Origin: Clavelina lepadiformis
Taxonomy: Eukaryota > Chordata > Ascidiacea > Aplousobranchia > Clavelinidae
DNA: 64,000 nucleotides
Direction: 5' to 3'
Assembly: GCF_947623445.1 (NCBI RefSeq)
Contig: NC_135247.1
Location: forward strand, 16,680,501 to 16,744,500
Below the pieces are notes generated by a model, which made no database searches, was not told the origin of the DNA, and saw only the letters and a list, made by a program, of their open reading frames with translations. This document shows positions 1 to 64,000 of this stretch, in pieces (positions within the stretch are counted from its first letter, which is position 1; the number at the start of each line of letters is the position of its first letter). Position numbers and translations under genes: made by a program.

Positions 1-736
1 CAACACATTGTTTCATAATCTCATCAAACAACTCGTCTAGACCGGGAAAATGCATGTAACAATAGGAAATCTATGAATAAAGGTGAAAAACCCGTAGGGT
101 CACCCTACACCCTACAAAGGGCCAAAAAACTCTACGAGTGGCAACCTTGACTGCAATACACATACTAAATTGGATAGTGACTAGATAGCGACTAGATAGT
201 GAATTAGAATTTTGACCTTTTGACGGCCAATTTGTCGCCGGTTAATTTGATCGCCGGCCAATTTATCGACGGTTAATTTTATCGCCGGCCAGTTTACGTC
301 ACGGTTAATTTGATCGCCGGCCAATTTGTTGCCGGTCAGTTGTCCACAACCAGTTGTCGCCGGCGAGTTTGTTCACGGCCATATGTCGTGATCCCTCACT
401 ATAGATAGCAAGTCGGTATAGCACGAACCATCGCCGGGATCAGGCAGCAAATCGTCTCCATTCCAAAGATGGAATAAAATTACTTGTAAATCATTCCTTG
501 TCAATTTCTTGTAATTCATGACGGAGAACACGTTCTCACGAGATACGTATTTACCGTTAACCAAACCGCTTTAGGCTGATTTACGTCATCGCCTATTTGG
601 ACAGCGTGGATGGGAATATTCCCAAATGTTCGTATGATTAGTTTATAACTCTTTTCATGTTTACCAAGCTGTTATTCCGTTTTGGAAGTCAAGCGCCACG
701 TCACTTATACCTTGAGCTTTTGGTTGAAAATCGACA
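1..736. other. 5' flank of window, no gene recognised
   Basis: No coding exon is supported here. The stretch holds an imperfect 11-bp tandem (gatagcgacta) near 173-202, a perfect odd palindrome (GTAGGGT-C-ACCCTAC) at 94-108 and the GC-rich minisatellite listed separately. A 63-codon minus-strand open frame at 373-564 overlaps the repeat edge and has no recognisable domain. Confidence 0.5.
222..386. repeat. Degenerate minisatellite, CGCCGG(C/T)(C/T)AATTT-type unit
   Basis: About nine imperfect units of 16-19 bp alternate between 'gccggccaattt' and 'gccggttaattt' forms, giving a higher-order unit of roughly 35 bp. The block stands out because CG-rich hexamers recur in otherwise AT-rich DNA. 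It lies about 350 bp upstream of the first EndoU gene. Confidence 0.75.
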
Positions 737-3420
737 ATGTTGAAGTTACTGGTATGTTCTATTTTAGCTATTGGACTTGGTAAGTGTTTGTGTTTGAAAT
801 GGATTTCTTATGAGTTATGGTAAATCGAAAAACAAAATTTTCAACAAGTTCCAATATTTCTGCTGTTTTCAGTGCACGCGCAAGGTTTATCTTCATGCGT
901 CGGAAGATGTGATGATTACGCTGATCATAGCTATACGTGTCAATGCAACACTTATTGCGATGGTTACCAAGATTGTTGCGATGACTACACAAGTGTTTGT
1001 CTTGGAGCAAGGTAAGGAATTTTTTTCGAGGATGTGTTCTAAGATGTAAGGGCATCGTTAAAAAGTGATTTGATGGAGATATTTTCCTTTAAAAATGAAA
1101 AGTGAAAATATCATGTATTCACATGTATTACGTTGCTGTTTTTGCGCCTAGTTAAACGTTTGTGCCTATAATGTTTATACAGTATAAATATTCTTGTAAG
1201 AAATGTAAATTTTTACAGCGACTCCTGTGTTGGTCGCTGTGGCGAAAGTCCCGATACAAGCAAGAGCTGTCAGTGCAACACGGTGTGTGACAATTACAAT
1301 GACTGCTGTGCCGATTACGTCTCTGAATGCCAAGCTTCAACGTGAGCATTTTTACTTAATTCCCTTGATTAAGCGCCCGAATCAGATTTAATTCGAAGTG
1401 CTCACTACTTCATTACAATTAGAATTCTGTCGAACTTCAACGTGTCCATTTTTATACTCAAGTTCCTTTGATCAAGCATCAAAATAAGATCTAGGTCTAA
1501 ATCAACAGCAAATCTTATCAACTACACGCATACAAGCCAGAAAACTTTTTATGATTTCTTTAATTACAGCTTTTACTTACAAATTTGTAGTAACTGGAAT
1601 CAAAACAAGCAGCTATGCGTTTACACTTTAAAATTTACTTAATTACAAACTTCTTTTTAAAAATTAAATGTTTCTGAACAGGGTAGTTCGTTAAAAGCTG
1701 TCAGTCAATTTACTAACACCACAAAACATTTGTTTAAGGTCTTTATGTGCTGGCCGTTGCGGCATTGGATACGATGCCACTCTTCCTTGCCAGTGCAACA
1801 CCCAGTGTCCCAATTACGGAAACTGCTGTACCGATTATTCTACGGAATGTGACACATCCGACGGAACAGGATGTTGTAAGTAGATAACATGATAACATTC
1901 TAAAACGTCACTCCCTTCTGTTTTATTTGAAGACCTGCTGGTGATTAGACGTGGGCAACTGCTGCGTCAACTCTAAACACGTAATAAGCTATTACAAGAT
2001 ATCTATATATTTGTAGCAAAACCAGGCGTCACGCAAGAAGAGATTTACGCCATTTCTCTTAGTTTATATGATCTCGATGTAAACCGAGCTACCGCCAGTG
2101 ACTACATAGTTGATATTCAATCTCCGACTAGTGACAGCTCATTGCAGGACAACTCGCCCTACAAGTAACTTATGGCATAGAAACATTCAACTACTTGTGA
2201 AAAGGTCTACTACTTGTGATCATTTAAAGTTGACGAATATTCTACTTTACTAGCTTTTTCACTTTCGTCAACGAGGACCTACTAAATCTACCAACTTACC
2301 AAGCCTTGATCAATCTTCTCGACAACTATGAAATGATTCAAGGAAAAGACGAGAATGTTGACCAGGTTGAAACGGATGAGATTTACACTTTCCTCAACGC
2401 ATTTATGAGCACCGAAATAGGAAAACAATTGTATACATTTCTCAGTAGTAAAGGTAAATGAGAACAGAACTGCCCATGTTGCTAAGTTTAGTAGAGTTTT
2501 TTTTTCATTCTAAACTTTTGACAAACCATGATAGAAAACAAAATATTAATTGCGTTAAACAACAGCTAAAGTTGAGATTAAAACAAGTATACTTCTTTTT
2601 GTAACTAACCCAAAAAGTGTAAAAGGCTTGTTAAAAGGTACAAAAAGCTTGTCTATATAGGGTGTCGTTTTTTTGCCAACAGGACTGGCAGGGTGTGAAG
2701 ACGAAGCTACTTTTATCGAAAACTTAAAGAAAATGTGGTTTGATTTGTACAGCAGACAAAACAATGCCATGGATACCAGCGGGTATGTTGTTCTACACCA
2801 TGCAAGCGCTTGCTTTGATAAAGAAACCTTCTCTCATGTTTGGTTGCATTTTCAGATTTGAACACGTATTTGTTGGTGAAATCAAGACCGACATTGTGTC
2901 CGGTTTTCACAACTGGGTTCAGTTTTACCTTCAAGAACAAGCAAAGAACTTGAATTACTTCGGTTACACTGGAACTGAACAGGTGAATGAAAATAAGCTT
3001 ACCGTAAAAAATGGTAACGTTGATTGGGTAATCATCAGTCTCTTTCAATACTGCCATACTGTTAAACGTCGTTTTTGTCCTAGCCCAATTTGTACGGGCT
3101 ACACTTTGAGTGGTACGGGTACATGAAGGGACTTTCGGGGAGTTCAGTTGGCTCAAGTCCAGAATACGATTTCGCGATCTTTACCTTGTGTCATTTGACA
3201 CGACCTGGCTCGGTGTAAGTGTTTGTATACTTTGAAGCGTTATCGATACTGGCGCACATGCTCTACCACGCACTCACGCTTCATTATTTACAGATGTAAC
3301 GTTTTGCTGAGGAGCGACGATAACGTGGAGGTAAACCGCAGCATCCAGACATGGACCTGGACTAAGACTACTCCTGGAGACGGACTGAAATACGTGGCCT
3401 CTGCCTATTTCATTCTCTAA
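737..3420 (+). CDS. ENDOU: Secreted triple-somatomedin-B EndoU ribonuclease (ENDOU-like)
   Basis: Ten exons: 737-779, 873-1011, 1219-1341, 1739-1875, 2017-2164, 2254-2453, 2683-2782, 2856-2982, 3084-3214, 3294-3420; 424 aa. All introns are GT-AG and every phase closes. Exon 1 encodes a hydrophobic signal peptide ([14 protein letters not shown]). Exons 2, 3 and 4 each encode one SMB domain with the eight-cysteine pattern ending CCxDY(x)2-3C. Exons 5-10 encode the EndoU domain (about residues 148-424). Catalytic-type residues are present: His300 in FEHVFVGE, His315 in GFHNW and the probable catalytic Lys354 in YGYMKG. EndoU enzymes cleave RNA at uridylates in a metal-dependent way, leaving 2',3'-cyclic phosphate ends. 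Vertebrate ENDOU also joins SMB to EndoU, so this is the most orthodox member of the local cluster. It is convergent with the next gene. UTRs were not determined. Confidence 0.93.
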
Positions 3421-5028
3421 AGTGACGACAGCAAATGGAGTCGATTAATTGCTTCCGATAACAAACTGCGCGATTGAAATTCGTTAATTTATAAAGGTCG
3501 TGGAGTGAAGAAAATACAAATCATTGAAATATATTGTCATAACTCTGTGTTAGTTGCTTTAGTGTAAACAATATTTGTTCGAAGTCAGCGAATAGCGTTG
3601 TAAAAACAGATAAAGTTTGACATATTCTTCTCTTATATAATGAAAGCAAGAAATAACGACCTGGGACCGTCTCTCTGAAACATTGCGTTGCACATGGTCT
3701 CCTGCCACCAAGAGTATTTTCAAATTTAACAGGCAGTACGCAACGTTGTTAGCAGATAAATGATAAAAATTATAGATTTCCGCCATCTTCATCTTTGCAA
3801 TAAAATGCTCATGCAGCAGTAATGGCAAAATAAGGTTAGATTTCAAAAAAATACTTTTTAGTTCTAATTCATTCACAACTAATTCACAATGACAGCTAGT
3901 TCATGAATATTGCAAAATAATCGTCATTTTTCAAAATTATCTTTGAAGCCATGTTGCGGGTCAAACAAATTAGATGCTAATTAACAAAACGTGACTTCTT
4001 GTTAGAATGTTATCGGGAATTTGGCAATTGGCATTTTGGAATTTTTTTTCCTCAAATATATTTTTGCGGCATATTTCCACTTGGTTTCGTCTGCCTGTTG
4101 ATGTAAATTTACAGCAACAATGGTAAAAGTATTGTTCATCTTTAGGCTGTTTTGAACTTTTTATTCAGACTTATTTTCAAATACAGTTTAAAACAGGCCA
4201 AATCTACCCCAGGTGTTTTTAAACTTTTTCCCTAACTCCCAGCACCCAACTTTTAGACAGGAAACGTATCACCACCAAATACACTTACAAACGCTTTGCT
4301 GATTACACACGTGCCGGGGACACTTTCAACTATGCATTCAAACCTTGACATAGAAAGGAAAAGCAATGATATCAGTGCTACATTGTTTAAAGAAGTGAAT
4401 TACATTTAAATCCAACCCATCCTGTTTATTTTCATAATTGGAAATGCTGTTTGTAAGAACTACTTAATTGTTGACGATTTACTTGTTGAAAATTTAAGCA
4501 CTTTTTAGACAATAAGAAGAGAACATTAAAACTTTCCTAAGTTACAAAAATATGTAGATCAGTCGATTTTTATTCAGCGAAAATTAGAGACGCATGCACT
4601 TCTCTGATCCAAAAACAATATTCTAGAAAACGCTGTAAACGTGTATAAATGATAAAAATATAAAAACGACCGCTATTATTTCATATAACAACAAGAATAT
4701 GATAATGTGCGTGGTATTTTAAACGTGATTACTTTATGATGGCAATGGCTGATTTGTTTCATTATACTCATAATAGTCAAAACCTGCTTAACAAATTGTT
4801 AGCAACAGGTTGAAGACGTCTGATGCAAAGAAAATGTTTTTGATGAATATAGAAAAATAGTCAAAAATCAAACCATTATAAAAACAGGAATTTATATGAC
4901 ATGGAACCACTAACAAATGTCAAGGATGGATAAAACTAATCGATTGCAAATATCGTTTACGATTTATGAGTTGTTATAGTTATGAAACGCCAGTTTTACA
5001 TTTGTTAGTTTATTTAAATATGAATGGA
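3421..5028. other. Convergent intergenic region between two EndoU genes
   Basis: AT-rich spacer between the stop codons of two convergent EndoU genes. I see no exon, RNA gene or clear repeat. An open frame at 3559-3876 on the minus strand has no family resemblance and is treated as chance. Confidence 0.5.
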
Positions 5029-8000
5029 TTACTGTAGAATGAAAAAAGCTGTTCCAACATATCGCAAGTTAAAACGTGGGATCTTGTTTTTCCAGGTGTA
5101 GGTTTGAATTTCTCTTTTAACTGGAACTCCATCTGCATCACGAAGGAGAACCGCACAACTGAGAACAAAGAGGTTTTTTGAGGGGTTTACACAGTAGTAT
5201 AGTTTCGATTTGAACGTAACTTTAGGTCACGACACTTACACTGAATCGGGCCTGGTCACGTGACAAAGTGTATAAACGGCCAATTCGTACAGTGGGCTGG
5301 GACCAATTACAATTCCCGCCAACCCTTTCAATGCGTTGTGCCATTCAAAATGTAGATCATATAAGTTGGGCTAGAAATGCATGATAGAATTACTGATTAT
5401 ATAATGGTTGTTGTTATTGTTGAAAACTGGCTTTCACTTAACTGTACATTACTCTAGCAGCATATTGTAAACAAATACGTTTGCATGAAACCACATTAAG
5501 CCTACCTCTTTTGTTCTAACGTAGCCAAAATAGTTCAAACTTCCAATTTTCTCTTGCAAATAAAACTGAATCCAGTTGTGAAATCCAGTCACTGAAACTC
5601 CACTGCTTCTAAGTTCTCCCACAAAAACATGCTCAAAACTGTAACAGTAAAAATCTTGTAATATAAATTAATAAAACGAAAATTGATTTCAGTCAGACTC
5701 AAATTTCAATTGTAGAAATTTAAGTAACGACATAGCGCAGTATCTAGTAAAAATATTATTCAACATTTGCAAGTGCTTGGAGAGGATCTCTCTATATTCA
5801 ACCATTCAATGTCAACACGGATGAAATAACGTGATCATAGCAGTTTTTACAGTAGGTTGCACTCATAGCACGCGGTAAAATCAACAAGTATAACCATGCA
5901 TAGCCTGTACGGGCTCACCCGCTTGTATCCAACGCGTTGTTTCGTCTCGTGAACATCTCAAACCACATTATTCGGATAAATTCCTTAAAGAGAGTTTTCC
6001 CTTCACATCCAGCTAAGCCTACATATATAGGATGGAGTAGCATCATCAACTTGCATTGACGGGTCAAGTCTATACTCAGGATTTAAATCTTCTTACAACG
6101 ACAAAAGAAGTTTTTCAGTTAGACAGTATATTTGAGCATGAAAAATCATGAAGTAAAAACATCAGGCGGAAAGTTTTTCCGGAGTTAAAAATATTTAGTA
6201 GTTTGTAAAAATTACTGTTTATTTTCAGCAAGTTATTAGGCGGTCTACACCACGTCAATACCAAAAAAAAACATTTTACAGCAAATTAAAGATAATTTCA
6301 ACCTGCTTTGGCCAGAAACTCATACAAACGAACACCAAGTCTGCTGTCAATGAAGTAGTTAAGAAACCTCTCGTTTTCCCTCATCTCCTCATTCGAGATT
6401 GTTTCGTTAATTCCCTGGGTTTTTTCGTAATTATCCAACAAGTTTATGAATGCCCGGTATATTGGTTTGTTCATGACACGCTCATTAAGAAAAGTGAAGA
6501 ACCTGCGAAAAACCTTAAATTTTAAGATCTGTTTAGAAGTTTAAGTTGAAGTTCTATCTTTTCTTTGCCCCCTTCTTTTTTTTCAGTAATGAAATCTTCC
6601 AACCTTTCCTCAGAACTGTCCACTCTTGATTTGTCGTCGGTCTGATTTTGTAGGTTTATCATGAACTCATTCGAGTTGATTCTGTTATCATCAAGATCGT
6701 ATAAGTCGAGCGAAAAAGAACGAATCTCGCTATCTCGAACGCCTGTAGTCGCAGGATCAACAAAATTTAAGAACATAACATCAAAGCCCATCTATGGTTA
6801 CGATATACTTACGATGTAAGAAATATACCGTGTATTCACTTTTAAAGTAATGCACAGCAGGTGTGGGTATACTCTTGCTGACGGCCTAAAATAGGCATTA
6901 CTAGGTATATTCTTGCTGAAGGCCTGTATTTTACTTTAAATATATACATCAATTCAAGTTATGCAGAACCTTGCATTGGTAACTTACCATTCACCACACT
7001 CATGCACAATTTTTCGTGGTCGTCACAGCAATCACCAAACCTGGTGCATGCAAAATTGCACTGACATGTCTGGTTGCTATCGAAGGAAGCAGTACATCTT
7101 CCAGCGCACGAATTCCCTGTGCCACATAATGAGTATATATCCTACAGTTTTAATCTAATGTATACGGACAAACAGATAAACATATATTTAAACCAAATAA
7201 TGTGCCTGTGTATAGACCAATAGCCCATAGCAAGCTGTACGCACATACACGTCTAATCATAAATGAATGTTGTTACTTGGTGTAAAATTAATTTGATGCA
7301 GCACAAAAGTATGTATTCGATGTATATATTACATTACGATTGTTTGTATACGATGCATTTTCAAAGACCAGACCGCAAAAGCGCATAGCCTTATAAAAAT
7401 TGTAGCTACTTTTTTGTCGAACGATAACCTTTTTCAACGGATTACAGCATAATTCAAGCCTAATACATCTCTTTTTAAATCTTTTTGGGTTTTTGACGCA
7501 ACAGCAAAACTAAAATCATATCGCTAGGGGCAAAAAAAGAAAATGACATGAAACTAAAACATCCACCTGAAAGAGTTAGCAAGTCTGTGTTACATAAATC
7601 AGAATCACAGCAACTTCTGCAAATAGAATTTGCGTCATTGTTGTTGCATTGGATCGAACCTTCATTAACGTTCTGAAAACAACCATATTTTGTGGGCAAC
7701 TTACCAAGTCAAAGAAAAATGTTTGAGCAGGAAAAAACGCAAAACAAAAAGCCTAGAAGAAAACGTTGACTTGGCTGCAATAATGTTTCGTAAATATCAT
7801 ACTAAGTTTACCTGCGCTTGGTTGCTGTGGCACGCCTCGCGTTGCTTACAACGTTTTGTTACCAACGTTTTGCAACGATGTACCCGCACTTCGTTTTGGC
7901 ATACCTACACCAGATAGAAATAAACGAACCAATTGAAGTAAACTACTGTACATGTAGTTTACTCAAATATATAGCAGTATATCAAATTCAATAGAATTTG

Positions 8001-8868
8001 TTTCATGAAACCTCGTTATCAGCACACGTCTCATTCCGTCCGTTGGAAAGGCAATCTTCGTTGCCATTTGCCGCATCGCAAGTCCAGCACACCGTTGCTG
8101 TATAAAAGAAAGATATGTTTGAACAATAATTATAGAGAAGCAAATGATGACGTTAAACCAATCTTATTATTATTCAGCTACAGGCATATTTCATTGCCAT
8201 TCGTCGCAGTACTTTTTCTAACCTCTTTGAAAACTTAATAAGACATTTGCAACAGGCTGTCATTATTTCACAGGAAAACATCAGTTGTTTGAAGCTATTC
8301 GTCGCATTTTCTTGTTAACCTAACATGTTGTAACATAGATATCTAAACCTAACTTAAGTATTTCTTTTAATATACTGTAAATCTAACTTGTAATAGTTTC
8401 CGAATAACTAAAGTCAAAATTTTGAATCCTCCTTACCTATTTTTTTTCACTAACCTAGCCGCCTATCTTTAACAAAGCGTTGCGTGAAAAAACTTACGGT
8501 GAAATATTCACTTTCTTTGTCATATATAGCAACGTATATCAGAAATAACTTGGGATCTTTGTTCATCGTGCTCATTTAATTTTAAAATTTAGACGATGAA
8601 GGGTCGCTTGGGTGCAATTGCTTAGCGCATAGTTTTTCCTCTAAGAATTTGACCTGTAAAGCCGGTTTGACGAGTTCCAAGATTGAGGTATAACACCTAA
8701 TGACATAATTATGTAACAATGAGATATTGACAACGCTGTGGGCAACATAAATCGATAGGAACCTCACAAAGTTGTAAATCATAGGACCGAGTTTCGAAAT
8801 TTGTCAAAATACTTACCAAGCGCTTTGCTTGTGAACATGTACAGGCAAAGAAGAAGATAATATTTCAT
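5029..8868 (-). CDS. LU (Ly6/uPAR-like) + SMB + EndoU secreted ribonuclease
   Basis: Eleven exons in transcript order: 8868-8817, 8097-8012, 7904-7812, 7672-7567, 7116-6988, 6742-6604, 6502-6303, 6018-5919, 5638-5506, 5370-5240, 5158-5029; 432 aa. Exon 1 is a signal peptide ([17 protein letters not shown]); an in-frame ATG four codons upstream (8880) is an alternative start. Exons 2-4 (residues 18-112) form a cysteine-rich module with 13 Cys, starting CWTC and ending in the three-finger signature CCDSDLCN. Exon 5 is one SMB domain (residues about 115-151). Exons 6-11 are EndoU, with His305 (FEHVFVGE), His322 (GFHNW) and Lys361 (HNALKG). EndoU exon lengths 200, 100, 133 and 131 match paralogues. 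Weak spots are three donors: exon 2 (gtttca), exon 6 (gttgga) and exon 7 (gttgaa). Each is supported by phase, and those of exons 6 and 7 also by alignment. The LU module implies extracellular protein contacts. Confidence 0.86.
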
Positions 8869-8880
8869 GCCGTCGCACAT

Positions 8881-11630
8881 CTTTAAATTCAAAAAATATT
8901 GTTACAACATCAACCTTAGAAACATCGACAGTATTTACGTTTTGATACTTTAGCGTACAACGTAAATTTTCACACACTTTTTATACAAGGAAAATAACCT
9001 CTGCTGATTCTAGCGAATGGCTTTCAACTATTGAACATTTCTAGTAGAAAGTAACGCAGTTTGCACTGGTACAGTGATATTGCTGTACGAAGAGATGCTG
9101 AGCTGTTCGCAATAGTATGTCTACAGCTACAGAGTATATGTTTATGATGGCAAGTCTACCCGAGCGTATTCTTCTTTCTTTTTTCGCACTTTGAGCAAAA
9201 AAAGTTTGCTTTTTTCTGTTTATCAACTGACGCGACTATCTTATTTTCACTCAATAAGCAAACTCGTAGAGCTCAATCAATTCAAAAAATACAACAGTTT
9301 TAGATCAAAATCCACAGAATTGCCCCCACGATAACGCGTCCTCACTCCGGGTATCTTGCTGAGCTTTTCTCAAACTTATGCTAGTTCGGAAATAGCTGAA
9401 AACCTCAGTGCTGTTCAACTGACAATGTACATATACTTTATATTTCCATTTTAATCATTTTGTAAACTCATTACGCAAATATAGTTTAGCAAATGTGTAA
9501 CTCTTACAGATTTCGTCATTTATTGAAGTTATATGAAAATAACGTTGAAGTAAATGGACGTACAACAAAAGTAGGCTGACATGAAAAAAAATTCTGACCA
9601 ATTAGAGAATAATTAATCGTGACATAGTCTTGATAAAGTCTTAAGCGGAACATGACATATGCCATCCAACTAAATAAGCTACTGCCACATGTTGCAGCAA
9701 CAAAATGAAAGAATCTTTTAGCTGTGTTTTAGTCATTTCGACCATTGCACGACAAACGACATCAAGAAGGAATCAGAGATCGGTCTCTTAAATTCCTTGT
9801 GAGGCTACCCCGCCCGAAATGCGAAAAGCGCAAAAATGTTAGATTTTTTCGTCTCAAAAAACGCTTTAAAATGTCTTAAAATAAAATGAATTTTCATATT
9901 TGTACCTACAATAGCTGCCAAATTATAGCGTACACTTTTGAAATGCCGTATACAACGACTTTTGTAAAACCTCACACGGCCACGAATGGCTAATCCGTGC
10001 GTTCCTTTTTCCCTTTTCTATGGACTAATCCTTGACGAATGGGGGTGCGTCATTACAAGTTTTAGCTGAGTAGTTGCCAAAAGAAAATGTGATAATAAAA
10101 AAATGAGGACGTACTGTAAAAGGGTTTGTGGCCCAAAAAAATTGGATTCGTGGGAGGCTAAAATAACTTACAAGTAGAAAATCAATTACAGTTTAAGAAA
10201 CAACGATCAAAGAAACAGTAAGTTTAAAGAAAAGGAACTTTTCCTCAGAAATTTTTAACGTGAAGTAAAAGTAACGGATACCGTATAATTTCTACGATAT
10301 ACTGTGATCCTTTTACCTTTTTCCTCACCTCAGAACTTTCCGCTTCTGGATGAATCCAGAATACCCAAAAGCTTCTACGCCACAGGTTGTATCTAAGTAA
10401 AGTTGACATTCATAACAATAATGTTTGTTAGTATGTATGTATGAGCAATGAGTTCTTGTAAGTAACGGAGCCATTTCTCAAATTTGCAAACGAGTGAAGA
10501 GCAGTGCGCTGACAATATACGTAGTACGTGAAACCTAAAACACGACTGATGAAGCTCGTGCTGGAACACCGGCAAACACGACACGCTTCGTTTATTGCCA
10601 TGGACAACGGTCAACAAAAATAAAACAGAATTAAGCGATGACGTAATAACACAACAAAGATAAAATATTCGGGTTTATGGCATGGAATGACAAGCTTGTG
10701 TTCAAATCATTTCATTTCCAAAAATCAATTTCTAGCGGAGGGCCTACTTCCTTTCAAAAGTGTACAAAGTATACTGTAAAACGATATTTCAGCCCTGTGT
10801 GCTTGATTGTCTGACCAGTTGTACATATCAAATTTCTGAGATTGACAACACATTTGTTTTCTTGACGTTACGTTTGTGCAAAGTATTGAAGTTTTAAACA
10901 CTTTAGAACAGTGTGGTGGCCTGAATAATGTAGGTTATTCGAATAATATGCTGCCGGAAAATATTATTGTAGGTTTGTTTTTTGAGCTAGATTATTCTAG
11001 AATGAGAGGCTCAAACATAAAAGGAGTTCCAGCAATAAAATATATGAACGCACAGTTATAGAGTTTAGTTTCAAATTACTATATAGTGTATATCATCGTA
11101 AAACTTAGCAGCAGTTACAAGTTCGACACTTTGTTCGTTAAACATTTTCCGTATTTTTAAAATGAAAACATGGTTGGGGTCGTTTTAGTGGCAAGCCAAG
11201 AACTCTCATGACCCACCACAAACAAAAACTTAACAGTTATCATTAAATGTGCTTTAAGCTAGACCAAGTGTAGCAGAAAAACTAATCAAGGTTATATAAC
11301 TTGGGAGAGCGTAAATTTCTTTTGGTAATAATCTGCGTCGTTGCATTAAAAAAGCTGATACTTTATTTAGCAATAAAAAGCGATGATTTTTAGTGGCAGC
11401 TTTTTTCGTATTTTGACTGTAAAATCGGCATGCAATTTTATACTGTCTAGAAAATATAGCAAAGCGGCTCGCCAAAAGGGCTTATTGCACAATAACATAG
11501 CAATCTAAAATCTATGATTTCTTTGCTTAGAACAGTGGTAAAAATTAATAGCGACAATTAAGCTGTTTTGATTACGTGACTTGTATATATTGCCTAAATA
11601 TAAGACAAAGGTACAACTCGGCTACAAATC
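8881..11630. other. Divergent intergenic region
   Basis: Spacer between the 5' ends of the LU-SMB-EndoU gene (minus) and the first short EndoU gene (plus). No exon, RNA or mobile element is recognised. A TATA-like tgtatatattg at about 11581-11591 lies 40 bp upstream of the plus-strand ATG and may mark its core promoter. Short open frames at 9041-9226, 10393-10617 and 11254-11475 show no family signal. Confidence 0.45.
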
Positions 11631-13378
11631 ATGAAATCTTTTTGTGTGACTTTGGTTCTTTTCCTCACTTGCGGACTGCTTGCAGATTGCGGTATTTGTA
11701 AATATTAAATGTTTTTATTTTTTCTGCTTTTGACTTCATTTACACTGTATTACATGATGTTTCTTAGGCTGTATATATGAAAAGTAAAGGCCACGACCTT
11801 TAGAGTTTTTTTACAACAAATTTAAATTAAGTAACTTAATTTTTATTCCATCTATATAGGATCAGTTTCTAATAAAGAAATGCTTGAAGTATCTCGCAAA
11901 CTTTATATGGACGACGCAGGCGACAGAATTGTAAACTACTCTATAAATACAACCCAAAATGCTCAAAAGTAACTTTTTTAACATGCATCCAAAATTATTA
12001 TCTCAGAAAAAGAATCCATAACAGTTGCTAAATATTTTATGCTTAAAAATGTAACTAAAACTTTCCCATTTTTAGGTTTTTCATTAAAGTAAACGAAAAA
12101 AAGTTTCAACATTTTGTCTATAGCAATTTTTTTCCATTGTTGGAAAATTACAACCGTGAAACAGGAATTTATGAAACGATGAATTACGAGAAAGAAGAAA
12201 AAATAATTCGATTTCTTAATACTTTTATTAACAGTAAGGTCGGATCTCGCCTGTACAATTTTCTACAGCCAAAAGGTAATCTATAAGCTTTCAAGTTTTT
12301 GGGTTTAAGACAAACAAGCTGAGTTAATTATAAGGTTGTTGGATTACTTTCTCTATAGGCATACCTGGTTGCTCAAACAAAGCCGAATTCAAACGCACCC
12401 TCAAAACCAAGTGGTTTGATTTATACCGTCGATCACGGAAGGTGTTAGACTCTAGCGGGTTAGTCTCTAATGAATAAAAGTTTAAGTTCAGTTTATACTC
12501 TTATGCAGCAAATATAGCGATCCATCAAGTTTGAAAGACGTGTTTGCAATAAATACCATAAAATCATATGTTTATCGTAATACGAAAGTTGTCACCAAAA
12601 TAATTACTTGCATCACAGATTCGAGCATGTTTTTGTTGGAGAAATTAACAGCTATACAGGCAAAACAATTGGATTTCACAATTGGGTACAATATTATTCC
12701 CAACAGAAAGCGGGAAACATCAAATACTTAACGCACCTGGAACAATGTCTTGTAAGTTGTTGTTTTTTTTTCAAAGCCGTTATCACTGCATCGCCCAAAC
12801 ATTGTTACCGAGCTTTAAAAATACATTTAAAAAAAATGTGTTTATCAATTAATGTGTATAAAATTAAATATAATATAATAATAAAATATGTGTAAATATA
12901 ATAATATGTATGTAGTAATATATAATATAGTATGTAATATATAATATATAAATGTAACATATAACAATATGTATGTATGTATGTATGTATGTAGTTGCTA
13001 CTATAATTAAATATAATACGTGTATAATAATAATTAATCAATTAATGTAGGAGAATCTGCATTCATTGGAATTCGAGTGGCATAATGCTCTAAAACCTTG
13101 CTCTGGTTTTGCTATGGGAGTCAGTCCAGCATATGACCTGGCTGTTTTTACTCTCTGTCACATTGCCAAACCTGGAAAAAGGTAAGTCAAATGCTTATGT
13201 TCACAATTATTCCGTTTTATGCCTTAAATAAAGTTCCACAAGTTTTATTAAGCATTTCATTTTATGAAGATGCAAAGTGAGCTATCGAAACACAGATGGA
13301 AATTTCAAAACAGCATTTGTACAAACGTACACGTGGAGATACACACCACACATTGCATCAGCATACTTTCTTTGTTAG
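11631..13378 (+). CDS. Short secreted EndoU-only ribonuclease, copy A
   Basis: Seven exons: 11631-11691, 11860-11968, 12076-12275, 12359-12458, 12619-12751, 13051-13181, 13270-13378; 280 aa; phases close and introns are GT-AG. Residues 1-18 are a signal peptide (MKSFCVTLVLFLTCGLLA). The rest is one EndoU domain without SMB or LU. Active-site candidates are His160 (FEHVFVGE), His177 (GFHNW) and Lys216 (HNALKP), so the enzyme should be active. Exon lengths 109, 200, 133, 131 and 109 are the same as in the convergent copy at 17677-16194, its closest relative here. Intron 5 is swollen by an AT microsatellite. AATAAA at 13614 lies 236 nt after the stop. Confidence 0.9.
12838..13045. repeat. AT-rich simple repeat with (GTAT)n core
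   Basis: Almost pure A/T low-complexity DNA with about six GTAT units near 12968-12993, inside intron 5 of the short EndoU gene and ending 5 bp before the acceptor of exon 6. Length variation here could affect branch-point placement. The corresponding intron of the paralogue at 16.5 kb lacks it. Confidence 0.8.
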
Positions 13379-16193
13379 AGTGTTTTGGTTGAATAGTAAA
13401 CCATTTATGTGTTGCTTGGAAAATATTACTTGTTTAAACAAAAATTGTTTAATGTTTTAATGAATCGTTTAATTTATATTGACTTGTTTTGCTCTCATTG
13501 CTGTTATCTTGCTTGGCGTTGTAAAATTTTTGCATTCCTACTCAATTTATCTTTATTTGGTAGATTTTGAAACAGACGTCGCATACTTTCTTGTTTTTAT
13601 TCCCATTGCGTTAAATAAATAATTAATCAAAGCACGAATGTCTTCTCTTCCATATTTACTGGACAAGGAGGAAATACTGAATCTCCTTTGATATTAAAAA
13701 TTGGTTTAAGACTCTATTCTGCGCTCTAAAAATCTTACCCTTTTCATTAAGAATAACGATCGTTATACTTTTACTTATTTCATGTACTTTAGTAAATTTA
13801 ACTGTAGTTCAGTAAAGTGCTTAATGACTCAATCTATATTTTATGATGTTTATTGCAAAAGTTTAATCTGTATCTAACTGGTAAATGTGTCCGCTCTTAT
13901 AAATACTGTAGATAGCTTCATACATGGCCGTTCCAAGTTTTGACAGTTTTAAGCCGAGCGCAGCTACGAAGTTTTATTGCATGTGTTTATGTGGCAACGA
14001 AGTGGCAGCAGTCAGAATGCTCTTAAGATTGGGTTGTCTCACTGTTTATGCGAGGTGAAGTATATGGAATAATCTCGTTTGTTTTGAACCGTCTTGGTCG
14101 GTATTTCTTTTGAGGTAACGTGGCTCGTCACAGGAGCTTGCACTTAATATTGTCGCGAGAGAAGAAGGAATCACCTTTATTTTATTCATATGGAGTAGCT
14201 CGGTCTTTGCTTGCAACGGTACAAGTTTTGATCTTTATGTACGTAAACATCATTTTTTCGCATTGGTTAAAATTTTTGGGGAACAAAATGAGCCATTAAT
14301 GTTTATTTACAAAAACAAAACAACAGCTTTTATACCGTATATGGATTTTTTCTCGTATGTATGCAGCTAATTTTCTAGGATAAGTATAAATCAAGTCCAT
14401 GTCCACCAAAGTTAATTGTAAAAGTACTTTCAAAAAATGGCCCGCACCGCTATTCTCGGTTTGGTAACTATGGCACCACATCATTTTTTTAGGAAATCGA
14501 GGGAAGCTGTACTATAATGTGTTATGTCAAACTGATGTTGTTAGTTGTAACTTTGCATTAAAACTGTTTTCCAAAGATAAACATTTACCTTATTTATTTG
14601 GTCAAAGTTAGTCAGTAAAAAAGTTGTAAATTGACGTAGATTAGGTTACCATTATCAAATATTTAAGTGAAAACTTTCTTTTCTTTTCCGTTTTCACAAT
14701 AACAAAAAAAAGAAAGTTGTTTCAGAAATATTTCATATTTAGGTTATAAACCGTTCGAAACTGCTTGGCAATGTCAGAATTGCTTCGTAAAAGCACTAGA
14801 CGAATTTTATCATGTATTTTAGCTAAATTGTTTGCCGCAGGTAACGTAATTAGCGAAGTCTGAGGTAAAAGCTTCAAATCAAACATGACTAAAAGCGCAT
14901 TCTCGTACAAACTCCATTTTAATTTCGAAAGCTCAGTTTGCTTGGGAAAAAATGGAAATTGGAAACTGGACTTACAAGCAATAAAATTAAAGCCAAATTT
15001 CACTTTTTCATTATTTCTTTTTGTATATCCAAGTGACAATTTATAAATTTTTATTGCGTCACTTCTCTCTTGTAAACTTATCTTGCAAATGACATTTGAA
15101 CCTATCAAGCACTGGGTTTGTAGTGCTTTATAAATCTTCAAAAAATCAAATATTAAACTCGCAAACAAAACAATTTTGTCTTATATGACATTTATTAATT
15201 ATCACCGAAAGCGATACAAAAATCTCTTGCAGAACTTTACAAACATTTTCCGACTAAAAAAGTTAAGCTAATAGTTAATAAAACTCAAACACATGACTAT
15301 CAGTCACAACGATTAAACAGCTGAAAATTATATAACAAACCATACAGCATGTAAGATTGAGAAAGCAGTTTTACAGTATATCGTGCTCAGGTTAACATTG
15401 CTAAAAGGCTGCTATGAGTCTATGACTTTTAAAATAAAACTAATCTGTTTGTAAAACATGCATTTTTACTCTTGCGCGTAGAAAATGCTTACATAGGCTA
15501 ATTTTTTGAAAAATAAAACATTAAAGGATGACTTATTTTCATATAAATAAAAAATAAGTAATAAGTAATAATGAGCTGTAGGCTATACTGCATAAGATTA
15601 ATTAAGCGCACGTAAATATTTTATGCAATTACCAAAAGCGAAGTTGTTGTACAATTATTGTAAGCAACGAGGAATTAGCATTTCATACAACGCAGGGCTG
15701 AAGCGTTTGTTTTAATTCAATGGAATTTCAACTATGTCCGGTTAATATGCAAATAGAGAAAAGAAGCAAACTTAATTTGATTATTCAAAATAATTAGAAG
15801 GAAACAATGAAAGTGTAAAATGAAAATCAAAATTGAATCAAGTTTATTACAATAGAATCTATTGAAAGTTAATCGGGCAGAAAAGCAGTTGCCAGGCAAA
15901 CATAACAACACTGCTGGGGGATATGAAACCATTGAATTTATTTCATCAGCCTTTTATCCTATAGTGTCTTAAACAACTAATATTTTAAAAGTAAACCCAT
16001 ACAGATTTTATATTTTAACCAAATATTCAAGAAAGGAAAGTTTGCTGTTGCAACGTTTGGTATTTCTCTCCATGTATGTTATACGTTGCCAGGCAACAGA
16101 AACAAAAGCAGAGAATATGTAACTCTTCAATATTTTACCCTAAAGTCCTCAACAAGTAATAGTTTAAAAGGACAAACATATTAGTTTAAAAAT
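13379..16193. other. Convergent intergenic region between the two short EndoU genes
   Basis: No supported gene. The longest open frame (minus, 15168-14722, 148 codons) begins with TTG, lacks an upstream in-frame ATG and matches no family I know. It is noted but not called. No long repeat was seen. Confidence 0.45.
13614..13619 (+). terminator. Candidate polyadenylation signal AATAAA
   Basis: First canonical AATAAA downstream of the short EndoU copy A stop codon, 236 nt away, in an A/T-rich context. No cleavage site can be seen directly. Confidence 0.4.
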
Positions 16194-17677
16194 TCAACAA
16201 AGAAAGTGTGCTGATGCAATGTGTGGTGTGTTTTCCCATGTATACGTCTGTACATCTGTTTCTTTGAATATTCCGTTGTTGTTTGGATAACTCACTGTGC
16301 ATCTTTAAAAAAACGAATAACCGGTGAATAAAACGTTGAAGAAAGTTGTTTAAGACACGCAAGATGACTATTAACATTAATGTTTGACTTACTTGTTGCC
16401 AGGTTTGGCAATGTGACAGAGTGTAAAAATAGCCAGATCATATGCTGGACTGACTCCAACAGCAAAACCAGAGCAACGTTTTAGAGCATTATGCCATTTG
16501 AATTTCAATGAATGTAGGCTTCTCTAAAAAACAACAAGAACAAATTTTCAGAAAAATGCAAAAGAAATTGGTAAAAATATTAGAACAAAACATTGATAAC
16601 GACAAAATGCATCTTACAAGGGATTGGCGTAAGTGGTTCACGAACTGGATCCTTCCACCATTTTCTTGCAAGTAATATTGCACCCAGTTATGAAAGCCAA
16701 TAACTTCGTTTCTAGTGCTCTTCACTTCTCCAACAAAAACATGCTCGAACCTTCATTTACAAAAGATTACTTAATACCTAGTCCACTGATGATGGTGAAA
16801 CATGTGCTTCAAATAGGAAATTGTTTAAAATTTGAACAGCTTTTGAATTGATTAGACTAACCCGCTTGAATCCAACACGTTGCGAGAACGGCTGTATAAA
16901 GCAAACCACTTATTGTAGAGAGCATTTTTGAAATTCCCTCTGCAACTAACCTTGCCTGAAAGCAAATACCGGTTTTATAATTCTGACGTTTCTTGTCAAA
17001 TAAAACGCACATTATAACTCAACATACCTTTCAATTTTAGAAAGTTGAACAAGCGACTTCCTACTGGACCGTTGATAAAAGTATCTAGAAATTGTGATAT
17101 TTGCTTTTTCTTTTGGTTTGTCATTATTTCTTGACGTCCAGTGTTTCGATTGTAATTATTCAATAGCGGACGAAAGGTATCATAGATTGCATGATTGAAC
17201 TTTGTATTGTCAACGTGAATGAAAAATCTATACAAAAATAAGCAAGTAAAAAATTTAAAATATAACGGTAGTTTTAAATTTTAGACGTGCAGTACTGTAC
17301 ATGTAATTCATATTCATATTTCAAATCTGTATTTGAAGATATTACCTTTTAGCATGAGGTCTTGTATCTACTTGGTAAGCAGATATCCGATCGTTTGCAT
17401 CATCCTCATAAAGTTGACGAGACCAATCAAGTATATCTTGATCAGAAATTGATCCTGCAGTGAAGAGAGCAAGCTTATAGGTAAACAAAAACTACATAAT
17501 TTTTAGGTGCAAAAAGCTCTAGGTTGTGACCGTTTATTAAAGTTTGGTGTTGAAACATTATGGAATATCTTAAGTTACAGTGAACTGTAAAGAAAGTTCA
17601 TGAGCAGAAGTACCACATTCAGCAAGAAGTCCCCAGACGACGAAAAGGTTCAAAATAAGCAATAATGTTTTCTTCAT
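16194..17677 (-). CDS. Short secreted EndoU-only ribonuclease, copy B
   Basis: Seven exons in transcript order: 17677-17614, 17454-17346, 17227-17028, 16955-16862, 16750-16618, 16523-16393, 16302-16194; 279 aa. Signal peptide at residues 1-18 ([18 protein letters not shown]). The remainder is EndoU with His159 (FEHVFVGE), His176 (GFHNW) and Lys215 (HNALKR). Compared with copy A it has one extra codon in exon 1 and two fewer in exon 4; all other exons are the same length. Sequence similarity continues past the exon 6 donor, so the two are recent duplicates now lying tail to tail. No SMB or LU module is present. All residues needed for catalysis appear kept. Confidence 0.9.
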
Positions 17678-19201
17678 TTTGTGATAGAAAGCTTTTAAAT
17701 TTAAGATTTCAGATTCACGAATTTTAGATCAAATAACCCTTAATCCGGTAAACTTGCTAAGATCAAGAAAAGAAAATTCAAAATATTTTATCCTCCGTTG
17801 CTATTTTTCGCATGATTAACTTTTTAAGACATTTTGCCTCACCGTAAGGTATGCAGTAAAACATAAATCATCTAAACTGTAGCTTTGTAACTATATCCTA
17901 TAAAAACCTGACTACAAAAGCCTTGACAATTTGAGACTCCATACCAACTTTTCATTTGTTGTCTATTTTCTGAAAGTCTGCATGTGGGTACGTATATTAT
18001 CCTATTGGTTATGGTGTTCTCCAGCACAAACTGAAATATATTTATGCGCTGGGTCTTGACTCTTGATATAACTTTACGAAGGAAGTGTTGTAAAAGCGAA
18101 AGAAGAGTGCATGGAAACAATTTATGCAAACATGTATTGATTGTAAACACATATAGACATAAAAGGCTCTTCCTTATTAGGTTTAGGTCGACCAACGAAG
18201 CACACGAGCTACAGTACTTCCTTGTATTCTAATTATGACCCGACTTTTAAAGCAGCGTCTTGTTTGCAAGTTGCTCGCATGCAAGGGTTGTGTTTGAAGC
18301 ACCAATTACTTTTAGGTCCCTTGTAATAATTGGAATAGTAATACGGACCAACAAAAATATTTTTGTTACACTTTGAAAAGTTAGAAGATATTAGCTATAT
18401 TTAGTGCGCTGATTTCAATAATGTTGTCAGATTTTTCAATCATGTCACATTTTTTGTTACTACCACGCATGCATTTACCGAAAAGTTGATATTGGATATC
18501 TTTTTTATACCGGTTGAGAACGTACAATATATTGTTAAACAGCATACAACCGGCATTGATTAATTATTACACTAAATAAAATTATCTTGCCATTATATAA
18601 CAACAAAATATTCTTTCAAGCTAAACAAATTTCTGTTGAAAGCAACTGGCTCTTTTCGTGGTGTAAGATCAGCAGAACCCTTCTTCTATCACATTGGCAT
18701 CAGACCGGCCAAGATGACGGAGGATATGATATTTATCAACGATATTCTTCTAATGGAGTCATTCTCGTTGTTCAGCCCTTATATTATCAAGATTAGGTTG
18801 AACAAATCTCATTATAAATGCAAAAAAGCTCTTTAAAAGACATAAGAGACCCTAATCTTTTATACACTTTCAGCATTTCATATACTGTTTCAGCATGTTA
18901 GTTGTTTATCTATTTTTCTAAAATTTTGGTAAACATTCATTTAAAACCTTCCCAAGCTGCAAGATGACTAAGGTATTAAGCCATCCTTGAAATCGATGAT
19001 CTAAATCACACTGTTTTCACCTTAAAACTTGCAAAAATGACCCTTTTTAGTTTTTTCCAATTCTTTTAACACAAAATCAGTCTTCTAAATACTTAAATCT
19101 CTTTCCACGTGAGTAGTATAGTGCTGCCGCCCCAGGACTCTTACCGCCATCCACCGCCAACCGACACCATCCACCGGCGCCATCTGCCGGCGAGTGACGT
19201 T
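17678..19201. other. Intergenic region upstream of short EndoU copy B
   Basis: No gene recognised. Open frames at 18044-18232 and 18587-18836 lack family resemblance. The last 75 bp (from about 19127) are GC-rich with imperfect 'ccgccatccaccg' and 'gccggcg' repeats that run into the foldback element and may belong to it. Confidence 0.4.
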
Positions 19202-19951
19202 GCCGGCGACTCGAGTTTTCGCACCACGCGTAAAGAAATGTACAAGTGATGAGTTACTCGCATGTGTGATATCATAGTGAAACTTGTTATAGTGAAAAAT
19301 ATTTGGTTTTGTGGATGTGTAATGAAAAAGTTAGTTACGTCATAGTTTCAAAAGCATAATACCGTGTGTTGCACTACGCCTACAAGAAAAGTGAAATAGT
19401 GAAACTTGTTATTTCTAAAGTGAAATATCTTGGGTTTTGTCGACCTTGGATATACAGGTAATGAAAGAATCAGTTATGTCATAGTTTGTATGCGATAGAA
19501 AAAGAAACGTGATGTCATAGTCATAGTGAAACTTGTTATTTCTAAAGTGAAATATCTTTGGTTTTGTGGACATACAAGTAATGAAAAAGTTAGTTACGTC
19601 ATAGTTTCAGAAGCATAATACCGTGTGAACCACTTGGACTCATCTGGAGTCTAGAGAATGCGATCATCATATTTACACTAACATGACCTGAACCTTAAGT
19701 GTCATAGTGAAACTTGTTATTTCTAAAAGGTGAAAATCTTTGGTTTTGTGGATATACAAGTAATAAAACAGTTAGTTACGTCATATTTTCAGAAGCATAC
19801 GTCATAGTTGAATACATTGCATCTTGTTATGAATTGCAACTTGTGTTGAAATAAGCCGGATATATAATCTCTCACGTTTGAGAACGCTGGTGTCGGGAAG
19901 TCGCTAGCATCCGGATATGTATTTTGTTTAAGTGACAGGTCAAAAGGGAAA

Positions 19952-20103
19952 TGATTGCGCGATCGTGGTGCTGCGAGGTCATTCGAGTGCGTTGCAAGCA
20001 ATCCATTCGCGCCCAGCTGTGAGAAAAGATATTATTGCGCAATTGTGGTGTTGTGAGGTCATTGGAGTGCGTTGCAAGCAATTCATTTGCGCCCAGCTGT
20101 GAT
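19952..20103. repeat. Tandem pair of ~82-bp units inside the foldback element
   Basis: Two adjacent copies share 'gtgcgttgcaagcaat' and 'gcgcccagctgtga' at the same spacing, with about 10-15% difference. They are moderately GC-rich compared with the AT-rich surroundings. Confidence 0.75.
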
Positions 20104-20354
20104 TTGTTTCCAGAATGTATGTCAGATTTTAGAGACATATTGGATAAATAATTATGTTAACTACTGTTTCATATTCTAAAAGAACCTCTATTCCCTTATA
20201 TGTTTTAGATGGTTTGTGTATTAGATGTGAAAAAAGCACTGAAATGTATTATTTTATATGGATAGGCTTGGTTGTGTATTCGTTATTGAGATATGGTAAT
20301 GAACTTTGTTTCATTAAAAAAATAAAAATATTTTTTCTAAACACCTTTTGGTGT

Positions 20355-20828
20355 GATACAATTTATAATTTAATCTTTGTGTGATATGTTTATCAATTTA
20401 AACGTTAAAACCAAGGAAAAAGTGCACAACAGTCATAAATCAATATGAAACGTATCATGGTTTATCGTGTTTATACCATAAAGTGTTAAAATTTTGTCAA
20501 ATTGAATCCTAAATGAATAGTAAAAGTGTCACGGTTTATCGTGTTTACACCATAACATGTTAAAATTTTGTCAAATTAACAAATTCTATACACCCAAGTA
20601 CAAAATGAAACAGTTCAAGATGTTCAAATTTTTTAAAAATAAACATATTTTTCCTAAACACTATTTGGTATGATACAATTTATAATTTAATCTTTGTGTT
20701 ATATTTTTATCAATTTAAACGTTAAAACCAAGGAAAAAGTGTACAACAGATATAAATCAATATGAAACGTATCACGGTTTATCGTGTTTACACCATAAAG
20801 TGTTTAAATTTTGTCAAATCGAATCCAA
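20355..20828. repeat. Direct repeats of ~155 bp in the foldback core
   Basis: A segment starting 'gatacaatttataattta' near 20355 recurs near 20669 at about 95% identity by eye. A third partial copy around 20525-20578 carries only the 'acggtttatcgtgttta' part. The spacing of about 313 bp suggests tandem duplication of a larger unit. Confidence 0.75.
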
Positions 20829-21420
20829 TTAAATTGATATAAATCTATTTGAATTTAATTTTTACAATTTTCTTTTAAATTAAGGGCTTAAAGCAGGTAG
20901 AAAGTAATTATATGAGTAAGCCATGTGAATAAGTAACCCCAGAAGTAACCAGGGTACAAATAGATAACCTATAAAGAAAACCTTAACAAAAGTGATAGTT
21001 GTGAACTGTTTTATCACTTTCTTGTCAACTCTTCTCTTGATATACACTGTTTTCAATCTGTAAGCAATAAAACTTATTGATAATTTCAACAAAGCAAAAA
21101 CCGGTTTATCTATAGGCCGTTTTACAATACAAATTTAACCATGAAAAATTTATGTAAGCTTTGTTATTGTCCTTGATACCACTTCGAGGTATCCACAAAA
21201 CCAAAGATTTTTCACTTTCGAAGTAACAAGTTTCACTATTACTATGACATCACTTTTCTTTTTCTATCGCATACAAACTATGACATAACTGATTCTTTCA
21301 TTACATACATTTTAATACATATCCACAAAACCAAAGATGTTTCACTATGATGTCACACATGCGAAAAACTCATCACTTGTACATTTCTTTACTCGTGGTG
21401 TGAAAACTCAAGTCGCCGGC

Positions 21421-24257
21421 GCCGCCAACGGATGCAAAACGTTTCCTCATAGAGCTGTATCATTACAGTAACGCAGTTGTTTGTTATGTCATAAAGCCCC
21501 GGATACCGTAGGTTGTAGTGGACTCGTGACGACAAAAGAAATATAGCAGTGAATACTTCCACATCTAGTGGATTCTTCTGGTAGGTGTTATTCCATTAGC
21601 CTACGACATTTCAGCGTTTCAAGTGTCTGATAACTGCGTAGGCTACATGGAAAGTTATCATGATAACTTTGGAATACTAACTTTGTTAATTAAGCATTTA
21701 AGCACCACTAGAGATATTGTCTTATAATGTGATTACAATCGGTTATAAATCCTTAGAACGACTCTCCAGGGTGGGCAAGAACGCAGCTATAGGCTGCATG
21801 CCTTTATTTAGCTCTCTCACGTCTAGCATGGGGCGCCGATCCCCATAACGTTTTGGGAGAATGAAAAAACCTGAAATTTAAGTAGATTTTTTTGTAAAGT
21901 TATTTTTATTAGTCCACAGTTTTTTAATTTCTACATTCGCAATTTTTTTGTCGTGAAATGTTGCAGTTTGCTTGCTGCTGAAGGGCTTACTTGTGAATAA
22001 AATCCCGCATCTTGCTCCAACTTGTTTTCTTTTTACCACATTAGGATTTGAGAATTTTGCTAAGAGATTTTAGTCCTTATCACGGAGCTGTTTGCATTGC
22101 ACACTCCCCAATAATAATAAGCGGCTCTATATGATTGTTATTTTGTGAATTCGCAGGTAGGAGGCCTGTAGGCTATTAGTAAATTACACTGACACTAATT
22201 GCACTAGAATATGAAAGAATCAACAAACATTATGAACATGCACACAAGAAACCACGCTGGAGGAATGAAACATGTGGCAAAGGGAAATCTTTGTCTGTTA
22301 ATAAGCAAATATTCTTTACCTCATAATATATGCTAGGCACAAAATGCATAAACTGAAAGAAAAAAGTTAAGCGGTTCTGTTACATTCGCTAGGATCGCTA
22401 TAAAAGTATAAACAATTCTAATATATGTTTCATATCCTCTATACGTATTTTATCTAAGGACTAAGTACGCAAGTGCCAACCTGTTATGCCGGAAATAAAA
22501 ATATGTTTGCATTATTGATTTTTCAGTTTTAGTTTAGCGATAATGTGTTCTCTATTACAACTTCTGGCGTGGATTGTAGCCATGTGGCTTCCTCCTCACG
22601 AATGGTGAAGTACAGTCCATTCGTGAGTAGACCTACTTTCGTAATAATGTATTTAAAGCCGATATATAGGCCTACTCCGAGTGCAAAATTAGTGAACATA
22701 ATCTTTCAGTCTTTCATCCAAACTTAAGCGAAAACTAATTCACTGGGAGTTTACTTACACTTAACATATTATTCTACGCAAGAGGCGGAAATTAGAGACC
22801 GCTGTTGGACTGCAATCGATTTCATTCCATTCACGACATTACAATACTGAGTATATGCTGTTATAATCATTATCCTCGAGCTGAGGAAGCTTTTGAACTA
22901 CTTTAACCATGTGATGAATCCACAGCGCTCGAGTCACGGTTGCCGACCTGGCTTTTGTGCAATTTCAGATAAATATATTTATCAATTGTGTTTTGATCTT
23001 TTTATATCATATTCCCCAAATTTGGTACTGCCAGAATTACTGAACAAGAGCGTCTTTAACGACCTACCCAAGGATATTGTAGCGGTAGCGTCACTGCGTA
23101 TATGCAACAAGGGGCACATTTGTGCAAGCCCAGCGCTCTAAACATTCCGCTGCCGAGCTGTCATCGTGATATTACCGGTGACAAGTTAGTTGCCGGTTCC
23201 CTGGTTATTATTTATCATCTGAAAATAGAAGTCCACACTGCCTAAATGTAGGTGACGCGTAGACTAACCAACGTTTGTGTGAATAAGTGAACCGAAAAAA
23301 AAATAGCTAAGGAACCTAAAACTGATAGCGTTGACCGTGGTTAGTTCATAAAATTGTCGGTTTGCCGTGCTACATCATTACAACAACCACTACATTCCGC
23401 TATTCTTTAAGGTTTAAAGTCACCGTAAGTGCAGATTTCAAACTGTGCACATTCACCGAAGACACAGGATATCCAAAGAAAAGTGCAAGTCCACAGCAGA
23501 ATATTTGCATTGAGCAACGTACATTTGTGCTGGAATAGACACAGCGAAGTGAATGCAAATTTGATTTTGATAAAATGAGTAACGAACGTATTTGCAGTAC
23601 TTTGAATGAACTATTATGCTGTAACTTTCTCGAACCAGTCACCATGCAAAGACACATGAAACAGTTCGCATAAAACGCTTTATGACAAAACAAACCATAA
23701 TAGGACTAACTCAGGACTTTGGTTAAACATTTTAAATTCCGCCTGAAGTAGGTCGCTCGAAAAACAATTGGCGGGGATAAACAAACAGGCTAGGTCCATC
23801 GTATGGACATTATATTACAAAGCAATCTATACTCAAGTAGCAATAAAAGCGAGTAATATGGATGCATAGTTTGTAAATGTGGGCTGATCCAAGCCACTAA
23901 TGAAGGTAAAGTATATTAAGATCTTAATAAGATGAAAGCGTAATAAATTGCAATTATTCCACCGATAATAAAGTACATGGTGGCTTGGTTGAAACTTGAG
24001 CGAAGTTATTTTAATTAAAGCAAGAAGTTGACGGCCGTGGACGCTCTAAAATGCCACCGGTATCGTTTCAGAAAAATAATCGCCATAAAAGCCAACTACC
24101 TGCTAAAATTTACCAACTTGTGCTACGTCTTACAAAATAGAACTCGAAAATTAGGTAACGTCAACATCACATCATTATATACTACGTCATGTAAACATGA
24201 TGTCATGCTATCTGGGGAATTTACTAAGTTGCCATGATCAGTAAGAACAAGTGATGT
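21421..24257. other. Intergenic region between foldback element and DHTKD1
   Basis: No gene supported. It contains the perfect hairpin listed at 22595-22627. Open frames at 22545-22727, 22893-23141, 23400-23693 and 24028-24237 have no recognisable domain or splice context. Confidence 0.45.
22595..22627. repeat. Perfect 11-bp inverted repeat (hairpin)
   Basis: CTCACGAATGG and its exact complement CCATTCGTGAG are separated by an 11-nt loop. No flanking gene depends on it, so function is unknown. Confidence 0.7.
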
Positions 24258-27200
24258 TTAAGCAAAAGTTTCCTTCATCAGTTTCTCAACCTCCTGTCGA
24301 TGAAGACCTCCGATGCCAACAGCGGGAGCTGCCGACTCTCTGCGGCCGGCAAACTTCAACTGAAGTAGAAAAAAAAATTAAAAGCTTGGGATATAAAGCT
24401 TTTCTGTTGGTTTATTGCTATATGAAATAGTGACTATTTTTCAATGTTTTCTGCCAAACCCGACAGCAATAGATATACTGAAACGTGTAAATGTGACATA
24501 ATGTTATGAAAAAAAGTAAATAAAGTTTAGAAAGGTGATAATTTAACAATACGAAATAATCTGGCAACACTGCGTCTTACTTTAACGCCCAGAAGGTTCT
24601 CAAACCGAGGAGAGACAAAAGTCCATGGACCCATATTCCTTGGTTCCTCCTGACTCCACACATATGCTTCTGCGGATTGATATTTTGATAATTCTCTCTG
24701 AAGTTCTGCAGCTGGGAAAGGACAAAGCTCTTCCAGTTTTACAATCGCAACATCTGACTGATTAATGACTTCAGTCTTTATGAGCTTCGAACGTTCCTTT
24801 TCCAAAGCATAGCAATGCTTTCCGCTGCACAGAACAACCTTCTTCACCCTGCACCACAATAGTTTTTGGGTTATATATTTGTAAGAACTTCACCTCAAAT
24901 TCACAATAACGTGTTCTCAGACAGGGACTGTCTCTTCATCTACCATCGGAAGAGGGAGCCCATATCTCATCATAGAACGAAATTGATAAGATAGAAAATA
25001 ACATTTTTACCTCAAAAAATGATCTCACCTTTGTGGTTCCTTCACACTGGAGTCGCCGATTACCGGTAGAAAATGGGTACCAGGTTGAAAATCTTTCATA
25101 TGAGACATTGCTGCCTGAAAATGCAAGTACTCAACAGTGAATTATGTAAAACTTTTCCCTTTACAAAAGAGGATAAAAGCAAGTGTCGATGTTAAGCTGC
25201 CAAAGTTAATGCCTTCAATTAGTTTGAACTTCAAAGCGTCACATGATTACACTCAGGATTAGAATTAATCAAGATTTCTTTTTAAATCCAGTGAAGAAAG
25301 CTTGACCGCTACCATTAAAATGCAGTACTGTGAGAATTTATATTTACTACCAACTAGAGTGGGATAAGAGAAAGAAGGATTTGCAACGTTGTATTTCTGT
25401 AAAATTGCCAAGCATTTCTGAATAACCATGGAAAATGACATTGAGTGTGGTGTTTATTCAATTTATGATTTGAAAATGGCCAAGATGTTGTACAAAGCAG
25501 GAAAAGGGATGCTGAAAGAGAACGATCTCGACAGAGCTCTGTTTTATTTCGAGGAAGTTTTGAAGATCTGCTTTCTTCGCACTCATGATAAACTGGATGA
25601 GCCGAGAGGCAAGATCCAATTGAAGAGTTTCAACTATGTGATAAAGATTCTCTGGATGCAAGGAAATGAAGATGAGATGAAAAGTCTAATGAGGATCATG
25701 TTGACCTATGAAAGGATTCTTTCTCAACGAGCAACATCCATTAAAAGGAAGTCAACTCGTCATAACAGAAGCAAGAGAAAGAGAAAAGGTGTTCCGATAA
25801 CTTTCTACAACATCCATCCAAACAATGCAAAAGTAGATGATGTAACATTTGTCAAAATGATGTTGGTCTTGATGAAGATCTGCCTTCAGAATGGAGATGA
25901 ACATTGGGCAACTGAATATGGCAATATGGTTGATGAAGCGAGCCAGAGAAAGAACTTTGGTGCTGCTATAAAAGTATCTTTCATGAGGTATATAGCAGGG
26001 ATGTATTTGCTGAGAGGAAATGAGAAAAAAGCGATAGCTTATTACAACAAAGCAGCAGCGAAACTTGAAGATGGGGATATGAAGAATCAGATTTCAGAGT
26101 GAAATAATGTTTTTTTTAAACTTAGCAAAGAAATAGTCTAGTACGTAAACTTTGCAAAAAGTCTGAGTGTAACTTTAGCTTAGTACAACAATGTACACTT
26201 CATTTCATCGATTTCAGAACATTGTGTTATGTTGCTATATTAATTCATTTACAGAGTGACTTTCATAGGTTTAAATATTTTTGAAACATTCTTGTGTATT
26301 CAAATCGGTGATTGCATTTATCATTGCAAATAATATTCGTAACTGTTAGTTGAATGTTGTACAAATTAAAACTTTTTGCCACAAATGCAAAGTAATAGTT
26401 TACCGGAAGTCGAAGCAATATCTTGGGTGAGACTACAATGAGCGGTTTCCGGAAATTTCGGACCATTTGTCTTCGAAGTAGGTGGAAATACTGAGCCGAG
26501 GTGGTGGGGTGACATACTGAGATATTCACACCGTCACCGTCAATGCCTGGGTGAAATTTCGACAAAAATGTTACTTGTTTGGGTAAAAATGTAGGTTTTA
26601 TACAACTATTATTCCTGGTTTAAATTAAGTGGGTTAACTTACTGTCTTCACTACTGTTTGTCCCTTGAAGAAATCTCTCTATTCGACAAGAAGAATGCTC
26701 AGGGCCTGCTCCATCATAACCATGAGGAAGCAGGACAACAAGACCACTCTGATACATCCATTTAGCTGGTGGAAAATATTTAACATCACTTGTCTGTTAA
26801 TATACATTACTTATTTGCTGTAAAAATCTTGACAGTTTGCGTCAATACAATCACAAACGTTTACCAACAAGGCATACTAATAAGTTTCAGTGGATTCTTG
26901 AAGTTCATGTCTTTAACAAATGTTCGACCAGCATCGGAAATGTCAAGCAATAACTTCCACAACCAATGTTCCCTCTAATTTTTCACGAGTCTGAGCAAAC
27001 ACACTAACTCCCTGAGCGGTCCCTTGGACCACTGTGAGCAACATCAGACGTGCCACGTGCGCACTGTAGCCATTATTATGCGTTTATTCTATTTTTAATT
27101 CAGGTTGGCTTATTTTCTTGTGCGCAACACAGATTTTCTGTGCGCGGAGACCGTGTCAGCAGTGCACATTTGCGCACGCGCGCAGCTTAGAGGGAACATT

Positions 27201-30200
27201 GTCCACAACCTCATCTACTTTATTGACTGACCACTGACTTATCACTTAACTTAACACTGACCTTCACCAGATGTTATAAAAGTATCAAAGATGATTTGTG
27301 CTCCTGTGAAGAAATCACCAAATTGCGCTTCCCATATCACAAGTCGGTCTGGGTTTTCAATACTCATCCCATATTCAAACCCAGTGACTGCTTCTTCAGA
27401 AAGCAGAGAACAGACAACCTTAAGACCAACAATCAACTTAACTACCCAACACTATAAATGCATTATCTAGAACTGATCAAACAGTGTTCATGTACATGGT
27501 CTTATAAAAACATTGCTCTGTCACCAATCTAACAGAAAGCAGATGTCACAGACCAACTTAGAGACTGATGCACACTTGTTTACTACCAATAGATGCCACA
27601 AGTCAAGAATATAGAGACAAAGTGATACAATACCTCCTAATAGAGTTAAAATTACATTTTACACATACAAAAGTACATATCGCAATACCTCAATTTGTGC
27701 CTTCTGGTCTTCTAGCATGTGATTAAGTGGAATATGATAATTTCCACTCTGCTGGCAAGTAAACACGGCATGTCGATGACTGAAGGTGCCACGGCCTACG
27801 TCCTCGCCACACAAGCGAATGTCATAACCCTGATTGAGCAAAGACCCGAATGCAAATGCCTCAGCCAGTGCCCAATCGACTAAAGAATCAGTTTGTAGTT
27901 TTTCGACCCGAGCTTCGGCATGTGACTTAGTTAAATGTTCATGCATCGCCTAGAAACAATGCAGAATGTTGACATTGTGTGCATGTCAACTATATAAATA
28001 TATGTTTGCGTACTTATGATGCCTTAAAGTACAGTAGAAATCAAAGCATTTGACAATACAAATCTACGTATAACTACACATACACACACGTAACTTCCAA
28101 ATTAGTGTTTTTACAAATAGCACATTACATAGTCATTAAATGCAATAATTTGCTCACAAAATCCTCATGGACTTCCACCGACTTTGCTCCAATATATCTT
28201 AGTTCATCTCCATGGCAACCAGTATCCCATGTAGTAACATGGTTCACATTCGGTAAAGACATCTTACCCCACGGAGAGTCTGGGGCAAGGTATATTGGCT
28301 CCGGGACATAGTTATCACACTTCTTAAGCAAACTGTTCCAGTGCGCCATGCTGTTTTCTATCCACTGATCTACTGTATTTTTATCCACAATTCCAGCCTC
28401 CTGTGTACAAAGCGGAATGTTGAAATGCCTAATCTTACGGTATCTTGAATCTACACAGTTGAGAAGTTATGGTTCTGACGTTCTTTGACTCATAAAATTG
28501 CATATAAATAAAGCTACAGCCAGCAAGTAGCGGAGAGTAATACATGCTGAACACAACATAATTAGTTACGTAACGATTAGCTTATCTGTGTACTTGTCCG
28601 GAACAGACTGTCTGCCATGTATATCTCTGTACATGAGTGGTTGTGTAAAGGTGGGGTCATCTAGTTCATTGTGTCCCCATTTCCGGTAACACAGCATGTC
28701 TATTATGATATCTCTTTAAAGAAATGAGATAAATTTTAAAAGATTTTGTAATGGTCAATATGGTAACTTCAATTTAACATGGGATGACAGATAGGTGTAT
28801 GGAGAGAAATAAACATTGAAATGATGTCTCTTTCTCATACAAGATATACACAATGATCTCGAAGTCTAATATAACACACTAGTACAGTAATTACAATAAA
28901 CTATAGCCCCATACAATGCATACAGTTAGTATGGAGTGAGTGTGACAGAAACAGATGCCAACTAACATCTATCTATGGCATAAGCTCAACTCACTTTTTA
29001 TATTCATGCCTATACTTGGCGGCAATTTCGGCAGCTTTCAATAACTGTTCTGGTTCGTCGCCATTGACACGAATAACAGGACAACCAATCATTTTGCCTG
29101 AAAAATACACGGAACTATTGAAAATTTTGTTGACAACTAATTCAGGCCGCATTGCAAACAGTGCTTAAATTACCAATATCACTTGCATAAGGAGACGATC
29201 TTCCAAGTTCAGATGGGGTGGTGAAACCCAACTGATTGTTGATGATCAAATGAACAATTCCACCAACGTCAAATCCAGGGAGTTTTGTCATGTTAAAACA
29301 TTCCATAATAATGCCTATGAAATTTACAAAAGCATTTTCAACATATCTTGGCAAACGAAAGGCAATTACATGCAAATACACTGTTCAAGTTAATGGAAAT
29401 CCAAGTTGAAGAATGGTATGTGTAAAAGACTGCTTGAATTCGGTAACTCGCTACAGTTTGCAAAAATTATTCAGAGTTACTTCATGCTTAAGATTTCACC
29501 ACGAGGCAAGTAATACAAGTTCTATGCACACTATTGCACACATTTCAATTGAATTCAAGTAACTGTCAATGTTAAAGGAAGTTGTTACCTAACGCAATAT
29601 TTCAATCACTCCCTATTACATCAATGCAAGGACTCAATGAAGCTCACGCATTTTATACTATATTTGAGTACAGATAGGTATGAAAAGCCGAGGTTGTGCA
29701 AATATTAACCTTCAGAATAGGGTATGTATAGAATTTTGCAACAAAGTTTATAGGTATCCTCACAATCAAAGGCAAAAAATAAGCGATTTGATGTATATTA
29801 GTTTTCACTTATCAAAATACAGGTGAAGACAAAAATGGTTCCATTCAATCCAGACTATATCATTCAGATTCAGTTTCATGAAGAAGCGTTTGATCAATTC
29901 CTTCTTGATGCGTATCACTTTTACATTTATAATTAAGATAAATTCATACGATAGATTTTAGTCAAAGTTAAAAAAGTTCGTTTGCTATGACACAAACAGT
30001 TGATTTGTGGAAATTACATCACAGTATCAACACCAGCATAGCTTTTTTAATGTAAAAGTAACTTAATAAGGGTTTAATAGAACTAGTAAAAACATCAGTT
30101 TTGCCACTATTTTTTGAAATTTTATTTGACTATTCGGCTGTACAGTTTGCACATAGTAATTACAAAGTTCATTTGAAATTTAGGTTAAGTCATTTTCAAC

Positions 30201-33200
30201 AATAGGACGTAGAAGTGAGAAAAAACATGCCATCCATGTAAAAAACCTAAAATTAACTACCATTTTTGGAATTTTAAGATGAGTTCAGTTAAACATCTAT
30301 GAAACAAAAACGTAAGAAAATTTTGCATGAAAAAAAAAAGAGCTGGTTAAAAGCAATAAAACTTGGAGGAGCATTTTAAAGCTAAGTGACTGTTGATTTA
30401 AAATGCCTTCGATTCTACACCTGTTCACAATTGCAATGCTGTTCAATCATGGTCTGGGTAAGTTTCCAACTGTTTTATGTTTGTAATTTTGAAGTATCAG
30501 TTAATAATGTTTTCTAAAGTTGTTTAGTGCTGTGTAAGTAAAAATGGAGGCAAGATACGTTAGAAATATCTTCTAACACACTTCGTATTGCATTAAAACA
30601 TATAAACCAATTAGATGCACACTAGTTGGAAATAGATTAAAACAAAACAAAACACCTAAAAAATAAAAAGGAACTGTATTTGAACCGAAAAACTTTTAAC
30701 GGCTAAAAATAATTCACTTTGTTAATTTTCAGTTTCCTAGTAGCTGTAAGTTACTAATTCTTGTTTAACCACAGGTCAAAAAAGGGTAAGCATGTATGGG
30801 GACATGGTCTACACATTCTCCCATTTTAACCAAAATCAAGCCAAAGCATCCAATCTATGCAAGACACATTACAATGGCAAACTTGCAACAATCCCTGATG
30901 CAAATATTCAAATGCATTTAGAAAACCAGCTGCAGGATATATACAGGTGCCTATGACCAAATATTGGTACAAAAATAGTAACAAAAGCCCTTGAAGTATG
31001 AAAGGCCCAAGGAAAACAGAAAATTGTGAAATAAATGGTTTTAATACAAAGTTTCTAACAGTTAAGTAGATGTGTCCACGAAACTCTCAATGCCAAGCGT
31101 CATACTGTTTCTGTTACTCAGCACTTCTGACTACTGGATTGGACTAAAGCATATGAATGACAGTGAGTGGAAATGGTCCAACATGGAAAAACCAAATTAC
31201 ACCAACTGGCAGGACCATAATGGTGACAACAAATGTGCAGCAATATCAAGAACAGGAAGTTGGAAGTCTATCAGGTGCAACGCTAGCTTGCCCTATGCAT
31301 GTGAAATACCACGTAAGTTAATTAAGTTTTGGACAGATTTTATTTCTGTTTGGCTTTAAGAATTAGGGATGCGATTTCAAAACAAACCACTTTGGCAATT
31401 TCAGCAGCATTGATAACCAACGTGATTTTTCATATTCTTATGTAATTTTGCAATTGCACTTTCAGTGTATGAAAGATGTTTTCGAAATTTTTTTTGTCTG
31501 TAAAGTTGTTTGGTGCAAAACTTTGTATTCATTACGACTTGTTTTAGTGGCATCGATGCCTGTTAACAATAAAACAATGGCAAAATACATCTTCACTGAA
31601 GTCAAACTGCGTTATCAAGAGGCGGCAGCAGTTTGCGCAGCACGAGGAATGAAACTGGCGCCGATAGAAACTCCAGAGCAGCAGCAGCTCATCAATCACG
31701 CAACTTTCACAAACGACACGATGAGAAATTACTATTTTGAGAAACCAAATCAAAATGAATCTGACAACAACACTGCGGGTTTCTCAAACTGGGCACCGGG
31801 TTTTTCACAGCCGATCCTTGATACCATGTGTACGTACCTAGCCATAGGAAAAAATGAAACCGGACAGTGGAAAACAGGGCAATGCTTTGTCCAGCGAAGA
31901 TTCATTTGCATTCTGGGTAAGTAAATGTAAGTGAAATTAACAGCTCAAAACGTGATTAAAATGTATTTACGGCATAGTATTGAGTCTGAAAATATAAAGC
32001 ATATTATCCAAAATACACCGATCACTGTGTGAGCTTGCTTGCAATTTTAGCAGCAAATTAACAGCCATTGATGTGCTGTTAAGTTTTCGATAATGAAGTT
32101 AACAGAAAGTTTTGTTTTGTGTTTTGTTAGTTAACAGAAAAAATCAAAACCAAACATTTTTTGTTAAAAATCACGATTTATGAATTATAAAGAATCTTAT
32201 TTGCTTCTCTTGTAGAAGTTGATGCCATGAAAACACAAACAATGAGCACATGGACCACCGGTAAGAAAAGAAAACAAATTCATGAAATTAACCATGCATT
32301 TAATGTAGGTCTAACATCATAAATGGTTGAATCTTATGCGATAATTGTGATTCCAGAAAAAATGGATGTCACAGATGAAATGATGTCTCCCTCAACATTA
32401 AACACGACATTAGCTGGCAAAGGAAAACCAGAAGACTGTAAGTTGAACTGAGACAGCTTCTGTGCAGATGTAAATCTGCTCATACCAGCATTTCTGATTT
32501 CTGAACCTAAACTTTCAGACAAAATGGAATCCACAACCGAAGGGGGAAATTCTGCCAACATAATAAAGATGACCACTTATATGGCCATGGTTGCATTCAT
32601 TGCCTGCTTAATGCATGTTGTGTAAAAGACTAAAGATAGACTTGAACTAACATTAGAATTTTGAAGCATTGATCAACATCTTACAGTTTTCTTCAGAAAC
32701 AAATGTATATGACATGTGTACGGCGCTCATACTTGTGTAATAAGTAATAACTGCTGCTACGTCAATTATATTCTCGTTGTCGTTTAAATTTTGGATCATA
32801 CCAAATGTAGGTCAAAAATCTTGTAAAATAAAGGTAATAATCAACATCATAACAACTTTAGAAAACCCCTTTGAAGGGTTTTCTAACTTTGGCATCTTTC
32901 AGCACATTCATTTAACTTTAATTGCATGAGATATCTTGTATTTCAAGTTTTGTTCTTCTTGTTGTGCTGTATTATTTTTTTCCCAGTGCAAAAATTTTAG
33001 TATAATTGCTATAATGAATAATCCAACTTTACAAGAATTGTAATTCCATGATCACATCCTCATTTTACCTTGTCCAGTGAATGAAGCATCCCCGTGCATG
33101 AGCAAACAAACAGCTTTGCTTCCTTTGTGCGGTCCTTCACCCAATGTCTGCTGCCGGCCACGACACTTCCCTGCAGCGACCGGATTCACTGCCTGAATAA

Positions 33201-36145
33201 CATCGTTAGACATTCGAGGAGTAAGATTATTTCATATTATTATAATTTTGGTTGTTGGAAAAAATGTGCCGTAGCATTTTGTAAGAATAAACCATGTATT
33301 TATCAACGTATTAATTTGTTTAAGCACAATTCCAGTGCATGTATATTTACAAATAAACGAGCAAAGTGTATACAATACATTTGTGTTCATGGCAGGCTTT
33401 AAACGTTAGATTTATGATTAAGATTGATTGTGACCATCACTAAGTGATGTTGTTTTTGTATTTTACCGAATAGTAGTGTTCTGCATTTTAAAGTAGGAGT
33501 ACGTCAAAAACTTGTCGAAATCGAAAGTGTTGATTTAAGATTTGGTATGGTGACCATTTGCTCAAATCAAATATATATACATAGTTTTATTGAGTGTCTC
33601 AATTTGTTGTATATATATAAATGCGTTTGCAGAATAGATTACAAATTGCAGTATTTAATCAATAACCACACAAAATCATCCACTTAAATTTAGTTAAAAC
33701 ATCACAAGCTCTACGACAAAGAAATAAGCAAGCAACTCTGCATGATATCTCCAAGCAAATGTCAGAAAAACTTCCTGTATAACTACAACTTAACAGATTC
33801 ACATCTTATAATAAACCACATATTATCATAGAAACATGACCAAATACTTTTGAAAGCAGTAAGAAGGTAGCACATTAAAGGTTAACTGAGTTTTCTTCAA
33901 AAACACAATATTGCACCATCACTTAGTTTGAGATGCAGTCACTAGTAGTGTAGTTGCTTTTCAGATCATGCAAAGACACCCAGATGGTGCATCAAACCCA
34001 TGCACTGGTAAGTAGGCAGCTAAGTAACTACAGTTAGGTACAAAACCTACTTCTAAGAACGATGGATTGCCAAGTAAATTGACATGCAGCTTTCTTCCGC
34101 CTTCCATATCAAGGTCAGCCGAAATGTTCAAATGGGATAAAACATCACCGGTTGCGATACTTAAGGCGCTTTCTGGAAATTCACTCAGGCCTTTGATCTT
34201 CCTAAACATTACCTTCACACAACATACAAATTGAGCTGAACAAGTGTTGTAACTAGAACATTATAAATTTAACTTTAAAAACTTTGTCTAAGGTCGTGAA
34301 TGTTGCTGGTGTTATGGAAGCTCGTTAATTCAAAGCTAAAGAGATGAATTATCTAAAGCTGGCGTATATACAATTAAGATTACAAGATGCAAATTAAATT
34401 ACTTTACTACATTATATGGCATTTTTACCAGTTGGGCTACCTTAAAGTATACATATTTGAATCTTGAGTCCAGTAAGGTTGAGATTAACAAACTTCCACT
34501 GTATATTGATATCTTAGCCAACTTACAAAAACAAATTAGAGAAACATAAAACATTACGTTGAAATGTATTACATATTACATAAGCAGATAGATTCTTGCA
34601 GTAGTACTACTAATTCATACTTCTAGTGGAAAGTTGAGCTGACCAACTAATAAATTATTCCTTCCTCTATGTGCTGTGCCAACAAACACCTGCTCCACTC
34701 CACTATCACACACGGAGTGTAGAAATTGATGGAAAAAAGGGAGCATGCTCTCTGCACCCTCTCCCCCGTATCTCTTCAGTGTTGGAAATTTTGTGCCGAG
34801 AAAATTGTCCAAATTCTGAAATACGTAAAAACTGTCAATGGAACAGAATATTTCCGTGATTACAATTGAGTTACACTTACTTTAATACACGACAATCAGG
34901 ACAATAGCTTGGTTGAAAACAAAGTGACTAGTGAACACACTTTACAAGATTAAGCAAATATAGGCAAGATCTCAGGTTATTATATTTTAGAATCAATTTT
35001 GAGCAACATCTTGTTATAAAATTATACTACAAGAAGGAACTACACACTTTTGTCATGTCTGGCAAAATTGGTTTTAATGGCATTGCTGATCACTGTGATG
35101 ATCAGCTCGTGCTTGGGTTTGGTGGCCGTGCTGACGCTAGTAACTTTTTTACATTCTCTGATTGGTCCGTAATGCATGTTTTTGCACTCAAGGCCTTGTC
35201 ACAATTTTCCCGTCTAATTTGTGGAAAATGTCGATAACTACTAATATGTTTGCGATCACCTGCGTCAGCACAATTTTTTCGTCCCCCTCATTGAAGAAGA
35301 AAAATAAAATGAATGCATGAATGAACGATATAGTAGCTGTATGTAGCATAGGTTTATTTGATTGGTGGAGAATGAGAAAAGTTCACTGTAGGGCATATGC
35401 ACATCGCATGTTGTAGAATATTGAATTTTGTGGCATCTACATTGCAAAAAAACAAACCAATTACTTATTTTACAAAAGCATCAGAAAAGTTAAAGGGTCA
35501 CCTGTGATTTCACCATTAATTTGCAAATCTGCCTCTTTAAATCATGGGGAAGTTCTCTGGCCTGGGTCTCAGCAAAACACGAAAAAAGCCACTCCTTTTC
35601 CAACGAACACTCAACGGTTGATGTTTCAAGTGATATTGAGCCACAATATATTGCCTTAAGTCCATCCACAACATCCTTAACCAAAAGATTTTCCTGTTCT
35701 AAAAAAAGTACATATATCTATAAGCTGTATGTACATAAATAAGATAAACAATAATAAGAATACTAAAATAAATGAGGTGAAGAAACATGATGTTATCTAT
35801 TTCAATTCATCACAGACCCTGGGACAGTTTTTCATCCAGTTTCAGTCCATAGCATGCTGGATCAAGCTCAACTACAGTGGGTTTGTCGAAGTGGTTCAAA
35901 GGATTGACATCAGCAAGCTTGTGGCCATGATTTCGATAAGCTTCTGTCAGTCTTGCAATTGCTTGGGATTGATTGTCATCTAAGTTGTCATGGTTTGAAA
36001 AGCTAGAAAGTGAGGTGGCACGACAAACAATGCTTGGTGGTAGAAAGTATTTTCTTTCATTTATCCAACCACGGCAATTGTTCTTTGAAAAATATCGAAG
36101 ACAATTTGGGTGAAATCGACTAACTTTAGTCACCCATGACATCAT
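24258..36145 (-). CDS. DHTKD1: DHTKD1, 2-oxoadipate dehydrogenase E1 component (mitochondrial)
   Basis: Sixteen exons in transcript order: 36145-35818, 35698-35502, 34815-34621, 34212-34051, 33192-33069, 29314-29174, 29097-28995, 28713-28575, 28400-28158, 27949-27689, 27418-27262, 26765-26643, 26546-26404, 25114-25029, 24848-24581, 24359-24258. All phases close to 923 aa, against 919 for human DHTKD1 and over 1000 for OGDH. The Arg/Lys/Ser-rich N-terminus looks like a mitochondrial presequence. The ThDP motif runs from Gly328-Asp329 (HGDASF) to Asn361-Asn362 (NNQLGF). Other family marks are [42 protein letters not shown] and [12 protein letters not shown]. It decarboxylates 2-oxoadipate in lysine and tryptophan breakdown, working with the E2/E3 of the 2-oxo acid dehydrogenase complex. 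Weaker donors are exon 1 (gtctgt) and exon 8 (gttacg). Introns 5 and 13 host opposite-strand genes; intron 11 hosts a MITE. Confidence 0.95.
25428..26102 (+). CDS. Intronless helical-repeat (TPR-like) protein nested in DHTKD1 intron 13
   Basis: A single open frame of 224 aa with its own ATG (25428) and TGA, opposite in strand to DHTKD1. It is alpha-helical by composition. Residues 17-46 and 185-215 look like TPR-type helix pairs ([23 protein letters not shown]). A strongly basic patch, [15 protein letters not shown] at residues 106-120, could be a nuclear localisation signal. The first 100 residues resemble, by eye, the N-terminal solenoid of COP9 subunit CSN2 or proteasome Rpn6 ('A...F..VL', then 'K..IKI.....N..EM..L...LTY'). 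There is no PCI domain, so it would be a truncated derivative. The lack of introns in an intron-rich genome suggests retroposition. Function is unknown and the CSN2 link is a hypothesis. Confidence 0.7.
   Translation: MENDIECGVYSIYDLKMAKMLYKAGKGMLKENDLDRALFYFEEVLKICFLRTHDKLDEPRGKIQLKSFNYVIKILWMQGNEDEMKSLMRIMLTYERILSQRATSIKRKSTRHNRSKRKRKGVPITFYNIHPNNAKVDDVTFVKMMLVLMKICLQNGDEHWATEYGNMVDEASQRKNFGAAIKVSFMRYIAGMYLLRGNEKKAIAYYNKAAAKLEDGDMKNQISE
26964..27201. mobile_element. hAT-type MITE, 238 bp, with 8-bp target duplication
   Basis: Perfect 15-bp terminal inverted repeats (CAATGTTCCCTCTAA) bound a 238-bp non-coding element. The flanks are identical 8-mers TCCACAAC at 26956-26963 and 27202-27209. 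An 8-bp duplication is the hAT superfamily signature. It sits in intron 11 of DHTKD1. The intact TIRs and duplication suggest a fairly young insertion. Confidence 0.92.
30403..32625 (+). CDS. Two-domain C-type lectin-like surface protein nested in DHTKD1 intron 5
   Basis: Seven exons: 30403-30457, 30775-30946, 31122-31312, 31548-31916, 32216-32260, 32357-32437, 32519-32625; 339 aa; all phases close. Residues 1-18 are a signal peptide. CTLD 1 (about 22-138) has the fold marks WIGL, NW and [10 protein letters not shown], but KPN in place of the Ca2+-binding EPN/QPD and no WND motif. CTLD 2 (about 140-262) ends [14 protein letters not shown] and is more divergent, with several N-glycosylation sequons. 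A short Thr/Ser/Met-rich linker (263-304) leads to a hydrophobic C-terminus ([15 protein letters not shown]). This fits a GPI signal or a terminal membrane anchor. Sugar binding by the classical calcium site looks unlikely. It is antisense to DHTKD1 and within one intron, so co-regulation or transcriptional interference is possible. Confidence 0.88.
32827..32832 (+). terminator. Candidate polyadenylation signal of the C-type lectin gene
   Basis: Canonical AATAAA 202 nt after the lectin stop codon, followed about 26 nt later by a perfect hairpin. The position is suitable for 3' end formation on the plus strand inside the DHTKD1 intron. Confidence 0.5.
32858..32886. repeat. Perfect 11-bp hairpin after the lectin poly(A) signal
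   Basis: TTAGAAAACCC pairs exactly with GGGTTTTCTAA around a 7-nt loop. It lies 26 nt downstream of AATAAA. It is not the histone 3' stem-loop consensus. Confidence 0.7.
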
Positions 36146-36215
36146 AAACACTATCTGTAGTTATAGTATTTAGAAATTTACAGAATAATTTATATCCCAT
36201 AAGTTTCATTAAAAA

Positions 36216-36218
36216 TCT
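36216..36218 (-). promoter_or_regulatory. Candidate trans-splice acceptor for DHTKD1
   Basis: On the minus strand, a strong pyrimidine tract and acceptor (ttttcctttgtttttag) end 71 nt before the DHTKD1 ATG and about 60 nt after the TEX30 stop. Tunicates use spliced-leader trans-splicing and operons with very short spacers, so this would be the expected leader addition site. It could also be the acceptor of an ordinary 5' UTR intron. Confidence 0.4.
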
Positions 36219-36279
36219 AAAAACAAAGGAAAATTGATAAGAATTGACAGTTAAAATGTGCAAAAAATTCAAATTGTGA

Positions 36280-37179
36280 TTACGGTAAAATTCTCTGCAA
36301 CCACGAAAGCACTACTTCACAAACTGATGCAATAACAACATCATCGTCCAAACCTTTCACTTTTAAACTGTGTGATGCATTATCTAAACTAGCGATACAA
36401 CCAAGACCAGTGGGTGTGTTGATCTTAAACAAACAGGTTGAATTCAAGTCAGATTTGTTCTTCCACTGTGTCAATTTACAACTTACCTGATTAGAAAATG
36501 CCGTTGTCAGAATGGTTTCAAGAGTTGGTAAATCACACATATCATCGTTTGTGCCAGATAAAAATATTACGGGAACATTTGCTTCAAAAATCGGTTGAGA
36601 ACGCAGCTCTTTTCCACCCACTGGATGCAGCGGATAAGACAGACATATCACCCCTAAAGTATTGCAGGATGGAGGGTGCACGGCATGGCAGTTTTCACAC
36701 AAATCAGGTTTTGGCTTAACATCACATTTGCTGTTTCTCTCAGAATGTTTTCTTTTTCTTTTTGCAGGTTGCAACGTTTGCTCTGAATGTTTGTCCGAAA
36801 TTTCACTTTTAGGCTGATTTGGTGACTTTGAGATGCAGTTAGCGGCCATAAGAGCAGCACGGCTCCCCATTGATCTTCCAGCAAATACGCATCCAGTTAA
36901 TGAAGAATATTTCAAACAAACATGTCTTACTACTTCAACATATGCTCTCGTTCGGTATTTTATGTTCAACCCCTTGCATGTGAATCGAGCACACATATAA
37001 CCAGATTCTGCAAGCTTGATGGACAGTGCTACCAGTTGGTGAAAGTCTTTATCTCCACCAGCACCATGCGTTAAAAACACACAGATTTTTGGACTGATGC
37101 TTTCCCAGTTAGAAGGCACTTCAATGGTCATTGGCAGGTATTTTTTGTCTATTGAAACCTCAGTATCAATAACAACCAT
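36280..37179 (-). CDS. TEX30: TEX30-like alpha/beta hydrolase
   Basis: One intronless frame of 299 aa. It has THGAGGD (37-43), the strongly conserved RFTCKGLN segment (65-72), the nucleophile elbow GRSMGSRAA with Ser103, the SGTNDDMCD acid region (208-216) and His270 in NASHSLKVKG. These match TEX30 and the related KANSL3-type hydrolase family; human TEX30 is about 227 aa. The extra length is mainly an insert at about 116-172 containing KRKRK (140-144) and a C-x2-C-H...H...C cluster (161-172) that might bind metal. The triad is complete, but no substrate is established for the family. It lies 134 bp upstream of DHTKD1 on the same strand, which suggests a two-gene operon. Confidence 0.9.
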   Translation of the reverse strand: MVVIDTEVSIDKKYLPMTIEVPSNWESISPKICVFLTHGAGGDKDFHQLVALSIKLAESGYMCARFTCKGLNIKYRTRAYVEVVRHVCLKYSSLTGCVFAGRSMGSRAALMAANCISKSPNQPKSEISDKHSEQTLQPAKRKRKHSERNSKCDVKPKPDLCENCHAVHPPSCNTLGVICLSYPLHPVGGKELRSQPIFEANVPVIFLSGTNDDMCDLPTLETILTTAFSNQVSCKLTQWKNKSDLNSTCLFKINTPTGLGCIASLDNASHSLKVKGLDDDVVIASVCEVVLSWLQRILP

Positions 37180-37874
37180 TTTTCAAAAACAGACCTTGCT
37201 TCCCTGTGCTCTAAATTTGACCACATATGTGACAATTTCGACCTTAACACTTGACAGTGACAATTTTTAACATAAATTCAAAGAAGCAATTGTAACTTTA
37301 TTATTGCGTTGCAATCAGGGAACGTATACAAAATTGGTCTCTTAAACTTTTGCACATTTGAAACCTGAAAGAGGAGTTATGAGGTACAGTAATAGAAAAG
37401 AAGTTGTGTTGGGTCGCACAAAAAAAACTTCAAGCCTTTGAATCGAGCACTTTAAATCAAGACAATTTTCGCCTTTGGCGACGGCGTCGATTTTGGCGAG
37501 AATCCAACACAGCGCTAACTAACAATGGTTACCCTAGATTTTTTACGATTTACTCGCCACTTGGTGGTGCAAATAAAACAAGGTTCCAACGAGCCCTCCG
37601 TTGCGTGTGGTCGTGTGGGTATATGTTACCAAAGGTGTAAGTATAGCCTATAATTGGTAGCGATGGAGATCACAGATCATTTTTAAGGGACTCAAGCTTA
37701 CAAGTTTTAATTTTATGCGTAAGTTACGTGATTTTTCAACTTCAGTAAACTGACGGCGCTGAAGTAGTTATTTCGGACAATTGGAAGACAAAACTAAGCA
37801 AAAAACTGTAGCATTCTATTTGAAGCTAGTTAATGAAAATACGGGAAATAAATTAACATAACTTACTGTTATCG

Positions 37875-38045
37875 TCTGCTCTGTAGCCGAGTGGTTAGAA
37901 CGGTGTATGCATGCTTAACGTTCGGACCCGTGTTGGAAACCCAGAGGCGCTTCGTTGCGCCGTTGCCGCAAACGTTGTAATGCACTTGAGCAAGGCATTG
38001 ACAACGTTTGCTTGTATTCAGTTGACCTGGTAATTGGTAAACAGT
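37875..38045 (+). mobile_element. tRNA-derived SINE
   Basis: The head has an A-box-like TAGCCGAGTGG (37884-37894) followed 26 bp on by a B-box-like GTTCGGACCC (37920-37929), as in RNA polymerase III tRNA promoters. The body contains cacttgagcaaggc (37983-37996), a motif shared by many animal tRNA SINEs. The 3' tail and target duplication are unclear, so limits are approximate. Confidence 0.7.
37968..38011. repeat. 16-bp stem hairpin inside the SINE
   Basis: GCAAACGTTGTAATGC pairs with GCATT-g-ACAACGTTTGC with a single bulged base and an 11-nt loop. A second small hairpin (GGCGC/GCGCC) lies just upstream at 37946-37961. Both would fold in an RNA polymerase III transcript. Confidence 0.75.
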
Positions 38046-38689
38046 CCTAACTATACTCACTATTTTCAATTGGTCATAGATATCTTTATCATCATGTTTA
38101 ATACTTGAACAAAACAATTTTTACGTGATAGGCTATTTGACCAAATAGGTCAGTTTTATGCTATCTTTCTAACTTTGCTAGAGTGTTTTAAACTTAAAGC
38201 AATCGCAGACTGTGTTCGCCAGTGAGTAAAATTCATTGAATTCATGGTCAATTTCATTATAGGCTAGCTTACTATTTGTACCCTGGTTAATAATGCATAG
38301 AACATCTACCAAATCGGAACCTGTAAATCTCGTAAATCTCAGTTAGTGATATCATTGGCATTAATATCTATTTTGATTTTGATGTTCGAATGATCGTGGA
38401 ATACAAAAGTTAAAAAGTATAAATGGTAACTTGTTTAATAAATATACACTCCAATACAGAGGTAGGCCTAAGCATTTTCTCGTTAACGAGACTAATGAAA
38501 GTTCCATAGCAAATTTATTTTCAAAGATATGAAATTATGTGCGACTTCTCTTCGAAATAGATCCCCCTCAATTAAGTAAAGCTACAACAAAGATTAAGCT
38601 TCCCGTTAGATGTTCAATTTTGTTGCTGTAGACTCTACAGCGTAGAGTGTAGAGTATGGAATGCCAACGTATATAACGTAGGCCTATAT

Positions 38690-39010
38690 TTATCGAATCA
38701 TGTACATTTGGCAAATCATGTAGTCTACATTCTTCAAATCATGCTTACATCCACCGAATCATGTACATTTGGCAAATCACGCTTGCATTTACCGAATCAC
38801 GTACATTTGGCGAGTCATGCTTACATTCACCGAATCATGTACATTTGGCAAATCATGTAGACTTACATTTGGCGAATCATGCATGCATTAACCGAATCAT
38901 GCACTTTTGGCAAATCATCTATACATTTGTCGATCCATGTATATTTGGCAATTCATGAAAACGTTATGCGATTCATACGTACTTTTATAGAATCATTTAG
39001 TGTTTTCAGA
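38690..39010. repeat. Minisatellite, ~38-bp unit
   Basis: Seven to eight degrading copies of a unit built from 'accgaatcatgtacattt' and 'ggcaaatcatgcttacatt'. The first units are regular at 38 bp; later units vary by deletions and become diffuse after 38950. Nearly every half-unit carries an aatca(t/c)g core. Confidence 0.88.
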
Positions 39011-40894
39011 AATGGTGTTGGTTCAGCAATTTGTGTAGGCTAACTTATATTTGTCTAATCACGCATGTCTTTTGCAAATCGGTTAGCCCATTTTTAATTT
39101 ACGAAGACTAATATCCAATCATTTGGCCAGTTTATAATTCATGGTATAGGCTAAGTTACATGATTAAAAAACAGACATTTGATTAACAAAACTGCAACCC
39201 GATTAAAGAAAACACCATTTGCTATTAGGCATTGTAACTTGCCAACAGCCAGTTTGCTTTGCAATTGTTATATCTGACCTAAAATGTCGTGGCTTGCTTT
39301 AAAAAAATCAAGTTTTTAAAACTGTGGTGTAATTGTAATGTTGCAAAACCATTTTGAAAATTGCCATATAAATAGTGCAACGGCAATCACAGAAAGCCCG
39401 TTTGAATGCCGGTTTTCACGTTCGGCTTGTTGTTTCGTGATTGGAATCTACCAAATTACGTTTGAAAACTCTCAAATCAAATTATGAAAACAAAACATAA
39501 TTTGCAAAGTTGCGATACAATACAAGTCTTTGTTTTTTTTGCGGCGTTGGCGTTCCATAGTAGAGTTCAAAACTTTCATAGGCTACATATTATGAGCGCC
39601 GAGTGACCCTCACCAAGCTACCGTAACACATCGTGCTGTTTTGTCTTGAAAACTATAGGCTAAATTTATTGTTGGTAGTAACTTCCTACAAACTGTCAGA
39701 TACCTTAATTGGTGAAGTTACTTGACACTATGAAAAATTTTAGTTTCGTTGTGATATTACTTGTGTGAATTATTACACAACAACCATATTCGCCATAAAG
39801 ATCGCACTACATTGGCGGCTATTCTTACAGGATGAGCGATGACGATTGATATAATTGATATATTGTTTTTCTTCTGAATCGATAGTATGTGTTCTCATTT
39901 CTCAAACGGCCGACTATGCTGTTTAGTTGTTTAACTTCTGTTTATGCATATTACTAGATGATAAAGTTCCCATTTTTTCATTTATTATCAGACACAAAGG
40001 CTTTCACCTTCGAGTAAAGCTTACTGACTGTTACATAGCGCGGTAGTAACAAGTGAAAGAGTAAAAGAGTAAAAAGGAAAGATTGCAAACATTACAACAG
40101 TATTTATATGTGGCACACCAGTTCAAGCGAGGTAATTTATCTGAACGTCATTAAGGAGAATTTAAGTTTGATCAACAACTGAATTGCAAGATCCCAAAAT
40201 AAAATTTCAGCATTTCAAAAACCAGTCGTGGCTCGCGACTCGTACCGTAACCGTCGCAAAACTATGCAACTGTCTAACCCGGAAGTGTTCTTCCAAATCG
40301 TGCAAGATAAATGCTGTAGTCGTGCTTCCATTCTCATATTATAATAATAGCAACAACCTTTTTTCGCTAAGATTTATACGAGAATTGGTTAAAAGCGCTG
40401 CAAACTTAAGAGGCAAACATTCCAGACAGAGGATGTAATCAAAAACATTAAATTGAATTTACGTTCACTTTTTAAGTTTTGTTTAATGAGTATAAGTTGA
40501 TGTATATTTCGGCAATTAGTGTTGGCTAAAAAAATATAAAGAATTGCGACTTAAAACTTGCAACATCATTCGATATGAGCAATTTGTTCGAATAACTTAA
40601 AGAGGTGGATCCACGATATTGTTCTCTTAAGCCGTTGTTAAATGTGAGAATTGAAAAGCGCTGCAAATTGACTGGACCAACCATTATAATAACTATAAAT
40701 AGGATTATGGTGTCGTTTTAAACCTTTCTTAAGTACAAACGATTTGGTGAGAGTTGTGCAGGAATATTAGAAAAATTGTTTTCAAAAAAAATCAGAAAAA
40801 CACTTGGTTTAGGCGCTTGGTTTAGGCAACAATTGGTTATAAACTTACCTTTTTCTTTTAATATATTTTAATCAGTGATTGTAAAGAAGAAGTC

Positions 40895-43238
40895 ATGAAA
40901 ACTGGGTTTATTCTATCATTTCTTTGTCTTCTACTCAGTAAGTTTTAACTTTTATAGTTTTACTTATATAATTTACTTATATATTTTAAAGTTTTTACCT
41001 TTATCAGTAATGCTCTTATATATATGTATGCAAAGAATATTGCGTCGTTATGCCGGTTGAGTGTGATACTCAAAGCGTCATTGCTTTACTGAAACATTTT
41101 CTTTCATATCAGAGCAGATCACAAAAACACAACGTTCAAGAAAGCACAATCAAGTCGCTAACTTGCGTAATTATTAACACTTTATTTAAATACTTGTCTG
41201 TTGTGTATAAAGGCCTGAGTGTTTGCGATTCATGGGATTACAAATTCCCGGAAACTTGGTCACGTGAGTATCCAGCTTGTGGTGGACAAACACAATCTCC
41301 AATCAACATCGTGACTTCCGAAGCAGTACCACACCAGCGTTTGGGAAATTTTACTCATTCTCATTTAAACAAAATTCCTGAGAGAATGACATTGAAAAAC
41401 AACGGACATACTGGTAAAAAAATTATTACTTTGCGTATAAACTATTTCTAAAACGAAAAATAAATTTACGGACATTTGACCTCAGTCCAGGTTGATTTAA
41501 CCGATGGTTTCATCATTGCCGATGATCGTCTTCTTCCCGGTGTATTCCAGGTAAATTCTTTGAAGCTACAATACAACTTCTAATAAATATTGAAGCTTAA
41601 GATATAGAATAACATTTTAGTATTTGAGAATCAACAACCGTTAACACGAAAAAGAAACAATAAATTACTGCATGCAGTATTCGTTATACTGCGCCTCCCA
41701 GCGCAGTTTAAGTGTAAGTTGTAAGTCTCGGTGTAGGTCGAGATAACGATTAGGACAAAGAATCGTTCATTTTCAGGCGGCGCAGTTTCATTTACACTGG
41801 GCCAGACGTAATGGGAAAGGTTCAGAACATTCCGTCAATGGCCAGCGATATTGGGGCGAGATTCATATTGTACTTTACAACACCAAGTATGAAGATTTAG
41901 GCACTGCAGCCGACAAACCTGATGGTTTGGCAGTGCTGGGATTCTTTATTACGGTATGTGCTGTATAATATGTGTATAGGAAGCATACTGTGGCTTATCA
42001 CTATGCAACACCAACTGTTGCGTTATACAGTTTCTAGTTATATAAGGTACATTGTAATTTAGTAATTTAATCGAAAGTTATAGGCCTATGTGCGTTCATT
42101 TTTATAAGAAATAGTTTTACTCCATGCAATTGTCTTAACGCACTAATTATAGTCCGTTTAAAAATCGTTAAATCCTAATATGTTTGTGATAACACCTTTA
42201 TCAGTCGAGTCAATGTAATTTCATTTTAACACAAATGGCGTATTCCATCAAGAAAGTGAATTAGGACTGTAGCAACTTGTTAAGTGCATTGCGAGGTTAC
42301 AGCAGATTAATTGTCTTATAAAACAAAAATTTTTACGAAATACTTTTGCAATATAAAACAAAGAGGTCTATCAGCATTTCACAATCGAAATCACAACAGA
42401 AAAAAATTTTTGTTGGCTTTTTAACAATTTCTTAGTCCACTTAGTTGCCCCAATGCCTCTTTAGTGTAAAGTTTCTCAATTGTCAGAAAATAAAATGAAA
42501 GGTATACACTATACAGTAATTATAAATTGCTTATTACACAGCATTATGTTTTCTTTAATTTACAGGACCAGGTCGGGTCTCAAAACAACGGAATTGGCAG
42601 GATTGCAAATATAATCTCAGGAGGACGTGCTCAATACAAAGGGGAGACCGTGGATATTCACCCGTTCCCAATTAGCTACCTGTTGCAGCAAACTCCTATG
42701 GATACCTACTATCGATACAAGTACGCAGTTTATCAACATATGGCATCATCGCCAACTGTTTCTCAGTTAATTGTTATTTTGTATCAACACTGCTGTGTAT
42801 AATTGGTTTCAGTTTTTGTACAGTAACTGAAAGAAAATTGAATACTTCAACTAATAGCATTAAGCATATTATTTCAAAGTGGCATATTCTGTTCAAGAAT
42901 GCCTTTTTCAAACACGTGGTTGTACTAACCACTTAATGCTTTTTGCTATGACAGAGGTTCTTTGACGACTCCCCCATGTTATGAGAGCGTGACTTGGACT
43001 GTTTTCAGCCAACCAATTTCCATCAAAAAAATACAGGTTCGCTTTTGTTCTTTATACTGTACTGAGTTTTAACAGCGTGGTTAATATCCCATTTATCTTA
43101 TGGATTATAATGTTTCAGGCAAAAGTTTTCGAAGCAATTGTTTACGAAAATGAACGCGGTGATCCTGTCGAACATATTTACGATAACTATCGGCCAGTAC
43201 AACCGCTCAATACACGTACCGTCAATCGCCATGATTAG
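40895..43238 (+). CDS. Secreted alpha-carbonic anhydrase
   Basis: Seven exons: 40895-40937, 41213-41413, 41486-41550, 41777-41953, 42566-42720, 42955-43036, 43119-43238; 280 aa; phases close. Signal peptide at residues 1-15. The zinc ligands are present: His108 and His110 (FHLHW) and His133 (GEIHIV). His80 in NNGHT is the proton-shuttle position (His64 of CA II), Thr218 in SLTTPPC is the Thr199 equivalent, and Glu120 lies in GSEH. Cys37 and Cys222 are placed for the disulfide typical of extracellular isozymes. The C-terminus ends [11 protein letters not shown] then NRHD, with no membrane anchor. It should be an active secreted CO2 hydratase (CA6-like class). Confidence 0.95.
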
Positions 43239-45711
43239 TTAGACGTATTATGGTCGTATAAACAGCTTACATTGTCCAATTATTTGCATTTTCTAAACAA
43301 AACCTGAACTTCACGTATGAGTGAGTACGCCACCAGCTTTTACCAAAACTGTAAACGTGTGATAACAATTTCAGTTCTTAGCTCGTGAAATGTAGCTTTT
43401 GCCCTAAATTAGAAACAAGATCATGACATTGCAACATCGCTTTGTTGATAGTCGTAGAATGTTATGTGTTATTTTGTGTGTAGTATATGCCTACATGAGC
43501 TGTGATGCTTAATCGACGTACCGTAATGACTAATGAGTCATCTAAACACGAGACATCCAAAATTACAAAATTATCATCTCCAACCAATTCTATAGGCAGG
43601 AAAATTTAAAGATATGATAAAGCCTACAGTTTCCGCTCGTTAGTTGCATTTGGTATGGGAACATGTACTACTGGAAGACGCTGTTTCCATTGTCTTCCAA
43701 GTTGTGTCGTTGTAATTATATTTCCGCTATTTACCGGTCTATAACATAACGTCATACTTGCCATAAGTTCAATCTCAGTTCACGGTATAAATGCATACTT
43801 GTCGAAGAATAGTTGATTGACAATCAGTTCCGCCACTTATGAACTTATTGCACTATGATAAGCCCATACTTGTCACCCTATTTTGTAAACATGTTATTTA
43901 CATTGGATTATGAGCTTGCCGAATTCGAAATAATCCATATGTGATTGACAACTTAATTGGTAAAATATGATTATCTGCACCATTGACTTCGAAATAACTA
44001 CATTGTTAACATAAAAATAGACAATGTTGATTGACATTTGTTTCCTTTTATTGAAAATTTCTAAATTGAAATTATCACCTGACCGTAAAACTTCGAGTCT
44101 AAAAGCCCGAATCATTTCTTGTTATTGATAAACGCATTGCGCCTTAAGTTGAAGTTCTGTTTCTTTATTATCTCCTTCAGTGTATAAATCTATCGTTGCA
44201 TGCTATGATTTTATTAGTTTTAGTTTAGTATTAGTTCCTCTCAGTATTCAGTTTAGAGTTTTAATGTTCAATGAATGAGAAGATATAGATCGTAATAACT
44301 CTGTGAATAATTCTTTAAGTCAATGAGAAATGTAGAGTGATGCACTTTGTTTGCTAATTGGTTTTTAAAATCCTTCTTATATAAACAATAATATTGTTGT
44401 AATTTGTTAGTGTTTGTTTGAAGTAATAATGAAGAATATTAAAACCGATATTAATCAGACTCTCAGTGTTTAAAATTTATACCATTCAACTGAAGTTTAG
44501 GAATTTCTAGACAGAATTCGCAACCTTCAAATCGTTCTTAAGAGTCAGATTGCAATATATTAGATATCCATGGTATGGTATAAACTATATACTGTATGAA
44601 ACAGTAACCACCACAACATAATGCGTAGCTGTCAATACACAGCGTGATCTTTTACTGTAACGTGTCAATGTGCGTACGTATAGTCCTTATCTCATAAAGG
44701 TTGTTTAATGAAAAACCGTATAGAGTAGTGTTAAGTTTTGTTGTCCTCACTCTTAGAATTACATCTTTTAATTTTAAAAGCAGTTAAGTCTAGTTTCCGT
44801 TCACACAGCTCATTTCAGGAGCTCCAAGACAAAACTGTCAGTGCAACTACTTGTCGGACACACGTCGATCAAAGACACTTGTGTTTAATTAACCACGGAA
44901 ACGCGCAATCGGCCGCAAGGAAGAAACGCAACACATACAGGGCAAAAACAAGTGTAACACTAGCAAAGATGCTGGCCGAAAATAAGAAAAGAAAGATTTT
45001 GATCTCGGCCCACAAATATTTCTTCGAAGTATGGCGGAAATGATATCGATGAAACAGACATTGCTAGCTTAGCGATTTGCAAGGTCAGTAGGTTATACGT
45101 TTCCGATTATAGGTTTGCAAGGTCAGTATGGAAAATTGGCAGCCAATGAGAGCACATTTCTATGCACTGTGCGGATCATCAGCATCAGCTTAGTTCCACG
45201 ATTTTTAACCTGGGAAGCTGACTTCCCTATAGGAGTATAGGGGATGTGAAGTAGAATATTGGGGGAAATAAATAAGAACTGCATATGAAAGTTTTAATTG
45301 CTGTAATGGGGAAGCTGTTAACGCACCAAAACTGAAAATAATTGCAACAATTGACATGTTGTTGTTATAATGCTCTTATCCATTGTATTAGGGCAAAACT
45401 TTTTGTTAGCTGTGTTCGTTAAGATTGCTGTGAAAGTAGAAGAGAAGAACTTGTTCGGGTAAAAAAGGAAGCAGAATGAAAGGGCAGAAATCAATAGTCA
45501 AGTTAGTGTTTACGACATTTTAGCTATAAAAACCGTACACTTTGGTGAATAAATTTGTAAAGCAGGTTTACTTCATTAGCTGTCCCACAACGACGTCTTT
45601 AGCAATTGAGTAAATTTGAAGGTTGGAAGTCTTTTATACCGTTAGTTAGAGCGATTTCTATAATTTAGTTTTTCCAGTTAAAGCTCCGAAGATACTTTTA
45701 GCGAGTTAAAA
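43239..45711. other. Intergenic region after carbonic anhydrase
   Basis: AT-rich; no gene recognised. A 101-codon open frame at 44738-45043 has a basic C-terminal half (AARKKRNTYRAK) but no family resemblance or splice context, so it is not called. Confidence 0.45.
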
Positions 45712-47492
45712 ATGAAGGAGTTTTGTGCTGGTTTAAAAAAAAAACGGTACCTAATCAATGCAGGCAGCATTTCAACTGCTGGGGTATAATGTCTACGATT
45801 ACATGGATAACTTTGTGCACCTTGAAAAAAATTGGTTGAAAGTTCTCACTGAAGGGGGATCCACCGAAGATTTTCGTCGAATGTTTGACAACGTTGACGC
45901 TGTTACAGACATTACCGGATGCTCTTTTTTGGGATGAAACTCATAAAGCTTTTCCAGAAGCAAAGGTGAATCTTTTACTGCGGCAACGACTCGTATAGGT
46001 TATATGCAGCCAATACCTGTCTTTTTACTGCACATGCCAGTGCAGTTCACGGTGTTTTATGCTGTGTAAGCATAGTACAACCGCTTGAGGTCGGACAATA
46101 CCTGCGTAAGCCGATGTTTATCAAATGATGCTATATTATGAAGCGGATAGGCAAAACGATTGCGCACATTGCGATAAATCTACCACATTTTCAGGAGTCT
46201 GACTCTATGACATTAAGTTTGTGTTAGTTTAGACATGGAGTTATCCAGATTTTTATTCAGGAGTTTGTTGTGGACCAGAGTGGTCCAACTTCAGGACCGC
46301 GGCCACGGGCAAACTTTTTCCCACAAAACAAGTGTTTGTCACGGGTACGAGAGATTGTTACTTGTGGCTGGCAGGCCTGAAGTTGGACCACGCTGATAAA
46401 AAAAATCTACTGTAGAATAAAATTTAGATACCTCTATGTCTAAAGACAAGCTTTAGGCTATATCATAGGGTAAGATTCCTAAAAGTGAAATCTGAAGTAT
46501 ATCCACATTTAAAAACAATTGTCACGTCATACAGAGCAACATCCTCGAAAATGTCGTGCCTTTATCAAAAAAGTGAACAAATCTCTTGTAAACATTATCT
46601 TGACCGCTACACCAATAAAATAATTTCTTAACAATAAAATGAGTGCGCCACCACCTGAAGAGATTTTCCCCCCTTGAATAAATGTAGATTGTGTTAACTA
46701 TTCACGACGAAGAAAGTTGGATGCAAAGTTTCGACAGTCAAATAAGAGTAAACACCCAGAAGCCTTTTCTCGTCTTGATGGCAATGCTATCTCCAACGTG
46801 GAAAAGACTGGAAAAAAAATGGAAAGTAAGTAAATAGGAAACACAACATGCAACTTGTCATTTTGGTTTACGCTACATCCTATATCCTGCGCGGAATGTT
46901 ACCTGTGCGTATACCAGAAAATGATATTTTTATTTAAATTTGTTGCGTACAATGGCCTGTAATATGATTTGAAAAGCGTAAATAGCCTGTAAGAATAATA
47001 TACCACTTGCAAACTATAATAACTATTTGGATTCAGTTTGGTCGAAGTGAGTCTAATTCTAATAAAGTTTATTGCACCAAGAATAAAAACTACAGAGCTT
47101 ATTTTGTTTTGAGGAACTACAGCTGTCCTCGCTGCGTTGTTTTTAACTTGTAACATTTTCCATTATAGCGATGGCTGTATTTGGTTTTGAGTTCAAGCAA
47201 CACTTTTTGAAGCCGAGCGAATACAACAAACTCCTTGCGAGGATGACGTTCGGACGACACAATGCTCACGTCATTCAGGTAAAAGTCGGTCTGGGTGTAT
47301 CAACAAATAGCCTACACAGAGTTACCAGCATCAACCTAGAGACATGCTTCTGTCGAACACTGATCAATTTACATAAATATTAACAATACTTTGGTTTGTT
47401 TGCTGTCTTGAAACTTGGAGTTGTACTAACAGAATGCTCCAAAAGAAAAATTGCTCGTGTTTGACGTTAAGGATGGGTGGGAATCGTTGTAA
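45712..47492 (+). pseudogene. Sulfotransferase-like gene (Sulfotransfer_4 type), damaged
   Basis: Three exon-like pieces run in family order. Piece 1 (45712-45965) has MKEFCAGL, then NGT-stop-SMQAAFQLLGYN, NFVHLEKNW, FRRMFDNVDAVTDI and FWDETHKAFPEAK. Piece 2 (47169-47278) has KPSEYNKLLARMTFGRHNAH. Piece 3 (47433-47492) has NAPKEKLLVFDVKDGWESL. This matches the invertebrate P-loop sulfotransferase family (GLPKTGTKSMQ..., then AFPEAKVILS, then HNxxV, LLVWxVKDGWEPL). Piece 1 carries one in-frame TAA, a frame change in a poly-A run and another just before FWDE. Pieces 2 and 3 are open and spliceable in phase. The expected middle segment was not found. A probable gene relic; allele differences or sequence errors are possible. 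Confidence 0.65.
46276..46395. mobile_element. Short inverted-repeat element (MITE-like), 120 bp
   Basis: Ends are near-perfect inverted repeats: CAGAGTGGTCCAACTTCAGG on the left and its complement, with one or two changes, at about 46376-46395. The interior is GC-rich and non-coding. The CAG..CTG termini resemble hAT-type elements, but I see no matching target duplication. It lies within the sulfotransferase relic. Confidence 0.7.
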
Positions 47493-48648
47493 TAAGTCAA
47501 AAAACTTACAGGGCAATATAATTTACGTGTACCAGGTCTGTCTGGCCGTGTTGCGATAAAATTGTCATTAAAATTATAAGAAAGCGTCTATTTCACCTTG
47601 AGTAAGTCACGTAAAATGGGTGGTTAAAAATGGGTGGTTTGGTTAGGAGAATGAGAACGAAAAAAGTTTATTTTATCCATTTAAGTTAGAGATTAATTGA
47701 AATTAGATTTTGTTTCGGAACTTATCATGTGCTATGTTATACATTAGTTCATTTAGTCTGTTCGGTACCGGAGCGGTTAGAGTGCCTTACTCGGCCCGAA
47801 CCGGGCTCCATTCTTAATTGCCCTTTGTTGTAGTAATCCCAAGGGGAATTTCAGGTGAATTCCGGTGGGGAATACCCGCATCAGACGGTCCCGCTAAAGA
47901 AGCCGCTGCAAATGTCCGATCAAGCGTCAATAGTGCAGCCGGCACTCTTTCACAGAAAAAAGTCGTACCTTCGTAGCTATTTTTCTTGATTTCTTTTTAA
48001 CCTAACTCAAATGCATAGCAACCATTTTATTATAATCATTTCCTGTCTATGTAGAATTTTCAAGCGGCTCTCTAGGTTTCTAGTAAGAACAACGATTTCG
48101 TTAATATATATTCAGATTACCGTAAACCTTGTCATTGGAATTGAACATAGCAGAAAAATTTCCATCCTAAAATCACACGAATGCTCAACTCGCGTGATCT
48201 CCTTTCACAAATTCCGTTACGCCTCACCTATTGTATTGGTGGCAGTTACAGACAGAACGTTCAGATGAAGCGGTATCACCAAGGTTGACTTGTTAATTTC
48301 GCTTTAAGGTTTCCTTATACAAATGGGCACAGAGCAAAACTGAAGTGTTAAGAAAATAAAGGCAAGCTGCCTACTACTGCATATGGCAGATTAAATGGTA
48401 TATGATGAAAAAAATTATTTTGATTGAAGTGACGAGTTTTGAAAATGAGACCAATATACTCAGCCTGTGGAGCCATTTCACAAAAACTTGTAAAGGTAAA
48501 ATCTTGGCCGGGTTTCAAGTTGGTTTTACCTGAAATTCTACAAGTTGTAAAAAACAATGTTGATGTGTTGCAGAATAGAGTGCGTGAGGTATAAGTGTGT
48601 TTACTTGTAAGAATACTTGTACGGAACTGTGGAATACTGTTGGCAAAG
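47493..48648. other. Intergenic region before the sugar transporter pair
   Basis: Contains the SINE-like block at about 47757-47975 and nothing else recognisable. The open frame at 48011-48268 has no family match. Confidence 0.4.
47757..47975 (+). mobile_element. Probable tRNA-like SINE
   Basis: The segment taccggagcggttagagtgc resembles the 5' half of a tRNA (D-arm/A-box region), followed by ccgaaccgggctcc as a degenerate T-arm. A GC-rich body follows. This layout fits a tRNA SINE, but the B-box is poor and no tail or target duplication was found. Confidence 0.4.
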
Positions 48649-51600
48649 ATGGCTGAGACAGAAGTAAGTTGATAATGAAATACTTTAATAAACAAAAGTT
48701 TCGAATGTGTGTTACTGATGCTGCTTAACATAGCGTTTAATGCACGTTATGTTAATGACTGATTTTAACTAAACGAGAAGTTGTCGTAATAGTTATAATG
48801 GCATTAATGTTTACCCTACTATAGTATGCATGTTTCCCATGTTTGTTATAACAACGGAATGAGTTAAAAAAAGTTCCGGAATACAATTTCCTGCGTCGGT
48901 TCCTTGTTGATCTACCGTTATTTTATATGGGAAGTATCTTGCTTATTCGAAGTGCGATCATTGAGTATTCCACTTTAGAAAACCATTGGCTGTCATATTA
49001 GAGTTTTTATCTAGTGTTATGTGGATTACATTAACAGTTGGTGTTTGCTTTAAAGCGTCACACATAACTTTGCATGATCACACACCTGAGCATATCACAA
49101 GCTTGCTTGAATCACAATAGAAATTACGCCAGACCACGCCTGTGTCATGCTTCGTCAGTCTTTACTCTTTGCGGCCACTATACTATGGTGTAAATGTACA
49201 GGTCTAAATATAGATTTAATAACTGTAGTCTTCTTCTTCGTGTGGAGTAGATGGTTCTTTTTTTTCTCGAGAGAGAGAACAAAAACCTCATATTTGTTAG
49301 CCAGCTGACCAGGTTTTCATCCATTGTTGTCAGACCACGGTTCCCACAAGGATGGCGGTATGTGGGACAAGATGTTATGACGTGGTCTGCAGTCTGCTCT
49401 TCTGCACCACACTCACCGGCCGCAGATGGAACCGTACCCCATTTGTGCATAGTTGAGCGGAAGAGGCCAACGCCAGTTCGAAGGCGATTGAGCTTGGTCC
49501 AAGCACACCTGGGAAAATGCATTCCCGGTGGTGATGTGCTGGCCTCCGAAATGTAACCATGGAGTCTGGATGAATTTTCTTGCTACTCCATGCTCCATTT
49601 GTAATCCGCCCAGCTTGCCACATTGGTGCTTGACTGGTTAAAGTCATCCAGTAAATCCAATGCAGCAGGGACAAATGGGTGCCAAATGGAATAACTGTAC
49701 TAAAGATGAATGATATCAGCCTGGGCGCTTATAAAGATGTAAATTCACTGTCATGAATGTTTGCTTTCTTGTAACAAATACGGCGCGGCGGACTTGATTG
49801 ATTGATCACCAGATAACCTATCACCTGTAGAGAGCTGATCAACCGCTCTTTAAAAAGAGTGTCGTTTACGCTCCTTGTGCTTTCGTTCTTCTACAAAAAA
49901 TAGTGCGTTCGTTTCTCTGCTCCCGTTCTGTTCCTTGCTCCGCCCACGTTCATTATTTCAATAGTCTATTATTCACTTTGAAAGCACATCGCTTCATTTA
50001 TAAAAATAATGGCGACGTGAAACAAATTACTACGTAACAAAATTTAAAAAAAAGTTTGTTTGGCTACATTTTTTAAGTGTGTCTATATGATTTTCAAGCG
50101 CTGATTCCAAAAATGTTATCAGTTTTTTCTAACATCGATCGTTATCAAGATACAATGAATTCCGTTTTTTTTGTGATTTTCTGTTAGCTGTAGGTTTTTA
50201 TGCGGTTATGATTGCTATGATCTGTGTCTATCAGTATTATCATGTTGTAAATCGGCATCCTATTTACTTGAGGAAGTGAATGGGCATGTGGGAGTGATGA
50301 TGATGATACTGCCAACAAGAATAGGCACTTGGAGTTTTTTGTCTACTTTGACGTTATTGAAGACCTTTGCTATTGCAAAGATGTGGAAGGTCTGTTTAGT
50401 GCTGTTGGAATAGATCATGATCCTACTCAGTGGCGGCTTTTCATTGACAGTTCTACCAAAAGTCTTAAAGCAGTGTTACTTCACAATGGCAACATATATC
50501 CATCAATTCCACTTGCTTATTCATTACAGATGAAAGAAGAATATAAAAAAGTCAAGCAACTGCTCATTAAAATCAATTACGCTCAGTTAAGTACTTAAGT
50601 GGTATGTTGGTGGTGACTTTAAAATGTTGGGATTTTTGCTTGGTCTGCAGGATGGTTAGGCCTACACAAAATACTCTTGCTTTCTGTGCTTGTGGAATAG
50701 TAGAGCTGACGGTTAGCACCATGAGAACATTCATTGGCCGACAGGGTAAAAACTAGACCCAGGAATGTAAAACGTTATTAGGGAGCCTCTTGTAAGCTGG
50801 AAAAAAGTATTACTGCCACCATTTCATATCGAATTATGTCTGGTATAACAGTTTGTCAAAGCTTTGGATTTTCAAGGACAAGTTTTTCAAGAAATCCGTT
50901 CTTTTCCCAGACTATCACTTACCAAAATAAAAGGAGGAATTATGTTTGTTGGTCCCCAGAGAAACACAATGTTAAAGCGTAAAACCTAGGAAGAAAAATG
51001 AATAAAACAGAAAAAGAAGCGTGGCAAGCATTTCGAGGTATGGTTGATGGATTTTTGGGAAATAAAAAGGACCAAAATTACAAAAAGTTGGTGGAAAAAC
51101 TTATCAAAAGTTACCAAAGCATGGGTTGTCGCATGTCTGTCAAACTTCATTTTTTATGTTTCTATCTGGATTTTTTTCAAAAAAATCTTGGAGACTTCAG
51201 TGAGGAGCATGGGGAGAGATTTCACAAGGATATTGTGCCAATGGAAAAACTATATAAAGGCCGCTGGGACAGTGCAATGATGGGAGACTACATTTGGTCT
51301 TTTGTAAGGCAAGACGCAGGAGTGGTCATAAAAGAAAGGCTCACTCAAAAGTACATTTTTGAACGACTCTAACTGTTTGAAAAAACTATGTTAGATTTAT
51401 TTTCAAGCCTTCATTAGTACTGTTTTTAAACTGGCTTTTGCGTTTAATAAACCGAACAGAACCTTGATGTGGAGTTAAAATCTACTGCAAGAGTAGAACT
51501 CAATTTGCTACTTACAGTTACATCAGATGAAACAAAAAATTTGAATAACTGAAATTGTAACGACTTACAAAAAAACTAACTGGATGTTTGAACTCAGCAC

Positions 51601-54600
51601 TCAAAAATACATAAGGGGGCATTACAAAAGTAGACAAACAAAAATTGTGTTACATAGTCTTATCGACGCAAGTAAAAAGTTCAATTACCTTCGTATAACA
51701 AAGAAAATCTGTCTTAAAGAAGTCAAAAAACTTACAAATTTTTTATAATCTTTCGAAATCAAAATCGCTGCTAAACGAAGGAGCGCAACTGTGTTAAAAC
51801 CTTTAAAGATCCAAGAAAAGAAACTCTTCATAGAATAAGCTTCTACAATGGTATTAAATTTTCTATATGGGTATACGTCTGGACTTGGCAAAATGCAGAT
51901 GCCTCTGGTTTCCTTTGATTACTGATGAGCTAAATTTAAATCCAGTTTTTGTCTTGTTTGTGTTAACTGTTAACCCGATGTTTTTTAAAAGAATTCAAGC
52001 CGCTCACTCGTTGTATTGTACATTGCTGTCTTCACGGCTGCTCTAAGCTCGTTTCAATTCGGGTACAACATGGCGGTTCTTGACGTTAAAGACTCCTTTC
52101 AGGTAAAATATAGTTATTTTAAAATACATCGCGTAGTCATCGGAATGAAACATTAATTGCTATGCTTAAAACGTGGAAAACTTAGATATATGTTTGTTGC
52201 CAACTACAAATCACAATCATCCACTCTGTCAATGCAAAACCTTTGAATTGATCTGTTTTTATCAGGTGCTGCAGTCGTACTTTGGATTAAAGGGTGAAAT
52301 TGATTCAGTCAACAAACCGCTTATTCAGAATCGTTTGTATTCACAAGATTCTGAAAACAAAAAAGCTAATGTAAGTGCAAATATTCCATTTATTGCTAGT
52401 TTGACAGTGACTATTTATCTTTCGTTACCACATCGTTAAAATCTTTTCACAGCCGATAACCGCTTTCCGGGAGACTAAAACAATGGAAAAAATATGCGTT
52501 GAGAAAATGGCAACTCCATGGTACCTAGCGCTTTGCATGTACACAATCGGTGGCATCCTCGGTTCAAGCTTGACTGCTTATCTGGTGCAGTGGTTGGGAA
52601 GGTTAACTTATTAATTTTTTGATATTTTATTAACTAACCTAGCTCTTTTCTAAGCTTATGGGCTACTGGTTATTAGGTTAGATGTTAATGTTAATTTAAC
52701 CTTTAATTTGGCTTAATCTTCGAATTAGCAACGTTATTATAAGTTGCTTGGAGATGCATTTTAACAATGAACTCTTAGTAAAAAATCGTTACTGGCAACA
52801 AATCACATGTCGATTCTTGCCGCCGCTCTGATGTGGATGAGCAAAGGGACGCACTCCTTAAAAATGATAATTGCCGCTCGAGTTTTACAAGGGTTGCACG
52901 CAGGTGGGATGAGATAATTTAATTAACTCAAATCTTGTAACGCAACAATTTGTCTTCGGACATTTTTCTTTTCATGGACATCTAACCTATAATATATACT
53001 TAGAATGGAAGTTTATTTAGGTCTGGCAATGGGGGTTACCCCGCTGTATATCGGGGAAATTTCCCCGAAATCGATCCGTGGAGGTCTTATATCTGTTCAT
53101 CAACTTTTTGTCACCATCGGTAAACGTATATGCATGATATTGAGAACTGCGTTGGCCATTTCTTAGATATGTTTTTGTTTCCGAATTTAAACACAACAAC
53201 ATATAAGCTTATCTAACACTCCAACTGCGTTAAAGGGCTTTTGACTGCACAAGTTTTGGGGCGTTCTAATGTGTTCGGAACAGAGGACTCGTGGAATCTG
53301 CTCCTGGCGTTTCCCGCTTTCATTTCAATTTTGCAGCTCCTTATTCTTCCTTTTCTTCCTGAAAGTCCGAGATATTTACTCATCGATAAAAATCAGCGAG
53401 CAAGAGCCATTGAAAGTAAGACAAGAGTCATTATTTCAATTACAGGACGAGCAGAGCAAATATAAAAAAGAAAATCCAAATGCTTCGTGTTTAAATCGAT
53501 GGTGTAGTTTGTTTCTTATTGCACTAAAAATTGCAGGTTTAAAAAAATTTCGAGGCACAGACCAAGTTGATGACGAAATTGCCGAAATAACCGAAGAAGC
53601 AAAAAAGGAGGAGGAATTCGGAAAAGTATCCCTATCAGACTTGATAAAACGGGAGAAACTCCGTCGTAAATTTTTCCAGCTTGCGATTAACCAGATCGTT
53701 CAACAACTTTGTGGGATTAACGCTGTAAGTGGGATTTTTTAACGGTGTGGAAGGTCAAGATTGTCTTACGTTTTGCTGATTTTACTTGAAATAAATTCTT
53801 TTGCAGATTTTATTTTATGTAAAATGCATCGTGGTTCCTGGTGATGCGCAAAGCGAGTCACAAAATAATGAGCAAATCTTGGTGGCGGCTTTCAATGCTT
53901 TGATGACCCTTTTGCCGGTAATAATAGTTTTAACTCTTTGTCTTACCCTGACGTTGATTTGATCTGTCATGACTGTAAGCATAATTCGTCAGTTTTTTCA
54001 TGAATTGATTTGGGATAAAAATCTGCTTTTGTGCCTTTCAGTATTCCCATCAATCACTTCTTTTAGTTGTTTTTTTCCCCAGTAGCTACTTAACTATTGC
54101 AAATTTACTAATATGAAGGTTTTAAAAGAAGCCATAAACCATAAAAATTACAATCCTGACATTCATTTTGATATTCAGGTTTTCTTGATAGACCGTGTTG
54201 GTAGAAAACGATTCTTAGTTGGCGGTTACGCTGTTGCTGCTGTCTTCAGCTGCTTATTAACAATAAGCCTTTCTATTCCCGATTCCACATAGACATCTTA
54301 TCTACGAATTACCTCTGTATGCGGATTTATTGCTGGATTTGCCATTGGACCAGGCAAGTTTCGGCAAACTGCACTCCATAATGGCTTAATGTAAAGGAAG
54401 TCAGTCTAGTAATGCTGAAAACTCTATACAATTCTCTTCGAAATGTATTTACACAAGAATTGCACTGGTACTTTTATTATGCACCAAAATAATTGATACG
54501 TTTTCTTGTTCTTCACAGGACCCGTACCTTGGATTTTGACGGTTGAGTTTTTCATGCAAAGAAGCCGACCTCTAGCTTCGGCAGTTGCAATATGCCTCAA

Positions 54601-55046
54601 CTGGATTTTTACATCGGTCATTTTCTGGGTCTTTCCTGTGATGCAGGTATATTGCAAGGCAATTATTAGGCTGTACTATAAGCGTTTATTCAACATTAAA
54701 AGCGAAATAGAGTTGCCTTTTCATATCCTTATAACAACAACAGCTGAATTTTTACTTAAACAACAGTTTACAAGTGTTGTTGTTGTTGTTGTTGTTGTGA
54801 ACGTGACAGAAGTCCATGAATGGATACATGTATTTTTTCTGCTTGATTTGTACCTTGTCCGCCATATACTTCTATGAAGTTCTTAAGGAAACCAAAAACA
54901 AAACTTTCCAGGAAATTCATCAGATCTTTGAACAAGAGAACGTTGCACAAATAAACGAGCAAGAACCGGTGAGCATATTTAGGTGTCTGTTGTCGCTAAA
55001 CCTTTGCTATCAAGTGAGCTTTCATTTGAGCTTGGTTTCTACTTAA
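48649..55046 (+). CDS. SLC2A-type facilitative sugar transporter, copy A, with nonsense codon
   Basis: Twelve exons: 48649-48663, 51992-52102, 52266-52370, 52453-52601, 52779-52903, 53021-53119, 53236-53415, 53537-53724, 53807-53917, 54179-54353, 54519-54646, 54810-55046; 541 codons. Phases close. Family marks are FQFGYN in the first helix, YIGEISP-x-SIRGG, PFLPESPRYLL, QQLCGINA, LIDRVGRKRF, IGPGPVPW and KETKNKTF near the C-terminus. It would carry hexoses across the plasma membrane. Exon 10 contains an in-frame TAG at 54290-54292 where copy B has TGG (after PDST), ending the protein at residue 398, before the last helices. Exon 10 also uses a GC donor (gcaagt). The last exon is read through 'gtgagc' to the TAA at 55044; a splice there is possible. 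Intron 1 is 3.3 kb and holds mobile-element remains. Likely a decaying or polymorphic copy. Confidence 0.85.
49178..49720 (-). mobile_element. LINE (non-LTR retrotransposon) 3' coding fragment
   Basis: The minus-strand translation has the C-terminal, zinc-binding-like tail of non-LTR retrotransposon polymerases: PRCAWTKLNRLRTGVG, then HKWG, CGAEEQTADHVITSCP, HPCG and GL..MDENLVSWL. Similar sequence continues upstream in another frame (SLLHWIYWM; KIHPDSMV), so at least one frameshift is present. Only the 3' end of the element is represented. It lies in intron 1 of sugar transporter copy A. Clade not determined. Confidence 0.8.
50329..51372 (+). mobile_element. Broken element-like coding fragment (fossil, family unresolved)
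   Basis: Two open segments (50329-50598 and 50998-51372) and the stretch between them read as one degraded protein. Recognisable phrases include DPTQWRLFIDSSTKSLKAV, AWQAFRGMVDGFLGNKKDQ and SVKLHFLCFYLDF. From memory, closely similar proteins recur in many copies in cnidarian, insect and tunicate genomes, which marks them as repetitive-element-derived, but I cannot assign a class. The copy is broken in a few places and non-functional. It sits in intron 1 of sugar transporter copy A. Confidence 0.6.
54776..54798 (+). repeat. (GTT)n microsatellite before the last exon of copy A
   Basis: About seven and a half GTT units end 11 bp before the acceptor AG of exon 12 (54808-54809). The usual pyrimidine tract is therefore replaced by a G/T repeat. 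The same array in copy B is 26 nt long, one unit longer. Confidence 0.85.
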
Positions 55047-58000
55047 ACAAAAACCTCTTCTGTAGCTTAACATTTCGACGTCAGTGAGCAACTTTACAAT
55101 CGAAAACTCTACAGTGATCATCAACCGTGAATAACGAAGAACTTAATAACATTTGAAGCTATCAAACGTTGAAAGGGACGCGTTTTTCTGGTCAAAAACT
55201 GAATAAATTTCATCGCTGAAAAAAGTTCAAAATTACCTGAAAAATTACATAAAATATGTTTCTCCTATGTTATCTACGGTTGATTAGATACGTTGTTCGA
55301 CCTATTCCATTCGGTGATGGTTTTACTGCAATATCTATGATTTGTTCCATTGATGATGGAATTAATGTTGGCACTCCTGTACAACTGATTAGCAATTGTG
55401 AAACAACAGCTTGGGCGTGTTAGATGAGTTGTTATTTTTACTTTTCAAATAAGATTTGTGTTTTAGTATATTATTGCGTTGTACAAGGTATATTTACTTG
55501 TTTCAAATCGTTTGATATAATGGCATGATCTAAGATCTGCTTTGCCAAACTTGCTTTTATGCTAGCCATTATAGCATAATAAAATACAAATTCCACCAGC
55601 AAACAAAGAGCGGGAAAAAGCATCGAAGCTCAAAGGTTTAAAACAAGCAAAAATAACTTAACTAAATGAAATAGATGAAAAATGGTTAACACGGCCGCTA
55701 AACCCAGCATACAATAAATAAGATTAAAAAAATATTGCAACGACAAAACAATGATCACAAACACAAACATACGTAATGAGTCATATAAAGTTTCATACTG
55801 AGACAGTGCGGTAATTAGGCTACAAATAAGCTGATAAACAAAACATGTAAAGATGCCTGTTGGTGTGCACGTAGTGGTTACAGTAAGAAATCCAAAAACA
55901 AGTTGGCTTTACGTCAAAGAATAGTTGCCAGTAAGTATACAGGAGAAAGGATTAATAATATAAGTGGTTTAGCAGTTTTTACCTACAATCTATCACAAAT
56001 TTGGCTTCTTATTATGACGGACACACCGTTCATCGTGACGTCACCATATAAAACAACAAGTTCGACGATTGGGATTTATAGTAAGCAGAGAAGTAGTCTT
56101 AGGCTAGCTAAGAAGTTTTGGATGAAATACGCATCCATAAATAGATGATTAGCAGCGGGCAAGACTCCTGTATAGACTTATTACAATTGTACTGCAACTT
56201 TTTGCTGTACTTAGTTGCTTCCGGCACATGTGTCGTCACAATCCGGGTCTCTGGCACTTATTGCGTTTAAAAAAGAGTTCGTTGCATATAACTAAGCTGG
56301 AAGTACTCCTTGCGTTTAAACATTAACAGAGTGCAGTGCATTAAACATGCGTTCCGTTGTCCGGAAAACCGCCACAAAGCCAATCTTAAAATGCATTTAA
56401 GCTTTATATGTATAAAAGCGCTCTTGAATCACTTTGACTGATGGAATAACAAACGTACGAAATGTAAAAATTTATAACACATGGATTTGGCAAATTGCAA
56501 TTATTTAAAATATGTACCTAAAAGTTATTGAATGTACGTTTAACATAAACTATTTTAGTAGTAATATTTAGCCAGCATCATGTTTTCAAATCCAAACTTT
56601 AAGTGAGTTATGACAAATGTAACTAATATATTGGAGCGGATTTGTGTGACTCAGCTACTTAAATGGGATAACTGATTCGTTATAAACATAAATACTAACT
56701 GTTTATGATATGCTTTATTTATACGGTTATAAAAGTTAACACATATTACAACAATATCACTAAATACGGATGACTTATTTGACTTCTGAAGAGATAGGAT
56801 GTGAATGAGGAATTCATACATAGGCATAAACGTCAAATCGTTTAAACAGGCTGTTTTATAGACTTTTGTCGAATTGCAAATGCTCGTTTGTGCGCATGTT
56901 GTTATTTTAAACCTGGCTTTATTGAAAACAAAGCTTTTAACCTTTGGAAATTTGAGCAATTTATTTTATTTGAGATCCCGGTTGCCAGGTAACTAAATCG
57001 TTGAAATAAGTCCACAAGCATAGCTCTAAATTTGCCTTGGTTAATGTTTAGCTATAAGTTAGAACGCGGTTGCGTAATAACTTAATATGTAATTGGATAT
57101 TGTGCGTATATTCGTTGCTCATTCACCACAAACGCTTTTTACGCAATTATAATTAAAATGCTTTAAATCCAGACTATATGTTAAATGAAGAAAAAAAGGA
57201 GTGGGTTGCATTTGTATTATAAAAGTATTGCTTAAGATACATTCCGGTTTGTTTCTTGTTGGTTATTACAATTTCGAGATAGTTTTGAACGGAAAGTGTC
57301 AAAAGTGCTGTACGTGAAAGTGTTGTAGACCCCGTTATATCAGTGCGTAATGCTCTCCCCATACCTGATTCTATGATAGCAACTAACTTACTCAGAGTTT
57401 GACTTTCTTCACGGTTCAGTTATTGCCAGATTTGCCATTGGATTATTTATGCATAAACTTACATATCTATTGTCACTATATGTTTGCAGATAGCTTGGTG
57501 TAATATAATAAATTGCATTAATCATTTATAAGAATGCTGTTATATACAAAATAATTTTGTGGTAATCATCCTAAAGACCAAAGAAGGTACACAACCAAAG
57601 CAGGGTCAAAACAAAAAACGTTGAAATAAAATCATCAACATTATGTTAATTTGATTTCAACACATAGCGGATTTGGTTTTATTCGTAGGGCCATCGGCAC
57701 AGTTTCTGTTCTAATTTTATTGCATCCTGTACATTTTTTGTGGTTGCTCAAAACTTAGGCGGCCTTGTATTGGCGACTCTTAGGTGGGTATGTACTGTCA
57801 AGCAAAGAGTACACTTACACAAAACATCCTTTCTTTTTACCGACGACGTAATCGGACAAAGTCCTGAATGTATCTAAACAGATCTGGTAAAGGAATATGT
57901 AAAACGCGAGTAAGTGGAACAGGACCGACTTCAGCTTCGCCAATCACACCTCGAAGCATTGAATTTCGTCATCTGTGTGTTGCCTATCAGAGTAGTTGCG

Positions 58001-58531
58001 CCAGACAGACAGGTAAAATTCGGCGACGGTTCCTCATTTCGGAGTGGGCAGGTGTATGTTATGTATGACAAAGCAGTTAACAGCAAGTTGAGGTGCATCC
58101 AAACGAACATAGTAACAAACAATTTGGTTGTTTAGTTTCAACAGTTTGGAAATTTTTTTAAAGTTATGGCAAATATTGCAATAGCTTTATGGAAGGTTGA
58201 CACACTTTCCGAAAATATTATTGCGTTAAGAAAGTGCCAGGAATGGTGACGAACATCATATAAGACAAGATCAGATAAGATCAGCTTTCAATGACAACTG
58301 CTGAATCAGATACATGGGCTATTGGAAGATAAACTTTAGCTTAAACGTTAAAACTCTTCATTAAAAATTGAATTTACCCGAAATACTATACCCATTTACA
58401 ATAAATGGTATTTATGTAAAAGAATAAATAAGGCTGATAGGAGGCGTAGGCAGCATATTGGCTATTATTGCTTTAAAATAATAAATTGACTTTGACGATC
58501 TTGTGGATTATCATTGACCAAAAGTGTAAAA
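55047..58531. other. Intergenic spacer of the sugar transporter pair
   Basis: The first ~100 bp match the 3' flank of copy B at 63072 onwards. The rest is AT-rich with no gene recognised. Open frames at 55903-56148, 56651-56959 and 57868-58135 lack family resemblance. Confidence 0.5.
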
Positions 58532-61500
58532 ATGCCTGAAACACAGCAAGTAAGTTGATAAAATATGTTGAATATTAGAGAAGCTGCATGTAGGCCTACT
58601 TCTGAACTTATTGCTAATAAAGTTAAAGATTTATTCTAACAGAACGCATTGTTTCTGCAAGAGACTTGGTTATGAATTAATGAAAGCATATTTTAACATA
58701 TAATGCTCCAGATTTATTCTCCTGTACAAAGTTTAAGTTACTGTAAAGTATTACCCATTCTTGTTTTAACAACGCAGAATATTGGGTAACAGTGAGCTTC
58801 CGGAATACATTACAGACGAAAATTTCGCTTTTGTCACAATGGGGAATATGATATGGCGCCCTTGTGTTATGCTTTGTGCGAGCAATACTGTATTTCTTCT
58901 TTACGTTCGACCGAAACAATTTCGTGCGATACTTGTAAAAAAATTAAGAACATTGGCAGTAACTGTAATAATAAATTGAAACCCAGCTATAGCTGCCCAA
59001 AAGAATGTGAATTCAATGGTAAATATGATACTGTAGCTTTCTGGTAACGATGGTTGATTAATCAACCGAAAACCAGGCGAAAATGCGTCAAGGATCAATA
59101 CATGTAAAATAGAACAGACTCCTGTCTTGCTTGGTAAATATTTCCCGTCTTTACACTTCAACTAAGGACAAAGAATCGAGTGATTTTAATTTTTTCAATA
59201 AACACTACGTTCTGAACAAGGAGTCTGTTTAGCCAAATTCAATTCCATTGTATGGAGTTTGTGCATGGAGTATACATTATATTGATTTATTATTAGTACT
59301 AATGCGAATTTTATTTGATTTTTTTCAAAATAGTGCTCAAGCCACTCACTCAATGTATTGTACATTGCTGTCTTCACGGCTGCTCTAAGTTCGTTTCAGT
59401 TCGGGTACAACATGGCGGTTCTTGACGTTAAAGACTCTTTTCAGGTAAATAGCCCAATACTTTTGGAAGGCTGAAGACAAAATATTGCACAGGCTAAACT
59501 GCACAAGCAAAAGTTTTATTCCCAATCATTGCTTATCAGTTAGCCAGGATATAGCCAGCAGGACATTCTTACAATTCACGGATTTTATCAGGTGCTGCAA
59601 TCATACTTTGGATTAAAGGGTGGGAATGGCTCAGGCAATGACACAAATATCCATGTTCCTTTGCATTCACAGAATTCCGAGAACATCAAAGTACCGAGAA
59701 GTGTAGTTATGGTGTTTAGTGATCTTTATTAGAATATTGGCATTATTTGCTTATTCAAAATTACAATTACAAGAACGTCAACGTTTTTCTTTTAGACAGA
59801 AATTGCTTTTGTTGGGGTTCAGGCTTGGAAAGACGTTTGTGTTGAAAGAATGTCGACTTCATGGTACCTTGCCTTGTGCATGTACACCGTTGGTGGCGTC
59901 ATTGGTTCCAGTTTTACTGCTTACCTTGTTCAATGGTTAGGAAGGTAAACTTAGTTTGTCTGTGTCGTTTTAGTTCGATGACAATTAAATATTGTCCGAC
60001 TATGTCCTTCTTAAACGGTATCATTTCAAAATCGCTTTGCTATCGTTATTTCAGTTGTTAATGATGTTGGACAAGGAAGATGTCTTTTTGTTGTTTGTTA
60101 ATTCCTTTTGTTGCCAATTGTTTTGCTGTTGATTTGAATTTGTTTTTAAAGCTATCAATGATAAATAAAGCATCTGAAAACTAAATATACAAATAATTTT
60201 TTAGGAAAAATTCGTTACTGGCAACAAACCACATGTCGATTCTTGCTGCTGCTCTGATGTGGATGAGCAAAGGGACGCATTCCTTGGAAATGATAATTGC
60301 CGCTCGAGTCTTGCAAGGGTTGCATGCAGGTAACACAGGATATTTTATTAAAAGAAATTCAGCCTTGCATTAATTTAGTTCTACAGATTAAGGTTTCTTT
60401 TCATGAACATCTTATAAATATTTCAAATATAAGTTTATTCAGGTATGGCAATGGGGATTACCCCGCTGTACATCGGAGAGATTTCCCCGACATCAATCCG
60501 TGGAGGTCTTATATCTGTTCATCAGCTTTTTATTACCATCGGTAAACATTTCAATACCCTTATAACTGGGTTACTTATGCTTGCTTATGACTGGGTAATG
60601 GGTTACTTGTTGAAGTTCGTATTTTCTTAAAAATCAACTCACACTTTAATATGCACAAATAACATTAACACTCTAATTTCGTTGAAGGACTTTTGACTGC
60701 ACAAGTTTTGGGTCTCTCTGATGTGTTCGGAACAGAGGACTCGTGGAATCTGCTCCTGGCGTTTCCCGCTTTCATTTCGATCTTGCAGCTTCTTATTCTT
60801 CCTTTTCTTCCTGAAAGTCCAAGACATTTACTCATCGATAAAAATCAGCGAGCAAGAGCCATTGAATGTAATAAAAACAAGCCTATTGATTTCATTTTTG
60901 GGATTGAGTAGGAGGATTTGACACATTCAACATGTGGCGCATTCTTTCATTGTTGATAAGCTTGTTTCCGCCGTTAATATGGGTCATTTCATTAGTAGCC
61001 TACTGCTTTGCTATCTGACTTCAGAAAGAGCTGTTCTTTAGCATCGAAAGTGACTTAATGAGTTATATGGAGCTTTATTAGTAAAAACCTCTCAATTAAC
61101 AGAAGGTATGATTAGTTAAATTCAACTTGAGTAGTAGTAAAAGGAAAAGTTAAAATTTCCGCATCGAAGAAGAGTGTTTGTTATACATGACTTGTGACCG
61201 CATGATGTGTTGCTGCAGACGAATGCAGCCAATACATAAACCATTAAAATCGCTGTAATGACTAATAATAAACATCACATTTATAAAAAATTGTTAAAAG
61301 CTATTTGAAGCGCAGCCGCCACAAACACGATGTGATTGAATGCACTTAATCCCAGTAATAATGTGTAAATTAAACGATTATATTATTTGTTGTTTGTTAC
61401 ATTTAAAATTACAGGTTTGACAAAATTTCGAGGCACAGACAAGGTTGACGATGAAATTTTGGAGATGATCGAGGAATCCAAGGTGGAGGAGGAATTTGGA

Positions 61501-63071
61501 AAAGTATCCCTACTGGATTTGATAACGCAGCAAAATTTTCGACGAAAATTCTTTCCTCTCGCAGTCAACCAGATTGTGCAGCAACTGTGTGGAATAAACG
61601 CGGTAAGTGTAGACTTGTTTACCGTGCAGAGTGTCGACAATATAGTTTTGCTTTTGTTGTTGCTCGCAATATAGGCATATTACATGCTGTAAAATGTTGC
61701 AGATTTTGTTTTATGTGAAATGCATCATGGTTACCGGTGACGCACGTGACGAGTCACAAAACAACGAACAAATTTTGGTGGCGGCTTTCGAAGTTTTCAT
61801 GACACTTTTGCCGGTGATTAATGTTTGATATTTTTTGTTATAAAGTCGGTTATTTGTCTAAAAAAAATCTTTATTTACTTATTTTAAAGAATTGAATGAG
61901 CAAAAAATTTTATTTTTGCGCTTTTCGTTAAATCCATGACACACTATAAGTTTATACAGCGATATAGATTTAAGCGACCGAACAAAGGTGCCGGATAGAC
62001 CAAGGTACCTCCTCTAACCCACTAGGTTTTTTACTGGGAGGGCTTGAAAATGACAAATTAGACTCTACACAGGCGCATTGCACTTTGCAAAAAGTCCAAC
62101 CATTTCTAGATATAAGTCTTTCACCCGTAGTTTAGTTACTTATCTAGCAAAAACACAAATAAACATTTAAAAAAATTAAAGTAGAAAACATAATTTGCTT
62201 ATCAATTTGATATTCAGGTTTTCTTGATAGACCGTGTTGGTAGAAAACGATTCTTAGTTGGCGGTTACGCTGTTGCTGCTATCTTCAGCTGCCTGTTAAC
62301 AATAAGCCTTTCTATTCCTGATTCCACATGGACATCTTATCTACGAATTATCGCTGTATGCGGATTTATTGCTGGATTTGCCATTGGACCAGGTTACGGG
62401 ACCGTATAAATAAGGGTTGGTTTTAAAAACCACTTTATCAAATCAAATCACACAAATTTAATTATCCCTAGAATATGTGTAGGTAATATGCCCAAAATAA
62501 AAACTTTTAACCAACAGTCTATTGTGTCCTTTAACATTAGGACCCGTACCTTGGATTTTGACGGTTGAGTTTTTCATGCAAAGAAGCCGACCTCTAGCTT
62601 CGGCAGTTGCAATATGCCTCAACTGGATTTTTACATCGGTCATTTTCTGGGTCTTTCCTGTGATGCAGGTATATTGCAAGGCAATTATTAGGCTGTACTA
62701 TAAGCGTTTATTCAACATTAAAAGCGAAATAGAGTTGCCTTTTCATATCCTTATAACAATAACAGCTGAATTTTTACTTAAACAACAGTTTACAAGTGTT
62801 GTTGTTGTTGTTGTTGTTGTTGTGAACGTGACAGAGGTCCATGAACGGATACATGTATTTTTTCTGCCTGATTTGTACCTTGTCCGCCATATACTTCTAT
62901 GAAGTTCTTAAGGAAACCAAAAACAAAACTTTCCAGGAAATTCATCAGATCTTTGAACAAGAGAACGTTGCACAAATAAACGAGCAAAAACCGGTGAGCA
63001 TATTTAGGTGTCTGTTGTCGCTAAACCTTTGCTATCAAGTGAGCTTTCATTTGAGCTTGGTTTCTACTTAA
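58532..63071 (+). CDS. SLC2A-type facilitative sugar transporter, copy B (intact)
   Basis: Twelve exons: 58532-58549, 59334-59444, 59592-59690, 59796-59944, 60205-60329, 60443-60541, 60688-60867, 61415-61602, 61703-61813, 62218-62392, 62541-62668, 62835-63071; 539 aa, fully open. Exon lengths equal copy A except exon 1 (18 against 15 nt) and exon 3 (99 against 105 nt). Sugar-porter marks: GYNMAVLDV in helix 1, GRKNSLLATNHMS after helix 2, YIGEISPTSIRGG, PESPRHLL, QQLCGINA in helix 7, LIDRVGRKRF, GPGPVPW and KETKNKTF. Exon 3 encodes the first extracellular loop and is the most divergent. It predicts a 12-helix plasma-membrane hexose carrier; the substrate cannot be read from sequence. Exon 10 uses a GT donor (gttacg). 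The last exon may instead splice at gtgagc (62994). Confidence 0.92.
62798..62823 (+). repeat. (GTT)n microsatellite before the last exon of copy B
   Basis: About eight and a half GTT units end 11 bp before the acceptor AG of exon 12. It is the counterpart of the shorter array in copy A. Confidence 0.85.
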
Positions 63072-63892
63072 ACAAAAACCTCTTTTGTAGCTTAACATTT
63101 CGACGTCAGTGAGCAACTTTTCAATCGAAAACTCTACAGTGATCATCAACCGTGGATAACGAAGAAATCAACAACATTTCAAACTATAATGCAACATAGA
63201 AAGGGGCACGTATTTCGGTCAATACCTGAGTAATTTCATTACTCAAATAAATTCAAAATGGCTTGAATAATTACGTAACAAGAATTTGTCTACATATCTA
63301 TCTTGTTACTAACTCGTTATGCGTTGTTAATATGTTTCGATTTGGTAGCGTTTTTATTCTGGTATATATATATATATACTGTCAATATATTGATGACAGT
63401 TTTCGTGATCTTATTTTTATTCGGTTGATAGAATTGATTTGGGCGCCCAATATATGCTATACTGCGTTGTACGCTTTGAAATTGTTTTGAGCTAAAATGC
63501 CATGTTCTTAGAAAAGTTTTTGTCAAAAATGTATTTGTACAACTTCTCTTTATTTTTGGCTAACTTTAACTTTATTTATCTCTTGTTCAATTTTTTGCCA
63601 CTTTTTTCCGAACAAACTTGAAGGCAACCTAGCTCAACACAATTAGGCCAGTCGATCGATTTTGTTACAACACACAGCCTTCGGACCGTGTTAGGTTTAT
63701 ACTGGTTTGCTTTTTACTAAGTAAACCAATTGTCCTCTGTGCAGCGCACAGTATAATTTTCAATGTGAAATGACATTCCGAATGCATTGTTTTATGGCTT
63801 ACGGCCTTTTAAAAAAATACCGTGGTAGCAGTTTAAATTTTAAGGAAATTGTCGGTTCCTTTTTTTGTTTAAGGTAGCAATATATTATATAG
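63072..63892. other. 3' flank of copy B
   Basis: The first ~100-150 bp are nearly identical to the flank of copy A after 55047, then similarity fades. A (TA)n run lies at about 63364-63379. No gene recognised. Confidence 0.5.
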
Positions 63893-64000
63893 CAAAGGTG
63901 GGCAAACTGCGGCTCGCCGACATGTTTTTTGTGGTTCTTCTAGTTGAATAGTAATATCCATTATTGTCCATTATCCATGTATTGTTTACCATAATTGTAT
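63893..64000 (+). mobile_element. Possible start of a hAT-like repeat, cut by the window end
   Basis: The phrase aggtgggcaaactgcggctc resembles the ends of many hAT-type non-autonomous repeats (GTGGGCAAACT then GGCCCG). Only one end is visible, so the call rests on motif recognition alone. Confidence 0.35.

What the first reader, a model, noticed from the sequence alone, without database searches (positions are those of the whole stretch)
5029..8868. LU-SMB-EndoU: a three-module secreted ribonuclease architecture
The reconstructed 432-aa protein joins a Ly6/uPAR-type cysteine-rich module ending CCDSDLCN, one somatomedin-B domain and a catalytically complete EndoU domain. SMB+EndoU is the known ENDOU layout; I am not aware of an LU domain attached to it. 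LU domains usually bind proteins at cell surfaces, so this could be a targeted extracellular RNase or an immune effector. It is the best candidate here for something undescribed.
Basis: partly seen in the sequence, partly recalled or inferred. Interest (0 to 1): 0.82.

Follow-up and report, generated by a model that had tools for sequence, protein, structure and literature searches.

The report
Sea-squirt RNase with added Ly6 domain
A sea-squirt gene appears to join a Ly6-type protein-binding module to a secreted RNA-cutting enzyme, and related copies of that module sit beside other kinds of secreted-protein domains in the same genome, which suggests a module thought not to move between proteins has done so here.

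Summary
The window lies on chromosome 8 of what is almost certainly the ascidian Clavelina lepadiformis. Eleven minus-strand exons (8868-5029) give a 432-aa frame: signal peptide, LU domain of LYPD1/LYPD6 type, one somatomedin-B domain, and EndoU with its His-His-Lys triad. The LU exon set enters and leaves in phase 1, so it can be added or skipped in frame. The LU-SMB splice is inferred from weak sites; no transcript was available.

The EndoU search found exons of five genes, all within about 250 kb of this chromosome. At the phase-1 intron after the signal exon they carry nothing (two genes), one SMB, three SMBs, or LU+SMB; LU was matched only in this one.

In 8 of 9 hand-picked LU loci, sushi, EGF or SMB domains lie beside the LU in the same orientation; in two places LU exons and the neighbour share one open frame. 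A 2019 review judged LU probably not a bona fide mobile module; here it looks like one. Most likely this is a secreted RNase with an added docking module. Docking and any immune role are untested. New variant of a known kind.

The parts
8817..8868 (-). exon 1: start codon and signal-peptide-like stretch, ends in phase 1
   Evidence: signal peptide judged by eye, no predictor run; donor ranks 23 of 26
8012..8097 (-). exon 2: first part of the LU domain (phase 1 to 0)
   Evidence: same intron place as in LU paralogues; its donor is weak (rank 0 of 26)
7812..7904 (-). exon 3: middle of the LU domain (phase 0 to 0)
7567..7672 (-). exon 4: last part of the LU domain, CCDSDLCN (phase 0 to 1)
   Evidence: donor rank 4 of 26
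6988..7116 (-). exon 5: somatomedin-B domain with 8 cysteines (phase 1 to 1)
   Evidence: acceptor rank 4 of 26
5029..6742 (-). exons 6-11: EndoU (XendoU) domain, stop codon at 5029-5031; exons 6604-6742, 6303-6502, 5919-6018, 5506-5638, 5240-5370, 5029-5158
   Evidence: His-His-Lys aligned with human ENDOU (9ftw)
737..3420 (+). neighbour G1: signal exon, three SMB, EndoU, 424 aa
11631..13378 (+). neighbour G3: signal exon then EndoU, no SMB or LU in the model, 280 aa
16194..17677 (-). neighbour G4: signal exon then EndoU, no SMB or LU in the model

Best explanation
A secreted EndoU ribonuclease gained a Ly6/uPAR (LU) module by exon shuffling into the phase-1 intron after its signal exon. SHOWN by sequence: the exons, an unbroken 432-aa frame, an LU set flanked by phase-1 sites, intact EndoU triad residues, LU modules of the same family beside other domains elsewhere in the genome, and EndoU neighbours that differ in what lies at the same phase-1 intron. 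INFERRED: exons 1-11 form one mRNA; the protein is exported; EndoU cuts single-stranded RNA at U in the calcium-rich outside, as known eukaryotic EndoUs do; the LU module is a docking finger that binds a partner protein on a cell or in the matrix and so holds the nuclease in place. Because exons 2-4 can be skipped in frame, one gene could yield a docked and a free enzyme.
For: Unbroken frame and matching phases, with and without LU. XendoU and SMB far over cut-off. Triad and the calcium-relay glutamate align with human ENDOU (residues named in PMC11275989). LU matches LYPD1. Its internal introns lie where those of LU paralogues lie, and in six of nine loci a phase-1 GT follows the LU at about the place of the exon-4 donor (by eye). 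LU-SMB in one open frame at C8:226.5 kb. G3 and G4 lack SMB and LU, G5 has one SMB, G1 three, each starting in phase 1 after the signal exon. LU loops are generally used for protein contacts (passage of PMC6600238).
Against: No transcript. Exon-4 donor and exon-5 acceptor are weak; the exon-2 and exon-7 donors rank below all 26 training sites. The whole protein gives no LU hit in Pfam and the LU part stays under cut-off. Exon 4 stays open for about 30 codons beyond its donor, ending in a partly hydrophobic stretch. The LU part has an odd number of cysteines, 13. Two neighbours do without LU and SMB. No evidence of any kind on the LU partner, on secretion or on activity.
Confidence: 0.55

Rival explanations
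1. The three-domain protein is made, but the LU module is only a disulfide-rich spacer or a passenger of shuffling without a binding role; the enzyme works like any other secreted EndoU.
For: Two neighbouring EndoU genes have neither LU nor SMB. The extra, thirteenth cysteine could mean relaxed constraint.
Against: The other 12 LU cysteines are kept in the pattern of LYPD1, and identity of the LU part to paralogues (37-47%) is not far below that of its EndoU part to the neighbours (37-53%); suggestive only.
Confidence: 0.25
2. Two products, never fused: exons 1-4 read on into a hydrophobic tail and give a short LU protein, perhaps membrane-anchored, while exons 1 and 5-11 give an ordinary SMB-EndoU protein (or EndoU has an unseen start exon).
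For: Exon 4 stays open about 30 codons past the donor with a partly hydrophobic tail. Exon 1 to exon 5 is in frame. LU-SMB splice sites are weak. Single LU proteins with a GPI tail in the last exon are the usual kind (PMC6600238 passages).
Against: The tail is broken by APSD and ends in charged residues, unlike a usual GPI signal (by eye). Several paralogues have a phase-1 donor at the same place. Seven ATG-led frames of at least 10 aa between exons 4 and 5 were listed (those of exon 4's own tail included) and none looks like a signal exon with a fitting donor and acceptor (by eye).
Confidence: 0.14
3. The gene is silent or decaying, so the architecture is a relic.
For: The related gene G5 has an in-frame stop codon in the exon that matches G1's exon 9.
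Against: All eleven exons of this gene are open, triad and domain cysteines are kept.
Confidence: 0.06

Closest known systems
ENDOU / XendoU family (human ENDOU, PDB 9ftw; Xenopus XendoU, 2c1w)
   Same: EndoU domain over full length, His-His-Lys triad and relay glutamate; SMB in front
   Different: Mammalian EndoUs have two SMB domains (PMC11275989 passage); here one SMB and an LU module
LYPD1 / LYPD6 / LYPD6B (LU domain proteins)
   Same: Cysteine pattern and sequence of the LU part
   Different: The known ones are single LU proteins, mostly GPI-anchored (recalled); here LU is the first module of an enzyme and no anchor is in the model
LU-SMB-LU-SMB stretch of the same genome (C8:226-228 kb, locus L055)
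   Same: LU followed by SMB; for the second pair, LU exons and SMB lie in one open frame
   Different: No EndoU match there; its second SMB is under the Pfam cut-off (19.5 to 22.0 against 23.1 bits)
G1 of the same window (three SMB + EndoU)
   Same: Same exon plan; EndoU 53% identical
   Different: Three SMB and no LU

Membership tests
XendoU/EndoU ribonucleases | XendoU domain over the curated cut-off | tested here: met
   252.1 bits against 32.3, positions 1-261 of 262
XendoU/EndoU ribonucleases | catalytic His-His-Lys and relay Glu (human H285, H300, K343, E290) | tested here: met
   alignment with 9ftw; residues named in PMC11275989
XendoU/EndoU ribonucleases | calcium-dependent cleavage of RNA at U | not testable with these tools
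   needs protein
mammalian-type ENDOU layout | signal peptide, two SMB domains, EndoU | tested here: not met
   one SMB and an additional LU module
Somatomedin-B domain | Pfam cut-off and eight cysteines | tested here: met
   37.6 bits against 23.1; eight cysteines counted in exon 5
LU (Ly6/uPAR) domain | ten-cysteine pattern ending CCxxxxCN | tested here: met
   all ten present, plus two shared with LYPD1 and one unique
LU (Ly6/uPAR) domain | curated Pfam cut-off (a recognition threshold, not a defining trait) | tested here: not met
   UPAR_LY6_2 21.0 against 31.5 bits; no UPAR_LY6 hit
LU (Ly6/uPAR) domain | three-finger fold | not tested
mobile phase 1-1 module | flanked by phase-1 introns | tested here: met
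   this gene; 8 of 10 LU starts displayed have a phase-1 AG directly before them (by eye)
mobile phase 1-1 module | found with several unrelated domains | tested here: inconclusive
   sushi, EGF or SMB beside LU in 8 of 9 hand-picked loci, two of these only by sub-threshold sushi matches; joined in one frame in 2 places; elsewhere the splice is not proven

The most novel reading that the evidence does not exclude
In this ascidian the LYPD1-type LU domain has become a true mobile phase 1-1 module, shuffled into sushi, EGF, SMB and EndoU proteins, and the LU-SMB-EndoU protein is a ribonuclease that its LU finger docks on a specific surface, perhaps to clear foreign or self RNA in body fluid or tunic, with docked and free forms made by skipping the LU cassette.
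Probability: 0.3. Interest if true: 0.72.

Novelty: new variant of a known kind. Interest (0 to 1): 0.5.

Why it matters
[quoted passage not shown] This genome shows LU beside sushi, EGF, SMB and EndoU domains, in phase 1-1 exon sets and in two places in one open frame with the neighbour domain. If borne out by transcripts, that conclusion would not hold for tunicates. The EndoU cluster shows different module contents at one intron, a compact case of exon shuffling, and it raises a testable idea of surface-docked secreted RNases.

Tried and rejected
Acceptor at 7141 (phase 0): scores -0.6 and does not fit the phase of exon 1 or exon 4. Higher-scoring AGs at 7252, 7234 and 7205 lie beyond the in-frame TAG just before 7141 and so cannot serve the SMB frame. 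A chance cysteine run: rejected, since paralogues share cysteines, other residues and intron places. LU at the other EndoU genes: none of the 53 LU matches lies at them; the places are lower bounds, as the tool says. Donor of the LU copy: the tree of 14 modules is unresolved (10 of 11 inner branches open). First ends of exons 6 and 8 were replaced after comparison with G1. Sushi and EGF_CA searches of the genome scored only 150 of 1412 and 150 of 1485 candidates, so they were of little use for counting. Species check by cellulose synthase: not completed.

Literature: held 0 papers; others (2 listed of 2; 20 of 61; 10 of 307; 15 of 515; 10 of 10; 12 of 104) showed, by title and start of abstract, no paper on an LU-EndoU protein; the unlisted ones were not seen. 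Papers seen: PMC10884593 passages; PMC6600238 passages and section 5; PMC6337849 passages; PMC11275989, a preprint, passages and section 25; all others as listings only.

Full report
IDENTITY OF THE WINDOW. The window is C8:16,680,501-16,744,500 of a genome of 209,060,895 bases in 95 contigs. Contig lengths seen, C1 28.784, C3 25.735, C4 25.071, C5 24.617, C6 20.772, C7 20.449, C8 19.510 and C9 15.726 Mb, agree within 0.01 Mb with the chromosome table of Clavelina lepadiformis kaClaLepa1 (passages of PMC10884593). The published totals are 210.1 Mb in 102 scaffolds, slightly more than held here. I take the organism to be this light-bulb sea squirt.

THE GENE. Eleven exons on the minus strand from 8868 to 5029 give a 432-aa frame. 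Exon 1 codes a signal-peptide-like start (by eye) and ends in phase 1. Exons 2-4 code LU with phases 1-0, 0-0, 0-1. Exon 5 codes SMB (1-1). Exons 6-11 code EndoU. Joining exon 1 to exon 5 also keeps the frame and gives a plain SMB-EndoU protein. Pfam on the whole protein: XendoU 252.1 bits, Somatomedin_B 37.6 bits, no LU family at E up to 1; on the LU part alone UPAR_LY6_2 21.0 bits, under its cut-off of 31.5. The LU part matches solved LYPD1 (E 0.0013) and LYPD6B (0.004), and LYPD6 weakly (0.18, 0.21).

CATALYTIC STATE. Against human ENDOU (9ftw, E 1.8e-52) and Xenopus XendoU (2c1w, E 1.5e-36) two histidines, a lysine and the glutamate five residues after the first histidine align. H285, H300, K343 and E290 are named as triad and calcium relay of human EndoU in PMC11275989. 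G1, G3 and G4 keep the triad too (alignment). Activity is inferred.

IS THE LU PART IN THE SAME GENE? For: (a) the LU set begins and ends in phase 1, as the signal exon ends and the SMB exon begins; (b) LU modules elsewhere have introns at the same internal places, and in six of nine loci a phase-1 GT follows the LU at about the place of the exon-4 donor (by eye); (c) the SMB frame is closed by a TAG just before 7141, so only AGs at 7141 and 7116 can serve, and only 7116 fits the phase of exons 1 and 4 (scores -0.6 and 3.3); (d) no convincing other start exon lies between exons 4 and 5. Against: exon-4 donor and exon-5 acceptor rank 4 of 26 each, and 13% of 264 GTs and 21% of 208 AGs in the region do as well or better. 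The exon-2 and exon-7 donors rank below all 26 training sites, although homologous introns back them (G1 has the exon-7 one; LU paralogues the exon-2 one). Exon 4 stays open about 30 codons beyond its donor. No transcript was seen. I put the fused architecture at about 0.8.

THE LU FAMILY. A genome search with this LU gave 53 exon matches at E up to 10, three of them this gene's own; a search with another member gave 50 at E up to 0.01. PF00021 itself gave 3, none over cut-off. Fourteen modules, hand-picked and joined by eye, share 11 invariant cysteines and one nearly invariant. Scanned singly at E up to 0.1, 10 of 14 match Toxin_TOLIP, 5 UPAR_LY6_2 and 3 UPAR_LY6. Their profile finds LYPD1 at E 2.8e-9. 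A further cysteine pair comes and goes together: 11 of the 13 other members have CxCCC and a late cysteine after CN, while two others (L039, L055) and the protein of the finding have neither, like LYPD1 (my count). The finding's LU has one more cysteine of its own, making 13.

LU AS A MOBILE MODULE. Nine 10-kb loci, hand-picked from the places, were read. In eight of nine, other extracellular domains lie in the same orientation; in L060 none was seen. Pfam on chosen segments: over or at cut-off in L055 (SMB 33.7 bits), L056 (EGF_CA 42.6), L058 (Sushi 46.6), L059 (Sushi 20.7, exactly the cut-off), L061 (Sushi 37.9) and L063 (Sushi 34.0); under cut-off in L057 (15.1 and 17.1) and L062 (18.8). 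In two places no splice has to be guessed: at C8:226,561 downwards the later LU exons and an SMB lie in one open frame (that SMB scores 19.5 to 22.0 against 23.1), and at C7:15,320,606 downwards an EGF domain runs into the first LU part. Of ten LU starts displayed, eight have an AG in phase 1 directly before (L056 second LU, L057-L063), and two have no such intron (L055 second LU, L056 first LU) (by eye). A phase-1 GT after the LU is seen in L056 (first LU), L057, L058, L059, L061 and L062 (by eye); the rest are unclear or run on. Neighbourhood in one orientation does not prove one gene where an intron lies between.

THE ENDOU CLUSTER. The XendoU search gave 15 exon matches, which I assign to five genes between 16.681 and 16.929 Mb of C8. 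G3 and G4 have signal exon then EndoU; G5 has signal, one SMB, EndoU, with an in-frame stop in the exon matching G1's exon 9; G1 has three SMBs; the gene of the finding has LU and SMB. In all five the signal exon ends, and the next module begins, in phase 1. EndoU identity to this gene: 53% (G1), 49% (part of G5), 45% over 213 residues (G3), 37% (G4). The LU gain is therefore probably not recent, but the LU tree is unresolved.

HOW IT MOST LIKELY WORKS. If the protein is made, a secreted, calcium-dependent, U-preferring RNase is the likely activity (inferred from the family). The LU finger as a docking module on a protein partner is my best guess (about even odds): LU loops are generally used for protein contacts (PMC6600238 passage). 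An immune or RNA-clearing role is speculation.

NOVELTY. Ten paper searches were made (for the genome only), with no LU-EndoU paper in the listings. This is weak evidence, because animal protein databases could not be searched. The review's view of LU as at most a proto-module makes the LU mosaics of this genome of wider interest than the single gene. Interest 0.5: surprising to LU and EndoU specialists, built from known parts, awaiting transcripts.

Noticed in passing
7567-8097, LU of the finding: Odd number of cysteines (13): RVHRC adds one that none of the other 13 aligned LU modules has at that place; it could be free or link two chains.
   Followed up: partly
L054, C8:16,927,700-16,929,372 (minus): Fifth EndoU gene G5 (one SMB) has an in-frame TGA in the exon matching G1's exon 9, so it may be a pseudogene or carry a nonsense allele.
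   Followed up: partly
19195-21427: Long inverted repeats, e.g. 113 nt 96% complementary (19458-19570 and 21192-21304) and 94 nt 88% (19195-19288 and 21334-21427): looks like a non-autonomous transposon.
   Followed up: no
C1:22.95-22.98 Mb (loci L009, L011-L013, L017, L018, L020, L023, L029, L030): Ten of the 22 SMB matches of the genome search cluster here, where no EndoU match was found.
   Followed up: no
31367-31924 (+): 185-aa open frame whose end reads like a C-type-lectin domain (by eye and recall).
   Followed up: no
36280-37182 (-): 300-aa open frame that looks like an alpha/beta hydrolase of the KANSL3/TEX30 kind (recalled, not tested).
   Followed up: no
181-400 (+): Short repeated units of the type gccggccaatttgtcgccgg, read by eye.
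   Followed up: no
L056, C7:15.312-15.322 Mb: A long array of EGF domains interrupted by at least two LU modules on one strand.
   Followed up: partly
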